Assembly: GCF_964275005.1 (NCBI RefSeq)
Contig: NC_092695.1
Location: 11,423,697 to 11,487,696, forward strand
DNA from: Diadema setosum
Lineage: Eukaryota > Echinodermata > Echinoidea > Diadematoida > Diadematidae
Length of the DNA: 64,000 bases
Direction: 5' to 3'
Part shown: positions 1-64,000 of the stretch, piece by piece
Layout: every line of letters begins with the position of its first letter
Numbering within the stretch: the stretch's first letter is position 1
Notes under the pieces: generated by a model
What the model was told of the DNA's origin: nothing
Databases searched by the model: none
The model's input: only the letters and a program-made list of their open reading frames with translations
Position numbers and translations under genes: made by a program

Positions 1-113
1 GTGCCGATTTTCGGCGCAATCGCGCGTTCCATAGGCGAGATCTGAAGGGGGGGGCGGAATCCGCCCCCCCCCCCCCCGATATAGCATAGCCAAAAAAGCC
101 CAGCCTGATTAGG
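1..113. mobile_element. Partial copy of the TTAACCCTA / poly-G-C inverted-end element
   Basis: The right end reads GGCGAGATCTGAAGGGGGG...CCCCCC...GATTAGGGTTAA. This is the reverse complement of the left end of the intact copy at 30264-31039 (TTAACCCTA ... CCCCCC TTCAGATCTCGGCC). The rest of this copy lies beyond the window edge. Confidence 0.7.
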
Positions 114-660
114 GTTAAAGAATATCATTTTGTATGTGAGCACTTCATCTCATACATAAAGAAACAAGAATATGTGAGCCTGTATTCTTCCATGGGACAT
201 TGCTTGGGTGTCACACAAATATCAAGACCCTATAACTTAATCCCGTTATTCACTCATCTGTAAGTCTGCAATTGCTACATAATATGTAGACCTCTACTGT
301 AGCTCTGGGTCTAAAACCTGATAACTTCTTGGTAATCTTCAAATAAGAGCACTAGGAAGACTCAGAGGAATTTACATCAAGTCAGTACACAGAGTGATTC
401 AAGACGTCAAGACTGAGTAGCAATTTTAGTCATTAGGACTTATGTAAGAATTATAGAATACAGATTCAAAGTATTACCATGAAACTTGCAAATTTATAGT
501 TCAATTGAAAAAAAAAAAATGCTAATCACTGCACAACAGAAAACACAGTCCCTGGATGAAATCACAGCATCATATGACAGCAGAACTCAATTCAATTGAC
601 CTCAAATCCACACAGTTCACTTTATGTACAAACAGGGCTGACCTCGTGCTGTTTCCTAAC
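114..660. other. RARS2 intron 7, window side
   Basis: AT-rich sequence with a short poly(A) at 509-519. I see no exon, repeat array or inverted end in it. Confidence 0.6.
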
Positions 661-822
661 CTTGTTCCATCTTTCTGAACAGCTCCTTGGCTCTCTCCCG
701 TATTTGTGGGTCTTCCTCAGCCGCCCTGTTTGCTGTCACATAAACTTTATACAGATGTCCTATAGGGTCATGGTTCAACTCCTCTTCATTGCCAAATTCC
801 TGGAAGCCAACCCCAAGAATAC
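661..822 (-). CDS. RARS2: RARS2 coding exon 7
   Basis: 162 nt, phase 1 to phase 1. It begins with the completed glycine of TQFG, then [19 protein letters not shown], and ends FRKMEQ before G|GTTAGG. It continues exon 6 exactly as in mitochondrial arginyl-tRNA synthetases. The next exon is not found in 1-660. Confidence 0.93.
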
Positions 823-3013
823 CTATGAAAAACAAAAACATGGATAAATAATGGAACAAAAGCGGTATCAGATACAATATTGATTGCTATATGCTTTTAG
901 GTTGCAGTATTAATTTAATACTCATGTTGCATTAATCAACTCAAAAATGGACTTAGAATAATGGTGACATTTGCTTCATCATGGAAAAGACATGTCCATA
1001 AAAGACACATAATTTTCAATAAATGCACTCAGAGAGAAACATAATCTACTGAAAGTGAAAGCCATAAGGTTGACAAACAACAACATAATTTATATAAATG
1101 TCATTCACAAGCCACAGATGCAAACACATCATCCAACTGGAAGTCATGACCAGAGTCTTGGTCACAAGTTTCTAGGGTCAAAGTATCTGTATGACACAAA
1201 ATACCATTACCTTCAAATTCTGATCACAAGCTATTGTGTCATACAACTGTACAATCATTTAACACATGACATAACTTTTGGTTTATTGCCACTTGGTCTA
1301 ATATCATATGGTCTACTTCCCAGTATGTCTAACACCACTACACCTAAACTCATTTGGTCTACTATCAATTTCGTCTAATGCCCATTTGGTCTAATCCTCA
1401 CTTGGTCTAATGTTCAGTTTGTCCAGCTAATTATCATTTCGTCTAATGATCAGATGGGCTGATTGCAATTTTGACTCCTTGGACTTTTTTTCTCCTTTTG
1501 TCTGATAAACTGTGGGCATTAGACGAAATGGGCATTGCCCATCTGAAAGTACACCAACTGACAATGAGGCTAGGTGGCAACTGTACTAAATGGTCATTAG
1601 ATGAACTGGTTGTAGACAAAACGAGATTAGACCATGTGGGAGTAGACCAAGTGATAGATCACTTAACTTTTCAGCCTTGAATTGAGTAATGATCTATGAC
1701 AGTAATCCTCCATTTCAACTGTATCAGAGCCCCCCCCCCCCCCCCCCCCGCATGAATGTATTCCCAAATAAGAGGCTCTATGATTTAATCTAACAACTAG
1801 AAACACAGAAGGGTGATGAAATTTGCATTGCTCAGGACATGAGAGTGCTCAGGACATGAGAGTGTCAAATAAATGGTAGATCATACATACACAGTGCAGC
1901 AACCTAAACAGGGGGGACAAAAACACACCCTTGGGTCCAACTTACCAAACTGTGTACCCCAATCCCCAAGGTAGTTGATCCTGGTGACATTGTGGCCAAG
2001 GAGTTCTTGGAGGTTGGCCAGGAAGTTTCCAATCAGTGTTGACCGCAGATGACCCACGTGGAAGGGCTTGGCAACATTTGGAGAACTGGTGGGTGGCCAA
2101 AAACAGTGGAGAGGATGCACAGTGAAGAAAAATCGAGAAGATTACATTGGTGATTTTTCATGACAAAGATATCGAGGAAGACAAGGAGAATAATTTATGT
2201 CACTATGAAAGAATCATAGACAGCGGGCATGAATACCAAAATGAGGGGGGGGGGGGGAAGGGATGCTAGTATTGGCAGAACAGTAATGAGAGATGAGAAA
2301 AATTAGGAGACAGAGAAATGTACAAACGCAGAGGTTGATACCATTTCATCACTAATACTAATAGCAAGATATTCCATAACAGGAAAACAGGAAACCAGAA
2401 AGATTGAAAAGATAAGCACCATATATACCATGGGAGAAAATGCACAAGTTTGCATACCGGTAATTACATCTAGTAATGGAAGCACTAATGCATGCACACC
2501 ATGCAGGCAATGAATCAAGGAAGGAGAAGTCAGAATGGTCATCTCTGAGCACATATCAATTGGACAAATACAAGTTATGATGTACAATGTATAGAGTAAT
2601 CCAGTTCACTTTCATACTCTTCTCCTTTTCCATCGATATATTTTGCTGTGGCATCTCTCTGATCAAATCTGTGGAGAATTATCACATGTCAGAGGTACAG
2701 AAAAGACAGCGCAATTTCCGAGCTGGGGAAAAAAAGAAAAAGTTTGTTTTTTCCAGAATATTGTACCCAAGCAAAACATTGTTGACTATTATCTGAGCAA
2801 CTTTGAAAAAAAGAAAAAGAAAAAGAGAAGAAGAAATCAAACACAACTCAGCACTTAATTAAGTTACCAAACAACATCGATCACCTATGTCAGTGGATAG
2901 ATAACAAATCTGAAAGTGAAGAATGTGATGACTGAAGCAAAGGTTTGAATCAATCAATTCCTTTCCTGGTATAACTGTCTGCACTTGTAGATCAGTGCAT
3001 TACACACACACAT

Positions 3014-3060
<47 letters not shown>

Positions 3061-6000
3061 GGTGTACTAACCTGAACTCAACAATCACATTCAAGGGGGA
3101 TTCTTCCAGCGGGTAGCATGGGTGGGCATGTCCCAGGTTTCCACGAAATGCATCTTTCAGAACTTGCTACATAAACAAGAAAATAAAACCACACAGGCAA
3201 GCCTAAAATCCTCAAGCATTTGCAAGACAGCTTCACCTTCCATAATATACATACTTATGCAAATATTCATTTTATTTTTAGTTCATATCATATGCTTTAT
3301 AATATAGATCTGTAATATTAACATGATAAAGTGTATACCATAGTCATGTTCAATTTTACATAATCATGCTCTTAATATCAAGACATCATCATTTAAGTGC
3401 AACTTATGCACATGATTAATATGAAGGTATGTTCATCACAAATATTCAAACAACTTGTTAATGAGTTGTATGCAAATTATTTTATGTTCATTAGTTGGCT
3501 ATTTTAATTTTTTTTTCCTTTTGACAGCTCTGTATTAAAGGTTACAGTTTACTGCTGTGGAATTGTGGACAAAATCTCTGCCAGGAGTTTGTCATTGTCA
3601 TACTACTGGCTAATCCAATTTGGCATGAGAAGCCCCTTCTAAACCATTGCCACACTCTCCATGACTGGAATGACTATTACATTATCTTCAACAGCAGATC
3701 TAAAATCTATGATGTGCAGTGGTACTGCATGCAATCATATTCATACCTCCATGAAGTGTTTAGAATCCAGGGTGAACTGCATCACACCACTCTCAATTTT
3801 GATGTTGTGCACATGTTCTGGACAAGCTACCTGTCAAATGGAGGAAGAGTTATGAGGACAATTCACAATACTAAAAAGGCAAACTTGAAGGGATACGAAC
3901 CATTGCAAATTAGTACAATGACAATGAGGTAATATTGACACATAACAGTTGGCTAAATCACTCCAAACTATTTAGAGTCCTAGATACATGTAAGACATTA
4001 TCTGTGTGAAACCCACAAACACACTATGCAATAAACAGCAGGGGTTTGAACTTGGCTGTGATGCTGAACAGTGGCCTGTTTCAAACAAGGTTTCGTAAAG
4101 CATTTGCTGTGGGACTTTCACAATCAAATCTACACAATTCTGTGAAAAGACAATTAAATAAAAATAAAATAAAATAAAAATCCGTAAGTTATGTACTGGG
4201 TACAATCCAACCTACACATCATTGCTATTTTCAACATGTGTGCTGGAACACAGCTTCTACTTGTACAAAATGCATTTGCATTGAAGTGTGGAGCAGTTTG
4301 AGTCTAAAATGGCAATTTGTAAGGATTTCAGTTCATTTCTGCTGATGGTACTTGCTTTTCACATATCAAATTTTGTACATAATAATCCAACAATTTCAAG
4401 TTATTGTTGAATAACATAAATTAAAAAAAAAAAAGTTATTGCTGAATGATAAAAACACTTAAAGGGAACGTAAACCCAAAGAGCACTGTGGATGGAGTGA
4501 AAGCAGCAACATTAGTATAACACATAAGTGAAAGTTTGAGGAAAGTCGGACAATCGATGCAACACTTATGCATTTTTTAAACTTTGGTGTTGGAACCGCT
4601 GGATGAGGAGACTACGAGAGGTTATGAAGTATGAGTGGACAACAATACAAAGAAAATATAAAGAAAATTCAACAAAAATTCACTTTTCTAGCATTATGAA
4701 AGAGCGCTTGACTAACCGCTTTCAGAAAGCAGGGGGAATAATTGCTACCCTTAACACATGTCAGTATCAAGTTGATGGAAGTTGTAACTTTCATGAAAAA
4801 TGAATTTTTGAGGAATTTTCTTTACATTTTCTTTATATTGTTGTCTACTCATACCTCATAACCTTTAGTAGTCTCCTCATCCAAAACATCAGAGTGCAGG
4901 TATTTGGGGAACTGATGATTTTTACTTGACTTTTGACCCTTTTATAAGTTTATGCATTGAGTACTTTTCAAGGTATTGAGAAAAAGTATAATTTCAGTAT
5001 CAAATGGTAAAATAGTATTATCTAAACCTGGCCTTTGACCTTTGACCTAACAGTTCCAAAGAGAATCACTGTTAGGCAGAACATGCATAAATATGTAAGT
5101 TTCATGATGATACCTTGAGTTACTTTCAAGATATGGAGGAAAAAGTGCAATTTAGCACTTTCACTTGACCTTTGACCTTTTGACCTTTGACCTTTTGGCA
5201 AGAAACTTCCCACAGAATAATACATGCATACATCCACTGTTATCCCACTCGCCAGAGTGACGCCTATCACCTTCCCCGTACTCGCACTATTTTTGCAAAG
5301 AAAACAATTATATTTACTGGACCCAGATATTGGAATGATCTCCCTCCAGATATCACTTCTTCCTTATCTTTATTCACCTTCAAATGCAAATTAAAACAGT
5401 TATTACTTAGTGGATACACACTACCAAGCTTTTAGCAACCTTTTTATGCTCCCAGTCTTTTGTCCTTGCCGCAGCACCAAGTTATTCAAGTTATTTCATG
5501 GTACTGATACATCTTTTAATAATATAGCATTTTTGTTTTTCAAACACTGCGAGATTTGTATGCAGTCTGGTTTGTGCGATATCTATGTGGTTCGTTAGTT
5601 TATTACTCATCAATTTTTTTGTACTGGTGTAATTTTAGTTGGTCAAGACAAACATATCTGTTCTCCGTGTAAAATTATACGCCTATGAACCCGGGAACCT
5701 ACAGTTTTACAAGCTTTAAAGCTTTTATGTAGGCCCCATCATATTTCTTATACTTACTAGTGACATTTTCACACGATATGACCATGTACATTTGTGTCAA
5801 GTATATTTTCTTTTCTTTTTCTTCTACAATCAAAAGACATGATTGTATATTTGTATTCTTGTTTTGTTGTCAATAATTTTGTAATCTCATCATTGAGAAA
5901 TGGAAATATGAAATAAATTTGAACTTTGAACTCTGAACTTTGAACATCAAGTTAAAAAAAAAAATCCTTCAGGCATTGCATAAATATAAGTAGTGATATT

Positions 6001-9000
6001 TTGAGGAGTTGACCTTGACCTTTGACCCTCTGACCTTTGACCCCCTGACCCCCAACTTCCCTTGATAATCACTGCCCATCGGTACATGCATATATACTAA
6101 GTTCCATGAAGATACCTTGAACCATTTGCGAGATATGGAGAAAAACATGAAATTTCAACCTTTTTTTTCACAAAATAACCTGACCTTTGACCTTTGACCC
6201 CGTGACCCTAAAATCCAAACAAAGTATTATCCCCCCAGGATATACCCTCATACCAAATTTGATGTAAAACCACCGCATGGTTCTTGAGATATCGACAAAA
6301 ACAATACGGGACGGACGGACGGACGGACGGACGGACGGACGGACGACCCGAAAACATAATGCCTCCGGCCACTTCGTTGGCGGAGGCATAAAAATGAACA
6401 CATATCAAGATTAAATGCTGTGAAAATAATGAACCCCAACCCACTGAGGTACATTGCATGCTGTGATGGAAGCAGAATGCTATTCCCCACACATACCTCC
6501 TTGGCAATCTTCCAAGCAACTTCATCCATGGCTTTGCCATTCCCTCTTTGTGTCTGGTTTGTGGCTGGTCCATTTTGCTGTGGTAATGACCCAACTCTAA
6601 GTCCTAGCTTGAGATCATAGCTGTTTTTTTTTTTTTTTTAATGGGTAAAAGACAAATGACATTTAGTTAAACACTAGGTATAAATTCTGAAGTTTGCAAT
6701 AATAGTGGGAAAGATGTTATATACACAACACACACTGTGTGAAAGGATCAATGTAAAAACATCGTATCTAGGTGTGAAAAGAGTTTTCTGTGGTGTGTAT
6801 TTATCAATCACTACAATGAATAAGTAGTACAATAGCAATAGTATGTCATGAATAATTCAACAAATAAACTGACTAAAACTGGATACATATTCACACATGT
6901 TTGTACACACACAATACATAAATGAATAAAAAAAAAAAAAAAAAAACATAAGCTAAAGTCATCCTCCATGGCCAAACATGAAAATTGCCTAAGCAAAAAT
7001 CTCTAATACTTGTCCAAAAGCCCAATCAGGTAAATGGGGAACAAAAAAATATGTATATTAAAACAAAAAAAAAATATTTCAATATCCTGACAAAATTCTT
7101 CATCAATGCCATATATGTACAACTATTCAACAAAATTTGAGATACTGATACTCTACCTGTTTTTATTTCTCAAGGGTATCAGGAGTGGAAGAATCTGCTC
7201 TTCTTTACTTGAAGTAACTTTGGCCACCTGAGACAAAGATGAAGAAGATAACAATGAACTGACTTGACATATGTCACACTTCTTACGTTCAAGGGTTTAA
7301 AGGTGAGCTTATACACTTAAAGATAATAAAAAGTTTTGGTACCTCAAAAGTTTCCCTGAATTTCCGTGTTTCAGGTTAAAGTACCTTTCAAATAACTAAC
7401 ACTGTGAGACTTACTCGCCCCAAAGTGCTCTCATTTCTTAGTAATCATGCAATTAACTGCGACCAGCAGCCCCATACGCATCATAGCGTAATGGGGCTTC
7501 GCATTGTAGCATTCAGGATCATGACAGATTTAGTATCGCGGGTAAATATCAACTTAAAATCCAAAAAATTCTTCAATTTGAAGACTTACCAATTAAGTTG
7601 AAGTCTTGAAAACAGGCTTCGGGCAACGTTTGGTTCTGCCAATAGTCCCTTTCTGTTCGAATTGATGACTGAATGTGACTCTGTCGAGAGGACCTTGGGA
7701 GAGCTACATACACTGATTACTACGACCAGCGCATACGCACACATCACATGCGAACAAATTTCAAATCCACGAACGGATAAGATGTTTGAGTGCGCATGCG
7801 CTGGCCGTCAATTCAGTGCAGCTCTCCCAAGGTCCTCTCGACCGAGTCACATTCAGTCATCAATTCGAACAGAAAGGGACTATTAGCAGAACCAAACGTT
7901 GCTCGAAGCCTGTTTTCAAGACTTCGACTTAATTGGTAAGTCTTCAAATTGAAGAATTTTTTGGATTTTAAGTTGATATTTACCCGCGATACTAAATCTG
8001 TCATGATCCTGTAAGCTACAATGCGAAGCCCCATTTAGCTATGTGTATGGGGCTGCTGGTCGCAGTTAGCTACTCAGTATGCGTATGGGGCTGCACGCTG
8101 CTGGTCGCAGTTATAGTCATGCAATAATGGTTTCGTACAATACGTGTGCTACCTCGCCGACGTACGGCGGCGGCTCCGTACGGCGGCTCTGGTACCAAAC
8201 CATTATTGCATGATTACTAAGACATGAGAGCACTTTGGGGCGAGTAAGTCTCACAGTGTTAGTTATATGAAAGGTACTTTAACCTGAAACACAAACTAAG
8301 ACAAGGAAATTTAGGGAAACTTTTGAGGTAATACCAAAACTTTATATTATCTTTAATGTCAAAGTCACACATGACCAAACAACAACAACAAAAAAAAAGG
8401 TCTTTTCTAGGCAGACTCAAATGGTGACATGCATATACGGTACCATCTAATGCAGTTATCCATTCTATCATGCCACTGCCACAATCAACATGTTTCTAAC
8501 AAAAAAATGTGAGGTGATAAGTGGTGATGAGGGTAACACCTCAAATTTTTCCTCAGTAGAAACACATTGAGATGCTGTGCTGTGCTGGTATGTTAGCCAC
8601 ATGAACACGCAATTGAATATACCATGACCCCCTCACTCACAAAATGCAATTATCAGTTAACCCCATTTATCATACCTTCTAGGCAATGTTATTTTCTTGT
8701 AAGTACAATGGTTATTTTTTTCACTCTATTCTCATTGTATTTGATACAATATATTTAAAATTGATAGTAAAGTTACGATTGATTGGGGGACTTCGAATTG
8801 ACATTGCTATGGCAGATCGGAGTCCTAATGGTACATCGAGACTTCAGCTGCAAGCAGGCTAGGACAGCTGTGATAATAACCTATTTTTTCTTAAATTTTA
8901 GATGGCTTGATTTTTACAAAATGGTTTCCAATTCATTCTCTTCGTCTTTTCTCCCTTTTTTTTTTTTTTTTTGGTCTTGTCACAAATGTTCATCTATTTT

Positions 9001-10430
9001 GATTGTAAGTTTAAAAAAAAAAAAATTTCCTACTTTCATTCCTGATTACATATACACAATCGACTTCATGCGCCGGCTGCCTTGTGTATCCTATGCAGCG
9101 CTTTAATACTAAGTCAGAGAATATGCACATGTTGTGACACTGACAGTGTTGAAGACGTGCTAAGCATGGGGCTCACAGCGCTACATGCAGAGCCGAAGTC
9201 TCGCTACATCCCAAGACCCCATCATGGTCGGGTTGCAATGCATCCTATCATTATTCAATTGGAAGTCCCCCAATCAATAGACCTTATGCATATGACGTCA
9301 CACGGTCTTACTAACTGAAGGGCGCCCTCCCTCAGAGGGCAAGCAATGCGTTGCTAGAGCGTGCTTTTACACGCGAGGCAATGGGCATTTACACACAACA
9401 TCGGTGTTTCTTTTACTGTCTTTTCTATTGCATGTAATCTACAGCCCTAGATCGGGAAATTCAAGCTTGTATAGCAAAATCGACATTTGATGTATGCATT
9501 GCACTCACCAGGTTAATAATATATCCAACATTTTGGCACAATTTTCATGAAAAAAGATGCAACTACCAGCGGTCGTAACAGCTCATCAACCTACGAATCC
9601 GCTAGCCAATCACATGTGAGGTAGATTTCTACGTGTTTTTTACTAAAACACGTACCTCGCATGTGATTGGCTAATGAAATTCAAAATGGCGACATGCATT
9701 CAGCGAACGGCGATGTTGTGCTATGGATACAAATTTCTGCGATATAACCTAGGAATTCTGTAGTTACTGTGAGTATTTCGATTGCACAATGTGAGAAAAT
9801 TACCCAAATATTGCTGCATAATGTGTCATGTCATGTCAAACTTGTTTGATGGTAAAAAAAACCTGCCACTAGCCTGGGGACTGGCGGCGAGTAGAGCGAT
9901 CGCCGCTAGCGCGCATAGGAAAAGCACATAACTAGCTGCACGCCTCTGCGATGTCAAGGACTCGCTTGCCCTCTAAGATGGCGTCGCGAGAGGTTGTCAA
10001 GCGAGTGATGACGTCAATGCATAAGGTCTATTGTAAACTTTGCCACTGATTTTAAATTCGTCTTATAAAATAAAGACAATGAGAAAAGAGTTGAATTGAT
10101 TGTAAGAAAATAAAGTTACCTAGTAGAAGTTAGAACTTAGTAGAGAAGCATAATGAAATACAGTTGAACCTCTCGTATCCGGACAAGTCGGGACCGGGGC
10201 TCATCCGGATAAGGGATTTGGCCGGATACGGGAGACTCAATGCTTTATACATACCTGATGTAGCCCATTGTAGTACCACATGTAGTAATGTGTATACTGC
10301 AACCTTTTCATTGTTACACTCAGTAACAGACCCCAGAATAGAGGTGTATGTTAATGTTGAAAATAATATGTAATTCATGTGTGTTTGTGTAGGAGTTCTC
10401 AAGGAGTTGGGAATCCCCCTTTCCTCCCGT

Positions 10431-10483
<53 letters not shown>

Positions 10484-11077
10484 GGCGAGATTGCGTCCGT
10501 ATAATAGAGTGGATCCGGATAAAGGGAGGCCGGATAAGAGAGGTTCAACTGTAGACCCTATTAAATGAGGTTATCATACTTCATCGCTTTGGGGGTGGTA
10601 CGTATTGATATTCAATTCATTGCGTGTTGATGTGGCCACACACAACCATGTTCCCCAAAGTCTAAGACCCATACGCAATATCCAACTTCTCAGTGTGAAT
10701 GGATATGTTTGTGACTGTATCCCGCGAATCGGGCCAGTCAAGAGCGCCGCACTGTGGCTAGCCCGACCAGACGCCCTGCTTCGCACGGCGTCTGGTCGTG
10801 TTTTATACAGCGACTGGGCTGTGTATTTAGTTCACCGTAGCATGTTCACTTGTTGGCAGTGTTGCAGATCAACTTGATCAATACCATACAGCAAATCCAG
10901 TTAATGGGACTACAATATCTCGCGTCATTGCGAGCCGTCTTTAGCTTTCGTGTTGCATGTTGTAAAATCTACGTCACCATGATATCAAAGTTTGCCAATA
11001 TTTACTGATCGAAACTTTATACTTGATACAAAGTTACCTACCTGCTGAGCAATAACCCGTCTAATCATTAACGACAT
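661..11077 (-). CDS. RARS2: Mitochondrial arginyl-tRNA synthetase, 5' seven coding exons (3' end outside window)
   Basis: Charges mitochondrial tRNA-Arg with arginine in the matrix (class I synthetase). Exons in transcript order are 11077-11042, 7227-7157, 6620-6497, 3830-3747, 3166-3072, 2085-1946 and 822-661. They total 712 nt (237 codons plus 1 nt), and every junction has GT/AG sites and matching phase. The HIGH motif appears as HVGH within [17 protein letters not shown], followed by [11 protein letters not shown] and then GVGFQEFG. That last segment follows the mitochondrial rather than the cytosolic paralogue. The start codon opens [12 protein letters not shown], a short basic N-terminus suited to a mitochondrial presequence. 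The anticodon-binding half and the KMSKS-region exons lie beyond the left edge. Introns are swollen by transposon relics, especially intron 1 (3.8 kb). The family call is from recalled family features, not a search. Confidence 0.93.
1290..1655. repeat. TTTGGTCTAATG minisatellite that inverts halfway
   Basis: About ten degenerate copies of a 10-12 base motif (ATTTGGTCTAAT / ATTTCGTCTAAT) run on the plus strand from 1290 to about 1450. The complementary motif (ATTAGACGAAATG, TAGACCAAGT) then runs to 1655. The block lies in RARS2 intron 6, and no ORF across it looks coding. Confidence 0.75.
1946..2085 (-). CDS. RARS2: RARS2 coding exon 6 (HIGH-motif exon)
   Basis: 140 nt; it encodes [19 protein letters not shown] and then [11 protein letters not shown]. 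The HVGH tetrapeptide is the ATP-binding HIGH signature. The donor TTTG|GTAAG leaves phase 1. It is flanked by a degraded intron with poly(G) and CA repeats. Confidence 0.95.
2086..3071. other. RARS2 intron 5 with poly(G) and CA microsatellite
   Basis: Contains a G run near 2245-2257, purine-rich stretches at 2728-2835 and a (CA)n block at 3001-3054. No coding exon is visible between exons 5 and 6. Confidence 0.6.
3072..3166 (-). CDS. RARS2: RARS2 coding exon 5
   Basis: 95 nt; the acceptor TTTATGTAG opens QVLKDAFRG and the exon ends NVIVEFS, with the serine codon split (AG|T) into the next exon. IVEFSSPNVAK is the characteristic lead-in to the HIGH motif. Confidence 0.88.
3747..3830 (-). CDS. 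RARS2: RARS2 coding exon 4
   Basis: 84 nt, 28 codons, phase 0 at both ends. The acceptor is CATTTGACAG and the donor GAG|GTATGA. It reads [20 protein letters not shown], matching the N-terminal-domain strand segment that precedes the catalytic core. Confidence 0.82.
4457..4882. mobile_element. Truncated copy of the AAAGGACAAGTTCACC foldback MITE family
   Basis: Shares the internal block TTTGAGGAAAGTCGGACAAT and GTTGGAACCGCTGGATGAG with the fuller copies at 13382-13933 and 59772-60337. The right arm is its inverted partner (CTTTAGTAGTCTCCTCATCC). It stops where the TGACC-type element begins, so its outer right end is lost. Confidence 0.72.
5228..5945 (+). mobile_element. 5'-truncated non-LTR retrotransposon 3' end (RT C-terminus plus 3' UTR)
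   Basis: The frame from 5187 reads through [18 protein letters not shown] and then [26 protein letters not shown] and a stop. This is the classic C-terminal tail after the reverse transcriptase of CR1/L2/Jockey-type LINEs. A 3' UTR of about 500 nt ends in a short GAACTTTGAACT tandem tail. Comparison with copy 2 of the host element shows it is an insertion. Confidence 0.75.
6307..6344. repeat. (GGAC)n microsatellite
   Basis: Nine to ten GGAC units inside the 3' end of the TGACC-type element. Confidence 0.95.
6497..6620 (-). CDS. RARS2: RARS2 coding exon 3
   Basis: 124 nt; it reads [14 protein letters not shown] and ends [11 protein letters not shown] before GAG|GTATGT. The acceptor CAG at 6621-6623 follows a poly(A) run rather than a pyrimidine tract. 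A second AG lies 18 nt inside, but the outer one gives the phase (2 to 0) that joins exon 2. Confidence 0.78.
7157..7227 (-). CDS. RARS2: RARS2 coding exon 2
   Basis: 71 nt; the acceptor TTTGTCTCAG opens [16 protein letters not shown] and the donor is CAG|GTAGAG. It enters at phase 0 and leaves at phase 2. This is the weakly conserved N-terminal additional domain, so support comes mainly from splice sites, phase and position. Confidence 0.78.
7318..8357. mobile_element. 1.04 kb foldback (long palindromic) element in RARS2 intron 1
   Basis: The left arm starts TTAAAGATAATAAAAAGTTT and the right arm ends with its inverted partner. Internal matches include GTGAGACTTACTCGCCCCAA against TTGGGGCGAGTAAGTCTCAC. 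Pairing continues through the centre near 7775 (GACCAGCGCATACGCAC against GTGCGCATGCGCTGG). Both arms are about 0.5 kb and near identical. The ORFs in the two arms are mirror images of each other, so none is a gene. Confidence 0.88.
8777..9278. mobile_element. Short element bounded by ATTGATTGGGGGACTTC inverted ends
   Basis: ATTGATTGGGGGACTTC at the left and GAAGTCCCCCAATCAAT at the right are a perfect 17-base inverted pair about 500 bp apart. There is no transposase ORF. It abuts another inverted-end element on its right. Confidence 0.5.
9279..10033. mobile_element. 0.75 kb non-autonomous element with TAGACCTTATGCAT ends
   Basis: ATAGACCTTATGCATATGACGTCA at the left faces TGACGTCAATGCATAAGGTCTAT at the right. 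Inside is a second inverted pair, AGCCAATCACATGTGAGGTA and TACCTCGCATGTGATTGGCT (9604-9672). No coding potential seen. Confidence 0.6.
10161..10551. mobile_element. 391 bp pogo/Tigger-like MITE, copy 1
   Basis: The inverted ends CAGTTGAACCTCTCGTATCC and GGATAAGAGAGGTTCAACTG are flanked by TA on both sides (10159-10160 and 10552-10553), as expected for Tc1/mariner/pogo-type insertion. Contains a 40-base poly(A) run. Copy 2 lies at 41414-41789. Confidence 0.85.
10764..10798. repeat. Perfect hairpin CGACCAGACGCC / GGCGTCTGGTCG
   Basis: A twelve-base perfect stem with an eleven-base loop (CTGCTTCGCAC). A related half, CGACCAGACGCTGTGCGAAG, occurs at 45738-45760 with similar flanks (AGCCCGACCAGACG ... 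ACAGCGAC.GGGCTGTG). It is therefore part of a dispersed repeat. Confidence 0.6.
11042..11077 (-). CDS. RARS2: RARS2 coding exon 1 (start codon)
   Basis: Twelve codons, [12 protein letters not shown], followed by a CAG|GTAGGT donor (phase 0). The ATG is the first in this frame that leads into the spliced protein. A longer unspliced frame continues upstream to another ATG (11167), but it has no family resemblance. Confidence 0.85.
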
Positions 11078-11183
11078 TTTCGGACAAATTCCACACGCTG
11101 TCTCCGCAAGCACCAGATAACACTGACGAACGTTGGCATTCATGAACGATAGAGTTCGCTCTATCATGCATCATTTGACGAAA

Positions 11184-11220
11184 GGGTCTACTCCACTGTG
11201 GTCTACTCTCGCGATTTTAC
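11184..11220 (-). promoter_or_regulatory. RARS2 upstream promoter element with TCTCGCGA
   Basis: TCTCGCGA at 11207-11214 is about 130 bp upstream of the RARS2 ATG, within GGGTCTACTCCACTG...GGTCTACTCTCGCGATTTT. TCTCGCGAGA-type palindromes are known promoter motifs of housekeeping genes in animals (BANP target). A GGCGGCCATTTTAGG stretch resembling a YY1 site lies at 11254-11268. The role is inferred from position and motif only. Confidence 0.5.
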
Positions 11221-11269
11221 ACGTATTAATGATCTAGTACGCCATAGAGCCCACGGCGGCCATTTTAGG

Positions 11270-12377
11270 AAGCAAACCGCGAGTGTATAGTACGTGACCT
11301 AGAGGGGTGAATTCCGCTTCCTTTTTAATTTTCTCCTTTTTAAGTAAGCAAGCAGCGGTACAGCATTGGTTAAGACCTCAAAATTCCATTTAGAATCATC
11401 ATTTATGCCTGAAAATTAAAAAAATGAAGAAATGCCATCATTTTCGAATCTGTATAGTCCCTGAAAGTTCGAGCTATAAACAGTGAAGCGGCCTCGATCC
11501 TCTCTCCATCCCTCCCTCTCAGTCTCTTTCTCTCTTTTGCTCCTGCTCTTTTGTCACACTTCTTTTTTTTTGGGGGGGGGGGCGGGGGTGTTCCCCTAGA
11601 ATTTTTCCGGGGATGGTTCCCTTGGTTTTCAAATTATGCATTCCTATTTTTCTTTTCTTTTCTTTTTTTCTTTTTACACTTTATTGATAGCGGTTGTATC
11701 TGCAATGCCGACATGTTCAAAAGTATACCTAATTTTTATTGAAAATTCTCAAATATTGCACTAAAGGTGTGCATCACATCGTTCAATTTTAGTTCTGAAA
11801 AATTGTAGGCTCCGTCCCCGGCCCCTTCGATCCATCTCTCATAAACTTACACTTGAAGACGGGTATAGGACTATTATTACATAGCCATTTTTCCTACATT
11901 TCATTTTTTTTAAAATAAAAAATTGCAGATATTCCACCAAAGTGTGCAAAAAATCGTCAAGTCGCTGAGAATCCAAAAGCTCCCTTATGTGGGAGGGAGA
12001 CATCATGAGTCCCCCCCCCCCCCCCGGCCCCAGCCCCTTGACTGTCGACCTCCAAAACAGAGTGCACCGTAAAGACAACGTGGATCAAGAGGTGCACGCG
12101 ACAGACCCACGATTCAGCCAATCACGCAATGTCCCAGAATATTTTTTGTTTGATTGTAAACATTTTAAACATCATTCCGTCTATAAAGTGGGCGCTGAGA
12201 TTGTTAATATCTACATGAAAAATCCAAGAGATACGACAGGATGGAGAGGGCTGTGGGTTAGACAAGTCCTCAGATCAGACCTGGCTGGTATAAGGTATTA
12301 AAATTTGCGGCCAAGAGAGACGATCTGAAATATTGCGGCTAAGAAAGGAGATTATACCCACCCCCCCCCCCCCCATC

Positions 12378-12410
<33 letters not shown>

Positions 12411-13260
12411 ACACACACACACACACACTATGGCCACTTTTCTCTGGAATCAAGGGCAAGAATAAATAATCAACAGTGTAAGTAGTAATAGTTAACAAGA
12501 GACGTTTTTTATACAGGCGGGGATCAGCGATGTGAAAATGTAAGGTGACGGCGACAAAATCACGATATTATATAAGATAATGATAATACACTGTAAGAAG
12601 AAGAATGTTGATAATTATACACTTTTATTTCATTTCATTTCATTTTATTTTATTTTATTCTATTTACTTCAGGACGGCATGAAATTTAATGATCAACCAA
12701 AAGGGCTGTTCTGCCCAAATTCGCGCATCATATATGTATATCAAACATATAACTAATATTATACATACACTAAAAATAATACCCTTCATCCTTTTGGTCC
12801 ATGTTAATTCAAGTTCAAATTCAAATTCAAATTTTACTTTCATTTTTTTCAACAGAATGTACAAAAAATAAATGAAATTTGACAAGCGTGTCGTTGAAAA
12901 TATAGGGCCTACACAGCGACCCAAGAATAACAATGTTTATGCTTATAATATAATTATGATCAGTACAAAAAAGAAACACAAAATTCATAAATATTAAAAG
13001 TGCCAACTAGAACACAATGAAAAGCTCACAAAGCGTATCTTAGAGGTCTGCATTACCCGATCCGCGGTATACCCCCACCAAAAAAAAAAAAAAAGAGAAG
13101 AAAATAAATAAATGAATACAAAATAAAGATAACCCCAAAGGAAGAAACAAGTGTTCTGCAGCTTTTCTGTAAATGACTGTATAAATGATAATTTTATTGA
13201 CAATAACACAATGATTTCTATTAGTTGTTCTAGGGAAAATCATTGTATATTACTCTTCAT
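11270..13260. other. Gene-free stretch with simple repeats
   Basis: Holds a CT-rich tract (11497-11555), G and C homopolymers (11571-11587, 12010-12025, 12360-12374), a (CA)n block (12377-12428) and a TTTTA/TTTCA tract (12624-12670). No exon or inverted-end element was recognised. Confidence 0.6.
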
Positions 13261-13381
13261 TGTTAACCAGGAGAAGAATTGAGAGAAAGAGAGAGAGAGG
13301 GGGGGGGGGGGAGATAAAGAAATAGAAGGGGGGCTCTGAAGCTGTGCGCAATCTCACCCAAATCAAACACCATGTTTCATT

Positions 13382-13933
13382 AAAGGACAAGTTCACCTTC
13401 ATTAAGGATTGAGAGAATGCAGCAATATTAGTAGAACACATCGGTGAAAGTTTGAGAAAAATTGGACAATCGATGCAAAAGTTATGAATTTTTAAATCTT
13501 TTGTGTTGGAACCGCTGGATGAGAAGACTACTAAGGCTCGTGATGTCATATGAGTACAACTGTATAAAGAAAATGTAAAGAAAATTCAACATATTTTCAC
13601 TTTTTATCGCATAATGAAAGAGCACTTGACTTGCCTCTTTCCAAAGGCAATGGGAATAATATTACCCATAACATATGTCAGTAACGAGTCAAGGGAATGT
13701 GTACTTTTTTCAAAAAAATGAAATTTTGTGAAATTCTCTTTATATTTTCCTTATATTGTTGTACGCATGTGACATCATGCACTACAGTAGTCTTTTCATC
13801 CAGCGGTGACTGCACAAAAACTTCAAAAATTCATAACTTTTGAACGGATTGTTCGATTTTCCTCAAACTTTCAATGATGTGTTCTCCTATATTCTCTCAA
13901 TCCTTATGTTAATGAAGGTGAACTTGTCCTTTA
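13382..13933. mobile_element. AAAGGACAAGTTCACC foldback MITE, full copy
   Basis: The left end TAAAGGACAAGTTCACCTTC and right end GAAGGTGAACTTGTCCTTTA are inverted. Complementarity continues for about 200 bp in each arm (AACCGCTGGATGAGAAGACT against AGTCTTTTCATCCAGCGGT). The same family is at 59772-60337 and, truncated, at 4457-4882. Confidence 0.88.
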
Positions 13934-14223
13934 AGTCATTTAATACATGTAGCTCGAATTTTGAGGGACTACAAATTAGATATAAAGGGACTTTCTTCAT
14001 TTATATTTCGTTTTTGAAGGGAATAATACTTCTAAATGTCGTAATGAGGTCCGAAGTACTTCTTTTACCCTGTATGTCTCCATAAAAAGGAGAAAATGAA
14101 AGGAAGGCAGACCTCTCCATAGAGGGTCAAGTAAAAATACGCCCTCCATCCACAGAACTGTGCCTCCATCGCTCGCTTAGCTTCCTGAAATGGCCCTGGA
14201 ACCTGCCCATGAGCGTACTACGC

Positions 14224-14289
14224 AAAATCGCGAGAGTAGACCACTGAGATCAGTGGAGTAGACCCTCTTCGCGCACTGCATTCTCGCGA
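14224..14289. promoter_or_regulatory. Inverted copy of the RARS2 upstream TCTCGCGA block
   Basis: On the minus strand this reads GGGTCTACTCCACTG...TGGTCTACTCTCGCGATTTT, nearly the same as 11184-11220. TCGCGAGA lies at 14228-14235 and a second TCTCGCGA at 14282-14289. It may be a promoter for a plus-strand transcript starting near 14.3 kb, or simply a duplicated repeat. Confidence 0.4.
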
Positions 14290-14353
14290 TCGCCTCTGTA
14301 AATAGCTGTGTATACTCGACTCTTTGTTGCCAGTGCGTAATGTATGCAGGACG

Positions 14354-14397
14354 ATGGCCGGTTCTGTTTCTGGTTATGGTTCTGTGTTTTTGGTACG
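14354..14397 (+). CDS. Weak first-exon candidate (MAGSVSGYGSVFLV...)
   Basis: Downstream of the TCTCGCGA block, an ATG with a purine at -3 and G at +4 (GACGATGGCC) opens 14 codons ending at a possible ACG|GTAACG donor. No following exon in the right phase could be identified. Only the promoter-like context supports it, and it may well be non-coding. Confidence 0.15.
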
Positions 14398-15040
14398 GTA
14401 ACGTACTGCAAAGTAGGCAAAAGCTCCGCAAACGGGGTGGAAAAAGACGCAGGCCCAATTCCACTGAGCAAATTCTCACTTTAAAAGTGAGCTTTTGGAT
14501 TATTTTACCTGAATTAGGGTCTACTATCAGTTTGTTTTTAATCTGCATTTTGAACAGTTGAACGTGTGTCGAGCTAATGTTACGTCGTTAGGCGGAGGGT
14601 GCATGTATGGCAGTACGTTGAACTTGAACTTCCAAGTGAAGATGGTATTCGGATTCGACATCGGACATGTTGGATATTCTTGCTGTAAACCATTTAATTA
14701 CGGTAAGTTGCATAATCCTTCATAGATGATTTCACATGGTAATTTCAGTAGGCCCTAGATCTACCGTCAATAATGAAAACTTTGTTTCGGGGCGAATTGC
14801 GCAAGAAGCGAACAGTGTGTTTGTGTCCCGGTCGGTGAAAGCGCGATACGGCTGAACGAGCCGCTTCGCATCCAGGCATAGCCAGGCCAGGCACATAGCT
14901 TTTGCTGATCAGGGCCCTGTCTAACATGTCTGTTGTCTCATAATAGACACTTGCAATTAATTGCAATAGATCTATCCATAAATCAATCGTAAGTCTTCAA
15001 ATACTGTATTGTGATCAGGTGATTGGCTGAAATCCAGTGG

Positions 15041-15095
15041 CATAACAGCCGGGGGGGGGGGGGGGGGGGGGGCAGAGTGCCCCCCCGAACTTGAA
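15041..15095. repeat. CAGTGGCATAAC-polyG/C hairpin block
   Basis: CAGTGGCATAACAGCC is followed by a run of about 22 G and then a CCCCCC stretch. A very similar CAGTGGCGTAACTGGGGG block occurs at 59416-59446 and CAGTGGCGCACC...CCCC at 60807. It is probably the terminus of a dispersed element. Confidence 0.45.
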
Positions 15096-15113
15096 GGTTT
15101 TCAGCGGGAAAAT

Positions 15114-15650
15114 TTACCAAATGTCAAACCACCGGGAAAAATGAAAGGAAAGGAAAAAATGAAAAAGGAAGGAGAGAGGGAAAGAAAGAAGAAGAAAAAG
15201 AAAGAAAGAAAAAATGAAAAGAAAAGGAAAGAGAAAAAATGAAAATTGAGTCTGCATGAGAGAAGAGGGAAAGGGAGAGAAGAGGCCGGGAGGAAAGGAA
15301 ATAGGACGGGATGAAGGGGAAAGAAAAAAGAAGAAAAGGGATACATATAGCGAAAGAAAAAGTGAAAGGAAGGGAGGAAAAGTGAAGAAAAGAAATACTG
15401 AAAAGGGAAAGAGAGAGATTGAACTTCAAGGAAGAAAAGAAGGGGAAGAAAGGGAAAAAAGCAAGAGAGGGGAAAGAAAAAAGAATGCCAAAAAGAAGGG
15501 GAAGGAAGGGAGAAAGAAGAGAGAGGGAAAGAAGTAATGTTGAAAAGAAGGGGAAGAAAGAGAGAAAGAAGAGAGAGGGAAAGAAAAGGAAAAAAGAAGA
15601 AAGAAAAGGGAAACAAATGAGGGAGAAAAGGGAAGGAATCTAGGCGACAA
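15114..15650. repeat. Polypurine tract of more than 500 bp
   Basis: The plus strand is almost entirely A and G (GGAAAGAAAAGG-type units), with a few pyrimidine interruptions and irregular internal repeats. Long frames on both strands are low-complexity (Lys/Glu/Arg or Phe/Ser/Pro/Leu) and are not genes. Confidence 0.9.
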
Positions 15651-15811
15651 ACGGGTAAAAAGGATGGCAAGAATGAATGCCGGACAACGTGCATTTTCAA
15701 TGAGAAGATGTCAAATTTTTCTCACCCTCCCCAGTTTATCACCAATCAATAATCCCCACACTTCTGCACATCACAAAAAGCAAATTATACATCATGCCCC
15801 ACATTTTGCAC

Positions 15812-16630
15812 GTGGGTAATTCCATGAAGGTGGGACAGTGTCCATGTAGCATCGTGATATTTGAAAAATACATTTCAACATAACTCAATATTAATTATGC
15901 TATACATTTATTGTTTGTAGGCTTTACATTTGCATTGAGGCCACACATTTTCTTGGAAACTTTGTGCCATTCAGACTCTATTTTGATGAAGTTATTAAAC
16001 AATATGTAACGGTGTCCTGTAGCATCGTGACGTGTCCATGTAGCATCGTGATATTTTAAAATTTGGTCTTAAGAGACAAATTATGGTAATTAGCTTGACC
16101 AAAATTTGATGCAATATGCATATTTACTAGATTAGTCAGATAGCTACATATCTCAAATTTCCTGTATACGGTTTTAATTTTAAAAGAAAATTACAAAATG
16201 TATCACTATGCTACGCGGTGTCCTTTTTTGTTACATTTGGTGGACACCGCGTAGCATAGTGACATTTTTTGTTATTTTCTTGTAAAAGTAAGACTGTGGA
16301 AAGGAGAGTAAAGATATTTAGCTATCTGACTAATCGAGTAATTATGCATATTATATCAAATTTTGGTCAAGCTAATTACCATAATTTGTCTTTTAGGACC
16401 AGATTTTAACTATCACGATGCTACATGGACACGTCACGATGCTACAGGACACCGTTACATTTTTTTAAAATAACTTCATCAAAATTGAGTCTGAATGGCA
16501 CAAAATTTCCAGGAAAATGTATGGTCTCAATACAAATGTAAATCCTATAAACAATATATGTATAGCATAATTAGTATTGAGTTATGCTAAAATGTAACAC
16601 TTTGTGCCCCAACTTCATGGAATTACCCAC
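15812..16630. repeat. 0.82 kb near-perfect palindrome with repeated TGTAGCATCGTGA motif
   Basis: The left end GTGGGTAATTCCATGAAG pairs with the right end CTTCATGGAATTACCCAC. The centre near 16225 is ACGCGGTGTCC...GGACACCGCGT. The arms are about 400 bp with few mismatches. Within the arms the unit GTGTCC(AT)GTAGCATCGTGA recurs (about 15840, 16012, 16034, with inverted partners at 16413-16455), plus a GCGGTGTCC variant at the centre. No transposase is present. Confidence 0.9.
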
Positions 16631-16664
16631 ATCACAATCGCATCTATTGCATGAAATACTACTC

Positions 16665-16885
16665 TGCTAAAAAAGTGAATTTGTTGTGTGTACTGTATTT
16701 CATTGACAGGAATGCATCGACTTCAGACTTGAAACCATTGATTGTAGACGCATCAACTGCTGACAGAGGTATCGTGTTCCAGTGCGTCACTACTCTATGG
16801 TTGGAGTTATGTTTCGTGATGTACAGCCGTGCATATTGCTTCTGGATCTTCAAGTTGTGACCACGAAGATATATTCTTTCATAAT
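16665..16885 (-). mobile_element. LINE reverse-transcriptase C-terminal fragment
   Basis: The minus-strand frame reads LRGHNLKIQKQYARLYITKH and then NHRVVTHWNTIPLSAVDAST, NGFKSEVDAFLS. The RVV..WN.LP...VDA.S...FK...D pattern is the C-terminal tail of non-LTR retrotransposon polyproteins. Only this tail is preserved. Confidence 0.65.
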
Positions 16886-17234
16886 TATATGAGAAACATC
16901 ATTTGGTAAGATTTTAAGGAATTGCATACTATTTTTCTGTGTGAAACATATGGTACGCAGATTTAGGGCCCTCAATCATACAAAATTAATAGACAAGGGT
17001 AGACCGAAAAATTTGTTATTTTGGTCGGGGATATACATGTATGTTCCGTTGAGACTACGTCTGACTTCACAGAATGAGAAACGTTATACATGTACGCTGT
17101 AAATCAGAAAATTTATAGTTCAGAACAGAGAAATTTTTTTGGTCTAGTGGTCTATATTGGTTAAGACGAGGGAAGAAATTGTGACCTGAGATGACGTAGA
17201 TATAACGTTGGTTCACCTGATTCTCTCAGCTCCT

Positions 17235-17580
17235 TCGTGATTTGGGCTGAAACTTTCAGAAAAAAAAAATTATCACTGGATTTTAATAGAATAAAATGTA
17301 TAAGCCTACCATTCAAAAGATACAGATGAAATAAACTTTCAGAAACCACATGCCTTTTTGTTAAACGAATATGAATCGCCCGCCAGCTGCGAACACAAGA
17401 GCTCAGTGGTGGCAAAATATTCATGATTTTCGTCATTTCCCATAGACATATTAAATGACCAGACCAGTCATCTTTGAAGAAAAAATGATCACTGGATTTT
17501 TTTTATTGTATGGAATAAAATGTATACCATTCAAAAGACAATGAAATAAACTTTCAGAAACGCATGCCTTTTTGGAAAAT
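17235..17580. repeat. Local tandem duplication of about 110 bp
   Basis: The block ATCACTGGATTTT...AATAAAATGTAT...ACCATTCAAAAGA...GAAATAAACTTTCAGAAAC is present at about 17270-17360 and again at 17488-17575, with small indels. Confidence 0.65.
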
Positions 17581-18041
17581 ATCCACGCAGTGCGGAGATA
17601 CGAATAAATCATTACAAAAATGTACCTGATTCTACTTGCATTTCCTGTGTTATAGCGAGTGTGTGAGTACACACACGACGCTAATGGCTGTGTGGAAATT
17701 GTCATTATGCCTTCATGATCTTTAGAATTTGTTCCCAAGGCATCTTGCATGCTCAGTGGGTACCTTAATGTTAGCGTACATTAGGCCTTAGAGGCTGCCT
17801 TAAAAGAGTGAAAATGACATGAATTGCCTTAACTAAGTGGTCAAGTCATGGGTAGGTTACTCTAATCTACGTGCTGCTCTCTCGATCGGGCGGACTTCCC
17901 ATGTTCCTTCACACAGGGTCGACATTTATGAATTTTAAATATGAATGTGTTGATAGATGTGAGCTGATTAATTCATTGCTTCCATTTGTAATTGTTTTTA
18001 TTGTCTGCTTTGTTTCGTCTTTTCCTTGTTACAGGATAATA

Positions 18042-18112
18042 ATGCCCAAATCGTGTATTGCCTTCGGCTGCCGGAACCGTTTCACAAAGGGAAATGGAAT
18101 AATCTTTCACAG
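18042..18112 (+). CDS. THAP domain, first half (exon 1)
   Basis: ATGCCCAAATCG opens MPKSCIAFGCRNRFTKGNG and ends FH plus AG at a CACAG|GTAAGT donor (phase 2). Cys5 and Cys10 are the first two zinc ligands. Confidence 0.85.
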
Positions 18113-18560
18113 GTAAGTTCCTTGAAATAGGTCTAGATACCTCACTGTCAGAATGTTGTACACAGTTCAGGTTGGCTGGCATTTTTTTTTATTTCAACCA
18201 TGAGGCTGCTGAACATTGAGCACGATTGCTATTACAATTTGATTTCATAGTTCATACTTGCCTTCCGATCGCTACCAGTCCAGAGCATGGCAATTTTCCT
18301 TATTCACTCTCGGACCCAGAAATCACCTTTCACAGACTAGCAAGGAAAAAGCAGTCCATTTTTTGAAGGGAGGGGGAGAGGTGGTTCCTCAAGATATAAA
18401 CCTATCATCATAGTCGCCTCAGATCAGGTGAACCATCATCAGTATAAAAAATGATAGCTTGAGAAATTATGCTAGTTTACTTATTTATATTTTTATTTTG
18501 AGAAAATAGAAAAATTCTGGGAAGAATAAGATTCTGTCATAATTATTAAATGGCCCTTGA

Positions 18561-18650
18561 TTAACCCGTTGGAGACTAAGTACGAGTTAACTCGGGCTGG
18601 AGTCTGTGGGAAATGTGTGTTATAGCAGTATCAAATCGTCAACGGGTTAA
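18561..18650. mobile_element. 90 bp MITE with TTAACCCGTTG ends
   Basis: TTAACCCGTTGGAGACTAAG at the left and CGTCAACGGGTTAA at the right are inverted, in transposase intron 1. No coding potential. Confidence 0.6.
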
Positions 18651-18856
18651 TATGACATGGGGCTAGACACGTGACACATGGAGGTGAGACCAATCGGTTC
18701 AAGAGCCCACAACCATTGTTCTTTTAAATAGCTTTTATAAGCACTTGAGACCATCTTCATGTATTGTTAGTAGTGCTGGAATAGATTAGAGTGTATTTGT
18801 ATGAGATGTATAAAGATGAATAATTAATTTCTTTTGGTCTGGATTTCCCTTTTCAG

Positions 18857-18981
18857 GCTGCCTCTCAGCAAGCCAGCATTGCTGAAACAGTGGATGGTGA
18901 ATATCAGCAGAGACAATTTGAAGCCTGGTAAATACCATCATTTGTGCAGTGAACATTTTGTGAAGGAGCATTATGTGACAG
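18857..18981 (+). CDS. THAP domain, second half (exon 2)
   Basis: After a CCCTTTTCAG acceptor it reads LPLSKPALLKQWMVNISRDN and then KYHHLCSEHFVKEHYVTG. C-S-E-H supplies the last zinc ligands. The donor ACAG|GTGAGA leaves phase 1, which joins exon 3. Confidence 0.85.
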
Positions 18982-19687
18982 GTGAGAATTATATTGTAGT
19001 CTTTGTATGCCTTCAGGCATATTAACTTTAATAAAGAGCTTTTTCTGTAGAGCTGTAATGGCTTGCCTTTTTAAGTCAATTGAGGTCTAGTAGGTCTGGT
19101 CTATAAGCACTGGCATATTTAAAGTTTTGAAAAAAAAATAAGCAAATAATTTATGCAAGCCTGTTTTGTGGTTCAGATAATAAAGCAAGCTCAAAATTAG
19201 TTTAGGCTTATATCAAAAGACAATCAAAATGTTTTAAAGGCCCACCAACACCATAATTGCTGCAAAATAAAATTAAGATATCAGAAAAGCTATGTGAATG
19301 GGTGCCTTCAAATATCCCAACATATTGCAGTGATATGGCAGCACCCCTGCTTACATACATTGTTTGCTTCAAAAAAGACGAGCTATTTTAAAAGCAAACA
19401 GATTATTGTCATGATCAATCCACATACATTGTATTAGTGCTTAATCGATTAAGGGGATAATGTGTAAAAGGTATTTTGTAAACAAATTAACAGCCATGGA
19501 GCAATGTAGCCCTAGAAAATTGTAATTATTTGTGGTATACCCAAATTCCTAATGTGACTTAACTGGGGTATATGCCATCAAATATGGTTACAAATGAGGT
19601 TATACTTCAATGACAACATGTAGGGATTGTGATAGTGTACAATTGGCTTTGGTGAAACAAAGGTTTTGAGTTATTTGAGAAACAATT

Positions 19688-20040
19688 ATTTAAAGCCCAA
19701 GTATAGTTTTGGTAAATTAGACAAATTTTTTCGTCAGTCATTCAGAAAGTATTCTAATGTCACCCCAGACATCAGAAGACAACATCAAACCCACTGAAAA
19801 TTGTTAATAGGGACAAATTGTGACATTTATTGGAGCACATGTAGCGGTATGTACATTACCTATGGAAAATGTCGGGGTCCCCCCCCCCAACATTTTACAT
19901 TTTGGGTAATTTTTCAAAAATGAAAGTTTTAGAGCATACAATTTTCAGGGCATTGAAAGATCATATAGGTTACCTAAAAACACAATTTCAGAGAATTTCA
20001 TTTTTTACCATTTACCAACACTATACTGGGGCTTTAAATT
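19688..20040. mobile_element. 350 bp MITE with ATTTAAAGCCC ends
   Basis: ATTTAAAGCCCAAGTATAGT at the left faces ACTATACTGGGGCTTTAAAT at the right. It lies in transposase intron 2. The remainder of that intron (18982-20701) holds only AT-rich sequence and a 46-base poly(A) at 20165-20206. Confidence 0.7.
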
Positions 20041-20161
20041 ACAAAATATTACTGGAACTTCTGATTGAATTTTTTTTTTTTTTTTTGCTCTCTATTCAAT
20101 GAGTTTCATTTATATGCATAGGCTGCTTCACTAACTAAACTATTTAGAACATGCTTTAGAG

Positions 20162-20209
<48 letters not shown>

Positions 20210-20701
20210 AGTGTCTAAGAACTTTAAAGATGTATGCTGCTTTATATACACTTACAGTACCTTTGGTTTGAGTCTATTGTATTTACCAGTAGTCTTTTTA
20301 TTACGTAACACATCCCCCCCCCCCCCAACCCACCACCCAATCACCCCATACATGTAACCTTCCTTGTCTGTCTCTGACTCAAATACGGAATGTCCCTGGT
20401 TCATGTTCTTCAGAGCTGTTATATGCATCAGGTATCGAATTAGCTCCCTGTAGCAACACCATGTCATGATTTTCTGTACTATTTAGCTAACATACTGCAA
20501 TAACGAGAAAACATGAAGAACACCTATATTTGACAGCAAGCTGAAAACGTATGACAGTGACAATATTGAATGTACAGTACAGTTATCTTTTCAAACCTAA
20601 TGAAATCAATTCTGTAATGATGACACAACTGACCAGGGAGTGTCATGTGATTGATGTAGAAAATAATAATACACTATGCTATATCTTTAATTTCATTGCA
20701 G

Positions 20702-22533
20702 GGAAGCATCCAAGGGATGAGAAGGATGCTGGTATTTCTCATCAACATCTTCTACCCAGTGCTGTGCCAACTATCTGTCTGGGTCATCCACCCCATAAGC
20801 AAGCCAAAGCCCAGAAGCGACCTCCTCCAAAACAACGGTCTTCTGAAAGTAGTCCTCAGCCTCCCCCCAAAAAACGATATGTAATCTCAGTAGAACATGA
20901 CTACTCATCTGTGTCACTGGATGACAAGTTCAAGATGACAAGGCAGCAGCTTCAGGATGCTAAGAATAAACTACGAGTCGTCAAACAGAAAGTGAAAAGA
21001 AAAGACAAAAGGATAAGCTCCCTCTTGACAGAAGTGAAAGAACAAAAGCTGATCAGTCAAGACCAACATGACTTCCTTCAATTAAACTTTGGAGAAAATG
21101 CCTATCACCTCTTTGAGAATGAACTAAAAGCAAACAAAACAGACAAACATGGTCACCGGTATTCCGAAGAGCTGAAAAAGTTTGCTGTGACCCTTCACTT
21201 TTATAGCTCTCAGGCGTACGATTTCCTGCGAAGTTGCCTCCACCTTCCCCATCCGGCCACCATTCGACAGTGGAGCTGTGGCATAAATTGTCAGCCTGGA
21301 TTCCTTCAGGAGGTTTTTGGCCACTTGAAGGATATGGTAGCAAATGACCCAATGAAGGCACATTGTGTGCTTATGTTGGATGCGATGGCAATAAAGAAAG
21401 AGGTTGTTTTTGAACAGAAAACGTCGAGCTATGGTGGCTTTGTTGATTGTGGAAATTTTTTCGCAACAGACAGTGATAAACTTGCTACCGAAGCCCTAGT
21501 GTTCATGGTCGTTGGATTGACAAACAGTTGGAAATTTCCGGTCGCTTATTATTTGGTTGATCACTTACCTGGGACAGTGCAAGCAGAGATTATCAAACAA
21601 CTCCTTTGCTCTCTGTCTGAAGCAGGCATGCATGTACATGGAGTAGTATGTGATGGATCATATGCAAATCAAGCAACTGCAACATCATTGGGGTGCACCA
21701 TCACTGCAGAAGCAATAACCCCATATTTCAACCACCCACTGCATCCAGAGGAGAAGGTATATTTCATATTCGATGCTTGTCATCTAGTAAAACTAGTGAG
21801 GAATTGCTTAGCAACAATGGGTACCATCTACCATAACGGAGAGCCTATTTCATGGTCCTTCATTGAAAAACTTCACCAGGTGCAGCATAATGATAACCTC
21901 AATTTCTCAAACAAACTTAAGGCCAAGCACGTAGAGTGGCAGAAACACAAAATGAATGTAAATGTTGCTGTTCAAGCGTTAAGTTCGTCAGTAGGTGACG
22001 CGATCGACTTTTTGCGAGAAGACCTACATTTGCCACAATTTGAAGGAAGCCAAAAGACGACAGAGTTCATCCGTATCATTGACAAATTATTTGACTTTCT
22101 GAATTCCAAGTCATGTAAGGCGAAAGGCTACAAGAAACCAATGAATTTATCCAATCTGACAGCCACAAGTAATTGGCTGATGGAGACTGTAACCTACTTG
22201 TCCGAGTTGAGTGATAAGTTCGGAAATCCTCTCACAAAGGGCAGAAGGAAGACTGCTTGGCTTGGTTTCATGACCACGATTGAGTCTGTGGTACAAGTGT
22301 GTCGTGATCTACTGACTGCTCCTCATCCATTTGCGTATGTCTGTACCTACAAGATGTCACAGGATCATCTTGAGATGTTCTTCAGTCACGTCCGTCGCAC
22401 TGGTGGATGGAACAACAACCCGAATGCACTTCAATTTAAGTGGGCACTGCGTGCCATTCTTCAAAAGAACAGTATCGCTCCATCAAAAAATGCGAACGTC
22501 ACCGTAGAGGAACCATCAAACAGGTTGTTTGTG
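20702..22533 (+). CDS. P-element-type transposase core (exon 3, 5' part)
   Basis: The acceptor TTTCATTGCAG opens GKHPRDEKDAG. About 610 codons run without a stop until the transposon junction. A Pro/Lys-rich linker and a basic coiled coil (MTRQQLQDAKNKLRVVKQKV) precede the RNase-H-like core with the DHLEMFF acidic motif and GGWNNNP. Upstream in-frame codons back to 20551 are intron read-through. Confidence 0.88.
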
Positions 22534-24549
22534 CAGTGAAACCCCGTTATAATGAGGTCCGTGGGACTGGCGATATTACCTCGTTATAATTGGTACCTCG
22601 TTATAACCGTACGCGTCAAAAACAAGGAAAAACATAAGCACGACAACATATACCCGTCAATGAAATTCAAGAACATCCTTTGCATTTTTATTGCACAATT
22701 ATGGATCATTATTATTGAGAGAATAAAGGGAATATATTTGTGAATTAGACGAAATAGTAGGGGTTGAAATGACTTAATTCTTTATTTTTCTTCCAAAAGT
22801 CTCTTCGCATAATACCGGTAGTTGCACATTATGTTCTTGAGAAGTAGTATAGGCGTACAAATGTATATTATATTTGTGATTCTTTCTACACCTATCTCTT
22901 CCTCTTGTGTGGAATCATTCTGAAAGAATATTTTTTTGTGAATGAAACACAGTGTAAAATGACAATGAACAAAATCAGATTGTATAAAATGCGTTTGTTA
23001 AGTTTTTCTAAACACCAGCGCAAATAAAGTAACATACATCTGTTGTTTACCGTAACTTGGTATTTTTACGCTGTTGGTGCCCAGTGGGAATGCGATGATT
23101 TCATGAATCATTTCGGCTGTAATCTTATGCGATGTAGTTGTATGATCGTTGCACCCGAAGAGATTAAAAATGCGTTCTTTATTTTCTTCCGGAAATCTCT
23201 CCGCGTTTTGTACATCCATTCTTGAAAAATATGTGACAGGATTGAATTTGGAAGGTTGTGATCCTTTTTTTTTTTTTTATGCAAATCTGTACCTCGTAGA
23301 CCATTCTAAAATAAAGACAAATCTTCATTATGAAATGCAGTGTTATAATTGTGATAATGATCAAACCCAGATCTATTCAAACTGTTCAACGCGTTTGTTT
23401 CTTTTTTCTGACCACCGATTAAGTAGCTTAACATGTGTTATTCAACTATTCTTACGCTGCTGTCAACCAGCGAGATCGCGATGATTTCAGAGTAGCATAC
23501 ATACGTCGTTTACCGTAACTTGCGAGGTATTTTATGCTGTTGGTGCCCAGCGGAAATGCGATGATTTCATGAATCATTTCGGCTGTAATCTTATACAATG
23601 TATGATCGTTGCATCCGAAGGGATTGAATATGTGTTATTTTCTTCCGAAAATCTCTTCACGTTTTGTACATCCATTCTTGAAAAATATGCGACAGGATTG
23701 AGTTTGGAAGGTTGTGATCCTTTTTTCCACAAATCTGTACCTCGCAGACCATTCTGAAAGAAAGAAAAATCTTCATTGTGAAATGCGGTGTTAAAATTGT
23801 GATAATGAACAAACCCATATCTATTCAAATTGTTTTATGCATTTGTTTCTTTTTCTGAACACCGATTAAGTAGCTTAACATGCGTTATTCAACAATTTTT
23901 ACGCTACTGTCACCCGGCGAGATTGCGATTTCATTAATTTTTTCGGCTATAATCATACACACTCATATTTGCTAACCAGCAGAAGAACTGGAAGTCGGAA
24001 CTAAAAATGGAAAGGATAAAGGTTATGATGATGAGTTGCACACACATTCCAATTTTCCATTTTTTGGCCACGAGTGTCGCTACATGAAAAGTTTTTGAAT
24101 GCGTTATCTTTTTTTTTTTTTCTCATTGCGCTGTGATCTGACCTAATATCACGCACGCGTATCACGCGAAAAAGAAAATCGAATTTTTATGTTCAATAAT
24201 TTAGTAGGAACATTGGAAGGTATTCCTGTGTCTTATCGCATGGTTTCGAAGAAAACATGGAAGGAACGGTTCTCTGCAAAACAGGAAAAAGACATGGATT
24301 GCGTGAATTTGGTTTTCAATGTTTCGTTTGTTGCGTGTTTGAAAGCAGCAAATCAAGAAATGGAACCTCGTTGTATCTGATCAAATTGCTTATGTTTTTC
24401 TTTATCATGATACACCGAAATTTTCCTCTCGTTATAAACCGGTTCATTCTAGCATAGGTTTACACGCAAAGGAAAATGGGACCGACGCGATCACCTCGTT
24501 GTAAGCGGTTCCTCGTTAAAACCAAACTCGTTATAACAGGGTTTCACTG
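22534..24549. mobile_element. 2.0 kb pogo/Tigger-like non-autonomous element inside the transposase exon
   Basis: The left end CAGTGAAACCCCGTTATAAT and right end GTTATAACAGGGTTTCACTG are inverted. The right flank is TA (24550-24551) and the left flank TG (22532-22533), one change from a TA duplication. Subterminal ACCTCGTTATAA motifs cluster at both ends (22570-22605 and 24424-24535). There is no recognisable transposase. The interior is a degenerate tandem of about 450 bp units. Confidence 0.88.
22930..23960. repeat. Degenerate tandem repeat of ~450 bp inside the pogo-like element
   Basis: TTTACCGTAACTTG, GGTGCCCAG.GGAAATGCGATG and GAATCATTTCGGCTGTAATC occur at about 23047 and again at 23511. 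CACCGATTAAGTAGCTTAAC occurs at about 23413 and 23861. The flanking units are partial. Confidence 0.78.
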
Positions 24550-24874
24550 TACCACAGCAGTCAGCTGCACTTCGTCATAATAACCCAGACATGCAGAAGT
24601 TTGCAAAGCTTCTTGACAATCCTTCTGAGTTTCATGATCACATTTGCCATTATGTAGCTGGATATGTTAGCAGGCATGTCAGGGATGATTGCAAATGCTC
24701 TCAGTGTTGTATGGCTCTGCACAAAAACTCATCTACATCAGATGCCATCCCAGATCATCCCTACTCTGCTGATGGTTCTGTTGGAGCATTCACTGGGCGC
24801 AAGGATCGAGGTGAACTGGTCAAACCAGCAGATGATGTGTACAAAATCGTGAAAACGACTGACAGAATCTTCAG
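24550..24874 (+). CDS. Transposase exon continuation after the insertion
   Basis: Joining 22533 to 24552, allowing for the TA duplication, gives NRLFV then PQQSAALRHNN without a frame change. It continues LDNPSEFHDHICHYVAGYVS and the CKCSQCCMALH cysteine cluster. It ends IF plus AG at TTCAG|GTACAA (phase 2). Confidence 0.82.
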
Positions 24875-26008
24875 GTACAATATTTGACTAACTTTGTTGT
24901 TTATGTTTTTTGGTTAGTTTCATTTTACAGTTCACCTTACCTAGCCGGGGGGGGGACGGGGGGGGGGGGGGGGGCGGGCTACTTCCACGACCAATTTGCC
25001 CACACTGGCAACACAACATTTTTTGACCGTGCTGATCGCTGACTTTTTACTTTGTATCATCCATCGTCCATACACAATTTCAGAATTCTTTTGCACCATT
25101 TCTGTCCCAAATTCAATTCCGTTTGCTTTATATGGTAGCACTACATGTATGATGTAGGTGGGGGATTAAAAACTTCTATACAGAATTTGAAACTCCTTGA
25201 TTTTTGGTTTCATCTGCTAGAGCTACATGAGGTGTAGTACATGTACACTAAACTTTATTTTAAATTTTGTGTGTGGTATTTTCTTTAATTTATGCAAAAT
25301 TTATATTTCAAAAAAATCACAAAATTTAAAATTGCGTGAATTTTGATGGTGAATATCATAACATCACATCATTGATGTGCTGGTTAAAAATCAGAATGGT
25401 ATTTCTTGACCTAAAAGCTATCCAAATTTTAACTATCAGGAACAATGAGTCTAAAACAAATTTCTTTATCTCTAGCAGGTAGATCTGCTACATTAAATTA
25501 TTACATAACTTTTCCTCTGAGGATTGTTTCCCCTGTTCTCTTCCTCTTAGATTCTACCTGTTCATATTTGTATTTATTTTATTTGTAGTTATCAAATTTG
25601 AATTTGTAGTTATCAAATTTGAATATTTCATTGATTTGAGAGAAAATTATATTGCCAGTATTTCATTTATTTTTGCAGAAATTAAATGTTAGGTTTTCTG
25701 TTGCAGGGCATAGAAGAAATATAAATATCCTGTCTGGGAGCATAAACTCTGTTACTTAAAATTTTCTGTGTGCGGAAGTGTGCATTGCGAGTGCCTTAGC
25801 GCTCACACTTGATGGGTGGGGTCCAGAGGCGAAGTCCTGGCAGGGGTCTAAGGGGAATTATTATTTTTTTAGATTATTATTTTCAGATTTTTTTAGGAGA
25901 CTTAATTTGTTTTCTGGGAACGACGTACCCGTTGATTTCTAGGCCCTGTTATGTCGTTTATAAGCAATATTTCATGTGTCCTTTTTGCTTCTCTTTCATA
26001 CTATGCAG

Positions 26009-26313
26009 GAAGGCCTTGGTAAGCCATGGACCTTTGAAAACATCAAAAAAAAAAAATTATTCATGAGGTCCAAGGAGAGGTTATGTCTTCAGTTAGAGAC
26101 CAGGTGTTTATGGACCTTGCAGATCATTTCTTTGAGCAGAACCTGGAAAGTGAAGACGATCACGGAAATCAACTGGTCAAGAAAATTTCTGGACTTTTCA
26201 TCAAAACTCTCCTGTATCACCATGGTTGGATTTTCACTGACCGCTTTGTAAAGCACAACGAAGCCTCTTCACGACACTTGCTCACCAAGAAAGTGCTGTT
26301 TCTGGGTGAATAG
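26009..26313 (+). CDS. Transposase last exon, frame broken at a poly(A) run
   Basis: A strong acceptor (TTCATACTATGCAG) lies at 26008. From 26083 the frame reads SSVRDQVFMDLADHFFEQNL and continues to HLLTKKVLFLGE and a stop. This is an amphipathic C-terminal segment like those ending THAP9-like proteins. The incoming phase reads the wrong frame unless one A is removed from the 12-A run at 26045-26056. Confidence 0.6.
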
Positions 26314-26475
26314 GCTAATGTGGCGATGGCATAAAAAGCTGACTTGGGACTACCAACTTATTTAGTATCCAACCCAAAAAATCTTTATGAAGCTTCATTA
26401 AACCATGCATTCACATAAACTTTCTTTTGCTGTTAACAACACTTTCTTGGTAAGCAAGTGTCGTGAAAAGGTTGT

Positions 26476-28045
26476 TTAACCCTAATATAATCAGGCTATT
26501 TCTTATTTCTGGGGGAGGGGGGCATTATGGCCCCCTATAGATCTTGACTGCAGATCACGGAATCGTTGCGAAAACTTGCATGCTCATAGAGCTTTACTAC
26601 AAGTTTGTATTGTTATGTCTTTGAAAAATACTTTTTTTCTATTTTTAAATCATTATGCATATTTATTCATAAAATCATTTTCTTTGTGTATAACTCACAT
26701 ATAGCTCGCAGAATGTTGTATGGTGAAAATAATTTGTTGGGACATTTCTAAAAATTATCTACCAAAAATTTGCCGTAACAGAATTGACTTCTTCTGTACT
26801 TTATCTTTTCGTGAATTTCTTAGGTATTCCTTTGTTTTTATACCCCCGCCAAACGAAGTTTGAAGGGGGTATATAGGAATCAGCGGACGGTCGGGCGGTC
26901 GGGTGGTCGGTCGGGCGGTCGGTCCGTTGCAAATCTTGCGTCGCGAACTACTTCCTCAGTTTTCAACCGATTCCCATAAAACTTGGCACAGATGTGTGCC
27001 TTGGGTTGTAGATGTGCAAGACGTATTTTTTGACAGTACCCAAAAGTACGTTGCCATGGTAACTGCATATTATGGGCAAAAATGGGTACAAATCTTGCGT
27101 CGCAAACTCCTCCCACAGTTTTTGATCAATTTTTATGAAATTAGGTACAGATGTTCCTCTGAATATGTTAATGTGCAAGACACATATTTCCGCAGTGGCA
27201 AAAAGTGCGTTGCCATGGTAACGGCATGTTATTGGTAAAATATAGGGCAAAATGCTTCATGACAAAACTGCTTCATCAGTGTTCTTCCAATTCTCATGGA
27301 ATTCATATTGAATGTTTGTCTTAGGATATAGGTCAGCATGACACATTTCTTGACAGTGACAAAAAGTATGTTGCCATGGTAACAGCTCACATATTATGAG
27401 CCAAAATGATGGAAAATTTTGTGTTGCAAACTACTTCCTCAGTTTTTGCCCAATTTCCATGAAACTTGGTACAGATGTGTGCCTTTGGTTGTAGATGTGC
27501 AAGACGCATTTTTCGACAGTACCCAAAAGTACGTTGCCATGGTAACGGCATATTAATGGCAGAAGATCAAGGAAAGATCTTGCGGATTTAACTACTTCCT
27601 CAGTTTTTTGACCAAAGCTTATGAAATGTTGTTTTGACCAAAGGTTATGAAATGTTGTTTGGCGGGGGTATAACCAGTCGCTGTAGCAACATTTCTAGTT
27701 TTACCTGTTATTTTTCTTTTTTTCAATGAAATTTATTGAGGACATTTTTGCAATCAGAAACAGCATAAAATTAGTTCAGTAAAAGTTAAAATAATCACAA
27801 AGTTATGAATTGTGGTTGAAAACACGATTTGTATTGAAATTGTACATGAAACCACGACTTTGAGCGATCTTTGGTGTGACATGCAAGTACAAAATGTTGC
27901 ATACATGTAACTTCAGAACCACATGCCAGAGGTCACAAATATGGTCTCAAAAGATGCGGGAGACTTGAAAGTAAATAGTGAGTGACACGGTCAAAAACTT
28001 TCGTGCAGCGGAATGGTTGCAAAATTTGTTTAGGGGGAGCTATTA
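26476..28045. mobile_element. Degenerate copy of the TTAACCCTA element, interrupted
   Basis: The left part (TTAACCCTAATATAATC...GATCTTGACTGCAGATCACG) matches 30264 onward. The right part (ATATGGTCTCAAAAGATGCGGGAGACTTG) matches 30901-30926. The middle is replaced by the 26839-27700 element. Confidence 0.7.
26839..27700. mobile_element. TACCCCCGCCAAACGAAG element with internal ~160 bp tandem units
   Basis: Ends are ATACCCCCGCCAAACGAAGT and GGCGGGGGTATAACCAGTCG...ACATTTCTAGTT. Inside, units containing CTTGCGTCGC.AACT.CTTCCTCAGTTTT...GTTGCCATGGTAAC start near 26935, 27098, 27257, 27422 and, in part, 27579. The CGGTCGGGCGGTCGG run at 26885-26925 resembles the (GGAC)n run of the TGACC elements. 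Confidence 0.8.
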
Positions 28046-28611
28046 ATATCTGAGGGACTTGGACTAATTTTGATTGTTTTGCATAAAGTTATTGTCATGT
28101 ATGCCTAGATGTGTTAATTTCATATGATTGCATGATTAATTGCGATCTGGTCTACAAAAACTCCATAAGTATTATTGTCCACTGGCATAGGAATTCCATA
28201 GTTCAATAGTGCAAAAAGTAAAAGTGTTGATTGTACTGTACTAATGTTTGAATTTAAATGTTGACAAAAAGAATAGCATCCATGATATGAAAGTACATTG
28301 AATATCATATCACACAAGTACATTGTGTATGCTTCTGCTCTAGCATTTTCTCATTCTGTCTGGAAGGCAGATTATCTCTGGAAGTGGTGCAATTTATGTG
28401 AAATGAATTTTTTTTTTGATATTATATTATGGTTGTGTCAAACCAGACTCGACATCGCACATGACACAACAAAAAGACAGGCAACACAGCAGGTTTTCGA
28501 GTTGCACTTTTCTGATTGGATAATAGAGTGCGCAAAAACCTTTTGACTTTTGAGCATGTCATTTCATGTTGAATGTTGTGTCGTGTCTGCTGTGACATGG
28601 CCCTCAGAATG
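28046..28611. other. Gene-free AT-rich stretch
   Basis: No exon, array or inverted ends recognised between the TTAACCCTA copy and the CGCGAAA MITE. Confidence 0.5.
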
Positions 28612-28822
28612 TACTGTAAAACATGATATATTCGTGGCATGAAATTTTCGCGAATTGGAGCCGACAGCCTTTTTCGTGGCATGAAATTTTCGCGAATTGC
28701 TACTGGCATTCAATGCATGTAGTGTAGACAAAAGCTTTCGCGTGCATTTTAATTTCGCGAATTTTGGCGCTTGCGAAATTCGCGAAATTTGCATGCACGC
28801 GAAAATTTCTCGTTTTACAGTA
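28612..28822. mobile_element. TACTGTAAAA / CGCGAAA MITE, copy 1
   Basis: TACTGTAAAACATG at the left and GTTTTACAGTA at the right are inverted. The interior is dense in TTCGCGAA and AATTTCGCGAATT repeats, including two direct copies of TCGTGGCATGAAATTTTCGC. A second family member is at 38712-38907. Confidence 0.8.
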
Positions 28823-29365
28823 TGGGATGAAAATTAGAAGTAAAATGCATTGCATTGGTGTCATAATTGGGGGGGGGGGCGGACTGGGTCCCATAAAATT
28901 TAATCATGGTGCGTTATGTTCATTTCCAACCCCCTCCCCCCCCCCCCCAAAAGAAAAAAAAAAAAAAAATCAAATAAAAAATAAAAAATAAGAAGAAGAA
29001 TTTGGCTGATTACACGACTGATGCTGATACTGATTGCAGTAGGACATCATTATAACCTTGATTTAAAAGAATAAGATGTGGTTTGGGTGGGGTTTCTTTC
29101 AGTGGGTTTAATTTTTTATTTTTTTTTGGTGATGTTTGGAGATGCGATAGAATACTTTCTGAAAGACTAATGAAAAATTTATCTGATCGACCAAAACTCT
29201 ACTTGTTCTTTAAATAATTCTGTATTTTGTATTACAGATTTTCTAACAGCCATGCATGATGTATGTCGAATAATTTGAGAATTAATATCCCATGACAAGA
29301 TTAAATGCATAGAATATATGCTAGTACATGTATTCATTTGTGTGATATGTTCAGGACTTTGTGTG

Positions 29366-29375
29366 AGAGAGAGAG

Positions 29376-29413
<38 letters not shown>

Positions 29414-29660
29414 TGTGTGCAGGCATATTCACTATGTCCCATTCAAATTATTGTATTCCTAATTAAGGTTGAGGTGGGGGACTTCAGTAAGTGTGTGTGT
29501 GTATTTGTGTTTGTTATGGAAGTGTATGTGTGTGTGTAGGTCTACTTGTGTTTGTTATGGATGTGTATGTGTGTGTGTGGATTTGTGATATGGATGTGTA
29601 TGTGTGTGTATTTATGTTTGTTGGGTATGTGTTTGTGTGTGTGTGTGTGTGTGTGTACAA
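29366..29660. repeat. GT-rich microsatellite cluster
   Basis: (GA)n/(GT)n at 29366-29410, then irregular GTGTATGTGT units at 29490-29655. ORFs through it (Val/Cys-rich) are artefacts of the repeat. Confidence 0.9.
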
Positions 29661-29885
29661 GTACTGTCAATATCCTTTGATCTCAAAATACACCAAAGTA
29701 TTCACTCTGAAGCTACCTTTTTCAAGTAGCCTAGCTACTTCTGTAAAAGTATGGCCTTTTCCTCTGATTTCAGCGATTTTGTTACCCTTTTCACTATACG
29801 CGCGTACATTGCCCGTCCGTGAAAAACATCCCCTTTTACACGCATTGTTTATACAGGACTTGTAATGGCAGTGTCCCCAATTTCT

Positions 29886-30278
29886 TTTGCATGCACAATG
29901 GCGTCGAATAGCAAAGGAAATGTCAGACAAACAGATGATACACAGGATATTTCTGTATGTCAAATCAACAAACGGGCGACAAAGAGTTTTCTTGGTCATA
30001 CAATATTTCACAACTTTTATTTATGTTGTTGCATCAACATTTGGCAGGAAAACAAAATGGAGGATGCATGGCCATACACACCTGCAAACCATCATAAGCA
30101 CATGGATTTATCTAACTTAACTTTCACTCAGTATGAAGACATCAAAACAAGCATGCATGAAGAAGGATGTGCGATCACCAAAAACACAAGGCTATTTCTG
30201 GTACCGAGCAATGTACCGGTACCGTACATAGAAAGATTATTGGTACCTGTAACTAAAATCTCCTTAACCCTATTCTAA
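29886..30278 (+). CDS. Unassigned ORF, possible exon
   Basis: In the frame starting at 29865, an internal Met opens MASNSKGNVRQTDDTQDISV and the frame runs to MEDAWPYTPANHHKHMDLSN and LFLVPSNVPVPYIERL. Composition is not low-complexity, but no family was recognised, no splice partner was found, and the 3' end runs into the TTAACCCTA element. Coding status is unproven. Confidence 0.15.
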   Translation, partial: FACTMASNSKGNVRQTDDTQDISVCQINKRATKSFLGHTIFHNFYLCCCINIWQENKMEDAWPYTPANHHKHMDLSNLTFTQYEDIKTSMHEEGCAITKNTRLFLVPSNVPVPYIERLLVPVTKISLTLF

Positions 30279-31039
30279 CTGGGCTATTTGAGACCAAGTT
30301 TTTACTGGGGGGGTCAATTTGACCCCCCCTTCAGATCTCGGCCGCCGATCACGCGATCGCCGCAAAATTTTGCCTGAACATAGAGCCGGATGTCAACTAC
30401 AAGATTACATGGTCATACAGTAGAAAAATGTTGATTTCATATTTTTTGATAAATTAATTATGCAAATTAATGCATGAAATCATATTTTCACCTATAACTC
30501 CATCAAAAAGACTGAAGGATTATTAAATTTTTGTGTCAGAGTTCCTCAAGACACATTAAAACAATTTTCTTGTAAAAAAATAGCGCAATCAAAATCATTT
30601 TCTTTTGTTTTTTATTGTTTTGTTAATTTCTTATGTACTTTTATTGTTTTTTCGATCTTTTGTTTTCTATTGTTTTTTTGCCAAAATTTGTTGGAGGCAC
30701 TTTTTCAGGCTTATCTACATTAGAATTGATTTATTTCAATGGTCAAAAGTTGAAATAATCTAATTTATATCAATTAAACAAAAAAACACAGTTTGCATTG
30801 GATTTGCACACGAAATCATGAATTCGAGCGGTTTTTGGGTTGACATGCATATGCAAAACATTGCATAACTTCAGAACGGTGTACCCGGACGTCGCAAATT
30901 TGGTCTCAAAATATGCGGGAGACTTCAATGAAAAAAGTCATGAAACGACGCGGCAAAATCTTTGCGCGTTGCGGAATCGTGGCACGAAACGTCGAGGGGG
31001 GGGTCAATTTGACCCCCCCCCCAGTTAGAATAGGGTTAA
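30264..31039. mobile_element. Intact TTAACCCTA element with poly-G/C hairpin ends
   Basis: TTAACCCTATTCTAACTGGG and CCCAGTTAGAATAGGGTTAA are perfect inverted ends. Each is followed inward by GGGGGGGTCAATTTGACCCCCC, itself a palindrome. No ORF of note. Related copies are at 1-113 and 26476-28045. Confidence 0.88.
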
Positions 31040-31488
31040 TCTTGATTGAGTCACCATGGCCTTCCTATTGGACTGAAACATCTTGTTATGCCTGAATGAG
31101 GCAGCTAACTTTACAGTTAGGTCAAGTTTGGATGATTTGAATGAATGCTGAATGCTGATGAAGAAGCCTGACAAGTTACAGGTAGTACATGCACAGGCAC
31201 AGAAAGGGTTAAAGAAAGAAACTGAAAATTGAAGTTCACACTTTTTTAGGATATCATAGTGCCAGGGAAGACACAAATGCTGGCTGAGGTGAGCTCACAA
31301 ATTCAAAGGGGCTAGCATATGCATAAAATTTTAAGCCAGTCAAATGTAGTCCAGTCTTCACCTGCTTGTGGAAACCTTCATTCAGAATTTAACCAACGGG
31401 GTAGTATTTTAAGCATCTGAGCATACATCTGAGCATACATACTAGTGACCACATCAGGTACAGCCCATTATTAAACAAATGATATACT

Positions 31489-32105
31489 TGAAGAAGAAAT
31501 CCACCTCAAAAATTAATAAACTGCAAAAGAAAGAGAAAAATATTCCCTACATAATGATACAAAAATGACAAAATTCAGACAAGAAATAAGGAAGATTTTG
31601 AAATTTCACATTTTTTTGGAAAATATTTCTTGACCAGTCCTTATGAATATTCAAATAAGCGAGTTGATGATGTCATACCCTCACAATTTTTTAAATGTAT
31701 GATATACATGAACTTTGAAAAAAAAAAAAAACGACCAACAAACATTTTAGTTCATACGAGTAAAAGCATGTCCCCACACCATGATATATCAGAGCTAACA
31801 TTTCTTTGTTCTTTTTTGTTTTGGGTGGTTTGAAGACACCTTTTATATCTATACAGCTAAAATAAGAGATTTTTGTCATTTCAGCACATGAAATGAATAA
31901 GAAATTATAAGCACAGGACATCATCAACTTGCTGATTTGAATATTCATGAGGATTGGCAAAGAAATGTTTTCTGAAAAAATGTGAAACTTTAAAATGTCA
32001 TGTCTTCCTTTTTTTTTATCCGATTTTTGTCATTTTTTTTAATGGTTCTGCAGGGAATATTTTTCTTTCTTCTGATTTTTTTTGTTTTTGATATCCTCTT
32101 AAAGT
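31489..32105. mobile_element. 0.6 kb foldback MITE
   Basis: The arms pair over roughly 200 bp: GAAAAATATTCCCT, GACAAAAAT.GG.TA and GAATATTCAAAT.AGC.AGTTGATGATGTC in the left arm have complements in the right arm. No coding potential. Confidence 0.75.
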
Positions 32106-32779
32106 CATGTAACAATACTTCATCATCTTCATTTTCATGTACGATAGTACATAATATACAACAAAAATTTAGCATATTCAAAGCAAACATTACAATGTAT
32201 TGAATATTCCCTTCTATCTCCACAGTACCAGTATGTAAAAAGAGAAGAATCATTACGTGTAAATGAAGTCATATCTATGACTGAATCTTTGTTTCTAGAC
32301 TCAACTGTGAAAGTCCAACTCACTGGTAATACTTTCCATACACACCAATCCCAACTTTTATTTCACTTAATTTCAGTATTATACAACAAAAATATATATT
32401 CATGTACACCCTGTGTGTAGAAATCATAAAACTTGATTCTCACAACAGGGATAATAATGTTGTTTCATATTCAATTAGCAGCATCCATTCTTCTATCTTG
32501 AAATGACTGTTTCACTAAAGGGCTGAATAATGACTATCATGGCGGCAGACACATACAGGGAATGGTTCAATAAATATAACATATTTAAACTTACATGTCC
32601 AAAAAAGAAAAAAAAAATACAATTTACACATTAGGGGTAATAGCCCCTAGTAGGCATATAACACTCGGCATGACGTAAAAGTTGGACTGCCAAAGTTTCT
32701 GAAAACAAAATAGAGCACTCGCAATCGACACATGTATCCCCCGAACCCGTCCCATACCCCATCTGGATTATTTTTCAGG

Positions 32780-33480
32780 CCAGAATGTTGTATAAGACGG
32801 AACAAGGAAGGGCGCCACCACCAAAAACAACATAGCCATCTTCATTTCACTATAATGCACCTTCTTGCCAAATTTGAAGAAAATCTGATAAGAAATGTGG
32901 CTGATACAGCACACACAAGAAATGTGCACTAGCATCCAAGTCGGAACACTGAGGGCACCGTCACCAACAAACTGTTGTGTCCTTCATGTAGAATGACCAC
33001 CCATACATCTCCTTAGCAAATCTGAATAAAATCCATTGAGCAACAATCAAGTTATTGCATAAATAAGCACTTCTGCAAATTTTGACATGATCAGGGTGAC
33101 CTTTGACCCTGTAAAAGGTGAAACAGTGAGGGCAGCATTATCAATAGGTATAGGTGTATAGATTTGACTATGATACATTTACATAACAAATTTGAAAAAA
33201 AAAAATCGTTGAGAAACAAGGCTAGCATCGCACACACACAAGCAGACCCTGTTAAGTTTACCTTTTCATGTATAAAGACGGAACAAACGAGGGCGCCATC
33301 ACCAAAAACAATAGGCTTCTTCGTCTTACCATAATACACCTTCATGCCAAATTTGAAGATGATCGAAGAAGAACTGCAGCCAGTAGAGCGCTCACAAGAA
33401 AATCTCTGCGGCGGACGCGGCAGAACGAGGCCAAATCCATAGTATCCTCTGAACTCTGTTCGGGGGATACAATAATGCTG
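32780..33480. repeat. Dispersed repeat with GAGGGCGCC...GCCAAATTTGAAGA units
   Basis: The block GGGCGCCA.CACCAAAAACAA...CACCTTC.TGCCAAATTTGAAGA occurs at about 32810 and 33290, with a diverged copy between (32950-33030, GAGGGCACCGTCACCAACAA). A TGACCTTTGACCC lies at 33100. It is structurally similar to the TGACC elements. Confidence 0.6.
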
Positions 33481-34369
33481 CCAGAAAACTTTCATTTTCA
33501 GCATTGCAATAAAATCTTGCCAATGTCCTAACAGACTACCCATATTCCAATATTGTTTATCACATACACCAGCTTACATAAGCATACATGCCATCATAAT
33601 TTGCCTTACAAAGCAATTATCCATGTATACATGTACGTACTGAGTGAAAGCATGCTCAGTTACTGATGCTAGACATATCCTAGAGCTGAGCATGGTAATT
33701 TGATTCCTTGACTCACTTTTACTCGATGGTATCCATTTCAAATCAAGCAGTTGGTGGCTGACTATTTCCACCAGTAAGAAAGAGGGGTCTTCATTTAAAA
33801 CAAACATCCTGCTTTATTCACTCACATGAAAGAAAGCAAAGGAAAACTGTTTGTAAAATGCTCCACTTTCTTGAATGGTCAACATTTATTTCAGTTTGAC
33901 CATATGAACACCTTTACCTTTGCGCTAGTTTTTTGTTGACTCATTTTCCATGGTGTGTTAAATTCGTGGCTTAAATTAGTCCATGGACTAAAATAAGTGC
34001 AGAATATTAAAGCAGAACTTACATGCACATGTTATTATGAGTTCATTACTGAACCTCTGTTGGCACACACAATATCTTACACATTTACGCCATTAAAATA
34101 TGCATAATCCATACACTACATTTTCATCACCTTCATGATTTCAACTATTCTCTCTTGTGAGTTAAACACAAGCTCACAGCAATTTTTTACATACAGAGAG
34201 TTGCTTTGGATGTAAGTTTGATAAAAAAATATTTAAAAATGCAGAAAACAATGTCCAACCTTTGAGTTATCAAAAATGTTTAAGATCAGATGCTGCATTA
34301 TGGATGCCTCTCATGAAATACATGAATTCAATTGAAATATTAAAAATCAAACACAGGATCTTGTTAAAA

Positions 34370-34528
34370 AAAAAAAAATGAGATCCTATCCCCCTAGGGA
34401 TGCTACCTGCCAAGGGGTTCTCAAGAAGAAGATGAAAATGTAAAAAGTTTACACACGACGCACGACAGACGCTGGACGAAGAGCGATCGCAATAGCTCAC
34501 TTGAGCCTTCGGCTCAGGCGAGCTAATT
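34370..34528. repeat. Dispersed element end with TGAGCCTTCGGCTCA hairpin
   Basis: GAGCGATCGCAATAGCTCAC is followed by a perfect stem-loop TGAGCCTTCGGCTCA and GGCGAGCTAA. This block is familiar from repeats in several marine invertebrate genomes (recollection, not checked). Confidence 0.45.
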
Positions 34529-37500
34529 ATAGAACAACATTATGTTCAATGAACATACATGCATTTCCAACATGAATTTGATTCCTAAGACCTAAGTAAG
34601 ATAATACTTGGTTTGGTGCAAGGATGCCATGAATGTTGGTATGAAATAAATAGGCCATCTTCAATCAATCAATTTCTTCCCTCCCTCAATCTCCTTTTCG
34701 AGGCATACATCTGTATTTCTAGCAATGGAATTGTCATACAAGGAGTTCATTTCAACCACATGCATGTTACATAGTTATACTCAGCCAGTTCCATGAGGAG
34801 TGTATCAATACTGCAGAAACAGCCTCTTCATATCCCCGTTATCACCCCAAAAGTGGCAAAATGCAACAATAGCTCAGTGTCACAGACTTTGTATACGCTT
34901 TTCATCAAGGTAATCTGGATTCTTAATAACACAAATCAAATTATGTGGGAATACAGGTTATCAAACCCTTGGAGGTACATATGTGAATATTCAAATGTAT
35001 GCTGTGAATGCACCAAGAACACAACCAAAAGTATCTATTTTTAAGAATCTTTTCATGATGCCATTCATGAAATTGCTCCACAGCATTGAATCATTTTTTA
35101 AATGTCTCCATTTTTTTTTTCATTACATCATGCACATCCATAAAGAGAACTTGAAGTACGAGGTATTAAGACTTTCAAAAATTTTCAAAGTTTCAAAGTG
35201 ATTCTATCAACCACATCAAGGCAGAGTAAAACCATACACTTTAAATAATACTGAAGTGTCTGTAATTTAAACATCCAAGTTACAAGCAACAATTTAGAGA
35301 AACTGCGATCACCAACTGCAAATGATGACAGTGGTAGTAAACACAATTATCCAGGGTCTCATATCTTTTTGCAGTCTCTGCATTATGTGGGGAAAAGCAA
35401 GGGGTCCATTTCAATCAAAAGCTATGTGTAGCTGCAAGTAGGGAGTAACTACTGGAATATAACATGTAGGAGAGTCAAGCCATATTAATACTCTGTTTGT
35501 CTTTTACTTTCCTAATTGCAGTCCACTGTAGTGAAACAGGGCTAGGAACACATGGTGTACAATGGTAAATTTCAAATATCATCTCTCGGTGTCAGGATGT
35601 GCACACTATACAAGGAGTCATTTCATAAATTGTAATACTGTAATTTTCCAACAATCTCCAGAGATGTCTCACATAAGAAGGCTCCATCTTTCTGTGGAGC
35701 CTCTTTGACTAGATAGCTTGATGACAGGGTAGCACAGTCGTGAAACACCAATGAAACATTCAATAATGCAAACACACAAGTAACGTTTTTCACACCTTTT
35801 TTTTGTTGTATGCTGCAAATATCTCATCCATTCTTGAAACTTTTATTTTCATGAGTTGACAAGGAAGAGAAGGGAAGGGAATGCTCTCATTAAGGATGCT
35901 ATCCATCTCACAGAGGATGTCAAGAAACCAGGAGGCACTCGTCTCTTCATTGATGTTGTCGCGTCTTCCAAGAACTGGACGAGTACCTCTTTCCCAATCT
36001 GATCCCAGAGACCACATCAAGAGTACTGGTCAACAAACTGCAAGAAAATAAGGAATCAAAATTCTAAGATGGATGTGAACAATTTTCAACATAGAATTGT
36101 TAAACAGAGAAACACCAAAACTCTCTCATTACAAGGTGATATTACAGGTCCTAACTCTTTATATTTCTTTTTTTTTTTTTTTTTTGTAAGCTGATACAGT
36201 GAGAAATCTGATAAAACATGGTAAATGTCATACTTTTTAGGTCCACATTACAACCAGATTCCCCTGCTTTGGAAGAATCAAAGCCGTGAGAGCGAGAATC
36301 TGTCACGAAAAGAAGTAACAACGTGGTTTACAATAGAAATTCTAACATATGAAACATGCACACAATGCTTATGCTGCAAGTAATGCTTTCATTCTCATTT
36401 CGATACATCCAAAGTAGTAGAAGGAGAAAGTAGAAGGAGAAAGTAGTATTTCAAAGTGATTTTGATTAAGATCGACTAACAGAGCATAAGAAATATTGTG
36501 CCACATGATAACATTCGAGTCATCCTTGCACGAGTCAATTACACTTGTGAGAAAGACTTTTGAGTTTATATATAATATCAACTGAGTTTCATTTAATGTC
36601 AGTCAAGGATTCCCTGGCCAACTGTATGATTTCTACAAGATGTTGAAAATGAGGTTGACTTCAGTTCATGTAAGTCACATTGATAACTTCAGTCAGTCAA
36701 AACTTGCTGTTGGTTGGATGCAGAGCAGTGAAGAAATCAAATTAGATAATGAAAACAGCTACTTTCACACAGATAATATACTAATTATCTAAAATGAAAA
36801 AAAAAAAAAGAAGAAGACACATATAGCAGTAATATGTTTCACGCTCAGGCAGATAAAATCTATCAGAAAGCAAAAATGTAAGCGATCAGCATGACAAAAG
36901 TGAATTGCCAATAGCTGTGGAGATGGTCTGCAAGTCAAATTGTGGGAGATTTGCGATGGGATGTTCGTGTGATTGTTTGGCAGCATCATACTGAAAAAAA
37001 AAAAAATACAACGTACATCATTCTAATTTGACTTGATCTTTCTGGGTTCTTTTTTTTTTTCAACCAGCAGCAGCACTTTTTTTTTTTTTTTTTTGTATAA
37101 AGTAGTACAAAGTGGATACTCAGCATAAAGAGGTCCTTGGGTCTGGAAGGATTGGTCATAATATCAGGTATCTTTTATGTCAGTTGGAAAAAAATGTTAA
37201 CAAATTACAGATATTTGTTCCAATGATTCTAATGAAAATAGGTTGTTGTACCAAGAATTTTACCTAACAAGGTCGACATAAATGCATGTTTTCATGTTTG
37301 TGCAGTACATTGTGCCAACTCAGTCGAGACAGTAATACTGAAGCAGTTTGTAGACAAGAGAAGACATTGCTTTCTTCAACACCTAAAATAGTGGTACATC
37401 ACATTGAAATGCCTTTGTTTGGATCAACACTTTGTACAGTCAAGAGGCATAAAAAAATTGTACCCATTATTGTATTCACCAGGAGATTGAAATTAATTAT

Positions 37501-38081
37501 AAGCCATCCCCTCTGTTGATGCAGTTCTACTTTTCTCAGAATTACCCAGTGCCTGAAAAAATTAGGATTTCTATTAAAAATGCAGCAGCTGCATTCATTG
37601 GTTCTGTCAGGATCCCTGAACACATTATCAATGTCACACTGCCGACTCCCACAGATTCATAATCAAGTAAGTACATTTGCATGAATGCAAGTTGTGATGT
37701 CATTACGCTTGTTACAGAGCTGGTGTCACTATTACCTGGTACATCATTCAGATTGCATCAGACAGCCAACTTAGCATGCTGACTTTATGTTGCTGAACAT
37801 ACAGACATGCTGAACTTCTTTAGGTATGGTACCAAGCACAGAAGTGGATATTTGAAGAGATGATAGGCAACTATGCAGTGTTTCTATACAAAATTGGTAT
37901 AACAGGAAATGATTAACACATTTAGTCATGTTCTCACTGAAAGATGAATGAAAGAGAACATGCTAATAATCTGGAATGGGAGGTATTTCAAGGGGGGAAA
38001 AAAAATCCCCCAAAATGGGAAAACACTCTAACCTTCAGCTACAAGGCAGAATTATATCTGTCCCCCCACCAGGATGCCTAG
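34529..38081. other. Region downstream of NUDCD2, no convincing gene
   Basis: AT-rich with poly(A)/poly(T) runs (36171-36185, 36798, 37077-37094). One exon-like feature lies at about 35790-36037 on the minus strand. A good acceptor (TTTTCTTGCAG) begins at 36037, and an open frame reads SASWFLDILCEMDSILNESI. No family or splice partner was recognised, and the frame from the acceptor meets a stop. Confidence 0.45.
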
Positions 38082-38159
38082 CTAGTCGGCGTCGAACTTG
38101 GGACCCCCTCCAGAATAATTGCCTGATATATCCGCATTGCTGAAGTCAAACCCTGGGTG
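38082..38159 (-). CDS. NUDCD2: NUDCD2 coding exon 4 (stop)
   Basis: 26 codons including TAG: HPGFDFSNADISGNYSGGGP and then KFDAD. Acceptor CCTTCCACAG. Too short to stand out as an ORF; it was found by family resemblance and phase. Confidence 0.93.
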   Translation of the reverse strand, partial: HPGFDFSNADISGNYSGGGPKFDAD

Positions 38160-41100
38160 CTGTGGAAGGGGTAGAAATCACATATTGTCCATTTGAAACA
38201 CATAACCCACACTGTGTACCTCTAGATCTAGGTGTGATTCTGAATTCATTCAAGCCCCCCCCCCCCCCCCCCCATTCCTCACAAGGTAATTCATACAGCG
38301 TGTATGTTGTAAATAATTTGTGCCATATACATCCCAGTCTAAATTCTGGCGTGCTCTCTATTGATACTGGCATCTCCCAATTGTAACCCTGGCAAGCCAG
38401 AGATGAAGGTACATGCATAGCTTTTGGGCTCATATTCTACATTTTGTATCAACAACATACTAAAATTAACTTCATGGTTTCAAATTTTTACATGCATGCA
38501 AATTTGTCAACTTTAGAATATCCTCATCAACGATGACTTCTCCCATTCATTATGTATGCCTGAATGACAAACAATGAAAACAAATCTGCCTCTTTCTTCT
38601 CCAATGCTTATTAATCACGAAAACTTTCACTGGATTTTAGAGAAACAACAGGTTTTTCAACATGGGATACTATGCCGAGGCCCCTCTATTTGCAGAAATT
38701 GGTATGCATCATACTGTAAAAGTGGAAATTTTCGCGCATTTCGCGCAACCAGGAACTAGCGCGAAAATAAAAGCATGCAAATATTTTTGCACGCTATATG
38801 TTCCAGTCCTTACTGTCTTGATTCTGCGGAATTAAAAACATACGAAACTCTTCTTACCGGGCCGAGCGCGAAAAATTAGTCGCGCAAAAGTATCCCCTTT
38901 TACATTATGGCATAAACACTAGGTGTTACAAAAAACATTTCCCACTTTTGATCCTTAATAGTTCGAAAACTATACATTAGATAACACTGTCATTAATATG
39001 AGTAATAGCTGAATAGTGTAACAATTTAGTTGCAGGTGATTTGAATATGAGAGCCTGAATCGGTTTCATTAAATTCATGAATAATTTTAAAGTTAAGTTC
39101 CAGATTTTGGTCGAATTCGAACCCACTGTACAAAATTGAACTTTGCACAAGAACCAATGACGTGTATGTGAGTGTGTGTTTACAATGACCCTGAACAATA
39201 GACATGAATACCACGAATACAACCTTTTCAGAGCTCTACTGACTACGCTTCTGGACTCTTGCTCCAAGGCACATGAATGCTTTATTAATAATTCATGATG
39301 GATTGCCCTGGGCACTGCTAGTCTGAAGTCATGGCAAAGGGCAAAATGCATACACATGAAAAAATAAGCATACATTTTCATGTGCTTGCATAACTACATT
39401 TCAGGATGAATAAAGACTAGCTGTGATAGAGGAATTTCTAATGAATAATAGAGCATTCCAATCCCAGACATTGTTCAGGACCATTGTCAGGGTGTTAATC
39501 ACACACTGCTATACACACCAATTGAACCCTGTGCAAAATCAAAATTTTGTACAGAGGGTTGAAAACAGAGCAAAATCTGAACACCAAACTTCAAAATAAA
39601 TCTTGAATTTACTGAAACTGATTTACGCTATCATTTTTAAATTACCTCCAACAAAATTGTACACTATTCAGCTACTGCTCATATCACTGTCAATGTTATG
39701 TGATATATAGTTTTTGAACTATTAAGAATCAAAAGTGGGAAATGTTTTTTTTTGTAACACCTAGTACGAATGTGCATACATTCTGGAGAACCCACCTGAT
39801 ATTGGAACCTCTGCAACGTCAGTTTCTTCTCCATCCTGTCAAAGGTCATGGGGTCAGCCTCGTATTGACCTTTCAGCAGCGACTTCCAGCAGTTCTCAGC
39901 GTGCCGATGGGACTTCACCAGGACCAACCTCACCAACTTTCTGTCCTCTGCATTGGCCAATGAAAACCAAGATTGACAGAAGTTGACAGACAAGACAGAT
40001 CTAGACAGACACGACACAACTGCACTGTTCACTACAGGAGAGTAAAGTGATCACAATAACAGCTGCCTTAGGATGCTCGCACTCCAATCTAAAATTTGAT
40101 AAATACTTATAGGGCAATTTATTTGATCTCCACAAGTAGTCAACAGGGAATCCTTCATCTTCTCTGACTCACTGCATTCTGCCGATATTGCTTCATCACA
40201 TGCAAATGAACTTCATTGTACACAGCCTTCTATGACTTGTATTCCCATTGCGTACAATACATATCCCCCACATCTCTTCTAGCCTTCTTATCATGGTACA
40301 AACGCAGATGTTATGGTTGGAATATTATGTTCTAGCAAATGTTCGGAGACCTTTGCCCTTGACCTTTGACCTTACAGTCCCCCCACCCCCACCCCCACCC
40401 CCCCCCCCACACACACACACACACACACACATACACACTTTATCTTTTGCACCAATGAGGTATTTTGCAGTGTGGCATTTTATATAGAAACATTCTGATG
40501 GACATACAGTTAGAGAAAGAGGAGACCCAAACACATTTACCTCCAGCCCCCTTTTGGGTGGAGGCATACAAATTGCTCATGTTTACAAAAGGGGGTGTAG
40601 GTTTCATTTACAAAATGAGGTTACATGGAACAAATGAGCATGACTTACCCAAACTCCACAGGCACTCATCTGGAATGACCTTATCATACAGAGTCCCCTG
40701 TTTTGAGACAAAAAAAAAAAAATAAAATGTGTAAGTTATGACATAACTTAACTAGAAATGTCGCTACGGCGACTGGTATGCCTCCGCCATAATACATCGT
40801 TCTTCTAATAGGTCTATAGTACAATGTCTTGACAGTGTGTGATGACAGTTTCACATAATTGGCAAAATATTAAAATTACAGATTTGTCACAAATGTGCTG
40901 AATGTTCACTTTCTTTGAACTAGGTTCATTTGGATGAGTGACTAAACTGTCAGAGTGCAGGTATTTGGGGATTTCAGGATTTTTACTTGGCTTTTGACCC
41001 TTTCATAAGTTTATGCATTTAGTAATCTTCAAGGTATGGGGAAAAAGTGTAATTTCACTACCGGTATTAAACGGTAAAATATTAGCATTTAAACCTGGCC

Positions 41101-44100
41101 TTTGACCCTTGACCTTTGACCTCAAATTTCAAAAGAGAATCACTGTTAGGTAGAACATGCATAAATATGTAATAAGTTTCATGATGATACCTTGAGTTAC
41201 TTTCGAGATATGGAAGAAGTGAAGTTTAGCACTTTCACTTGACCTTTGACCTTTGACCTTTTGGCAAGAAACTTCCCACAGAATTAGAAAAAATCCTGCA
41301 GGCATTACATAAATATGAGCGAAGTAGTGACACTTTGACTGGTTGACCTTGACCTTTGACATCTGACTCATGACCCCTAACTTCCCTAGATAATCACTGC
41401 CTATATGCATATACAGTTGAACCTCTCATATCCGGACAAGTCGGGACCGGGGCTCATCCGGATAAGGGATTTGGCCGGATACGGGAGACTCAATGCTTTA
41501 TACATGTACTATACATACACATGTACTGATGCAGCCCATGTAGTACCACATGTAGTAATGTGTATACTGCAACCTTTTCATTGTTACACTCTGTAACAGA
41601 CCCCAAAATAGAGGTGTATGTTAATGTTGGAAGTAATATGTAATTCATGTGCGTTTGTGTAGGAGTTCTCAAGGAGCTGGGAATCCCCCTTTCCTCCCGT
41701 AATTATTAAAAAAAAAAATCACGGCGAGATTGCGTCCGTATAATAGAGAGATCCGGATAAAGGGAGGCCGGATAAGAGAGGTTCAACTGTATACTAAGTT
41801 CCACAAAGATATCTTGAACCATTTGCAAGATATGGAGAATAACGTTAAATTTCAACCTTTTGACTTGACCTTTGACCCTTGACCTTTGACCTCATGAGCC
41901 AAGAATCTCTCTGGAGAATCTTTATTTGGTAGTTCATATATAAACAAAGTTTCAAGAAAATACCTTCAGGCATTGCATGGATATGGGGGAAATAGTGAAA
42001 TTTTGAGCATTTGACCTTTGACCTTGAGCATGTGCACCTAAAAGTTGATAGGCACAACTTCGCCCACTCATACATATGTAATGCGTTTTTTTAGTTACGC
42101 TGTCTACAAAAATGATTACGGACGGACAGACAACCCGAAAACATAATGCCTCCGGCACCACTTCATGGCGGAGGCATAAAAATAAAATAATAATAATAAT
42201 TCTTATAGGGTCAGCAGTAAAACAGTATTAGCCATTTCATGGATACTTATCAGTAGCATCACCTACAGTAAGGACTATTGTAAGTATTTTGTGCAATGGA
42301 CTTTTGTGTAAATTCTGCAGACATGAGAATGAGAATGTAATGAAAACCAAGCAAATAATTGGGGGAGAGAAAAGAACATGTACAGAAGTACCCTTATTCA
42401 GAAAATGAAACAATTAAAGTTAAAGAAGGTTGCCCAGCACAAAATACCAACTGAGCCACAATCTCTACTTTTACAGTATTGTAAAGAAGTTAAAAGCACC
42501 AGCTTCACTGCCAGCTAGAAAGAAAACAGGGTGGTATTCTGAACACCGTTTTATCTCTGTTGTAACTTGTGTTGTAACTTGTGTTGTAAGTCTGTGAGTT
42601 ACAACACCGCTAAAACAGTTGTAAATCGGTATTCTGAAAACTGTTTTAACGGTGTTGTAAGTCATGAAAACCACGCCCATCGCAACAATAATATCCAATA
42701 GGAAATAATGTTAGAAGTAGCATCTAAGACATTTCAACCAATAAGATTGCTCCCTTAGGCAAATGCGCCTTGCTTAACTTTGCGCGTTTTAACAAGCGCT
42801 CATTCTCTGGCGTGCGCACAAATAGGACAATGGCATGCGCAGGTAAAGAGAGCCAGAGAATAAATAAAGTAACAACAGAAGCTTGATCATACCTATGCTT
42901 TCTTACAGATTTTGGCGTATAGTTCGTGCAGTATGGGGATTCAAAAAGCTATCTCAAACTGAGTCATTTTATTTAAAATTTTTTTAGAAATTAATAAGAT
43001 ATTTGTCGTTTATGAGAGGAATCCAAATTTCATGGTTTATGGGGAACTAGACGCTTAATAAATAGGTCCTTGCAATACCATGTTATTATCATTTATAATA
43101 ATAATAATTATTATTATTATTTGCACATGATTGTCCATTAGAGGGATGGGAAATGTCACGCTTATTGTGTTTTGTTAACTATTATTGTTTGTTAACGGCA
43201 CTCACGGCATTCAGAAGATTAGATCTAATTGAGTTCCTGATATTTGGGAAAAATTAATATCCAATGTCTGCTTTTTGAAACTTCTCCGAGAACAAGCACT
43301 TAAGAAATATCTTTTGAAACACATAAAAGTACTCAAAATGAATTCTTATTGGTGAAGACAGTAAAATCATAAAAGTTTAATAGTTTGAAAGATGAATAAT
43401 CATAAACGGTACCATAAATGGAGTTAAATGACTTTTACTTATTTTAACAATTAAGTATAATTCAGAGGAAACTTTTTATAAAGAAAGTCTCTGGCTTGGT
43501 ATAGACTAGGAAGTTTTGTATTTGTGAGTTTGTGTTTTAGTGCTTTAAGCAAACTGCCGGCGGTGCCGGTAACCTTTCTGTTCATGTGTTTGTGTTTTTA
43601 CCTATGTGCATAATATGCTACGCGTATTACTGTTACCAAATTTTGTATTGTGGAATGAGTTTACATTTTGTCAAACTGCTTTATCTTTTGCCATTCTGTA
43701 CATGCATTTTTTTTTTATATTTTGTATTTTTTTATATTTTGAACTCGCATACCACAATACTGAGTTAATAACTTATCTCACTATATACAAACAGAAGTTG
43801 AAATGAAAGTTCCAACGGAGTTAAAACACCTTCCACCCTGTTTTATCTCAGAAGCATAAATTTGCACGGAGCATGACTTACAACAGAAGATAAAACAGTT
43901 TTCAGAATACCGTGTAATCTAATGGGTGTTCAGGTTTGCGCCCTCTTGTACGCGCGTGCGCATACCCTAAGACAATGGTATGCGCAGGCAAAGAGAGCGC
44001 AAGATAAAACACAAGTTACAACACAAGTTACAACAGAGATAAAACGGTGTTCAGAATACCGATTTGCTACAACAGACTTACAACAGAGATAAAACGGTCT

Positions 44101-44738
44101 CAGAATACCACCCCAGGCTGTTGTAAAAAAGATGGCCAGCTTTTAGTGCCACCGAAGACAGCCTTAAATGGGGAAGTACTGAGTAAAGAGAAACTCCCAT
44201 TGCTGACTGTGGCTAAGCATCAATCACTCCCCTCTCTACACTTAAAATAAATCTGTGCTTTCTGACAGAAATTACTGGAAACAGTAGAAGAACTGAATGT
44301 ACTAGACATTGCAAACTAGTAATTCATTGAGCTTACTTGGTATCTTATTGTAAACATTATCTCAAATTTGGAAATGCCATTTGTCATTCTCCCGTATATA
44401 AAAAAATTAACTCAGATTATATGTTAAATTTGTGTAATCCTGATTACAGTGCTGCTGTATTTGTTATCACTCTGCCTTTAACACAATAATTGCACATGGT
44501 ATTTCCTCCTTCTACTTGTTTGCCAAGAAATCAATCAAACCATGAGTTAACTTACTTGAATGTTGATATTGGCAACAGAGACAGAGAGGCTGGTGATCCC
44601 AAAGTTGGCCTTGACTGCTTTTGACCTTGTGCCCTCAGGTACATTGATCTCAACCACCACTTCATCCACAGTTTGGTACCACAAGCCCCATGGTGTTAGG
44701 CAGGGGACAACCCCGCTCTTCTCGTCAAAGTTTGACAT
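38082..44738 (-). CDS. NUDCD2: NudC domain-containing protein 2, complete coding region
   Basis: A small CS-domain co-chaperone of the NudC family, linked to Hsp90 and to stability of the dynein regulator LIS1, acting in cytosol and at microtubules. Coding exons are 44738-44556, 40697-40649, 39947-39796 and 38159-38082, giving about 153 residues, close to the usual length of about 157. All junctions have GT/AG sites and consistent phases (0, 1, 0). The start MSNFDEKSGVVPCLTPWGLW and YQTVDEVVVEI open the CS fold. KLTLQRFQYQ and HPGFDFSNADISGNY are the conserved C-terminal signatures. A splice acceptor 18 nt upstream of the ATG (CCACCCTAG at 44757) implies a non-coding 5' exon. Introns carry several element insertions. 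Confidence 0.95.
38712..38907. mobile_element. TACTGTAAAA / CGCGAAA MITE, copy 2
   Basis: TACTGTAAAAGTGG at the left and CCCTTTTACATTA at the right, with TTTTCGCGCATTTCGCGCAA inside. It lies in NUDCD2 intron 3, next to the foldback element at 38919. Confidence 0.7.
38919..39764. mobile_element. 0.85 kb foldback element with CTAGGTGTTAC ends (NUDCD2 intron 3)
   Basis: CTAGGTGTTACAAAAAACAT and its inverse ATG(T)nGTAACACCTAG bound arms that pair through CCCACTTTTGATCCTTAATA. A single diverged arm of the same family is at 49679-49929. Confidence 0.82.
39796..39947 (-). CDS. NUDCD2: NUDCD2 coding exon 3
   Basis: 152 nt; it completes the glutamate codon and reads DRKLVRLVLVKSHRHAENCW and then KKLTLQRFQYQ. 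Donor CAG|GTGGGT, phase 0. Confidence 0.95.
40378..40438. repeat. Poly(C)/(CCCCCA)n and (CA)n tract
   Basis: CCCCCCACCCCCACCC followed by (CA)n, in NUDCD2 intron 2, just after TTGACCTTTGACCTTAC. Confidence 0.9.
40649..40697 (-). CDS. NUDCD2: NUDCD2 coding exon 2
   Basis: 49 nt reading GTLYDKVIPDECLWSL; acceptor TTTTGAGACA-side CAAAACAG, donor TTTGG|GTAAGT, phase 0 to 1. It corresponds to the CS-domain strand around KLFD...DE.TW.LED. Confidence 0.93.
40753..42182. mobile_element. TGACCTTTGACC-rich element, copy 2 (complete, MITE-interrupted)
   Basis: Begins AACTAGAAATGTCGCTACGG and CGACTGGTATGCCTCCGCCA; ends CATAATGCCTCCGGCACCAC...GGCGGAGGCATAAA. Internally it repeats TTGACCTTTGACC blocks in the same order as copy 1 (4884-6392). 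A 376 bp pogo-like MITE sits at 41414-41789. It lies in NUDCD2 intron 1. Confidence 0.85.
41414..41789. mobile_element. Pogo/Tigger-like MITE, copy 2
   Basis: The inverted ends CAGTTGAACCTCTCATATCC and GATAAGAGAGGTTCAACTG are flanked by TA. It is nearly identical to 10161-10551 apart from a shorter poly(A). The empty site is visible in TGACC copy 1 at about 6092-6100 (CATGCATATATACTAAGTTCC). Confidence 0.92.
42529..44114. mobile_element. 1.6 kb element with GGGTGGTATTCTGA ends
   Basis: GGGTGGTATTCTGAACACCG faces CGGTCTCAGAATACCACCCC. Subterminal copies of GTTTTATCTCTGTTGTAACT and GGTATTCTGAAAACTG recur in both ends, in both orientations. The interior is AT-rich with no transposase recognised. 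It lies in NUDCD2 intron 1. Confidence 0.8.
44556..44738 (-). CDS. NUDCD2: NUDCD2 coding exon 1
   Basis: 61 codons from ATG to NINIQ; donor CAA|GTAAGT, phase 0. The SGVVPCLTPWG.WYQT block is diagnostic of the family. Confidence 0.95.
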
Positions 44739-44911
44739 TGATTCTCCCAGGAATGTCTAGGGTGGCTGGAACCTATGAGGAGATTTACATGTGAAAAAAA
44801 AAATGAATAGATACATTGTTAAAATTAAATTAAGTGATCAAAGTAAAAACCTACTTTCTTGTTCCCCTCATGTTCATGATGTGCACACATATTCTTGTGG
44901 ACTTATCATTC

Positions 44912-45293
44912 AAGGGATGGTACAGTTTTGCTTGAAATGGGGCTTCAGGTTTCCAACATTTTTTTTATGATGATGTTCTAGAGATAATGAGGAACCTGTT
45001 ATGAAATAAGAAAGAGCATACGATTCTAAAATTAATTCAAAGTTTATTTGATGAAAATTGATTTTGAAATGGCTGAGATATCCCACACAAAGTGATCCTC
45101 ATAAAAGGTAGGTCACTTTTGTTTTACTTTGCTTTTGGATATCTCAGCCATTTCAAAACAGATTTTCATCATACGTTTGAATTCCTCTTAGAATTGTATG
45201 CTCTTTAACAGTTCATAAAGTGGTTTCTAAGTTATATCTCACAAAAAGTTAAAAGCTGAATCCTCACCTCAACCAATACCATACCATCCCTTT
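44912..45293. mobile_element. 380 bp foldback MITE with AAGGGATGGTA ends
   Basis: AAGGGATGGTACAGTTTT faces CATACCATCCCTTT. The central arms pair through GATTTTGAAATGGCTGAGAT against ATCTCAGCCATTTCAAAACA. It is just upstream of the NUDCD2 start exon. Confidence 0.82.
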
Positions 45294-46169
45294 AAATCTG
45301 TCCCTTGAAATACAAATACATCACCACACACATCTGGCAAAACATGAAGTATCATTCTTGGAAACACATGGATGATTCTGTTGCATCACTATAAACACAT
45401 TATCATGAATGTGGGGGGGGGGGGGGAAAGATTGACAGTTCTGAAAGGAGAAAGGGTCTTCTCAGTTCTTTATGGAAAACATGGAAACTTGTGTTTAAGA
45501 TGTTTACAAATATTTACAGTGTTTCAATACCAAAGATGGAAAGAGATGCTAGATGGCTTGGTGTTTTCTTTTTTAGTTTGTTTTGTTTTGTTTGTTTATT
45601 TGTGTTTTGATTGTTTGCTTGTTTTAACTTGCATAAAGACATATTAAACCTAGATCTATTTAATACTAGATCGAGTAGAATCTAGACCTAGGTGATCTAC
45701 GTTAAATTACAAACATAAAGCAGCAGTCTGTGTAGCCCGACCAGACGCTGTGCGAAGCACAACGTCTCCCATCGCAACACTTGTTTACAGCGACAGGGCT
45801 GTGATGTGTATAGACCTAGACACTGCTCGTTACAGTCTGTGCATCTGCAATGAAAGAATTCATTGATACATGCAGGGTCAAAGCAAATCGTCAGAGTATC
45901 ACATCAAGACAACAAATGAGTGGAAACTTAAAATGCTATGACTGCCTTGTGCAATCTCACATATTTTTTTTTTACAGTCACATAATAAATTCACATCACA
46001 TCAATGCATAGACACCTAACCTACAATACAATGTAAGTTAAAGTTACTACCATCCAGTGGCATCAATTGTGAAACACTGCACAGCCAGGCCCCGGAATTT
46101 CTAGTTTACACGGATCTAACGGTATTAGTATTACCTCAGTATATTTACATCAAATGTAAGCCTAACAGT

Positions 46170-46345
46170 AAATTGCAGGGTTGACCGAAAGATCGGTCTG
46201 TATCTGTCCGTCAGGGAATGTTCCGCGGAGACTGCATCTGGCTTCACGGATCCCCTCCTACGGAGGAGCGTTAGGCCCTAATGGCAAAAAAATAAAAGAC
46301 TCCATGATTCGGACAGACGGATCTTTCTGTCTAATTGCAGGGCTG
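46170..46345. repeat. Dispersed repeat shared with 16985-17075
   Basis: GACCGAAAGATCGGTCTG...GGGAATGTTCCGCGGAGACT...CTGGCTTCACGGA parallels GACCGAAAAATTTG...ATGTTCCGTTGAGACTAC...CTGACTTCACAGA at 17000. An inverted GACAGACGGATCTTTCTGTC closes the block. Family unknown. Confidence 0.45.
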
Positions 46346-46464
46346 CGAACTCTCACTCATTATTGTCAATATTGAGAGTGAGACTCACTCATCATGCTCA
46401 TTTTGGTCCTTTCTCATTCTAAAACTTTAGATCCTATTTCATTTGCATGCATTTCTATTGATGT

Positions 46465-48006
46465 GTGTCATGCAAGCATGTTCATGAGAAGCAACTTCAA
46501 CAGCTGAACCCGTCAAAGGCTAGTGGACCAGATGAGATACCACCTAGGCTATATAAACTTATAGCCCATGAGATTGCACCAGCCTTGTCCTTCCTCTACC
46601 AACAAAGCTATGACAGTGGTGTGATTCCGCCTCAATGGAAGCAAGCATTTGTCACGCCAATCCACAAATCTGGTGACAGAAGTGATCCCTCCAACTATCG
46701 TCCAATTTCCTTAACCTGTATATCCTGCAAAGTCATGGAACATATCATGCTGAGTCACTTATCCAAGCACATAGCAGTAAACAACATCTTTGCAGACTCT
46801 CAGCATGGTTTTAGACAAGGCTTATCAACTACAACACAACTCACTTCTGCTGTCAATGACTGGTCTCAGACACTCCAAAATCGCAGCCAATCTGATGTCA
46901 TCTTTCTAGACTTCCAGAAAGCCTTTGACAGGGTGCCACATGAGCGACTTTCTATTAAGCTACGCTATTATGGCATTACTGGAGAGTCTCTCAACTGGAT
47001 ATGTGCTTTCTTGGCTGATAGGTCACAAGCTGTAGTCGTTGATGGAACCAAATCATCGTGGAAGGAGGTCTCATCAGGAGTTCCGCAGGGTTCTGTTATT
47101 GGCCCTACCCTCTTTCTACTGTTCATCAACGACATCCAGGATGGCATGTCGTCACCCATCCGTCTGTATGCTGATGACTGTGTGACTTATCGGGAAATTA
47201 GGTCAGAAGATGACTACAACACTCTACAACAAGATCTCCAGACACTATCATTATGGTCATCCAAGTGGCTCATAAATTTCAACATCAAGAAGTGCGGAGT
47301 AATGTCAATCACTCGAAAACGCAATCCTAAAATCTACAAATACCACCTTCAGAATGGTGTCATTCCAAGAGTTACGGAGTATAAATACCTTGGAGTAACT
47401 GTAACACCTGACCTACGCTGGAATACACACTGTCAAAACATCAGGTGCAGGGCCAGCAAGACCCTGGGACTTATACGCCGAACATTGCCATCATGCTCAA
47501 AGGAAGTGAAGTGTAGAGCCTACACAGCATTGGTTAGGCCTAAACTGGAGTATGCCTCTGAGGTTTGGAACCCTCACACCTTGACGTCCATTAGCAGCCT
47601 CGAACAAGTGCAGAAGGCAGCAGCCCGGTTTGTTGCTGGTGACTACAGATGGTCTACATCATCTACCCGTCTGGTGTCGGCACACGGATGGAACACGTTA
47701 CACCACCGGCGACTCCTGGACCAATGTTCACTTTTTTACAAAATCCACTATGGAGTGGTAAGCCTACCATTGCCCTCAGCGGTTACCCCTGCAACCTACT
47801 ATGGAAGGAACGATCATGACCTCAAGTTCAACATACCCAAGACAACTATTGATGCATTCAAGTACTCATTCTTTCCAAGGACAATTTGGATCTGGAACCG
47901 CCTGCCTAGTCAAGTTGTACATGCCACCACCATAACAACATTCAGAGAAGCTGCTCTCCCATGTATTACAACCTTGCAGCCTTCTTCTGGATCACTCATC
48001 CTTTAA
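46465..48006 (+). CDS. Non-LTR retrotransposon reverse transcriptase, 5'-truncated ORF2
   Basis: Intact 513-codon frame. RT signatures appear in order: HKSGDRSDPSNYRPISLT (about residues 70-87), HGFRQGLSTTTQL, FLDFQKAFDRVPH (motif A), SSGVPQGSVIGPTLFLLFIN, and YADDC (catalytic motif C). The C-terminal WIWNRLPSQVV...TFREAAL tail follows. The apurinic endonuclease domain is absent, typical of incomplete target-primed reverse transcription. The family is in the CR1/Jockey range; the clade is not resolved. Having no stop or frameshift over 1.5 kb suggests a recent insertion. The first Met is only the first in frame; recognisable RT sequence begins near 46500 (PSKASGPDEIP). Confidence 0.92.
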   Translation: MSCKHVHEKQLQQLNPSKASGPDEIPPRLYKLIAHEIAPALSFLYQQSYDSGVIPPQWKQAFVTPIHKSGDRSDPSNYRPISLTCISCKVMEHIMLSHLSKHIAVNNIFADSQHGFRQGLSTTTQLTSAVNDWSQTLQNRSQSDVIFLDFQKAFDRVPHERLSIKLRYYGITGESLNWICAFLADRSQAVVVDGTKSSWKEVSSGVPQGSVIGPTLFLLFINDIQDGMSSPIRLYADDCVTYREIRSEDDYNTLQQDLQTLSLWSSKWLINFNIKKCGVMSITRKRNPKIYKYHLQNGVIPRVTEYKYLGVTVTPDLRWNTHCQNIRCRASKTLGLIRRTLPSCSKEVKCRAYTALVRPKLEYASEVWNPHTLTSISSLEQVQKAAARFVAGDYRWSTSSTRLVSAHGWNTLHHRRLLDQCSLFYKIHYGVVSLPLPSAVTPATYYGRNDHDLKFNIPKTTIDAFKYSFFPRTIWIWNRLPSQVVHATTITTFREAALPCITTLQPSSGSLIL

Positions 48007-48172
48007 AAGGAGGATGCATTCAGATTTTACTCGCACAGTGCACACTTTTATTGTGAATAGAGATCATCACCATGGCACCTCCCAATGGCACACATGTGTA
48101 GTTTCATCCCAGTATAGCTTCTTGGAGCTGCGAGAGGGATTACAGTATCAAGTATCAAGTATCAAGTATCTC
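46465..48172 (+). mobile_element. LINE insertion (truncated) with TATCAAG tail
   Basis: The ORF is followed by about 140 nt of 3' UTR and a tandem tail of GTATCAA units (48145-48170), a typical microsatellite 3' terminus of poly(A)-less LINEs. Flanks on both sides contain TCTCACTCAT, but a clean target duplication was not established. Confidence 0.8.
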
Positions 48173-49678
48173 ACTCATTTTGACTCCTAAACTATAGCAT
48201 TGGCTGGCCTATGGGAGTCTCATTCTCAACTAGTTTCTAATGTTGGCAGCGCTGAAATTGCTAACCATACTATTGTGCCAATGCACAATTTCAGGAGATG
48301 TGTGTGCCCAGGCCCACGCAGGCAATTTCATGTTAGCTAGTTTGCATAACCCTTCTGTTCAGTATCACTACTAAGTTGTACTACTCATGTACTGTACTAA
48401 CCAGTTACTACTAGGGCCTACATCAGGCTAAATGGCTAAGCCGCTTGTTTCACTAATTGAGCTTCCCCCACGCAAGGTCTAGGTGCAGTTTCACAATCTT
48501 CAACGAAATGGAATGGACAACGTTTACCTGAAACCTTCCCTCTTCAGAAGCACCAACTCATCAAACTGATAGGCCCCTAAGGTTCAGTCAGAAAAAAACG
48601 TTTGTTGGTTGCATACGATCGAGATCCGTGTCCGTGTTATGTAATGTGGTAGGCATGTAACACCAGTAGGATAGGCACCTACGTCCACTCTACTACTAGC
48701 ACTGCTGTTTTATGTAGACTGTGGTTGGATGTTGAATGTTGTGATCCCTCGATCGCGAGCGAGATGAGAGACGAGAGAGCATGCACGCACGTGTAATGAT
48801 GGCGCTCTTTATCATCGACTCGGCCCAGGGAAGGCTCTGTCGGCTCCCAAAAAGGCTCTGGATGTCGGCTCCTAAAGCCCCCATCTCGACACTAGGAAGG
48901 CGACCATGGCGACCATGGCGATCTGTGAAATCGTGGCCTCCGAGGCGATTACACTACGGTTTCTCCACACTCAACCTGCGCTGTTGGCGATAGCGCCACG
49001 ATGATAATACGACTTTGCCACGTTGTTGCCGCACTTCCAGGCCGACGAGACGCGTTGCTTCTGCGATCGAACCAACTGTGTTTCGACATTCGTACGCTTA
49101 TCAAGACCTCGCTACAACAGTGATACGTTTACGCCGTCCCTTCTTAAAAAAACAAGCGGCACATTAATAGTACAGGTACGGGGATATGCGAATAACAATT
49201 TTACAAAAATTGATGAAATGAAAATAACAATTACTCGTTTTTTTACATGACTTTACACTAATCTAACATATAAATGAATAAAGAACTATACTCGAAAATT
49301 ATACCATATCAGCTTCATTTGTTGTAAGCGATCGGAAAAATGATAAAATCGGCTTTGTAGTCAGAGCACAGTTTCAAATATTTTCACGACATACAGCTCA
49401 GGTTTACATTTTTGCACAAAATCTTGGACGGGATTTTCTTCTGCTTCATATAATACAAAAGAACATTCATTCTATTTGACAATTTAATAAACAAACAGAA
49501 TATAGACGATATAATGTTAGAGTTAAAAATGAATCTTCAGATTGCTCAAAAAGACAGCGGCATGGAACCCTGATCATCAAAGGCACAAGTGCACCTATGG
49601 AATTCTTTTGTGCATCAATAGAAAATTTTTAGCTGTTTGAATAGAACAGCCAGTTGGAACTCCATCTCTTAAACCTCC
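48173..49678. other. Intergenic, with a CpG-rich block
   Basis: 48600-49130 is markedly richer in CG dinucleotides than its surroundings and could hold the NUDCD2 promoter. On the minus strand a consensus donor (TTTCAG|GTAAAC) ends at 48528 and could belong to the non-coding 5' exon implied for NUDCD2. Frames across the block show no family resemblance. Confidence 0.4.
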
Positions 49679-49929
49679 TCACACACCAATTGACTTCTGT
49701 GCGAAGTTAAAGTTTTGTACAGAGGGTTGGAAATACAGCAAAATCTGAAAACTTTCTGAAAAATTAATGTTAAATTTAATGAAACTGAATTATGCCGTCA
49801 TTTTGAAATTGCCTCCAACAAAATTGTAAACTATTCATCTATTGCTCATATCAATGTCAGCGTTATCTGATATATATAGTTTTTGAACTATTAAGGATCA
49901 AAGTGGGAATTGTTTTTTGTAACACCTAA
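49679..49929. mobile_element. Single arm of the CTAGGTGTTAC foldback family
   Basis: ACACACCAATTGA...TTTTGTACAGAGGGTTG...TTTTTGTAACACCTAAT matches the right arm of 38919-39764 over about 250 bp with scattered differences. Confidence 0.75.
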
Positions 49930-50429
49930 TATTGAGGGGTGTCATTTTCCAATATTTGTAATCGATATACGTGGTTTTTACATATGGGATAGCGTTGTGT
50001 CTTGGAGTTTGCGTTAAGTTTGCATTAATTAGTATTTCGGCTTTGAATGATCGATCATTAAAATCCGTATTTCTGTGCCTCATTCTGTTCTACATTTTCT
50101 GAATTTTTAAAGCAAAGTAAAATGTGTTTGGTCAAAACAAATATGAATTTAATGATATTTATGGGGATGATTTTTCCAAGTTTTTGTTGACTGTTGAGGT
50201 GAGATGCTTGAAGTAGCAAGTACCGAAGTAAACGTGACGTTAGTCATTCTTCGATAGGATTTTTTGTTTCAAACAATATTTTATTTCGATTCCATCATCC
50301 ATCCTGTATTATCCTGAGCTGTATTTTATCATGAAATTGTATTGAATATGGAATCAATAAAAGATTATAGAAAAACAAAAAATCCTTGATTACAATTGCA
50401 CATTCGGCTGTTGTTGCTAGCTGCGTGAC

Positions 50430-50673
50430 ATTTAACAATAATAATAATAAGGTCTTCTTTACCCAGGGTAGCCTCTTCAGTGTTGCCACTGCTCTACCAG
50501 AGGGCCCTGCTATTCTCTATATAGCGTTGCCAGGTACCCATTTATACACCTGTGTCGAGAGGGACACAGTGAGTAAAATCATTTCGTCCAAAGACGTAAG
50601 CACTGAGCGGGATTCGAACTCGGGTCCTCCGATCGGGAGTCGGGAGTCTTATCCACATGCCACAGCGCCCCCA
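50430..50673 (-). mobile_element. tRNA-derived SINE
   Basis: On the minus strand the head reads GGGGGCGCTGTGGCATGTGG (A-box-like) and then GACCCGAGTTCGAATCCCGC (canonical B box). A tRNA-unrelated body follows, containing ACACAGGTGTATAAATGGGT and GCTACCCTGGGTAAAGAAGA, then a TTATTATTATTG tail. This order (A box, B box, body, short tandem tail) is that of a Pol III SINE. It has no acceptor-stem pairing expected of a functional tRNA. Confidence 0.75.
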
Positions 50674-51139
50674 CTAATCAAATTTCAAACCTATTACAAA
50701 GTAATTCTTAGGACTGTCATTGTGTCAATTTCTGATTATTCTACATACACAAATAATACACAGTAACGGCTTCACAGATCATCCCCGCAATAATTATAAA
50801 ATCAATTTTTAATATTGGGTCGGCAAAACCAATATCTATGTACAATACACAATACAAAATATACCCATTAACTGCGTTCATATACTCGTCACAGCAGTAA
50901 CTATTAGATATAAAATCAATTATTGTTAAGGGGTCAACAAAAAGCTTACATACCTATACACACACATACAATATACAAAAGCTTTACAAATGTACATGAT
51001 CAATGTCTGTATATAATCCATACCTATAAAACATTACCCCTCCATCGCTCACCCGAATCACCTCATCAACACTTCCCCCTCTAGGCATACTCCAGGTATA
51101 CCTCATAAGACTCCAGCATAGATAGAAGCGGATATTTAA

Positions 51140-51275
51140 GCACACACACACACACACATACACACACAAACACACAAACACACAAACACAGAACCTGTTC
51201 ACCAAACAATCAACCACACAACAAACATGCAACAAAAAGAGGGGGGGGGAAACACACACACACAAATCAGCAAAT
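51140..51275. repeat. CA-rich microsatellites
   Basis: (CA)n with ATA/AAA interruptions at 51140-51190, and a G run followed by (CA)n at 51241-51265. Confidence 0.9.
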
Positions 51276-51399
51276 GGTAGCAATAGATGTGAAGTAAGAA
51301 GGATGGAATTTTGATCGATATCTGTTTCGAGACGACTAAGTGGCATAGGACGAGCCAGGTCCAGGTGATGCTGTAATTCAGCCTAATTTTCACCGATAG

Positions 51400-51548
51400 C
51401 GATTAGTATTAGTTTGCACTAATTAGTAATTTGAGTTAGTTTGCATTAATTATAGTAGTTTGCATTGAGTTTGCATTAGTTTGCGTCAGTTTGCATCAGT
51501 TTGCATTAGTTTGCATCAGTTTGCATTAGTTTGCATTAGTTTACGTCA
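51400..51548. repeat. AGTTTGCAT(T/C) minisatellite
   Basis: About a dozen copies of a decamer AGTTTGCATT/AGTTTGCATC with variants (GCGTC, ACGTC). The core TTTGCAT matches the POU octamer half (ATTTGCAT). Confidence 0.85.
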
Positions 51549-51873
51549 ATTAGTAAGACCGCTCCAAAACAACTGCTCATCCCGGCAAATCGCGTCAGCC
51601 AGGTAAGTTTCTTGGTAGACTCTTTCGATATATTGCAAGCAAATATGAATTGGTGCCAGACGGGTTCTCAAACCCTTACCAAAACTATGTTTTCACTCTA
51701 ATAAGCTCTTGACTGTATAGGCATTCCCTATGTATAGGCATAGATACACGTGGAATAAAAATTCCCAGATGATTTCGTAGCAGACATAATATTATCAGTG
51801 TACTATCAACTACGGCAAACATCCTCCGGATAGCGTTCATCAGCGACATGATATTTTTTACCATGTCGAGTTT

Positions 51874-51886
51874 GTTGTTTGTTTGT

Positions 51887-51927
<41 letters not shown>

Positions 51928-51932
51928 AGGCT
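51874..51932. repeat. (GTT)n microsatellite
   Basis: Perfect GTT units after a GTTTGTTTG lead-in. Confidence 0.95.
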
Positions 51933-53356
51933 ACATAGTCCGCTAAGGCGAATCAAGGAACAATGACAGGTCGAATCCCTCTCAAGCATGTAGGTAAAGT
52001 TCATGAACTTCGGAAAGCAGTAAATCTGTTCAAGATTGGTAGAAACAGGGAGGAGGGACCACCTCGCTGCATGGTAGAAGGATATGGATGTTCACCGAAA
52101 CGTCAAGAAATCATTACTCTGGTCTGTGTACGAAATATGTTAAAGATTTTCTCTACTGAGACGTATTGATCAGTCCCAAAATGAACAACAGGGCCCTATA
52201 TTTTAAAGATTTTTTTTTAATACATTAATGTTTAAAGATTTCGCTGTAATATTTGCTCTTATTTGTGTTCTTTCTTTATTCATGTACATGCGCTTGTTTG
52301 GTCCTTTTTCATCTCGCACTTATTCAATTTTCCCTACCTTCTTTGTCGTTTGTTTGGGGTATTTATTTTTTTCATCTGTACGGAAAATCTCTCTGATGCA
52401 CATCAGGTGACATGATTTTCAAAGTGTAGAGATATGCTTGATTATTCATACGTGTGAATGTTATAAGTATGAGTTGTTTTACTTATAGGGAGCCAGTGGA
52501 GGTATTTCGACGATGGGGTCACACTGTTTCCGGGGTTTAAATATTTTAATCAATGTCTCCTCAGTTGTCTGTTTCCTCTTCTTCAATTATGCGTGTTGTT
52601 TCTTTTTCCTCTTCAGCTCTTCTTTTATTTTTCTTCGATCTATTTTCTTCAATTTCTAAGCTAGCTAGGAGTCATGCCCCTATTACAATAACTTTACTGC
52701 TTCAAATACTTCTTAGAGTATCAATTCATCCGTGACTGTTTGAACCCGGCACTGTTATCTCCGTATCGTTGCCATAGGCTCAATCAAGCATAGATCCCAC
52801 CGTGACTGATAGGCCCTACTGTGCGGTGATACCAAGAGATCAGTCAGTCGTATCCTCTTCAACGATCCCGTCAGAGAAAAGAGAAAGAGAAAGGAAACAA
52901 AAACACATTCGAGTGCGTTAAGACAACTTCTCTCAAACTCCTTCCAACCGGGACCATTGTGTCGATCGCTTCTGTTTTTGCCCTGCATATAACGTCGCGA
53001 AAGATAGGGCAACCGTGACGGATTAAAAAGAGACGAACCTATTATAGAATTCTATAGGGTCTAAACTGTTGCACTCTGCGCCTTTGAGTGCCACCGAGGG
53101 TTCTTTGAAGTTCAAGGGAGAGGATCATTGTCTCCATTCATCCAGCTATGATGACCGCTTTGCACTGTGTCTCGTGGCAGCAGACTGCGCGATGTGCCCG
53201 TGATAACGAACGAGGTCAGACACGGAAAACTGCTTCCTGCATATTTTTCCACAAGAGATTCTTTGCATCAAAACAAGTATCCAATCTAGCACATTTTTGG
53301 TGCACTTCCATCTTCAAGAGATTGAATGAAATCTCTCAGGCACTCAATTTGTCACA
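51933..53356. other. Upstream region of the SRCR gene
   Basis: No exon recognised. A TATTATAGAATTCTATAGG stretch at 53040-53058 could hold a TATA-like element about 300 bp before the ATG. The frame at 51963-52169 (TGRIPLKHVGKVHELRKAVN) is not recognised. Confidence 0.35.
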
Positions 53357-53423
53357 ATGACCACGTCTCAAACGGTCTGGGTTTTTGCTTACTTCTGCGC
53401 GTCACTCATACATGCAGGCTGCG
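53357..53423 (+). CDS. SRCR gene exon 1, signal peptide
   Basis: MTTSQTVWVFAYFCASLIHA is a short polar start followed by a hydrophobic core and a small residue at the end, with G-C after the likely cleavage site. Donor GCG|GTAAGT, phase 1, matching exon 2. Confidence 0.8.
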
Positions 53424-53651
53424 GTAAGTGATGGCAATCATAATGATTTATCATTTGAGGGACTTCGATCACTAAGAATATAACTCTTAAAGTTCCATTC
53501 TGATATCTTATGATGAGAAGATTGTTGCACGGTTGTCGACATTATCATCAAGTTCACACTTCCGTGAACTACCGGTAACATTTCCTATTGTCCAAGTCAA
53601 CTCATATCAACTGTGGTTTCATTGTTTTCTTCATCTGGACATCAAATTAAT

Positions 53652-53684
<33 letters not shown>

Positions 53685-56600
53685 TATTAGTAGTAGTATA
53701 GTAGTTTTAGTGGTGATGGTGGTGTTAGCGGTTGTGGTAAAAGCTACGGGCATCAGTGGTAGTAGTAGTGGCAGTGGTGGTGATGGTGGACGTATAGGGC
53801 CTAGCTTTACACATTGTAGAAGTATAGCTTTATTGATATAATTATCTCTTAAGTAGTACATCATTGCCATATATTCATATTCCTGACATACTGTATGTGG
53901 TTAGACAATACACTCTATTGTGTCGACCATCGGTATTGCAACTTTTGAATTTTCGTTATCGATAATGTGAATCTCGACACTCACCAATGTTTTAGACTTA
54001 TCAGATGCACATAATTTCAAAAGCTTCAGAAAGCCAGCAAACTTTCATATATTTTGGAACTGTGTCCAGTATCACGGTACATTGTTGAGATTTGAATACA
54101 GAAAGATATAGTTTGATATCAATTTGTTTTGGTGGAGTGACGAGCCATGCGCTAAATTAACAAAAATACTAGTACTGAGTATGTGGTCACTACCGTGACT
54201 CTAGGTCACGTCGTACGAGGTCGTTGCTGTCAGTTATATGCTGCGACGACACCAGGTGAACGAACAAAATTATGGACACAGCGGTTGCCTTCTTTTTGTA
54301 TCCAGTGATTACACGATGCTAGACAATATTATTCTTCCAGAAATCTAGGACAGGGTCAGGACATGACAGTTATATTGTTGATGGCATATGTGCACCACCT
54401 CTGTAAAACAGCGCTGTTACGATAACAGTGCTGAGTAGGGTCATCCCTCCGTTGAAGATCTATTTTATGTAATATATCTTTGTTTGTATATCTTTTAATG
54501 ACGGAAATACAATACAATACAATACAATACAATACAATACAATACAATACAACCTGTCCCATGGTCTGGTTTAGTGAATCTGTGAGAAAAGTCCACAAAT
54601 CAACATGATTACGAGCCTCATATTTAATACCCATGAGGGGGTCTCAAAAGGAGGAAAAATGAAATTCAGTGTCGTGAATATCATGTCATTTTATTAGCGT
54701 ATTATATATACTTCATTTTGAAGATATGAGTCTGACTTTCTGGTTAAATGTCATAGCGTACCAAAGCTTTTCTTCACACGGATTGTCTTCGTCAGGAAAC
54801 GCAACTGTTTATTCATACTTTTCCAGGTTTTGTTTGTCTGTTTGCTTGCTTGCTCTTGCTTTTTATGTGCGTTTGTTGTAAGACTATGGACGCGAAGTGT
54901 GCATTTAAGAATCTGTCAAACCCAAATTCATATTCATTGGATGTATAGTTGCTTTCCAGGTCGTGACTATTCAGCATATATTATGATGGATGCTGTATAG
55001 TAATGAGCATGCTCAGTATCTTGGTGATAAGTCGTACAGTGCATTAAAGCTCTGATCCGGCCATTGTTATGAACGAGATTTACTTAATCCGTGGATCCCT
55101 GCCGCTTTTGAACGAGCCGTTTCACAAAATACCTCCGATCCTACCAGTCAACTTTGTCACTATGCCAAAAACAACGGTATGCTTTAAGACGGAAATATAT
55201 TTCAAATGATAGTTCCGACATGGTTACGCCCTTTGGATTCAAATATAATAGTTATGTCTTTGTGGAGATAACCCAATGTCTATACACCTGACCACTCCTC
55301 GAAGATGTATATTACGAAAGGACTAGATTACGTCATTGTCGACCCCACTTCTCCACGTTGCACTTCCTCGAGACTTTTGGGTTATTTTCCAAAGGATTAT
55401 GTCTTCAGGAAAGGCAGAAAAGGTCAAGAGGCGATTATCCCTTAAACACCCTGAGAAGCCATGCAGTAAGCAATCCGGTGATATACGGTGCACGGTTATA
55501 ATTACTGTGCGAAGATTCAAAAGATGGATACTCTTTCCAAAATTTTCTAACTTTTAGGCTGACTTCGTCGTTATTGTCAGGTTGAATTACAAAAAAAAAG
55601 AAAAAAAGAAAACAAGTGTCCCCTTCGATATGGCCACGTATTATATTTTCCCGATTACTCATGATATCCACAGACTGCACAAACCTTTCCCACTTGCTAA
55701 GGATAAGGATTATTCACAATCACGAATGCATACACAACACGTTTGTGCCTCATTATAGTGTCAAAACTTAGCAGATCGCATCGCTTCCTTTGACCCAAGA
55801 GGGTGCATTAAGAAGTGCCTGAAGTGATGTTCCCAGTATAGAGTTTAATACAGAGAATAAAATCATGAACAATCAGATCATGTTCAGTTGTTCCTCTTCG
55901 TAACGCGAAAGGCGAGCTTATTCTTTTGCAACATACATATCACATTAACCCGAGTTGAGCACACCAGGGACAATAGTCTTAAACAAGCAACAGAGTAACA
56001 TTCACCCCATTATTCTACTACGGGAAATGTTCTTTCTAAGCACTCATTGTCTAAACGCAACCAGAAAATACACGTTATTACTACTGTTATTGTTGTCATT
56101 GTGGTAATTGTGACAATAATGATAATGCTAAAAATTGTGAAGATAATGCAAGATATTCAACAATGAAAATAAGAGTATAATCTTTGTCCATAGCATTATA
56201 GGCCTACCATAATTATCATCATTATCCTAATCCCCATCGTTATCCTCTTCGATGTCGTCGACATGAATACCATCAAGAATAGTTATGAGACATTAATCGC
56301 ACTATTTTCTCATGTCAGGCATTTCATCCACCGTGTTTCTCGTGGATGGTCCCGCCCCGCATGAGGGACGAGTGGAGATTGACTACGGAGGGTACCGAGG
56401 CTGCGTGTGTGACGATCAATGGGACATGAAGGCTGCACGTGTGGTGTGTCGGCAACTCGGCTTCGCTTCGGCAGTTCGTATCGGGGTCGGAAAGACCCGG
56501 CGCTACCCGACAGCAATGTGCAAACGATGTCGCTTGACAGGGGTCAGGTGTAACGGGGACGAAGAGGCGCTGTCGCTGTGCTCACATCGGAAATCTTCGG

Positions 56601-59600
56601 AAACGACCTGTGACACCGGAAGTCAGTCCGTTGTGGATGTGACATGTTCAGCCAAAGGAGGTAGGATAGCCTAATTTCTAATGTCAGTAATGTTTATGAT
56701 ATTTATGATTAAGGTTTGGCCTCAATTGTGTATAGTGTTCATACACAATGTCCTACCTTTACTGTCTGTAGTAATTTCAAGTAAAATGCCCTCTCTTTAA
56801 TGTCTGTACTGGATCTTTCAGCAGTGCCTATACTTTCTCTTTATGACGCTTATCTTTTTTTTTTCTTTTTTTTTTTTTAAATATAGTTCGCCTGATTGGA
56901 GGGGCCATCCCACAAGAGGGCAGTGTGGAGGTGTACAGCGGCGATCAATGGGGTACGGTGTGCGATGACGGCTGGGGCCTTCAAGAGGCGACCGTCGTTT
57001 GTCGTCAGCTTGGCTACACCGCGGCGACGGCCGCCAAGAGCAACGCGCACTTCGGCGAGAATCATGGCGTCGACATCCTTCTCGACGATGTGACTTGCCG
57101 CGGTGAGGAGGCCGATTTGTACCACTGTGCGCACAGGAGATGGGGGCAGCACGACTGCAAACACTCCGAAGATGCTGGCGTGGTTTGTGCCGACGACTCG
57201 ACGTCAGGTGAGGTTAACATTGTATTGTCTTTCCTGAGAATTATCACATGGGAGAAAGGTTCTCCTTGAAGATGAAAGGAAGTCTTTATCAGATTTGTGT
57301 GAGATCGGCAAGGATGTAAATGTGGAAGTGTGACATGGTGTTTTAGGAAAAGCGAAATTGCGATTATACATTAGAAGGACTGAGAGAGCATTGCTGAGAG
57401 CGAACTAATGTATAAAAAGAAGACCGGGGATAAGATAGAGACGTTTGGGTTGAATGAATCAGTGGAACAGCTGGCTGGCAAGGGAGAATGTATAGTGCGA
57501 TGATATGGGCATGTGTTGAGGAAGGATGGGGATAAAGTGCTAGAGCTTAAAGTAAATGAGCCACGAAAGCGATCAGGACGACTAAACAAAATGTGGAAGA
57601 GCTCGAGAAGGTTGGCTTGAGAATGGAGGGTGCCCCAGATCGGGCCAGGTGGTGAGAAGGTGTGAGAGTGCGTGGAGTAAATGCGACCAGCTCATTGTAT
57701 GAGAAAGACCCGGAGCAAAACTGGATGATGGTGATAATGATGACGATGACGATGACGATGATGATACTACGACATTCATGGTTTTGCATGAAATGTTCTT
57801 TTTATGCAGTTTGAATGTATTTATTTGAAAGCTATATAATGTGGTTGATCTCATGCGTAACTTCATGCAGTAAAAAGCCACCCAATGCTCGGGTTGGCTT
57901 GGAAAAACAGAGTAGAGTCAAACAAGCAGAATGATAGTTATTTAATGAAATTCATGATATTTAAGAAGGAATTTATGCAATTTCAGATATTCTCGTGATT
58001 TCAAGTAACAGTTCTATCGGTCGCAATTTCATGTGCAAAAAAATTAGATGTCAGTTTTGTATTCATAGGTTCGGAAATGAATCGATAAATAATCTTGCTG
58101 CTATAGGTAGGTATACGCGACACGGAGAGAAAGAAACAGTAATATAGGATGCGGTATACAAAGCGTTTTTCATGTGCTGGGCGCTCAGGTTAACACCTTT
58201 CATGTTTCCCTGAAAATTTATTATCGGACTCGGAGGAAAATGAGAAAATTTTGATGAGACTAAATTAAATTAAAAAATAACTAAACTAAATTATACGTAC
58301 GGACAGTCGGATACCAACACCCTATTTCAATTGATATCCTTTTGTACACTCACTCGTAACTTATCAAGTTTTCGATACGAAGTAAGATTATGTTTTACAG
58401 ACTTTCATATTTGATTTTATTTCTCTCCGAGTCTAAATTTCGAGTCGAGAAAGCTCTCCGAAAATGTACATGGCTTTGTTGATGATCTCTTAAAGACTTT
58501 TCATGTAAATATATGTGTGTGTGCGGTTTTTTTTTTTTTTTTGCTATATTTCCTCTCTATCTCTTTGTCATATCTATACTATTCATTTATCCATCTTCAT
58601 ACAGTGTAATCATACATCTATCTCAAACACACTTTCTCTATCGCTCTCTGTGTAGTGGTGGGAGCCGTACGACTCACAGGAGGTTACTTACCCTATGTTG
58701 GTCGACTGGAAGTTTACCGGTACGGGGAGTGGGGAACGGTTTGCAATCAGAGCTGGCATGAGTCAAATAGTCAACAGGTAAGTGAAAAAAAAAAAAAAAT
58801 CCATCCCAAAACAACACAAATCAATGACTCAGCTGTTCGCCATTTTACCTGGATGTGCGAGAAATAAATAACACAACATATCCTTGGAGTAGGAATTACG
58901 TATCCGTCTAAATAACCCAAATGATGGTACACTAAATCGTACCTTTCGAAAACAATGCAAATTCATGATACCATCCCATGGGCGTCACCAGGGGGGTGCA
59001 CTGGGTGCGAACGCACCCCCCTTCAGAACCTAAAAAAAAAAAAAAAAAAAAAAAAACACGCTTCAGTCTGCGAGCGACCTCAACGCCGGACGCTAAATAA
59101 TAATGTTCTTTTTTATTTTTCTTCTTATTTTTTTTTTTCATTTTGCACCTGGAGGAAAAAACAAAACAAAACAAAACAAAAAAACAAAAACAAAAACAGA
59201 AAACAAAAACAATCGCACCCCGGCTCTGGCAGCACTGATGCTATACAATGTCATATCAGTGTTTACTATCTATCGATCGTACTGTATGATACGTAAGGTA
59301 TATTTCATTCATTGTGCAACGGATTATCAATTCAGAAAATGCAAAAGCTCCGTCGCATGGGGGGGGGGGGGGGGGAGATACCCCGCCCACACCCTCCCCC
59401 GTTATAGGTCTCCAATCAGTGGCGTAACTGGGGGGGGGGGGGGGCACAAAAAAAAAAACACGCTTCAGTCTGCGAGCGACCTCAACGCCGGACGCTAAAT
59501 AATAATGTTCTTTTTTATTTTTCTTCTTATTTTTTTTTATTTTGCACCAGGAGGAAAAAACAAAACAAAACAAAACAAAAAAACAAAAACAAAAACAGAA

Positions 59601-62600
59601 AACAAAAACAATCGCAAAAACATGCCTCCCCCCCCCCCCCCAATCCGCTGGTAAAAAAAAAAATGTATATCAAAATAGTAATTCAAGGGTTAATAAACTG
59701 CTTTTGAAATTGACATGAAAGGGTGAGCAAGAAATTATTTTTTTTTTCTCTAAGATTTCTTTTAACTATAATTAAAGGACAAGTTCACCTTCATTAACAT
59801 AAGGATTGAGAGAATGTAGCAATATTGGTAGAACACATCATTGCAAGTTTGAGGAAAATCGGACAATCCGTTCAAAAGTTATGAATTTTTGAAGTTTTTG
59901 TGCAGTCACCGCTGGATGAGAAGACTACTGCAGTGTATGATGTCACATGCGTACAACAATAAAGGAAAATATAAAGAGAATTTCACAAAATTTCATCTTT
60001 TGAAAAAAGTACACATTCCCTCGACTCGTTAGTGACATATGTTATGGGTAATATTATTCCCATTGCCTTTAGAAAGAGGTAAGTCAAGTGCTCTTTTATT
60101 ATGCGAAAAAAATGAAAATATGTTGAATTTTCTTTACATTTTCTTTATACTGTCGTACTCATATGACATCACGAGCCTTAGTAGTCTCCTCAACCAGCGG
60201 TTCCAACACAGAAATTTTAAAAATTCATAACTTTTGCATCGATAGTCCAATTTTCCTCAAACTTTGACTAATGTGTTCTACTAATATTGCTGCATTCTCT
60301 CAATCCTTATGTTTATGAAGGTGAACTTGTCCTTTAAAGAGGCATCAATAGTGTGAAACATTGTTCAAAAAGCCCGGAGCCGACAAAAGATTGTGATTCA
60401 GCGTGATTCCTGGTTGGCATTCTGAATGATAAGCAGGATGGAGCAGTGTACTCAGAACATCCGAACGGCAAAGAGTCGCTGCAATGTTGCGCAATGTGAT
60501 GTAGAATGTACACCTCTGTACCTTACACTTCGTTATATCAAAGCTAAATCACTGAGTGTTGCTTTACATACTATTGAAGTCTATATCAAGATGCCTTGCA
60601 TTGCCAATAATAAGACTTGACCTGGGCTATTTCCCAACTTTTCCATGTATAAAACACACACACACACACACAAACACAAACAATATAGGGGATGCTCTAA
60701 AGTGCAGATTTTGGACATTAACATCCTTCCCCCGCTTGGTCACTTCGACGCCCCCTCGCTTGTCATACCTCCCCCAGTCATGAACACACACCGACATCCT
60801 TGACTACCAGTGGCGCACCGCCCCGCCCCCCCCCCCCCACTTAATTTCCAAAGCGGAAAAAAAAAAACATATTTACAAACGGCAGTTTTGGGACTGTAAA
60901 ATGTCAAAATTTTCACGTTCCTCACTCCGCTCGCTCGTATTTAATCGCTATGCCATTCTCCTGATGTTGCTGCCAGTATTAAATTGCCAGCAGTTGCACC
61001 CGGTGCGCCCCCCCCCCCCTCCTTAATTTCCAAAGCGAAAAGGAATAGCTACAAACGGCAGTTTTTAGACTGTAAAATGTCAAAATTTTCAAGCTCGCTC
61101 GCTCCGCTCGCTCGCATTTTAATCAATTCAATTCAATTCAATTTAGTTCAATTCAAACTTTATTTCATTTTTCGAAAAGAACATAAACATTTCACTTTCA
61201 TTGGTAACATAGAATAAGGTTGCATAATCAAAACAAAGTAAATTGAGAAAACATAATTGTGGAACTTTGGGGTACTCTAGTAACAAAAACGTTGTAAGGA
61301 AAATTGATTGACTGAAGTGATACAGACGATATAATCGTTATGCCATTCTCCTGATGTTGCTGCCAGTAATTGCCAGCAGTTGTGCCCGGTGCGCCCCCCC
61401 CCCCCCCTTAATTTCGAAAACGAAAAATATAGCTACAAACGGCAGTTTTTTGACTGTGTCAAAATTTTCAAGCTCACTCGTTCTGCTCGCTGGCATTTAA
61501 TTGTTATGCCATTCTCCTGATGTTACTGCCAGTAATTGCCAGCAGTTGCGCCCTGTGCGCCCCCCTTAATTTCCAAAGCGAAGAAATATAGCTACAAACG
61601 GAAGTTTTGGTTTTTTTTTTACTGTAAAATGTCAAAATTTTCAAGGTCGCTCGCTATGCTCGCTCGCATTTAATCGTTATCCTATTCTCCTGATGCTGTT
61701 GCGCCCGGTGCGCCCTGCTTAATTTCCATAGCGAAAAAAATATAGCTATACAAACGGTAATTTTTTGACTGTAAAAATAATGTCAACATTTTCAAGCTCG
61801 CTCGCATTTAATCGCTTTGCCATTTAAACGGCAGTTTTTGGACTGTAAAATTTCAAAATTTTAAAGCTCGCTTAATTGCAATTGCTCCGCTCGCTCGCAT
61901 TTAATCGTTATGCCATTATCCTCATGTTCCTGCCAGTAATTGCCAGCAGTTGCGCCCGGTGCGCCCCCTTCATTTCCAAAGCGAAAATATAGCTACAAAT
62001 CGCAGTTTTGGATTGTAAAATATCAAAATTTTCAAGCTCGCTCGCATTTAATTGTTATGCAATTCTCCTTTTTTTTTTCTTTTTACAAAAAGTCCCTCCG
62101 TGGGACGGGTATCCCCCTCCTACACCTCCTCCCGCTCGGTTGCTTCGCTCCCTCGCCGATGATCTCACACCGTCACATAATGTACCCCCGTAATAGTCCT
62201 TCATAGTATTTTTATTTTCACTATGCTCTATAAACCCGACTTTTATACTCTTGTTTTTACACAAAAAAAAAGTTCCTACCGTGGGAGGGGGTATCCCCCT
62301 CCCACACCCTCCGCACTGAAGGAGCAGAATGGATCATCGCCGAGGACCTCACACCGTCACATAATGTACCCATAGTCCTTTATAGCCGCGAAAGATTCGT
62401 GTATGTATACAACCACATGTGCAATATGTACACCTGTAAATGTACATGATGACACAGGAGCCAATAAATTAAATAAAAAAAAAAAAAATCTCACAGTTTA
62501 CATTTACTGTCAAAACGCACCCCCCTTGAAAAAAAGCTGGTGACGCCCCTGCATCCGAGTAGATTTACTTGTCGAATCAGATTATCTAAGAGAACATAAA

Positions 62601-63875
62601 TTAGTCATGCTAACTCATAGTCGACAACTTTGTCACTTAATTTTAAAGATGTACCGGAGCGGACGTTATGGATACAATCCAGATAAGTGGTTTTTACAAA
62701 GAAATAACCAAAAAAAAAAAAATAGTAATTACCATCTTAATGTTTCGTCCAGGTCTGTAATCAGTTGGGATACCGCTATGCAGGGAAAGGAGACTCTAAC
62801 ACCTGGGCTCTCAATATCACCTCGGACAATAATAGCCCAGTTTACCTGAGTAACGTCGATTGCGAAGAAGGAATCTCATTGGCCGAATGTCATCATGACC
62901 TTTGGCAAGACAACGACTGCACGCATGCGCAGGATGTATTTGTCACGTGCGATCGACAACCAGGTAACTCACCTCCTTCGTTTGCCTAATAATGATACAA
63001 ATAATTCTTCTTCAGTCATATTACAATAAAGCACATTGTTCTGAACACAGACAATGTGAACAAGTGTCTTTACATCGACAGTGGGAACGCATTTCATAGT
63101 CAGTGATAGTTGTAAAGGTTCATATTATGCGTCATCTTACCATAGACGTGAATCTGTAACAATACAGAAACCTAGCACTCATATCGCTGTGTAAAGAGTC
63201 CACGGACAGAAAATGTCTCATTTAAAAACATAAAACACTTGATTACGTTTACATGGTACAACAAGACACCAAAATTTAATGTCTAAGTTGCATGCTTTCT
63301 GGTATGTTGCGAAATTGAAATTATCGAAAAATCTAAGCTGACATGAAGACAGGAAGAACTATTTGACATGCTGTGCTCACAGCAAGCACATTTTATTTTT
63401 GTTATAGTTACAAATTGCAATGCGCCGAGGAGTACCTTAGGTGATCACGCAAAGGTGAGGGGGAAGAAATCTCAATGCTGGACATACGAAATAACCTTTG
63501 TCACGTCTTCTTTTGATACTATGACGCCATTGGTTTGCATTGCAGGTGACGAAGGTGAAGTTCGGCTCCAGAACAGCCGAACACCAAACGACGGTCTAGT
63601 TGAGGTGTATCGCTCAGGTCGATGGGGCAGCGTGCTGGGCGATACATGGGATATCGTCGATGCGGATGTCGTCTGTCGACAGCTCGGCTATCGAGGCGCT
63701 CTGGAAGCGGTAGTCGATCAGCGATTATCGCTAGACTCCGCCGACGCAACGCTCGTTGGTTCTGTAGACTGTGATGGTTCGGAAAGTCAGCTCCTTCACT
63801 GCAAACACACGACCATGCCGTCATGGGGAGGGGCGCGAGCGGGACAAGCAGGCGTGGTGTGCGCAGACGACCAGG
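53357..63875 (+). CDS. Secreted or membrane SRCR-domain protein, first six coding exons (continues right)
   Basis: Exons are 53357-53423, 56319-56660, 56887-57207, 58656-58777, 62753-62963 and 63546-63875, all GT/AG with matching phases. Exon 1 encodes a signal peptide. Four scavenger-receptor cysteine-rich domains follow: domain 1 in exon 2, domain 2 in exon 3, domain 3 split between exons 4 and 5, and domain 4 in exon 6. Most domain exons are phase 1-1, the arrangement that allows domain shuffling. SRCR proteins bind microbial and endogenous ligands and are greatly expanded in echinoderms, so an immune or recognition role is likely but not shown. Domain 4 has lost two conserved cysteines. 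The right end of the gene, and any transmembrane or other domains, are outside the window. Confidence 0.9.
53424..56318. other. SRCR gene intron 1
   Basis: Contains (AGC/AGT)n at 53653-53790 and (AATAC)n at 54507-54552. No further exon was recognised; some AT-rich stretches near 56060-56230 are simple-sequence-like. Confidence 0.6.
56319..56660 (+). CDS. SRCR gene exon 2, SRCR domain 1
   Basis: 342 nt. FLVDGPAPHEGRVEIDYGGY, then CVCDDQWDMKAARVVCRQLG, ending SVVDVTC. Nine cysteines, including an unusual CKRC pair (MCKRCRLTGVRC) in place of the usual loop, so disulfide pairing is non-standard. Acceptor CATGTCAG, donor GGAG|GTAGGA. Confidence 0.88.
56887..57207 (+). CDS. SRCR gene exon 3, SRCR domain 2
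   Basis: 321 nt. VRLIGGAIPQEGSVEVYSGD, then WGTVCDDGWG, ATVVCRQLGY, LDDVTCRG, DLYHCAHRRWGQHDC and AGVVCADD. All six group A cysteines are present. This exon is noticeably GC-rich relative to its introns. Confidence 0.95.
57360..57770 (+). mobile_element. Decayed LINE 3' fragment in SRCR intron 3
   Basis: Broken frames read KTGDKIETFGLNES, then YGHVLRKDGDKVLELKVNEP, RKRSGRLNKMWK. The GHVLR.D...R..GR....W pattern is the C-terminal region of RTE/Jockey-type polyproteins. Stops interrupt it. It ends in a (GATGAC)n tail, about 57730-57765. Confidence 0.7.
57771..58655. other. Rest of SRCR intron 3
   Basis: AT-rich, with a poly(T) run at 58528-58542. No repeat family or exon recognised. Confidence 0.5.
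58656..58777 (+). CDS. SRCR gene exon 4, SRCR domain 3 N-terminal half
   Basis: 122 nt. VRLTGGYLPYVGRLEVYRYG, EWGTVCNQSWHESNSQQ, then donor CAACAG|GTAAGT at phase 0. The second half lies 4 kb downstream. Confidence 0.9.
59056..59620. repeat. Direct repeat pair of ~160 bp
   Basis: ACACGCTTCAGTCTGCGAGC...GACGCTAAATAATAATGTTC...GGAGGAAAAAACAAAACAAA occurs at 59056 and again at 59457. The two copies are almost identical and separated by about 240 bp containing a CAGTGGCGTAACTGGGG block. Confidence 0.88.
59772..60337. mobile_element. AAAGGACAAGTTCACC foldback MITE, third copy
   Basis: TTAAAGGACAAGTTCACCTT faces GGTGAACTTGTCCTTTAA. Internal arms match the copy at 13382-13933, in inverted order. 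It is nested in the composite insertion. Confidence 0.9.
60795..62060. repeat. Satellite-like array, about seven units of 130-350 bp
   Basis: Each unit carries GTGCGCCCCC...TTAATTTCCAAAGCGAAAA, then TAGCTACAAACGGCAGTTTT, GACTGTAAAATGTCAAAATT, TTCAAGCTCGCTCGC and AATCGTTATGCCATTCTCCT, then GCCAGTAATTGCCAGCAGTT. Units begin near 60820, 61000, 61385, 61555, 61715, 61825 (partial) and 61960. Some units are shortened, and one carries an insertion with a (TTCAA)n tract. Confidence 0.88.
62080..62390. repeat. Two-unit repeat with GGGTATCCCCCTCC
   Basis: CCCTCCGTGGGACGGGTATC...CTCACACCGTCACATAATGT and CCTACCGTGGGAGGGGGTAT...CTCACACCGTCACATAATGT are two diverged copies about 190 bp apart, at the right end of the composite insertion. 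Confidence 0.75.
62753..62963 (+). CDS. SRCR gene exon 5, SRCR domain 3 C-terminal half
   Basis: 211 nt. VCNQLGYRYAGKGDSNTW, YLSNVDCEEGISLAECHHDL, then WQDNDCTHAQDVFVTC. Acceptor TTTCGTCCAG, donor CCAG|GTAACT (phase 1). With exon 4 it restores six conserved cysteines. Confidence 0.9.
62964..63545. other. SRCR gene intron 5
   Basis: No repeat family or exon recognised. The open frame from 63368 into exon 6 is intron read-through; the TTTGCATTGCAG acceptor at 63545 sets the exon boundary. Confidence 0.6.
63546..63875 (+). CDS. SRCR gene exon 6, SRCR domain 4
   Basis: 330 nt. VRLQNSRTPNDGLVEVYRSG, RWGSVLGDTWDIVDADVVCR, SVDCDGSESQLLHCKH, then QAGVVCADD. The first conserved cysteine (WGTVCDD) is replaced (WGSVLGD), and the one normally before the last segment is missing, leaving four. 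Confidence 0.93.
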
Positions 63876-64000
63876 GTATGATCTATCACTCTGCTTAGTT
63901 CATTCTATATGCGACTCATTATTCGCTACATTCAGCACATTATGGCAAATCATTATTATTTCTTTCAACCAGCTACCTGCTTTAAGGAACAGGCTCACAA

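Follow-up and report, generated by a model that had tools for sequence, protein, structure and literature searches.

In the sea urchin Diadema setosum, a non-autonomous DNA transposon of the Tigger/pogo superfamily has very probably inserted at a TA dinucleotide in a THAP9/P-type transposase gene, within its large exon; it probably did so recently, as an old copy that moved, and the encoded protein is predicted to be truncated. The evidence comprises an element with defined ends, target copies of which one is a base off, a multicopy family, and an empty site that is contiguous in homologues and paralogues. The nested insertion is an ordinary event, of which this is a clean instance, and the inserted element is of a common non-coding kind. 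Positions are those of the window, the whole 64,000-nucleotide stretch of contig NC_092695.1 that was analysed.

The interrupted gene

Pfam matches in the gene (PF05485, PF12017, PF21787, PF21788 and PF21789) identify it as THAP9/P-type. Its exons are arranged as follows:

18042..18112, + strand: predicted exon 1, start of the THAP domain (MPKSCIAFGC...), donor CAG/GTAAGT at 18113, from reading frame and splice score
18857..18981, + strand: predicted exon 2, remainder of the THAP domain (PF05485, E 3.4e-06)
20702..22533, + strand: exon 3 before the insertion, with Tnp_P_element HTH, RNase H N-terminal part, GTP-binding insertion domain and RNase H C-terminal part
24552..24874, + strand: exon 3 after the insertion, with the start of the C-terminal domain, YVAGYV, a Cys cluster and 107 open codons
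26009..26313, + strand: predicted exon 4, end of the gene

The start of exon 3 at 20702 was set by the frame and the acceptor. Its left part is open for 610 codons from 20704, in agreement with the figure of about 610 given in an earlier, sequence-only reading of the window, and its right part for 107 codons from 24552. The assembly contains a single copy of the interrupted exon.

By alignment, the catalytic triad D230/D303/E531 of Drosophila transposase (6p5a) corresponds to residues 226/317/557 of the 610-residue piece encoded from 20704. The insertion point lies in the linker from RNase H to the C-terminal domain, which in the Drosophila transposase is described as flexible and disordered (PMC7776569). 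All three catalytic residues and the four Pfam domains of exon 3 are located upstream of it; hence the catalytic exon is cut and the catalytic domain is intact. The first reading, of a catalytic exon cut and a transposase knocked out, is right in that the exon and its reading frame are interrupted; the knock-out is at most putative, as what the insertion takes away lies wholly downstream of RNase H. The C-terminal domain does not follow RNase H in one frame: its DNA is present from 24552 and is severed by the insertion. The translation of 24552-24874 gave no match in the Pfam copy used; close homologues carry precomputed PF22824.

In exon 4 the entering frame meets a stop just past an A homopolymer (26045-26056), and a different frame, beginning at 26062, is conserved at 55-71% identity across six paralogous loci. 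This break is either a mutation or an assembly error, so that the gene may carry damage unrelated to the insertion.

No terminal inverted repeats with an 8-bp target duplication, as expected of a mobile P element, were found at the locus. A search for 8-bp duplications with one mismatch allowed (8-18 kb versus 26.3-38 kb) gave one weak A-rich pair, and five shuffles gave 2, 0, 0, 0 and 0. An inverted-repeat search seeded with 10-mers (12-18 kb versus 26.3-34 kb) yielded no convincing pair, most of the matches being simple repeats. With 3 mismatches or fewer, the end of zebrafish Pdre2 matched 30 times in the window, where 19.4 matches would be expected, and 3 of 100 shuffles reached 30; six Pdre2-like end pairs around the gene were rejected, their flanking bases matching at 4 of 8 positions at most. 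As far as inspected, the four closest paralogues do not form a P element bounded by ends of its own either: they lie on four contigs, and their homology extends over more than 8 kb and includes satellite DNA.

The inserted element and its family

The following features were annotated at the insertion:

22532..22533, no strand: left target copy, TG where TA is expected (one base off)
22534..24549, no strand: DNA transposon of Tigger/pogo-like type, non-autonomous, 2,016 bp, without recognisable coding capacity
22534..22556, + strand: left terminal inverted repeat, containing the in-frame stop TGA at 22537-22539
24527..24549, - strand: right terminal inverted repeat
24550..24551, no strand: right target copy, TA

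The element is exactly 2,016 bp long (22534-24549) and, with both target copies, fills 22532..24551; the ends, target copies and size originally proposed for an element inside a THAP9/P-element-like exon were confirmed. Its inverted ends are CAGTGAAACC, and the arms 22531-22556 and 24527-24552 form a 26-nt inverted repeat that is 88% complementary. The 19-mer CAGTGAAACCCCGTTATAA is found at just two sites in the window, which are the ends of the element (up to 3 mismatches; mean of 0.02 in 100 shuffles). Internally, the element carries a duplication of approximately 450 bp (about 23028-23482 and 23491-23929). None of its open reading frames exceeds 112 aa from stop to stop, and ten ORFs compared with Pfam gave no match at the gathering score; by these searches the DDE_1 transposase of an autonomous member is absent.

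Exact matches to the 19-bp end number 685 in the genome of 913 Mb, with 342 in forward and 343 in reverse orientation, the same sequence read backwards giving 0 in a control; this implies a minimum of about 340 copies. From 29 other loci, 23 full-length copies were retained after removal of six that were duplicates or did not have both ends. TA is present on both sides in 21 of these 23, compared with TA on the right and TG on the left here. The full-length copies measure 1.8-3.1 kb and thus exceed the classical MITE size. No exact copy of the 19-mer was found in viral contigs, nor was a relative of P0001, the closest homologue of the gene.

The affiliation of the family was indicated by an element of the same genome (L058/L062), flanked by TA on both sides, with an open frame of 550 residues containing DDE_1, HTH_Tnp_Tc5 and CENP-B_N. 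Its ends differ from those of the inserted element at 3 of 19 bases, and the subterminal CGTTATAA repeats are similar in the two. The pogo-like character attributed to the ends at the outset is thus borne out by the related ends of a Tigger-type element whose transposase frame is open. Among six DDE_1 loci examined this was the only one with related ends; none were seen at the other five within the 3 kb inspected. A TA target, at the level of the family, and short terminal inverted repeats in common with an open-frame pogo-type element are what is expected of a non-autonomous Tigger/pogo member.

The uninterrupted site in homologues and paralogues

Joining of the flanks, with the element and one target copy removed, gave 717 codons with 0 stops, an in-frame fusion as predicted from the letters, and the same protein resulted whether the TG or the TA copy was kept. 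The sequence-only reading was to be abandoned if no homologue spanned both halves, and this check upheld it. Fourteen of 42 homologues (P0001-P0009 and P0011-P0015) cross the junction with no gap and no insert within 10 residues on each side, and the nine closest of the 42 are all contiguous over it. P0001 shows 81% identity over the entire residues 400-717. The nearest named THAP9 is that of Holothuria leucospilota; named matches among the best 120 of 1,010 listed in an RT search include Lytechinus pictus, Amphiura filiformis and Nematostella vectensis. In the genome analysed five paralogues, in a count covering the closer ones, are stop-free and insert-free at the junction: L032, L033 and L035 (712 aa) and L038 and L040 (669 aa).

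Misplacement of the insert from another locus during assembly is extremely improbable. Misjoins commonly arise from families that, like this one, number hundreds of copies, but the break coincides exactly with both element ends and with a target of TA type, and the two frames rejoin with single-base precision. This copy also stands apart from the others found, the next best reaching 85% (40 scored of 1,298 candidates).

The open frame on either side of the element would also be expected if the element were removed as an intron, with a near-normal protein still produced. An acceptor-like site at 24558 (95th percentile) together with a donor at 22531 would restore the frame minus three residues, and Introners are a known example of introns that derive from transposons and bear terminal inverted repeats (PMC9860276). 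Such splicing is considered very unlikely. Sixteen donors and 13 acceptors lie no more than about 100 bp from the ends; scored with generic tables and combined, they gave 25 in-frame stop-free pairs, from five donors, none of them a good pair: the best in-frame donor scored -5.2 (50th percentile of all GT in 18,001-26,300) and the 22531 donor -6.9 (32nd), compared with 8.6, 7.5 and -0.2 for the predicted donors of the gene. The stronger donors nearby, at 22557 (1.7) and 22524 (-2.1), gave no open in-frame pair. Moreover, the five stop-free paralogues are intron-free at the junction.

Age of the insertion

The age of the insertion is unsettled, as the open exon and the divergence of the element disagree. 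The element diverges by 9-12% from each of the 23 copies and has a terminal branch of 0.065 substitutions per site in a tree with them; 57 of 1,815 bases are unique, being found in none of the 23, as are 9 indel runs. Over its first 500 bp the nearest relative is 86% identical (best among 40 scored of 1,013 candidates). In simulations of neutral decay, the exon stayed open in 0 of 1,500 runs at a divergence of 0.065 and in 6% at 0.01. The open exon suggests about 1% of neutral decay or less.

The explanation that fits best is an old copy recently moved by cut-and-paste. The exon, open to the left and to the right of the element, would mark the insertion as recent, at no more than about 1% neutral divergence, and most of the excess divergence of the element from its family would have been gained before the jump, because cut-and-paste leaves no sibling. 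The recent date first assigned to the insertion thus agrees with the open exon but not with the element's own divergence. The mobilising enzyme, acting in trans, was most likely a related Tigger transposase encoded elsewhere in this genome.

The predicted product

Translation would end at the TGA of the inverted repeat (NRLFVQ-stop), giving a protein of 677 aa in total that would keep the THAP domain, the HTH, RNase H with the GTP-binding insert, and the triad, without the C-terminal domain.

The openness of the exon could alternatively be due to selection for a C-terminally shortened DNA-binding protein, made from a transposase by the insertion, like the 66-kDa P repressor of Drosophila. The triad and upstream domains are intact, neutral decay of both since insertion would, at the divergence of the element, have left the exon far less open than it is, and the Drosophila repressor likewise does not have the C-terminal third (PMC7776569). 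We consider this unlikely. The 107 codons beyond the stop are open as well, which is not improbable alone (0.07 at 6.5% divergence, 0.68 at 1%), and the locus has no detected P-type ends. Comparison with P0001 at outgroup-conserved columns hinted at constraint that is relaxed rather than strict. Of 181 columns that do not vary among the outgroup rows (8 or more of the 12 having a residue), the gene alone differs at 9 and P0001 alone at 2 (p 0.065), the gene-only changes including R562H and R566T beside the catalytic Glu; at 349 looser columns there are 18 versus 8 lone differences (p 0.076). That a truncated 677-residue THAP-DNA-binding protein of repressor type has been kept open by selection after an insertion dating back several per cent of divergence, and could silence the stop-free P-type paralogues, is quite doubtful; if true, one transposon would have turned another into a repressor.

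Taken as an ordinary event, the nested insertion is chiefly of use for annotation: a truncated THAP9 may be predicted at this locus by gene finders, and the genome carries several stop-free P-type paralogues besides the interrupted gene. An old-looking element in an undamaged exon is a clear, testable point on whether non-coding pogo copies still jump when old. Should the truncated protein or a spliced product be used, the locus would show how, in nature, one DNA transposon can shape the regulator of another.

Comparison with known systems

The gene resembles THAP9/P-element transposases (Drosophila 6p5a; zebrafish Pdre2) in its THAP domain, Tnp_P_element HTH, split RNase H with GTP-binding domain, and triad; it differs in that the protein would end after RNase H and in that no P-type inverted ends with an 8-bp duplication were found.

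In pogo families except Fot, TA duplications are usual, and in most the terminal inverted repeats are up to 40 bp long (PMC7386202). The element is similar to Tigger/pogo (IS630-Tc1-mariner) in its TA target, short inverted repeats, and ends and subterminal repeats as in the DDE_1/CENP-B_N element of the genome. It is distinguished by having no transposase frame, by its internal repeats of about 450 bp, and by a family of 1.8-3.1 kb.

Like Introners, the element is a DNA transposon with inverted repeats in an exon. Introner families have medians of 30-654 nt (PMC9860276), whereas the element here is 2 kb with no good donor found, and an intron location of family copies is only hypothetical.

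The 66-kDa P repressor of Drosophila arises by intron retention (PMC7776569). The C-terminal part of the transposase is missing in both cases; here, in contrast, the stop is provided by the inverted repeat of the insertion, and the repressor role is putative.

The gene and its interruption

A THAP9/P-type transposase gene was located on the + strand, between approximately 18042 and 26313 of the window, which itself spans C11:11423697-11487696. Its exons, inferred from frame and splice signals, and the element that breaks the third of them are as follows.

18042-18112, + strand: exon 1
18857-18981, + strand: exon 2
20702-24874, + strand: exon 3, interrupted
22534-24549, 2,016 bp: element breaking exon 3, with inverted ends CAGTGAAACCCCGTTATAA..., TG before and TA after
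26009-26313, + strand: exon 4

Once the element and one target copy were taken out, 717 codons with zero stops were obtained, and the joined protein was identical whichever target copy (TG or TA) was kept. In exon 4 the entering frame hits a stop just past an A homopolymer; a different downstream frame is conserved at 55-71% in six paralogous loci. This frame break may be either a mutation or an assembly error.

Residues 400-717 of the joined protein, used as query at E <= 0.001, matched 42 homologues. Each of the first nine matches covered 100% of the query, and homologue P0001 was 81% identical over the entire stretch. The 10 residues on either side of the junction were free of gaps and insertions in 14 homologues (P0001-P0009 and P0011-P0015); the remaining 28 were variable in the junction linker, or had no linker (P0027 and P0042).

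The left part of exon 3 (20704-22533) was searched as DNA against the genome (912.7 Mb, 102 contigs) and gave 11 matches: one identical, which is the window itself, four at 71-72% and six at 65-70%. No second, uninterrupted copy of the gene was found in the assembly by this search. Five paralogues, all stop-free, matched the joined protein in a single piece, L032, L033 and L035 over residues 2-716 (66%) and L038 and L040 over residues 38-715 (52%), and all read ...LFRPHRTGALRHNN... or its equivalent across the junction with no insert. L034 and L036 were matched piecewise, the junction-spanning piece being unbroken in both; the matches to L037 and L039 end short of the junction. The open join and the contiguity of homologues and paralogues over it bear out the sequence-only reading that one exon has been split by an element.

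Searches on both sides of the window copy turned up no P-type ends with an 8-bp duplication, so it was filed simply as a THAP9/P-type gene that may or may not be mobile. The four nearest paralogues (L041-L044, with L048-L055, on contigs C3, C6, C8 and C2) lie within dispersed repeats, whose pieces are pairwise 93-99% identical, the longest being 8.4 kb at 96%. At least one of these repeats carries a satellite array with a spacing of about 96 bp. A stop-free stretch of 712 codons is kept in three of the four copies.

The element and its family

The element contains no ORF longer than 112 amino acids (stop to stop), and ten of its ORFs gave no Pfam match at gathering score. Its 19-bp end occurs in the genome 342 times in forward and 343 times in reverse orientation, and the control pattern, read backwards, 0 times; many of the first 100 sites listed lie in pairs that face each other at a distance of about 2 kb. 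Of 29 other loci, six were dropped and the remainder yielded 23 distinct full-length copies. TA flanks both sides in 21 of the 23; the other two, L003 and L014, have one altered flank each, like the window copy. Full-length copies measure 1.8-3.1 kb, differences apparently due in part to the number of internal repeats of about 450 bp, which were noted in the window element, L005 and L009.

DDE_1 transposases are common in this genome (93 matches). One of the six loci examined proved to be a 3.76-kb element with CAGTGCACTCCCGTTATAACGAA at both ends; no such end pair was present in the 3 kb inspected at the other five.

C9:19639448-19643211 (L058 49-3001 and L062 1-811): Tigger-type element, its two ends matching and flanked by TA, with an open frame

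Its 24-bp arms differ by one mismatch, TA lies on either side, CGTTATAA repeats are subterminal, and the open frame of 550 residues carries DDE_1, HTH_Tnp_Tc5 and CENP-B_N domains. The end of the window element differs from that of this Tigger-type element at 3 of 19 bases. The window element, whose own ORFs are without match, was therefore filed, from sequence comparison, as a putative non-autonomous Tigger/pogo-like copy; the related ends back the earlier description of its ends as pogo-like.

Consequences for the transposase

All Pfam matches in the exon fall in its left part (P-element HTH, RNase H N, GTP-binding insertion and RNase H C); the right part gave none. The 610-residue left piece aligns to the Drosophila P transposase structure 6p5a (E 5.8e-24), whose catalytic residues D230, D303 and E531, as numbered in PMC7776569, correspond to residues 226, 317 and 557. 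The insertion point lies directly after residue 610, beyond the triad; hence the catalytic core is spared, and what is cut is the linker that leads on to the C-terminal domain. The exon is cut, as had been claimed of a "catalytic exon", but its catalytic core is not. PMC7776569 describes the Drosophila linker as flexible and disordered.

Translation is predicted to enter the inverted repeat and end as V-Q-stop, giving a product of 677 residues. Because the Drosophila C-terminal domain touches transposon and target DNA (PMC7776569), the truncated protein has probably lost transposase activity.

The element might instead be removed as an intron. Scored with generic splice tables, the sites within about 100 bp of the element ends give 25 donor/acceptor pairs that are in frame and stop-free; between them these pairs use five donors. 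Acceptor 24558 scores well, at the 95th percentile of the gene's AG sites, but all five donors score at or below the median of all GT, compared with 8.6, 7.5 and -0.2 for the gene's inferred real donors; the stronger nearby donors, 22557 (1.7) and 22524 (-2.1), form no open in-frame pair. As no in-frame donor beats the GT median, a spliced product is unlikely.

Age of the insertion

Neutral decay of the exon was simulated with 1,500 runs per step and an assumed 0.096 frame-breaking indels per substitution. The share of runs in which the exon stayed clear of stops and frame breaks fell from 24% at 0.005 substitutions per site to 6% at 0.01 and 0.5% at 0.02; no run kept it intact at 0.03, 0.045 or 0.065. 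With stops alone counted, it was open in 43% at 0.01 and 0.7% at 0.065.

The element is 88-91% identical to each of the 23 copies, gaps left out, and its terminal branch is 0.065. Fifty-seven of 1,815 compared bases are absent from all other copies; of the 55 changes that are strictly unique, 8 are CpG transitions, and unique indel runs number 9. Of 1,013 candidate relatives of its first 500 bp, 40 were scored, and the closest of these was 86% identical. A younger subfamily comprises 12 copies, 97% identical among themselves.

The two clocks disagree: the open exon favors a recent insertion, as first proposed, and the element branch does not. We prefer the account in which an old copy would have moved into the exon by cut-and-paste. 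Such a move leaves no sibling behind, so the branch is only an upper bound on the insertion age. The other reading is that the gene remained under some selection after the insertion, which would keep the exon open. At 181 columns invariant in the outgroups (residue present in at least 8 of 12 rows), however, lone differences number 9 in the window copy and 2 in P0001 (binomial p 0.065). The corresponding counts at 349 looser columns are 18 and 8 (p 0.076), and every one of the 12 outgroups is closer to P0001 than to the window copy, by 6-26 residues. These excesses, below significance, hint against strict constraint.

Other features of the window

At 46462-48006 a reverse transcriptase frame is open for 514 codons (RVT_1, E 1.1e-36); its nearest protein among the best 120 of 1,010 matches is 71% identical, and it looks like a LINE-type element. 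SRCR-domain exons of a scavenger-receptor-type gene lie at 56297-57269 and 63347-63898, where three open frames were inspected and the first and the last of them match Pfam SRCR. The stretch 26841-27700, edged by ACCCCCGCCAAAC and its inverse and holding several GTTGCCATGGTAAC repeats, looks like a further repeat element.

Comparison with known systems

The nested insertion is well defined, real and ordinary in kind, and the sequence-only reading was in the main correct. What stands out is where the gene is cut, that the inverted repeat itself provides the stop, and that the two clocks disagree. The insertion is not reported in the accessible parts of the literature on the P element and THAP9, pogo, nested transposons, introners and truncated transposases, including PMC7325037, PMC7386202, PMC9860276, PMC10983969, PMC13228809 and PMC7776569. 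For a sea cucumber genome, a preprint lists three THAP9 orthologues, one of them possibly partial or truncated (PMC13228809).
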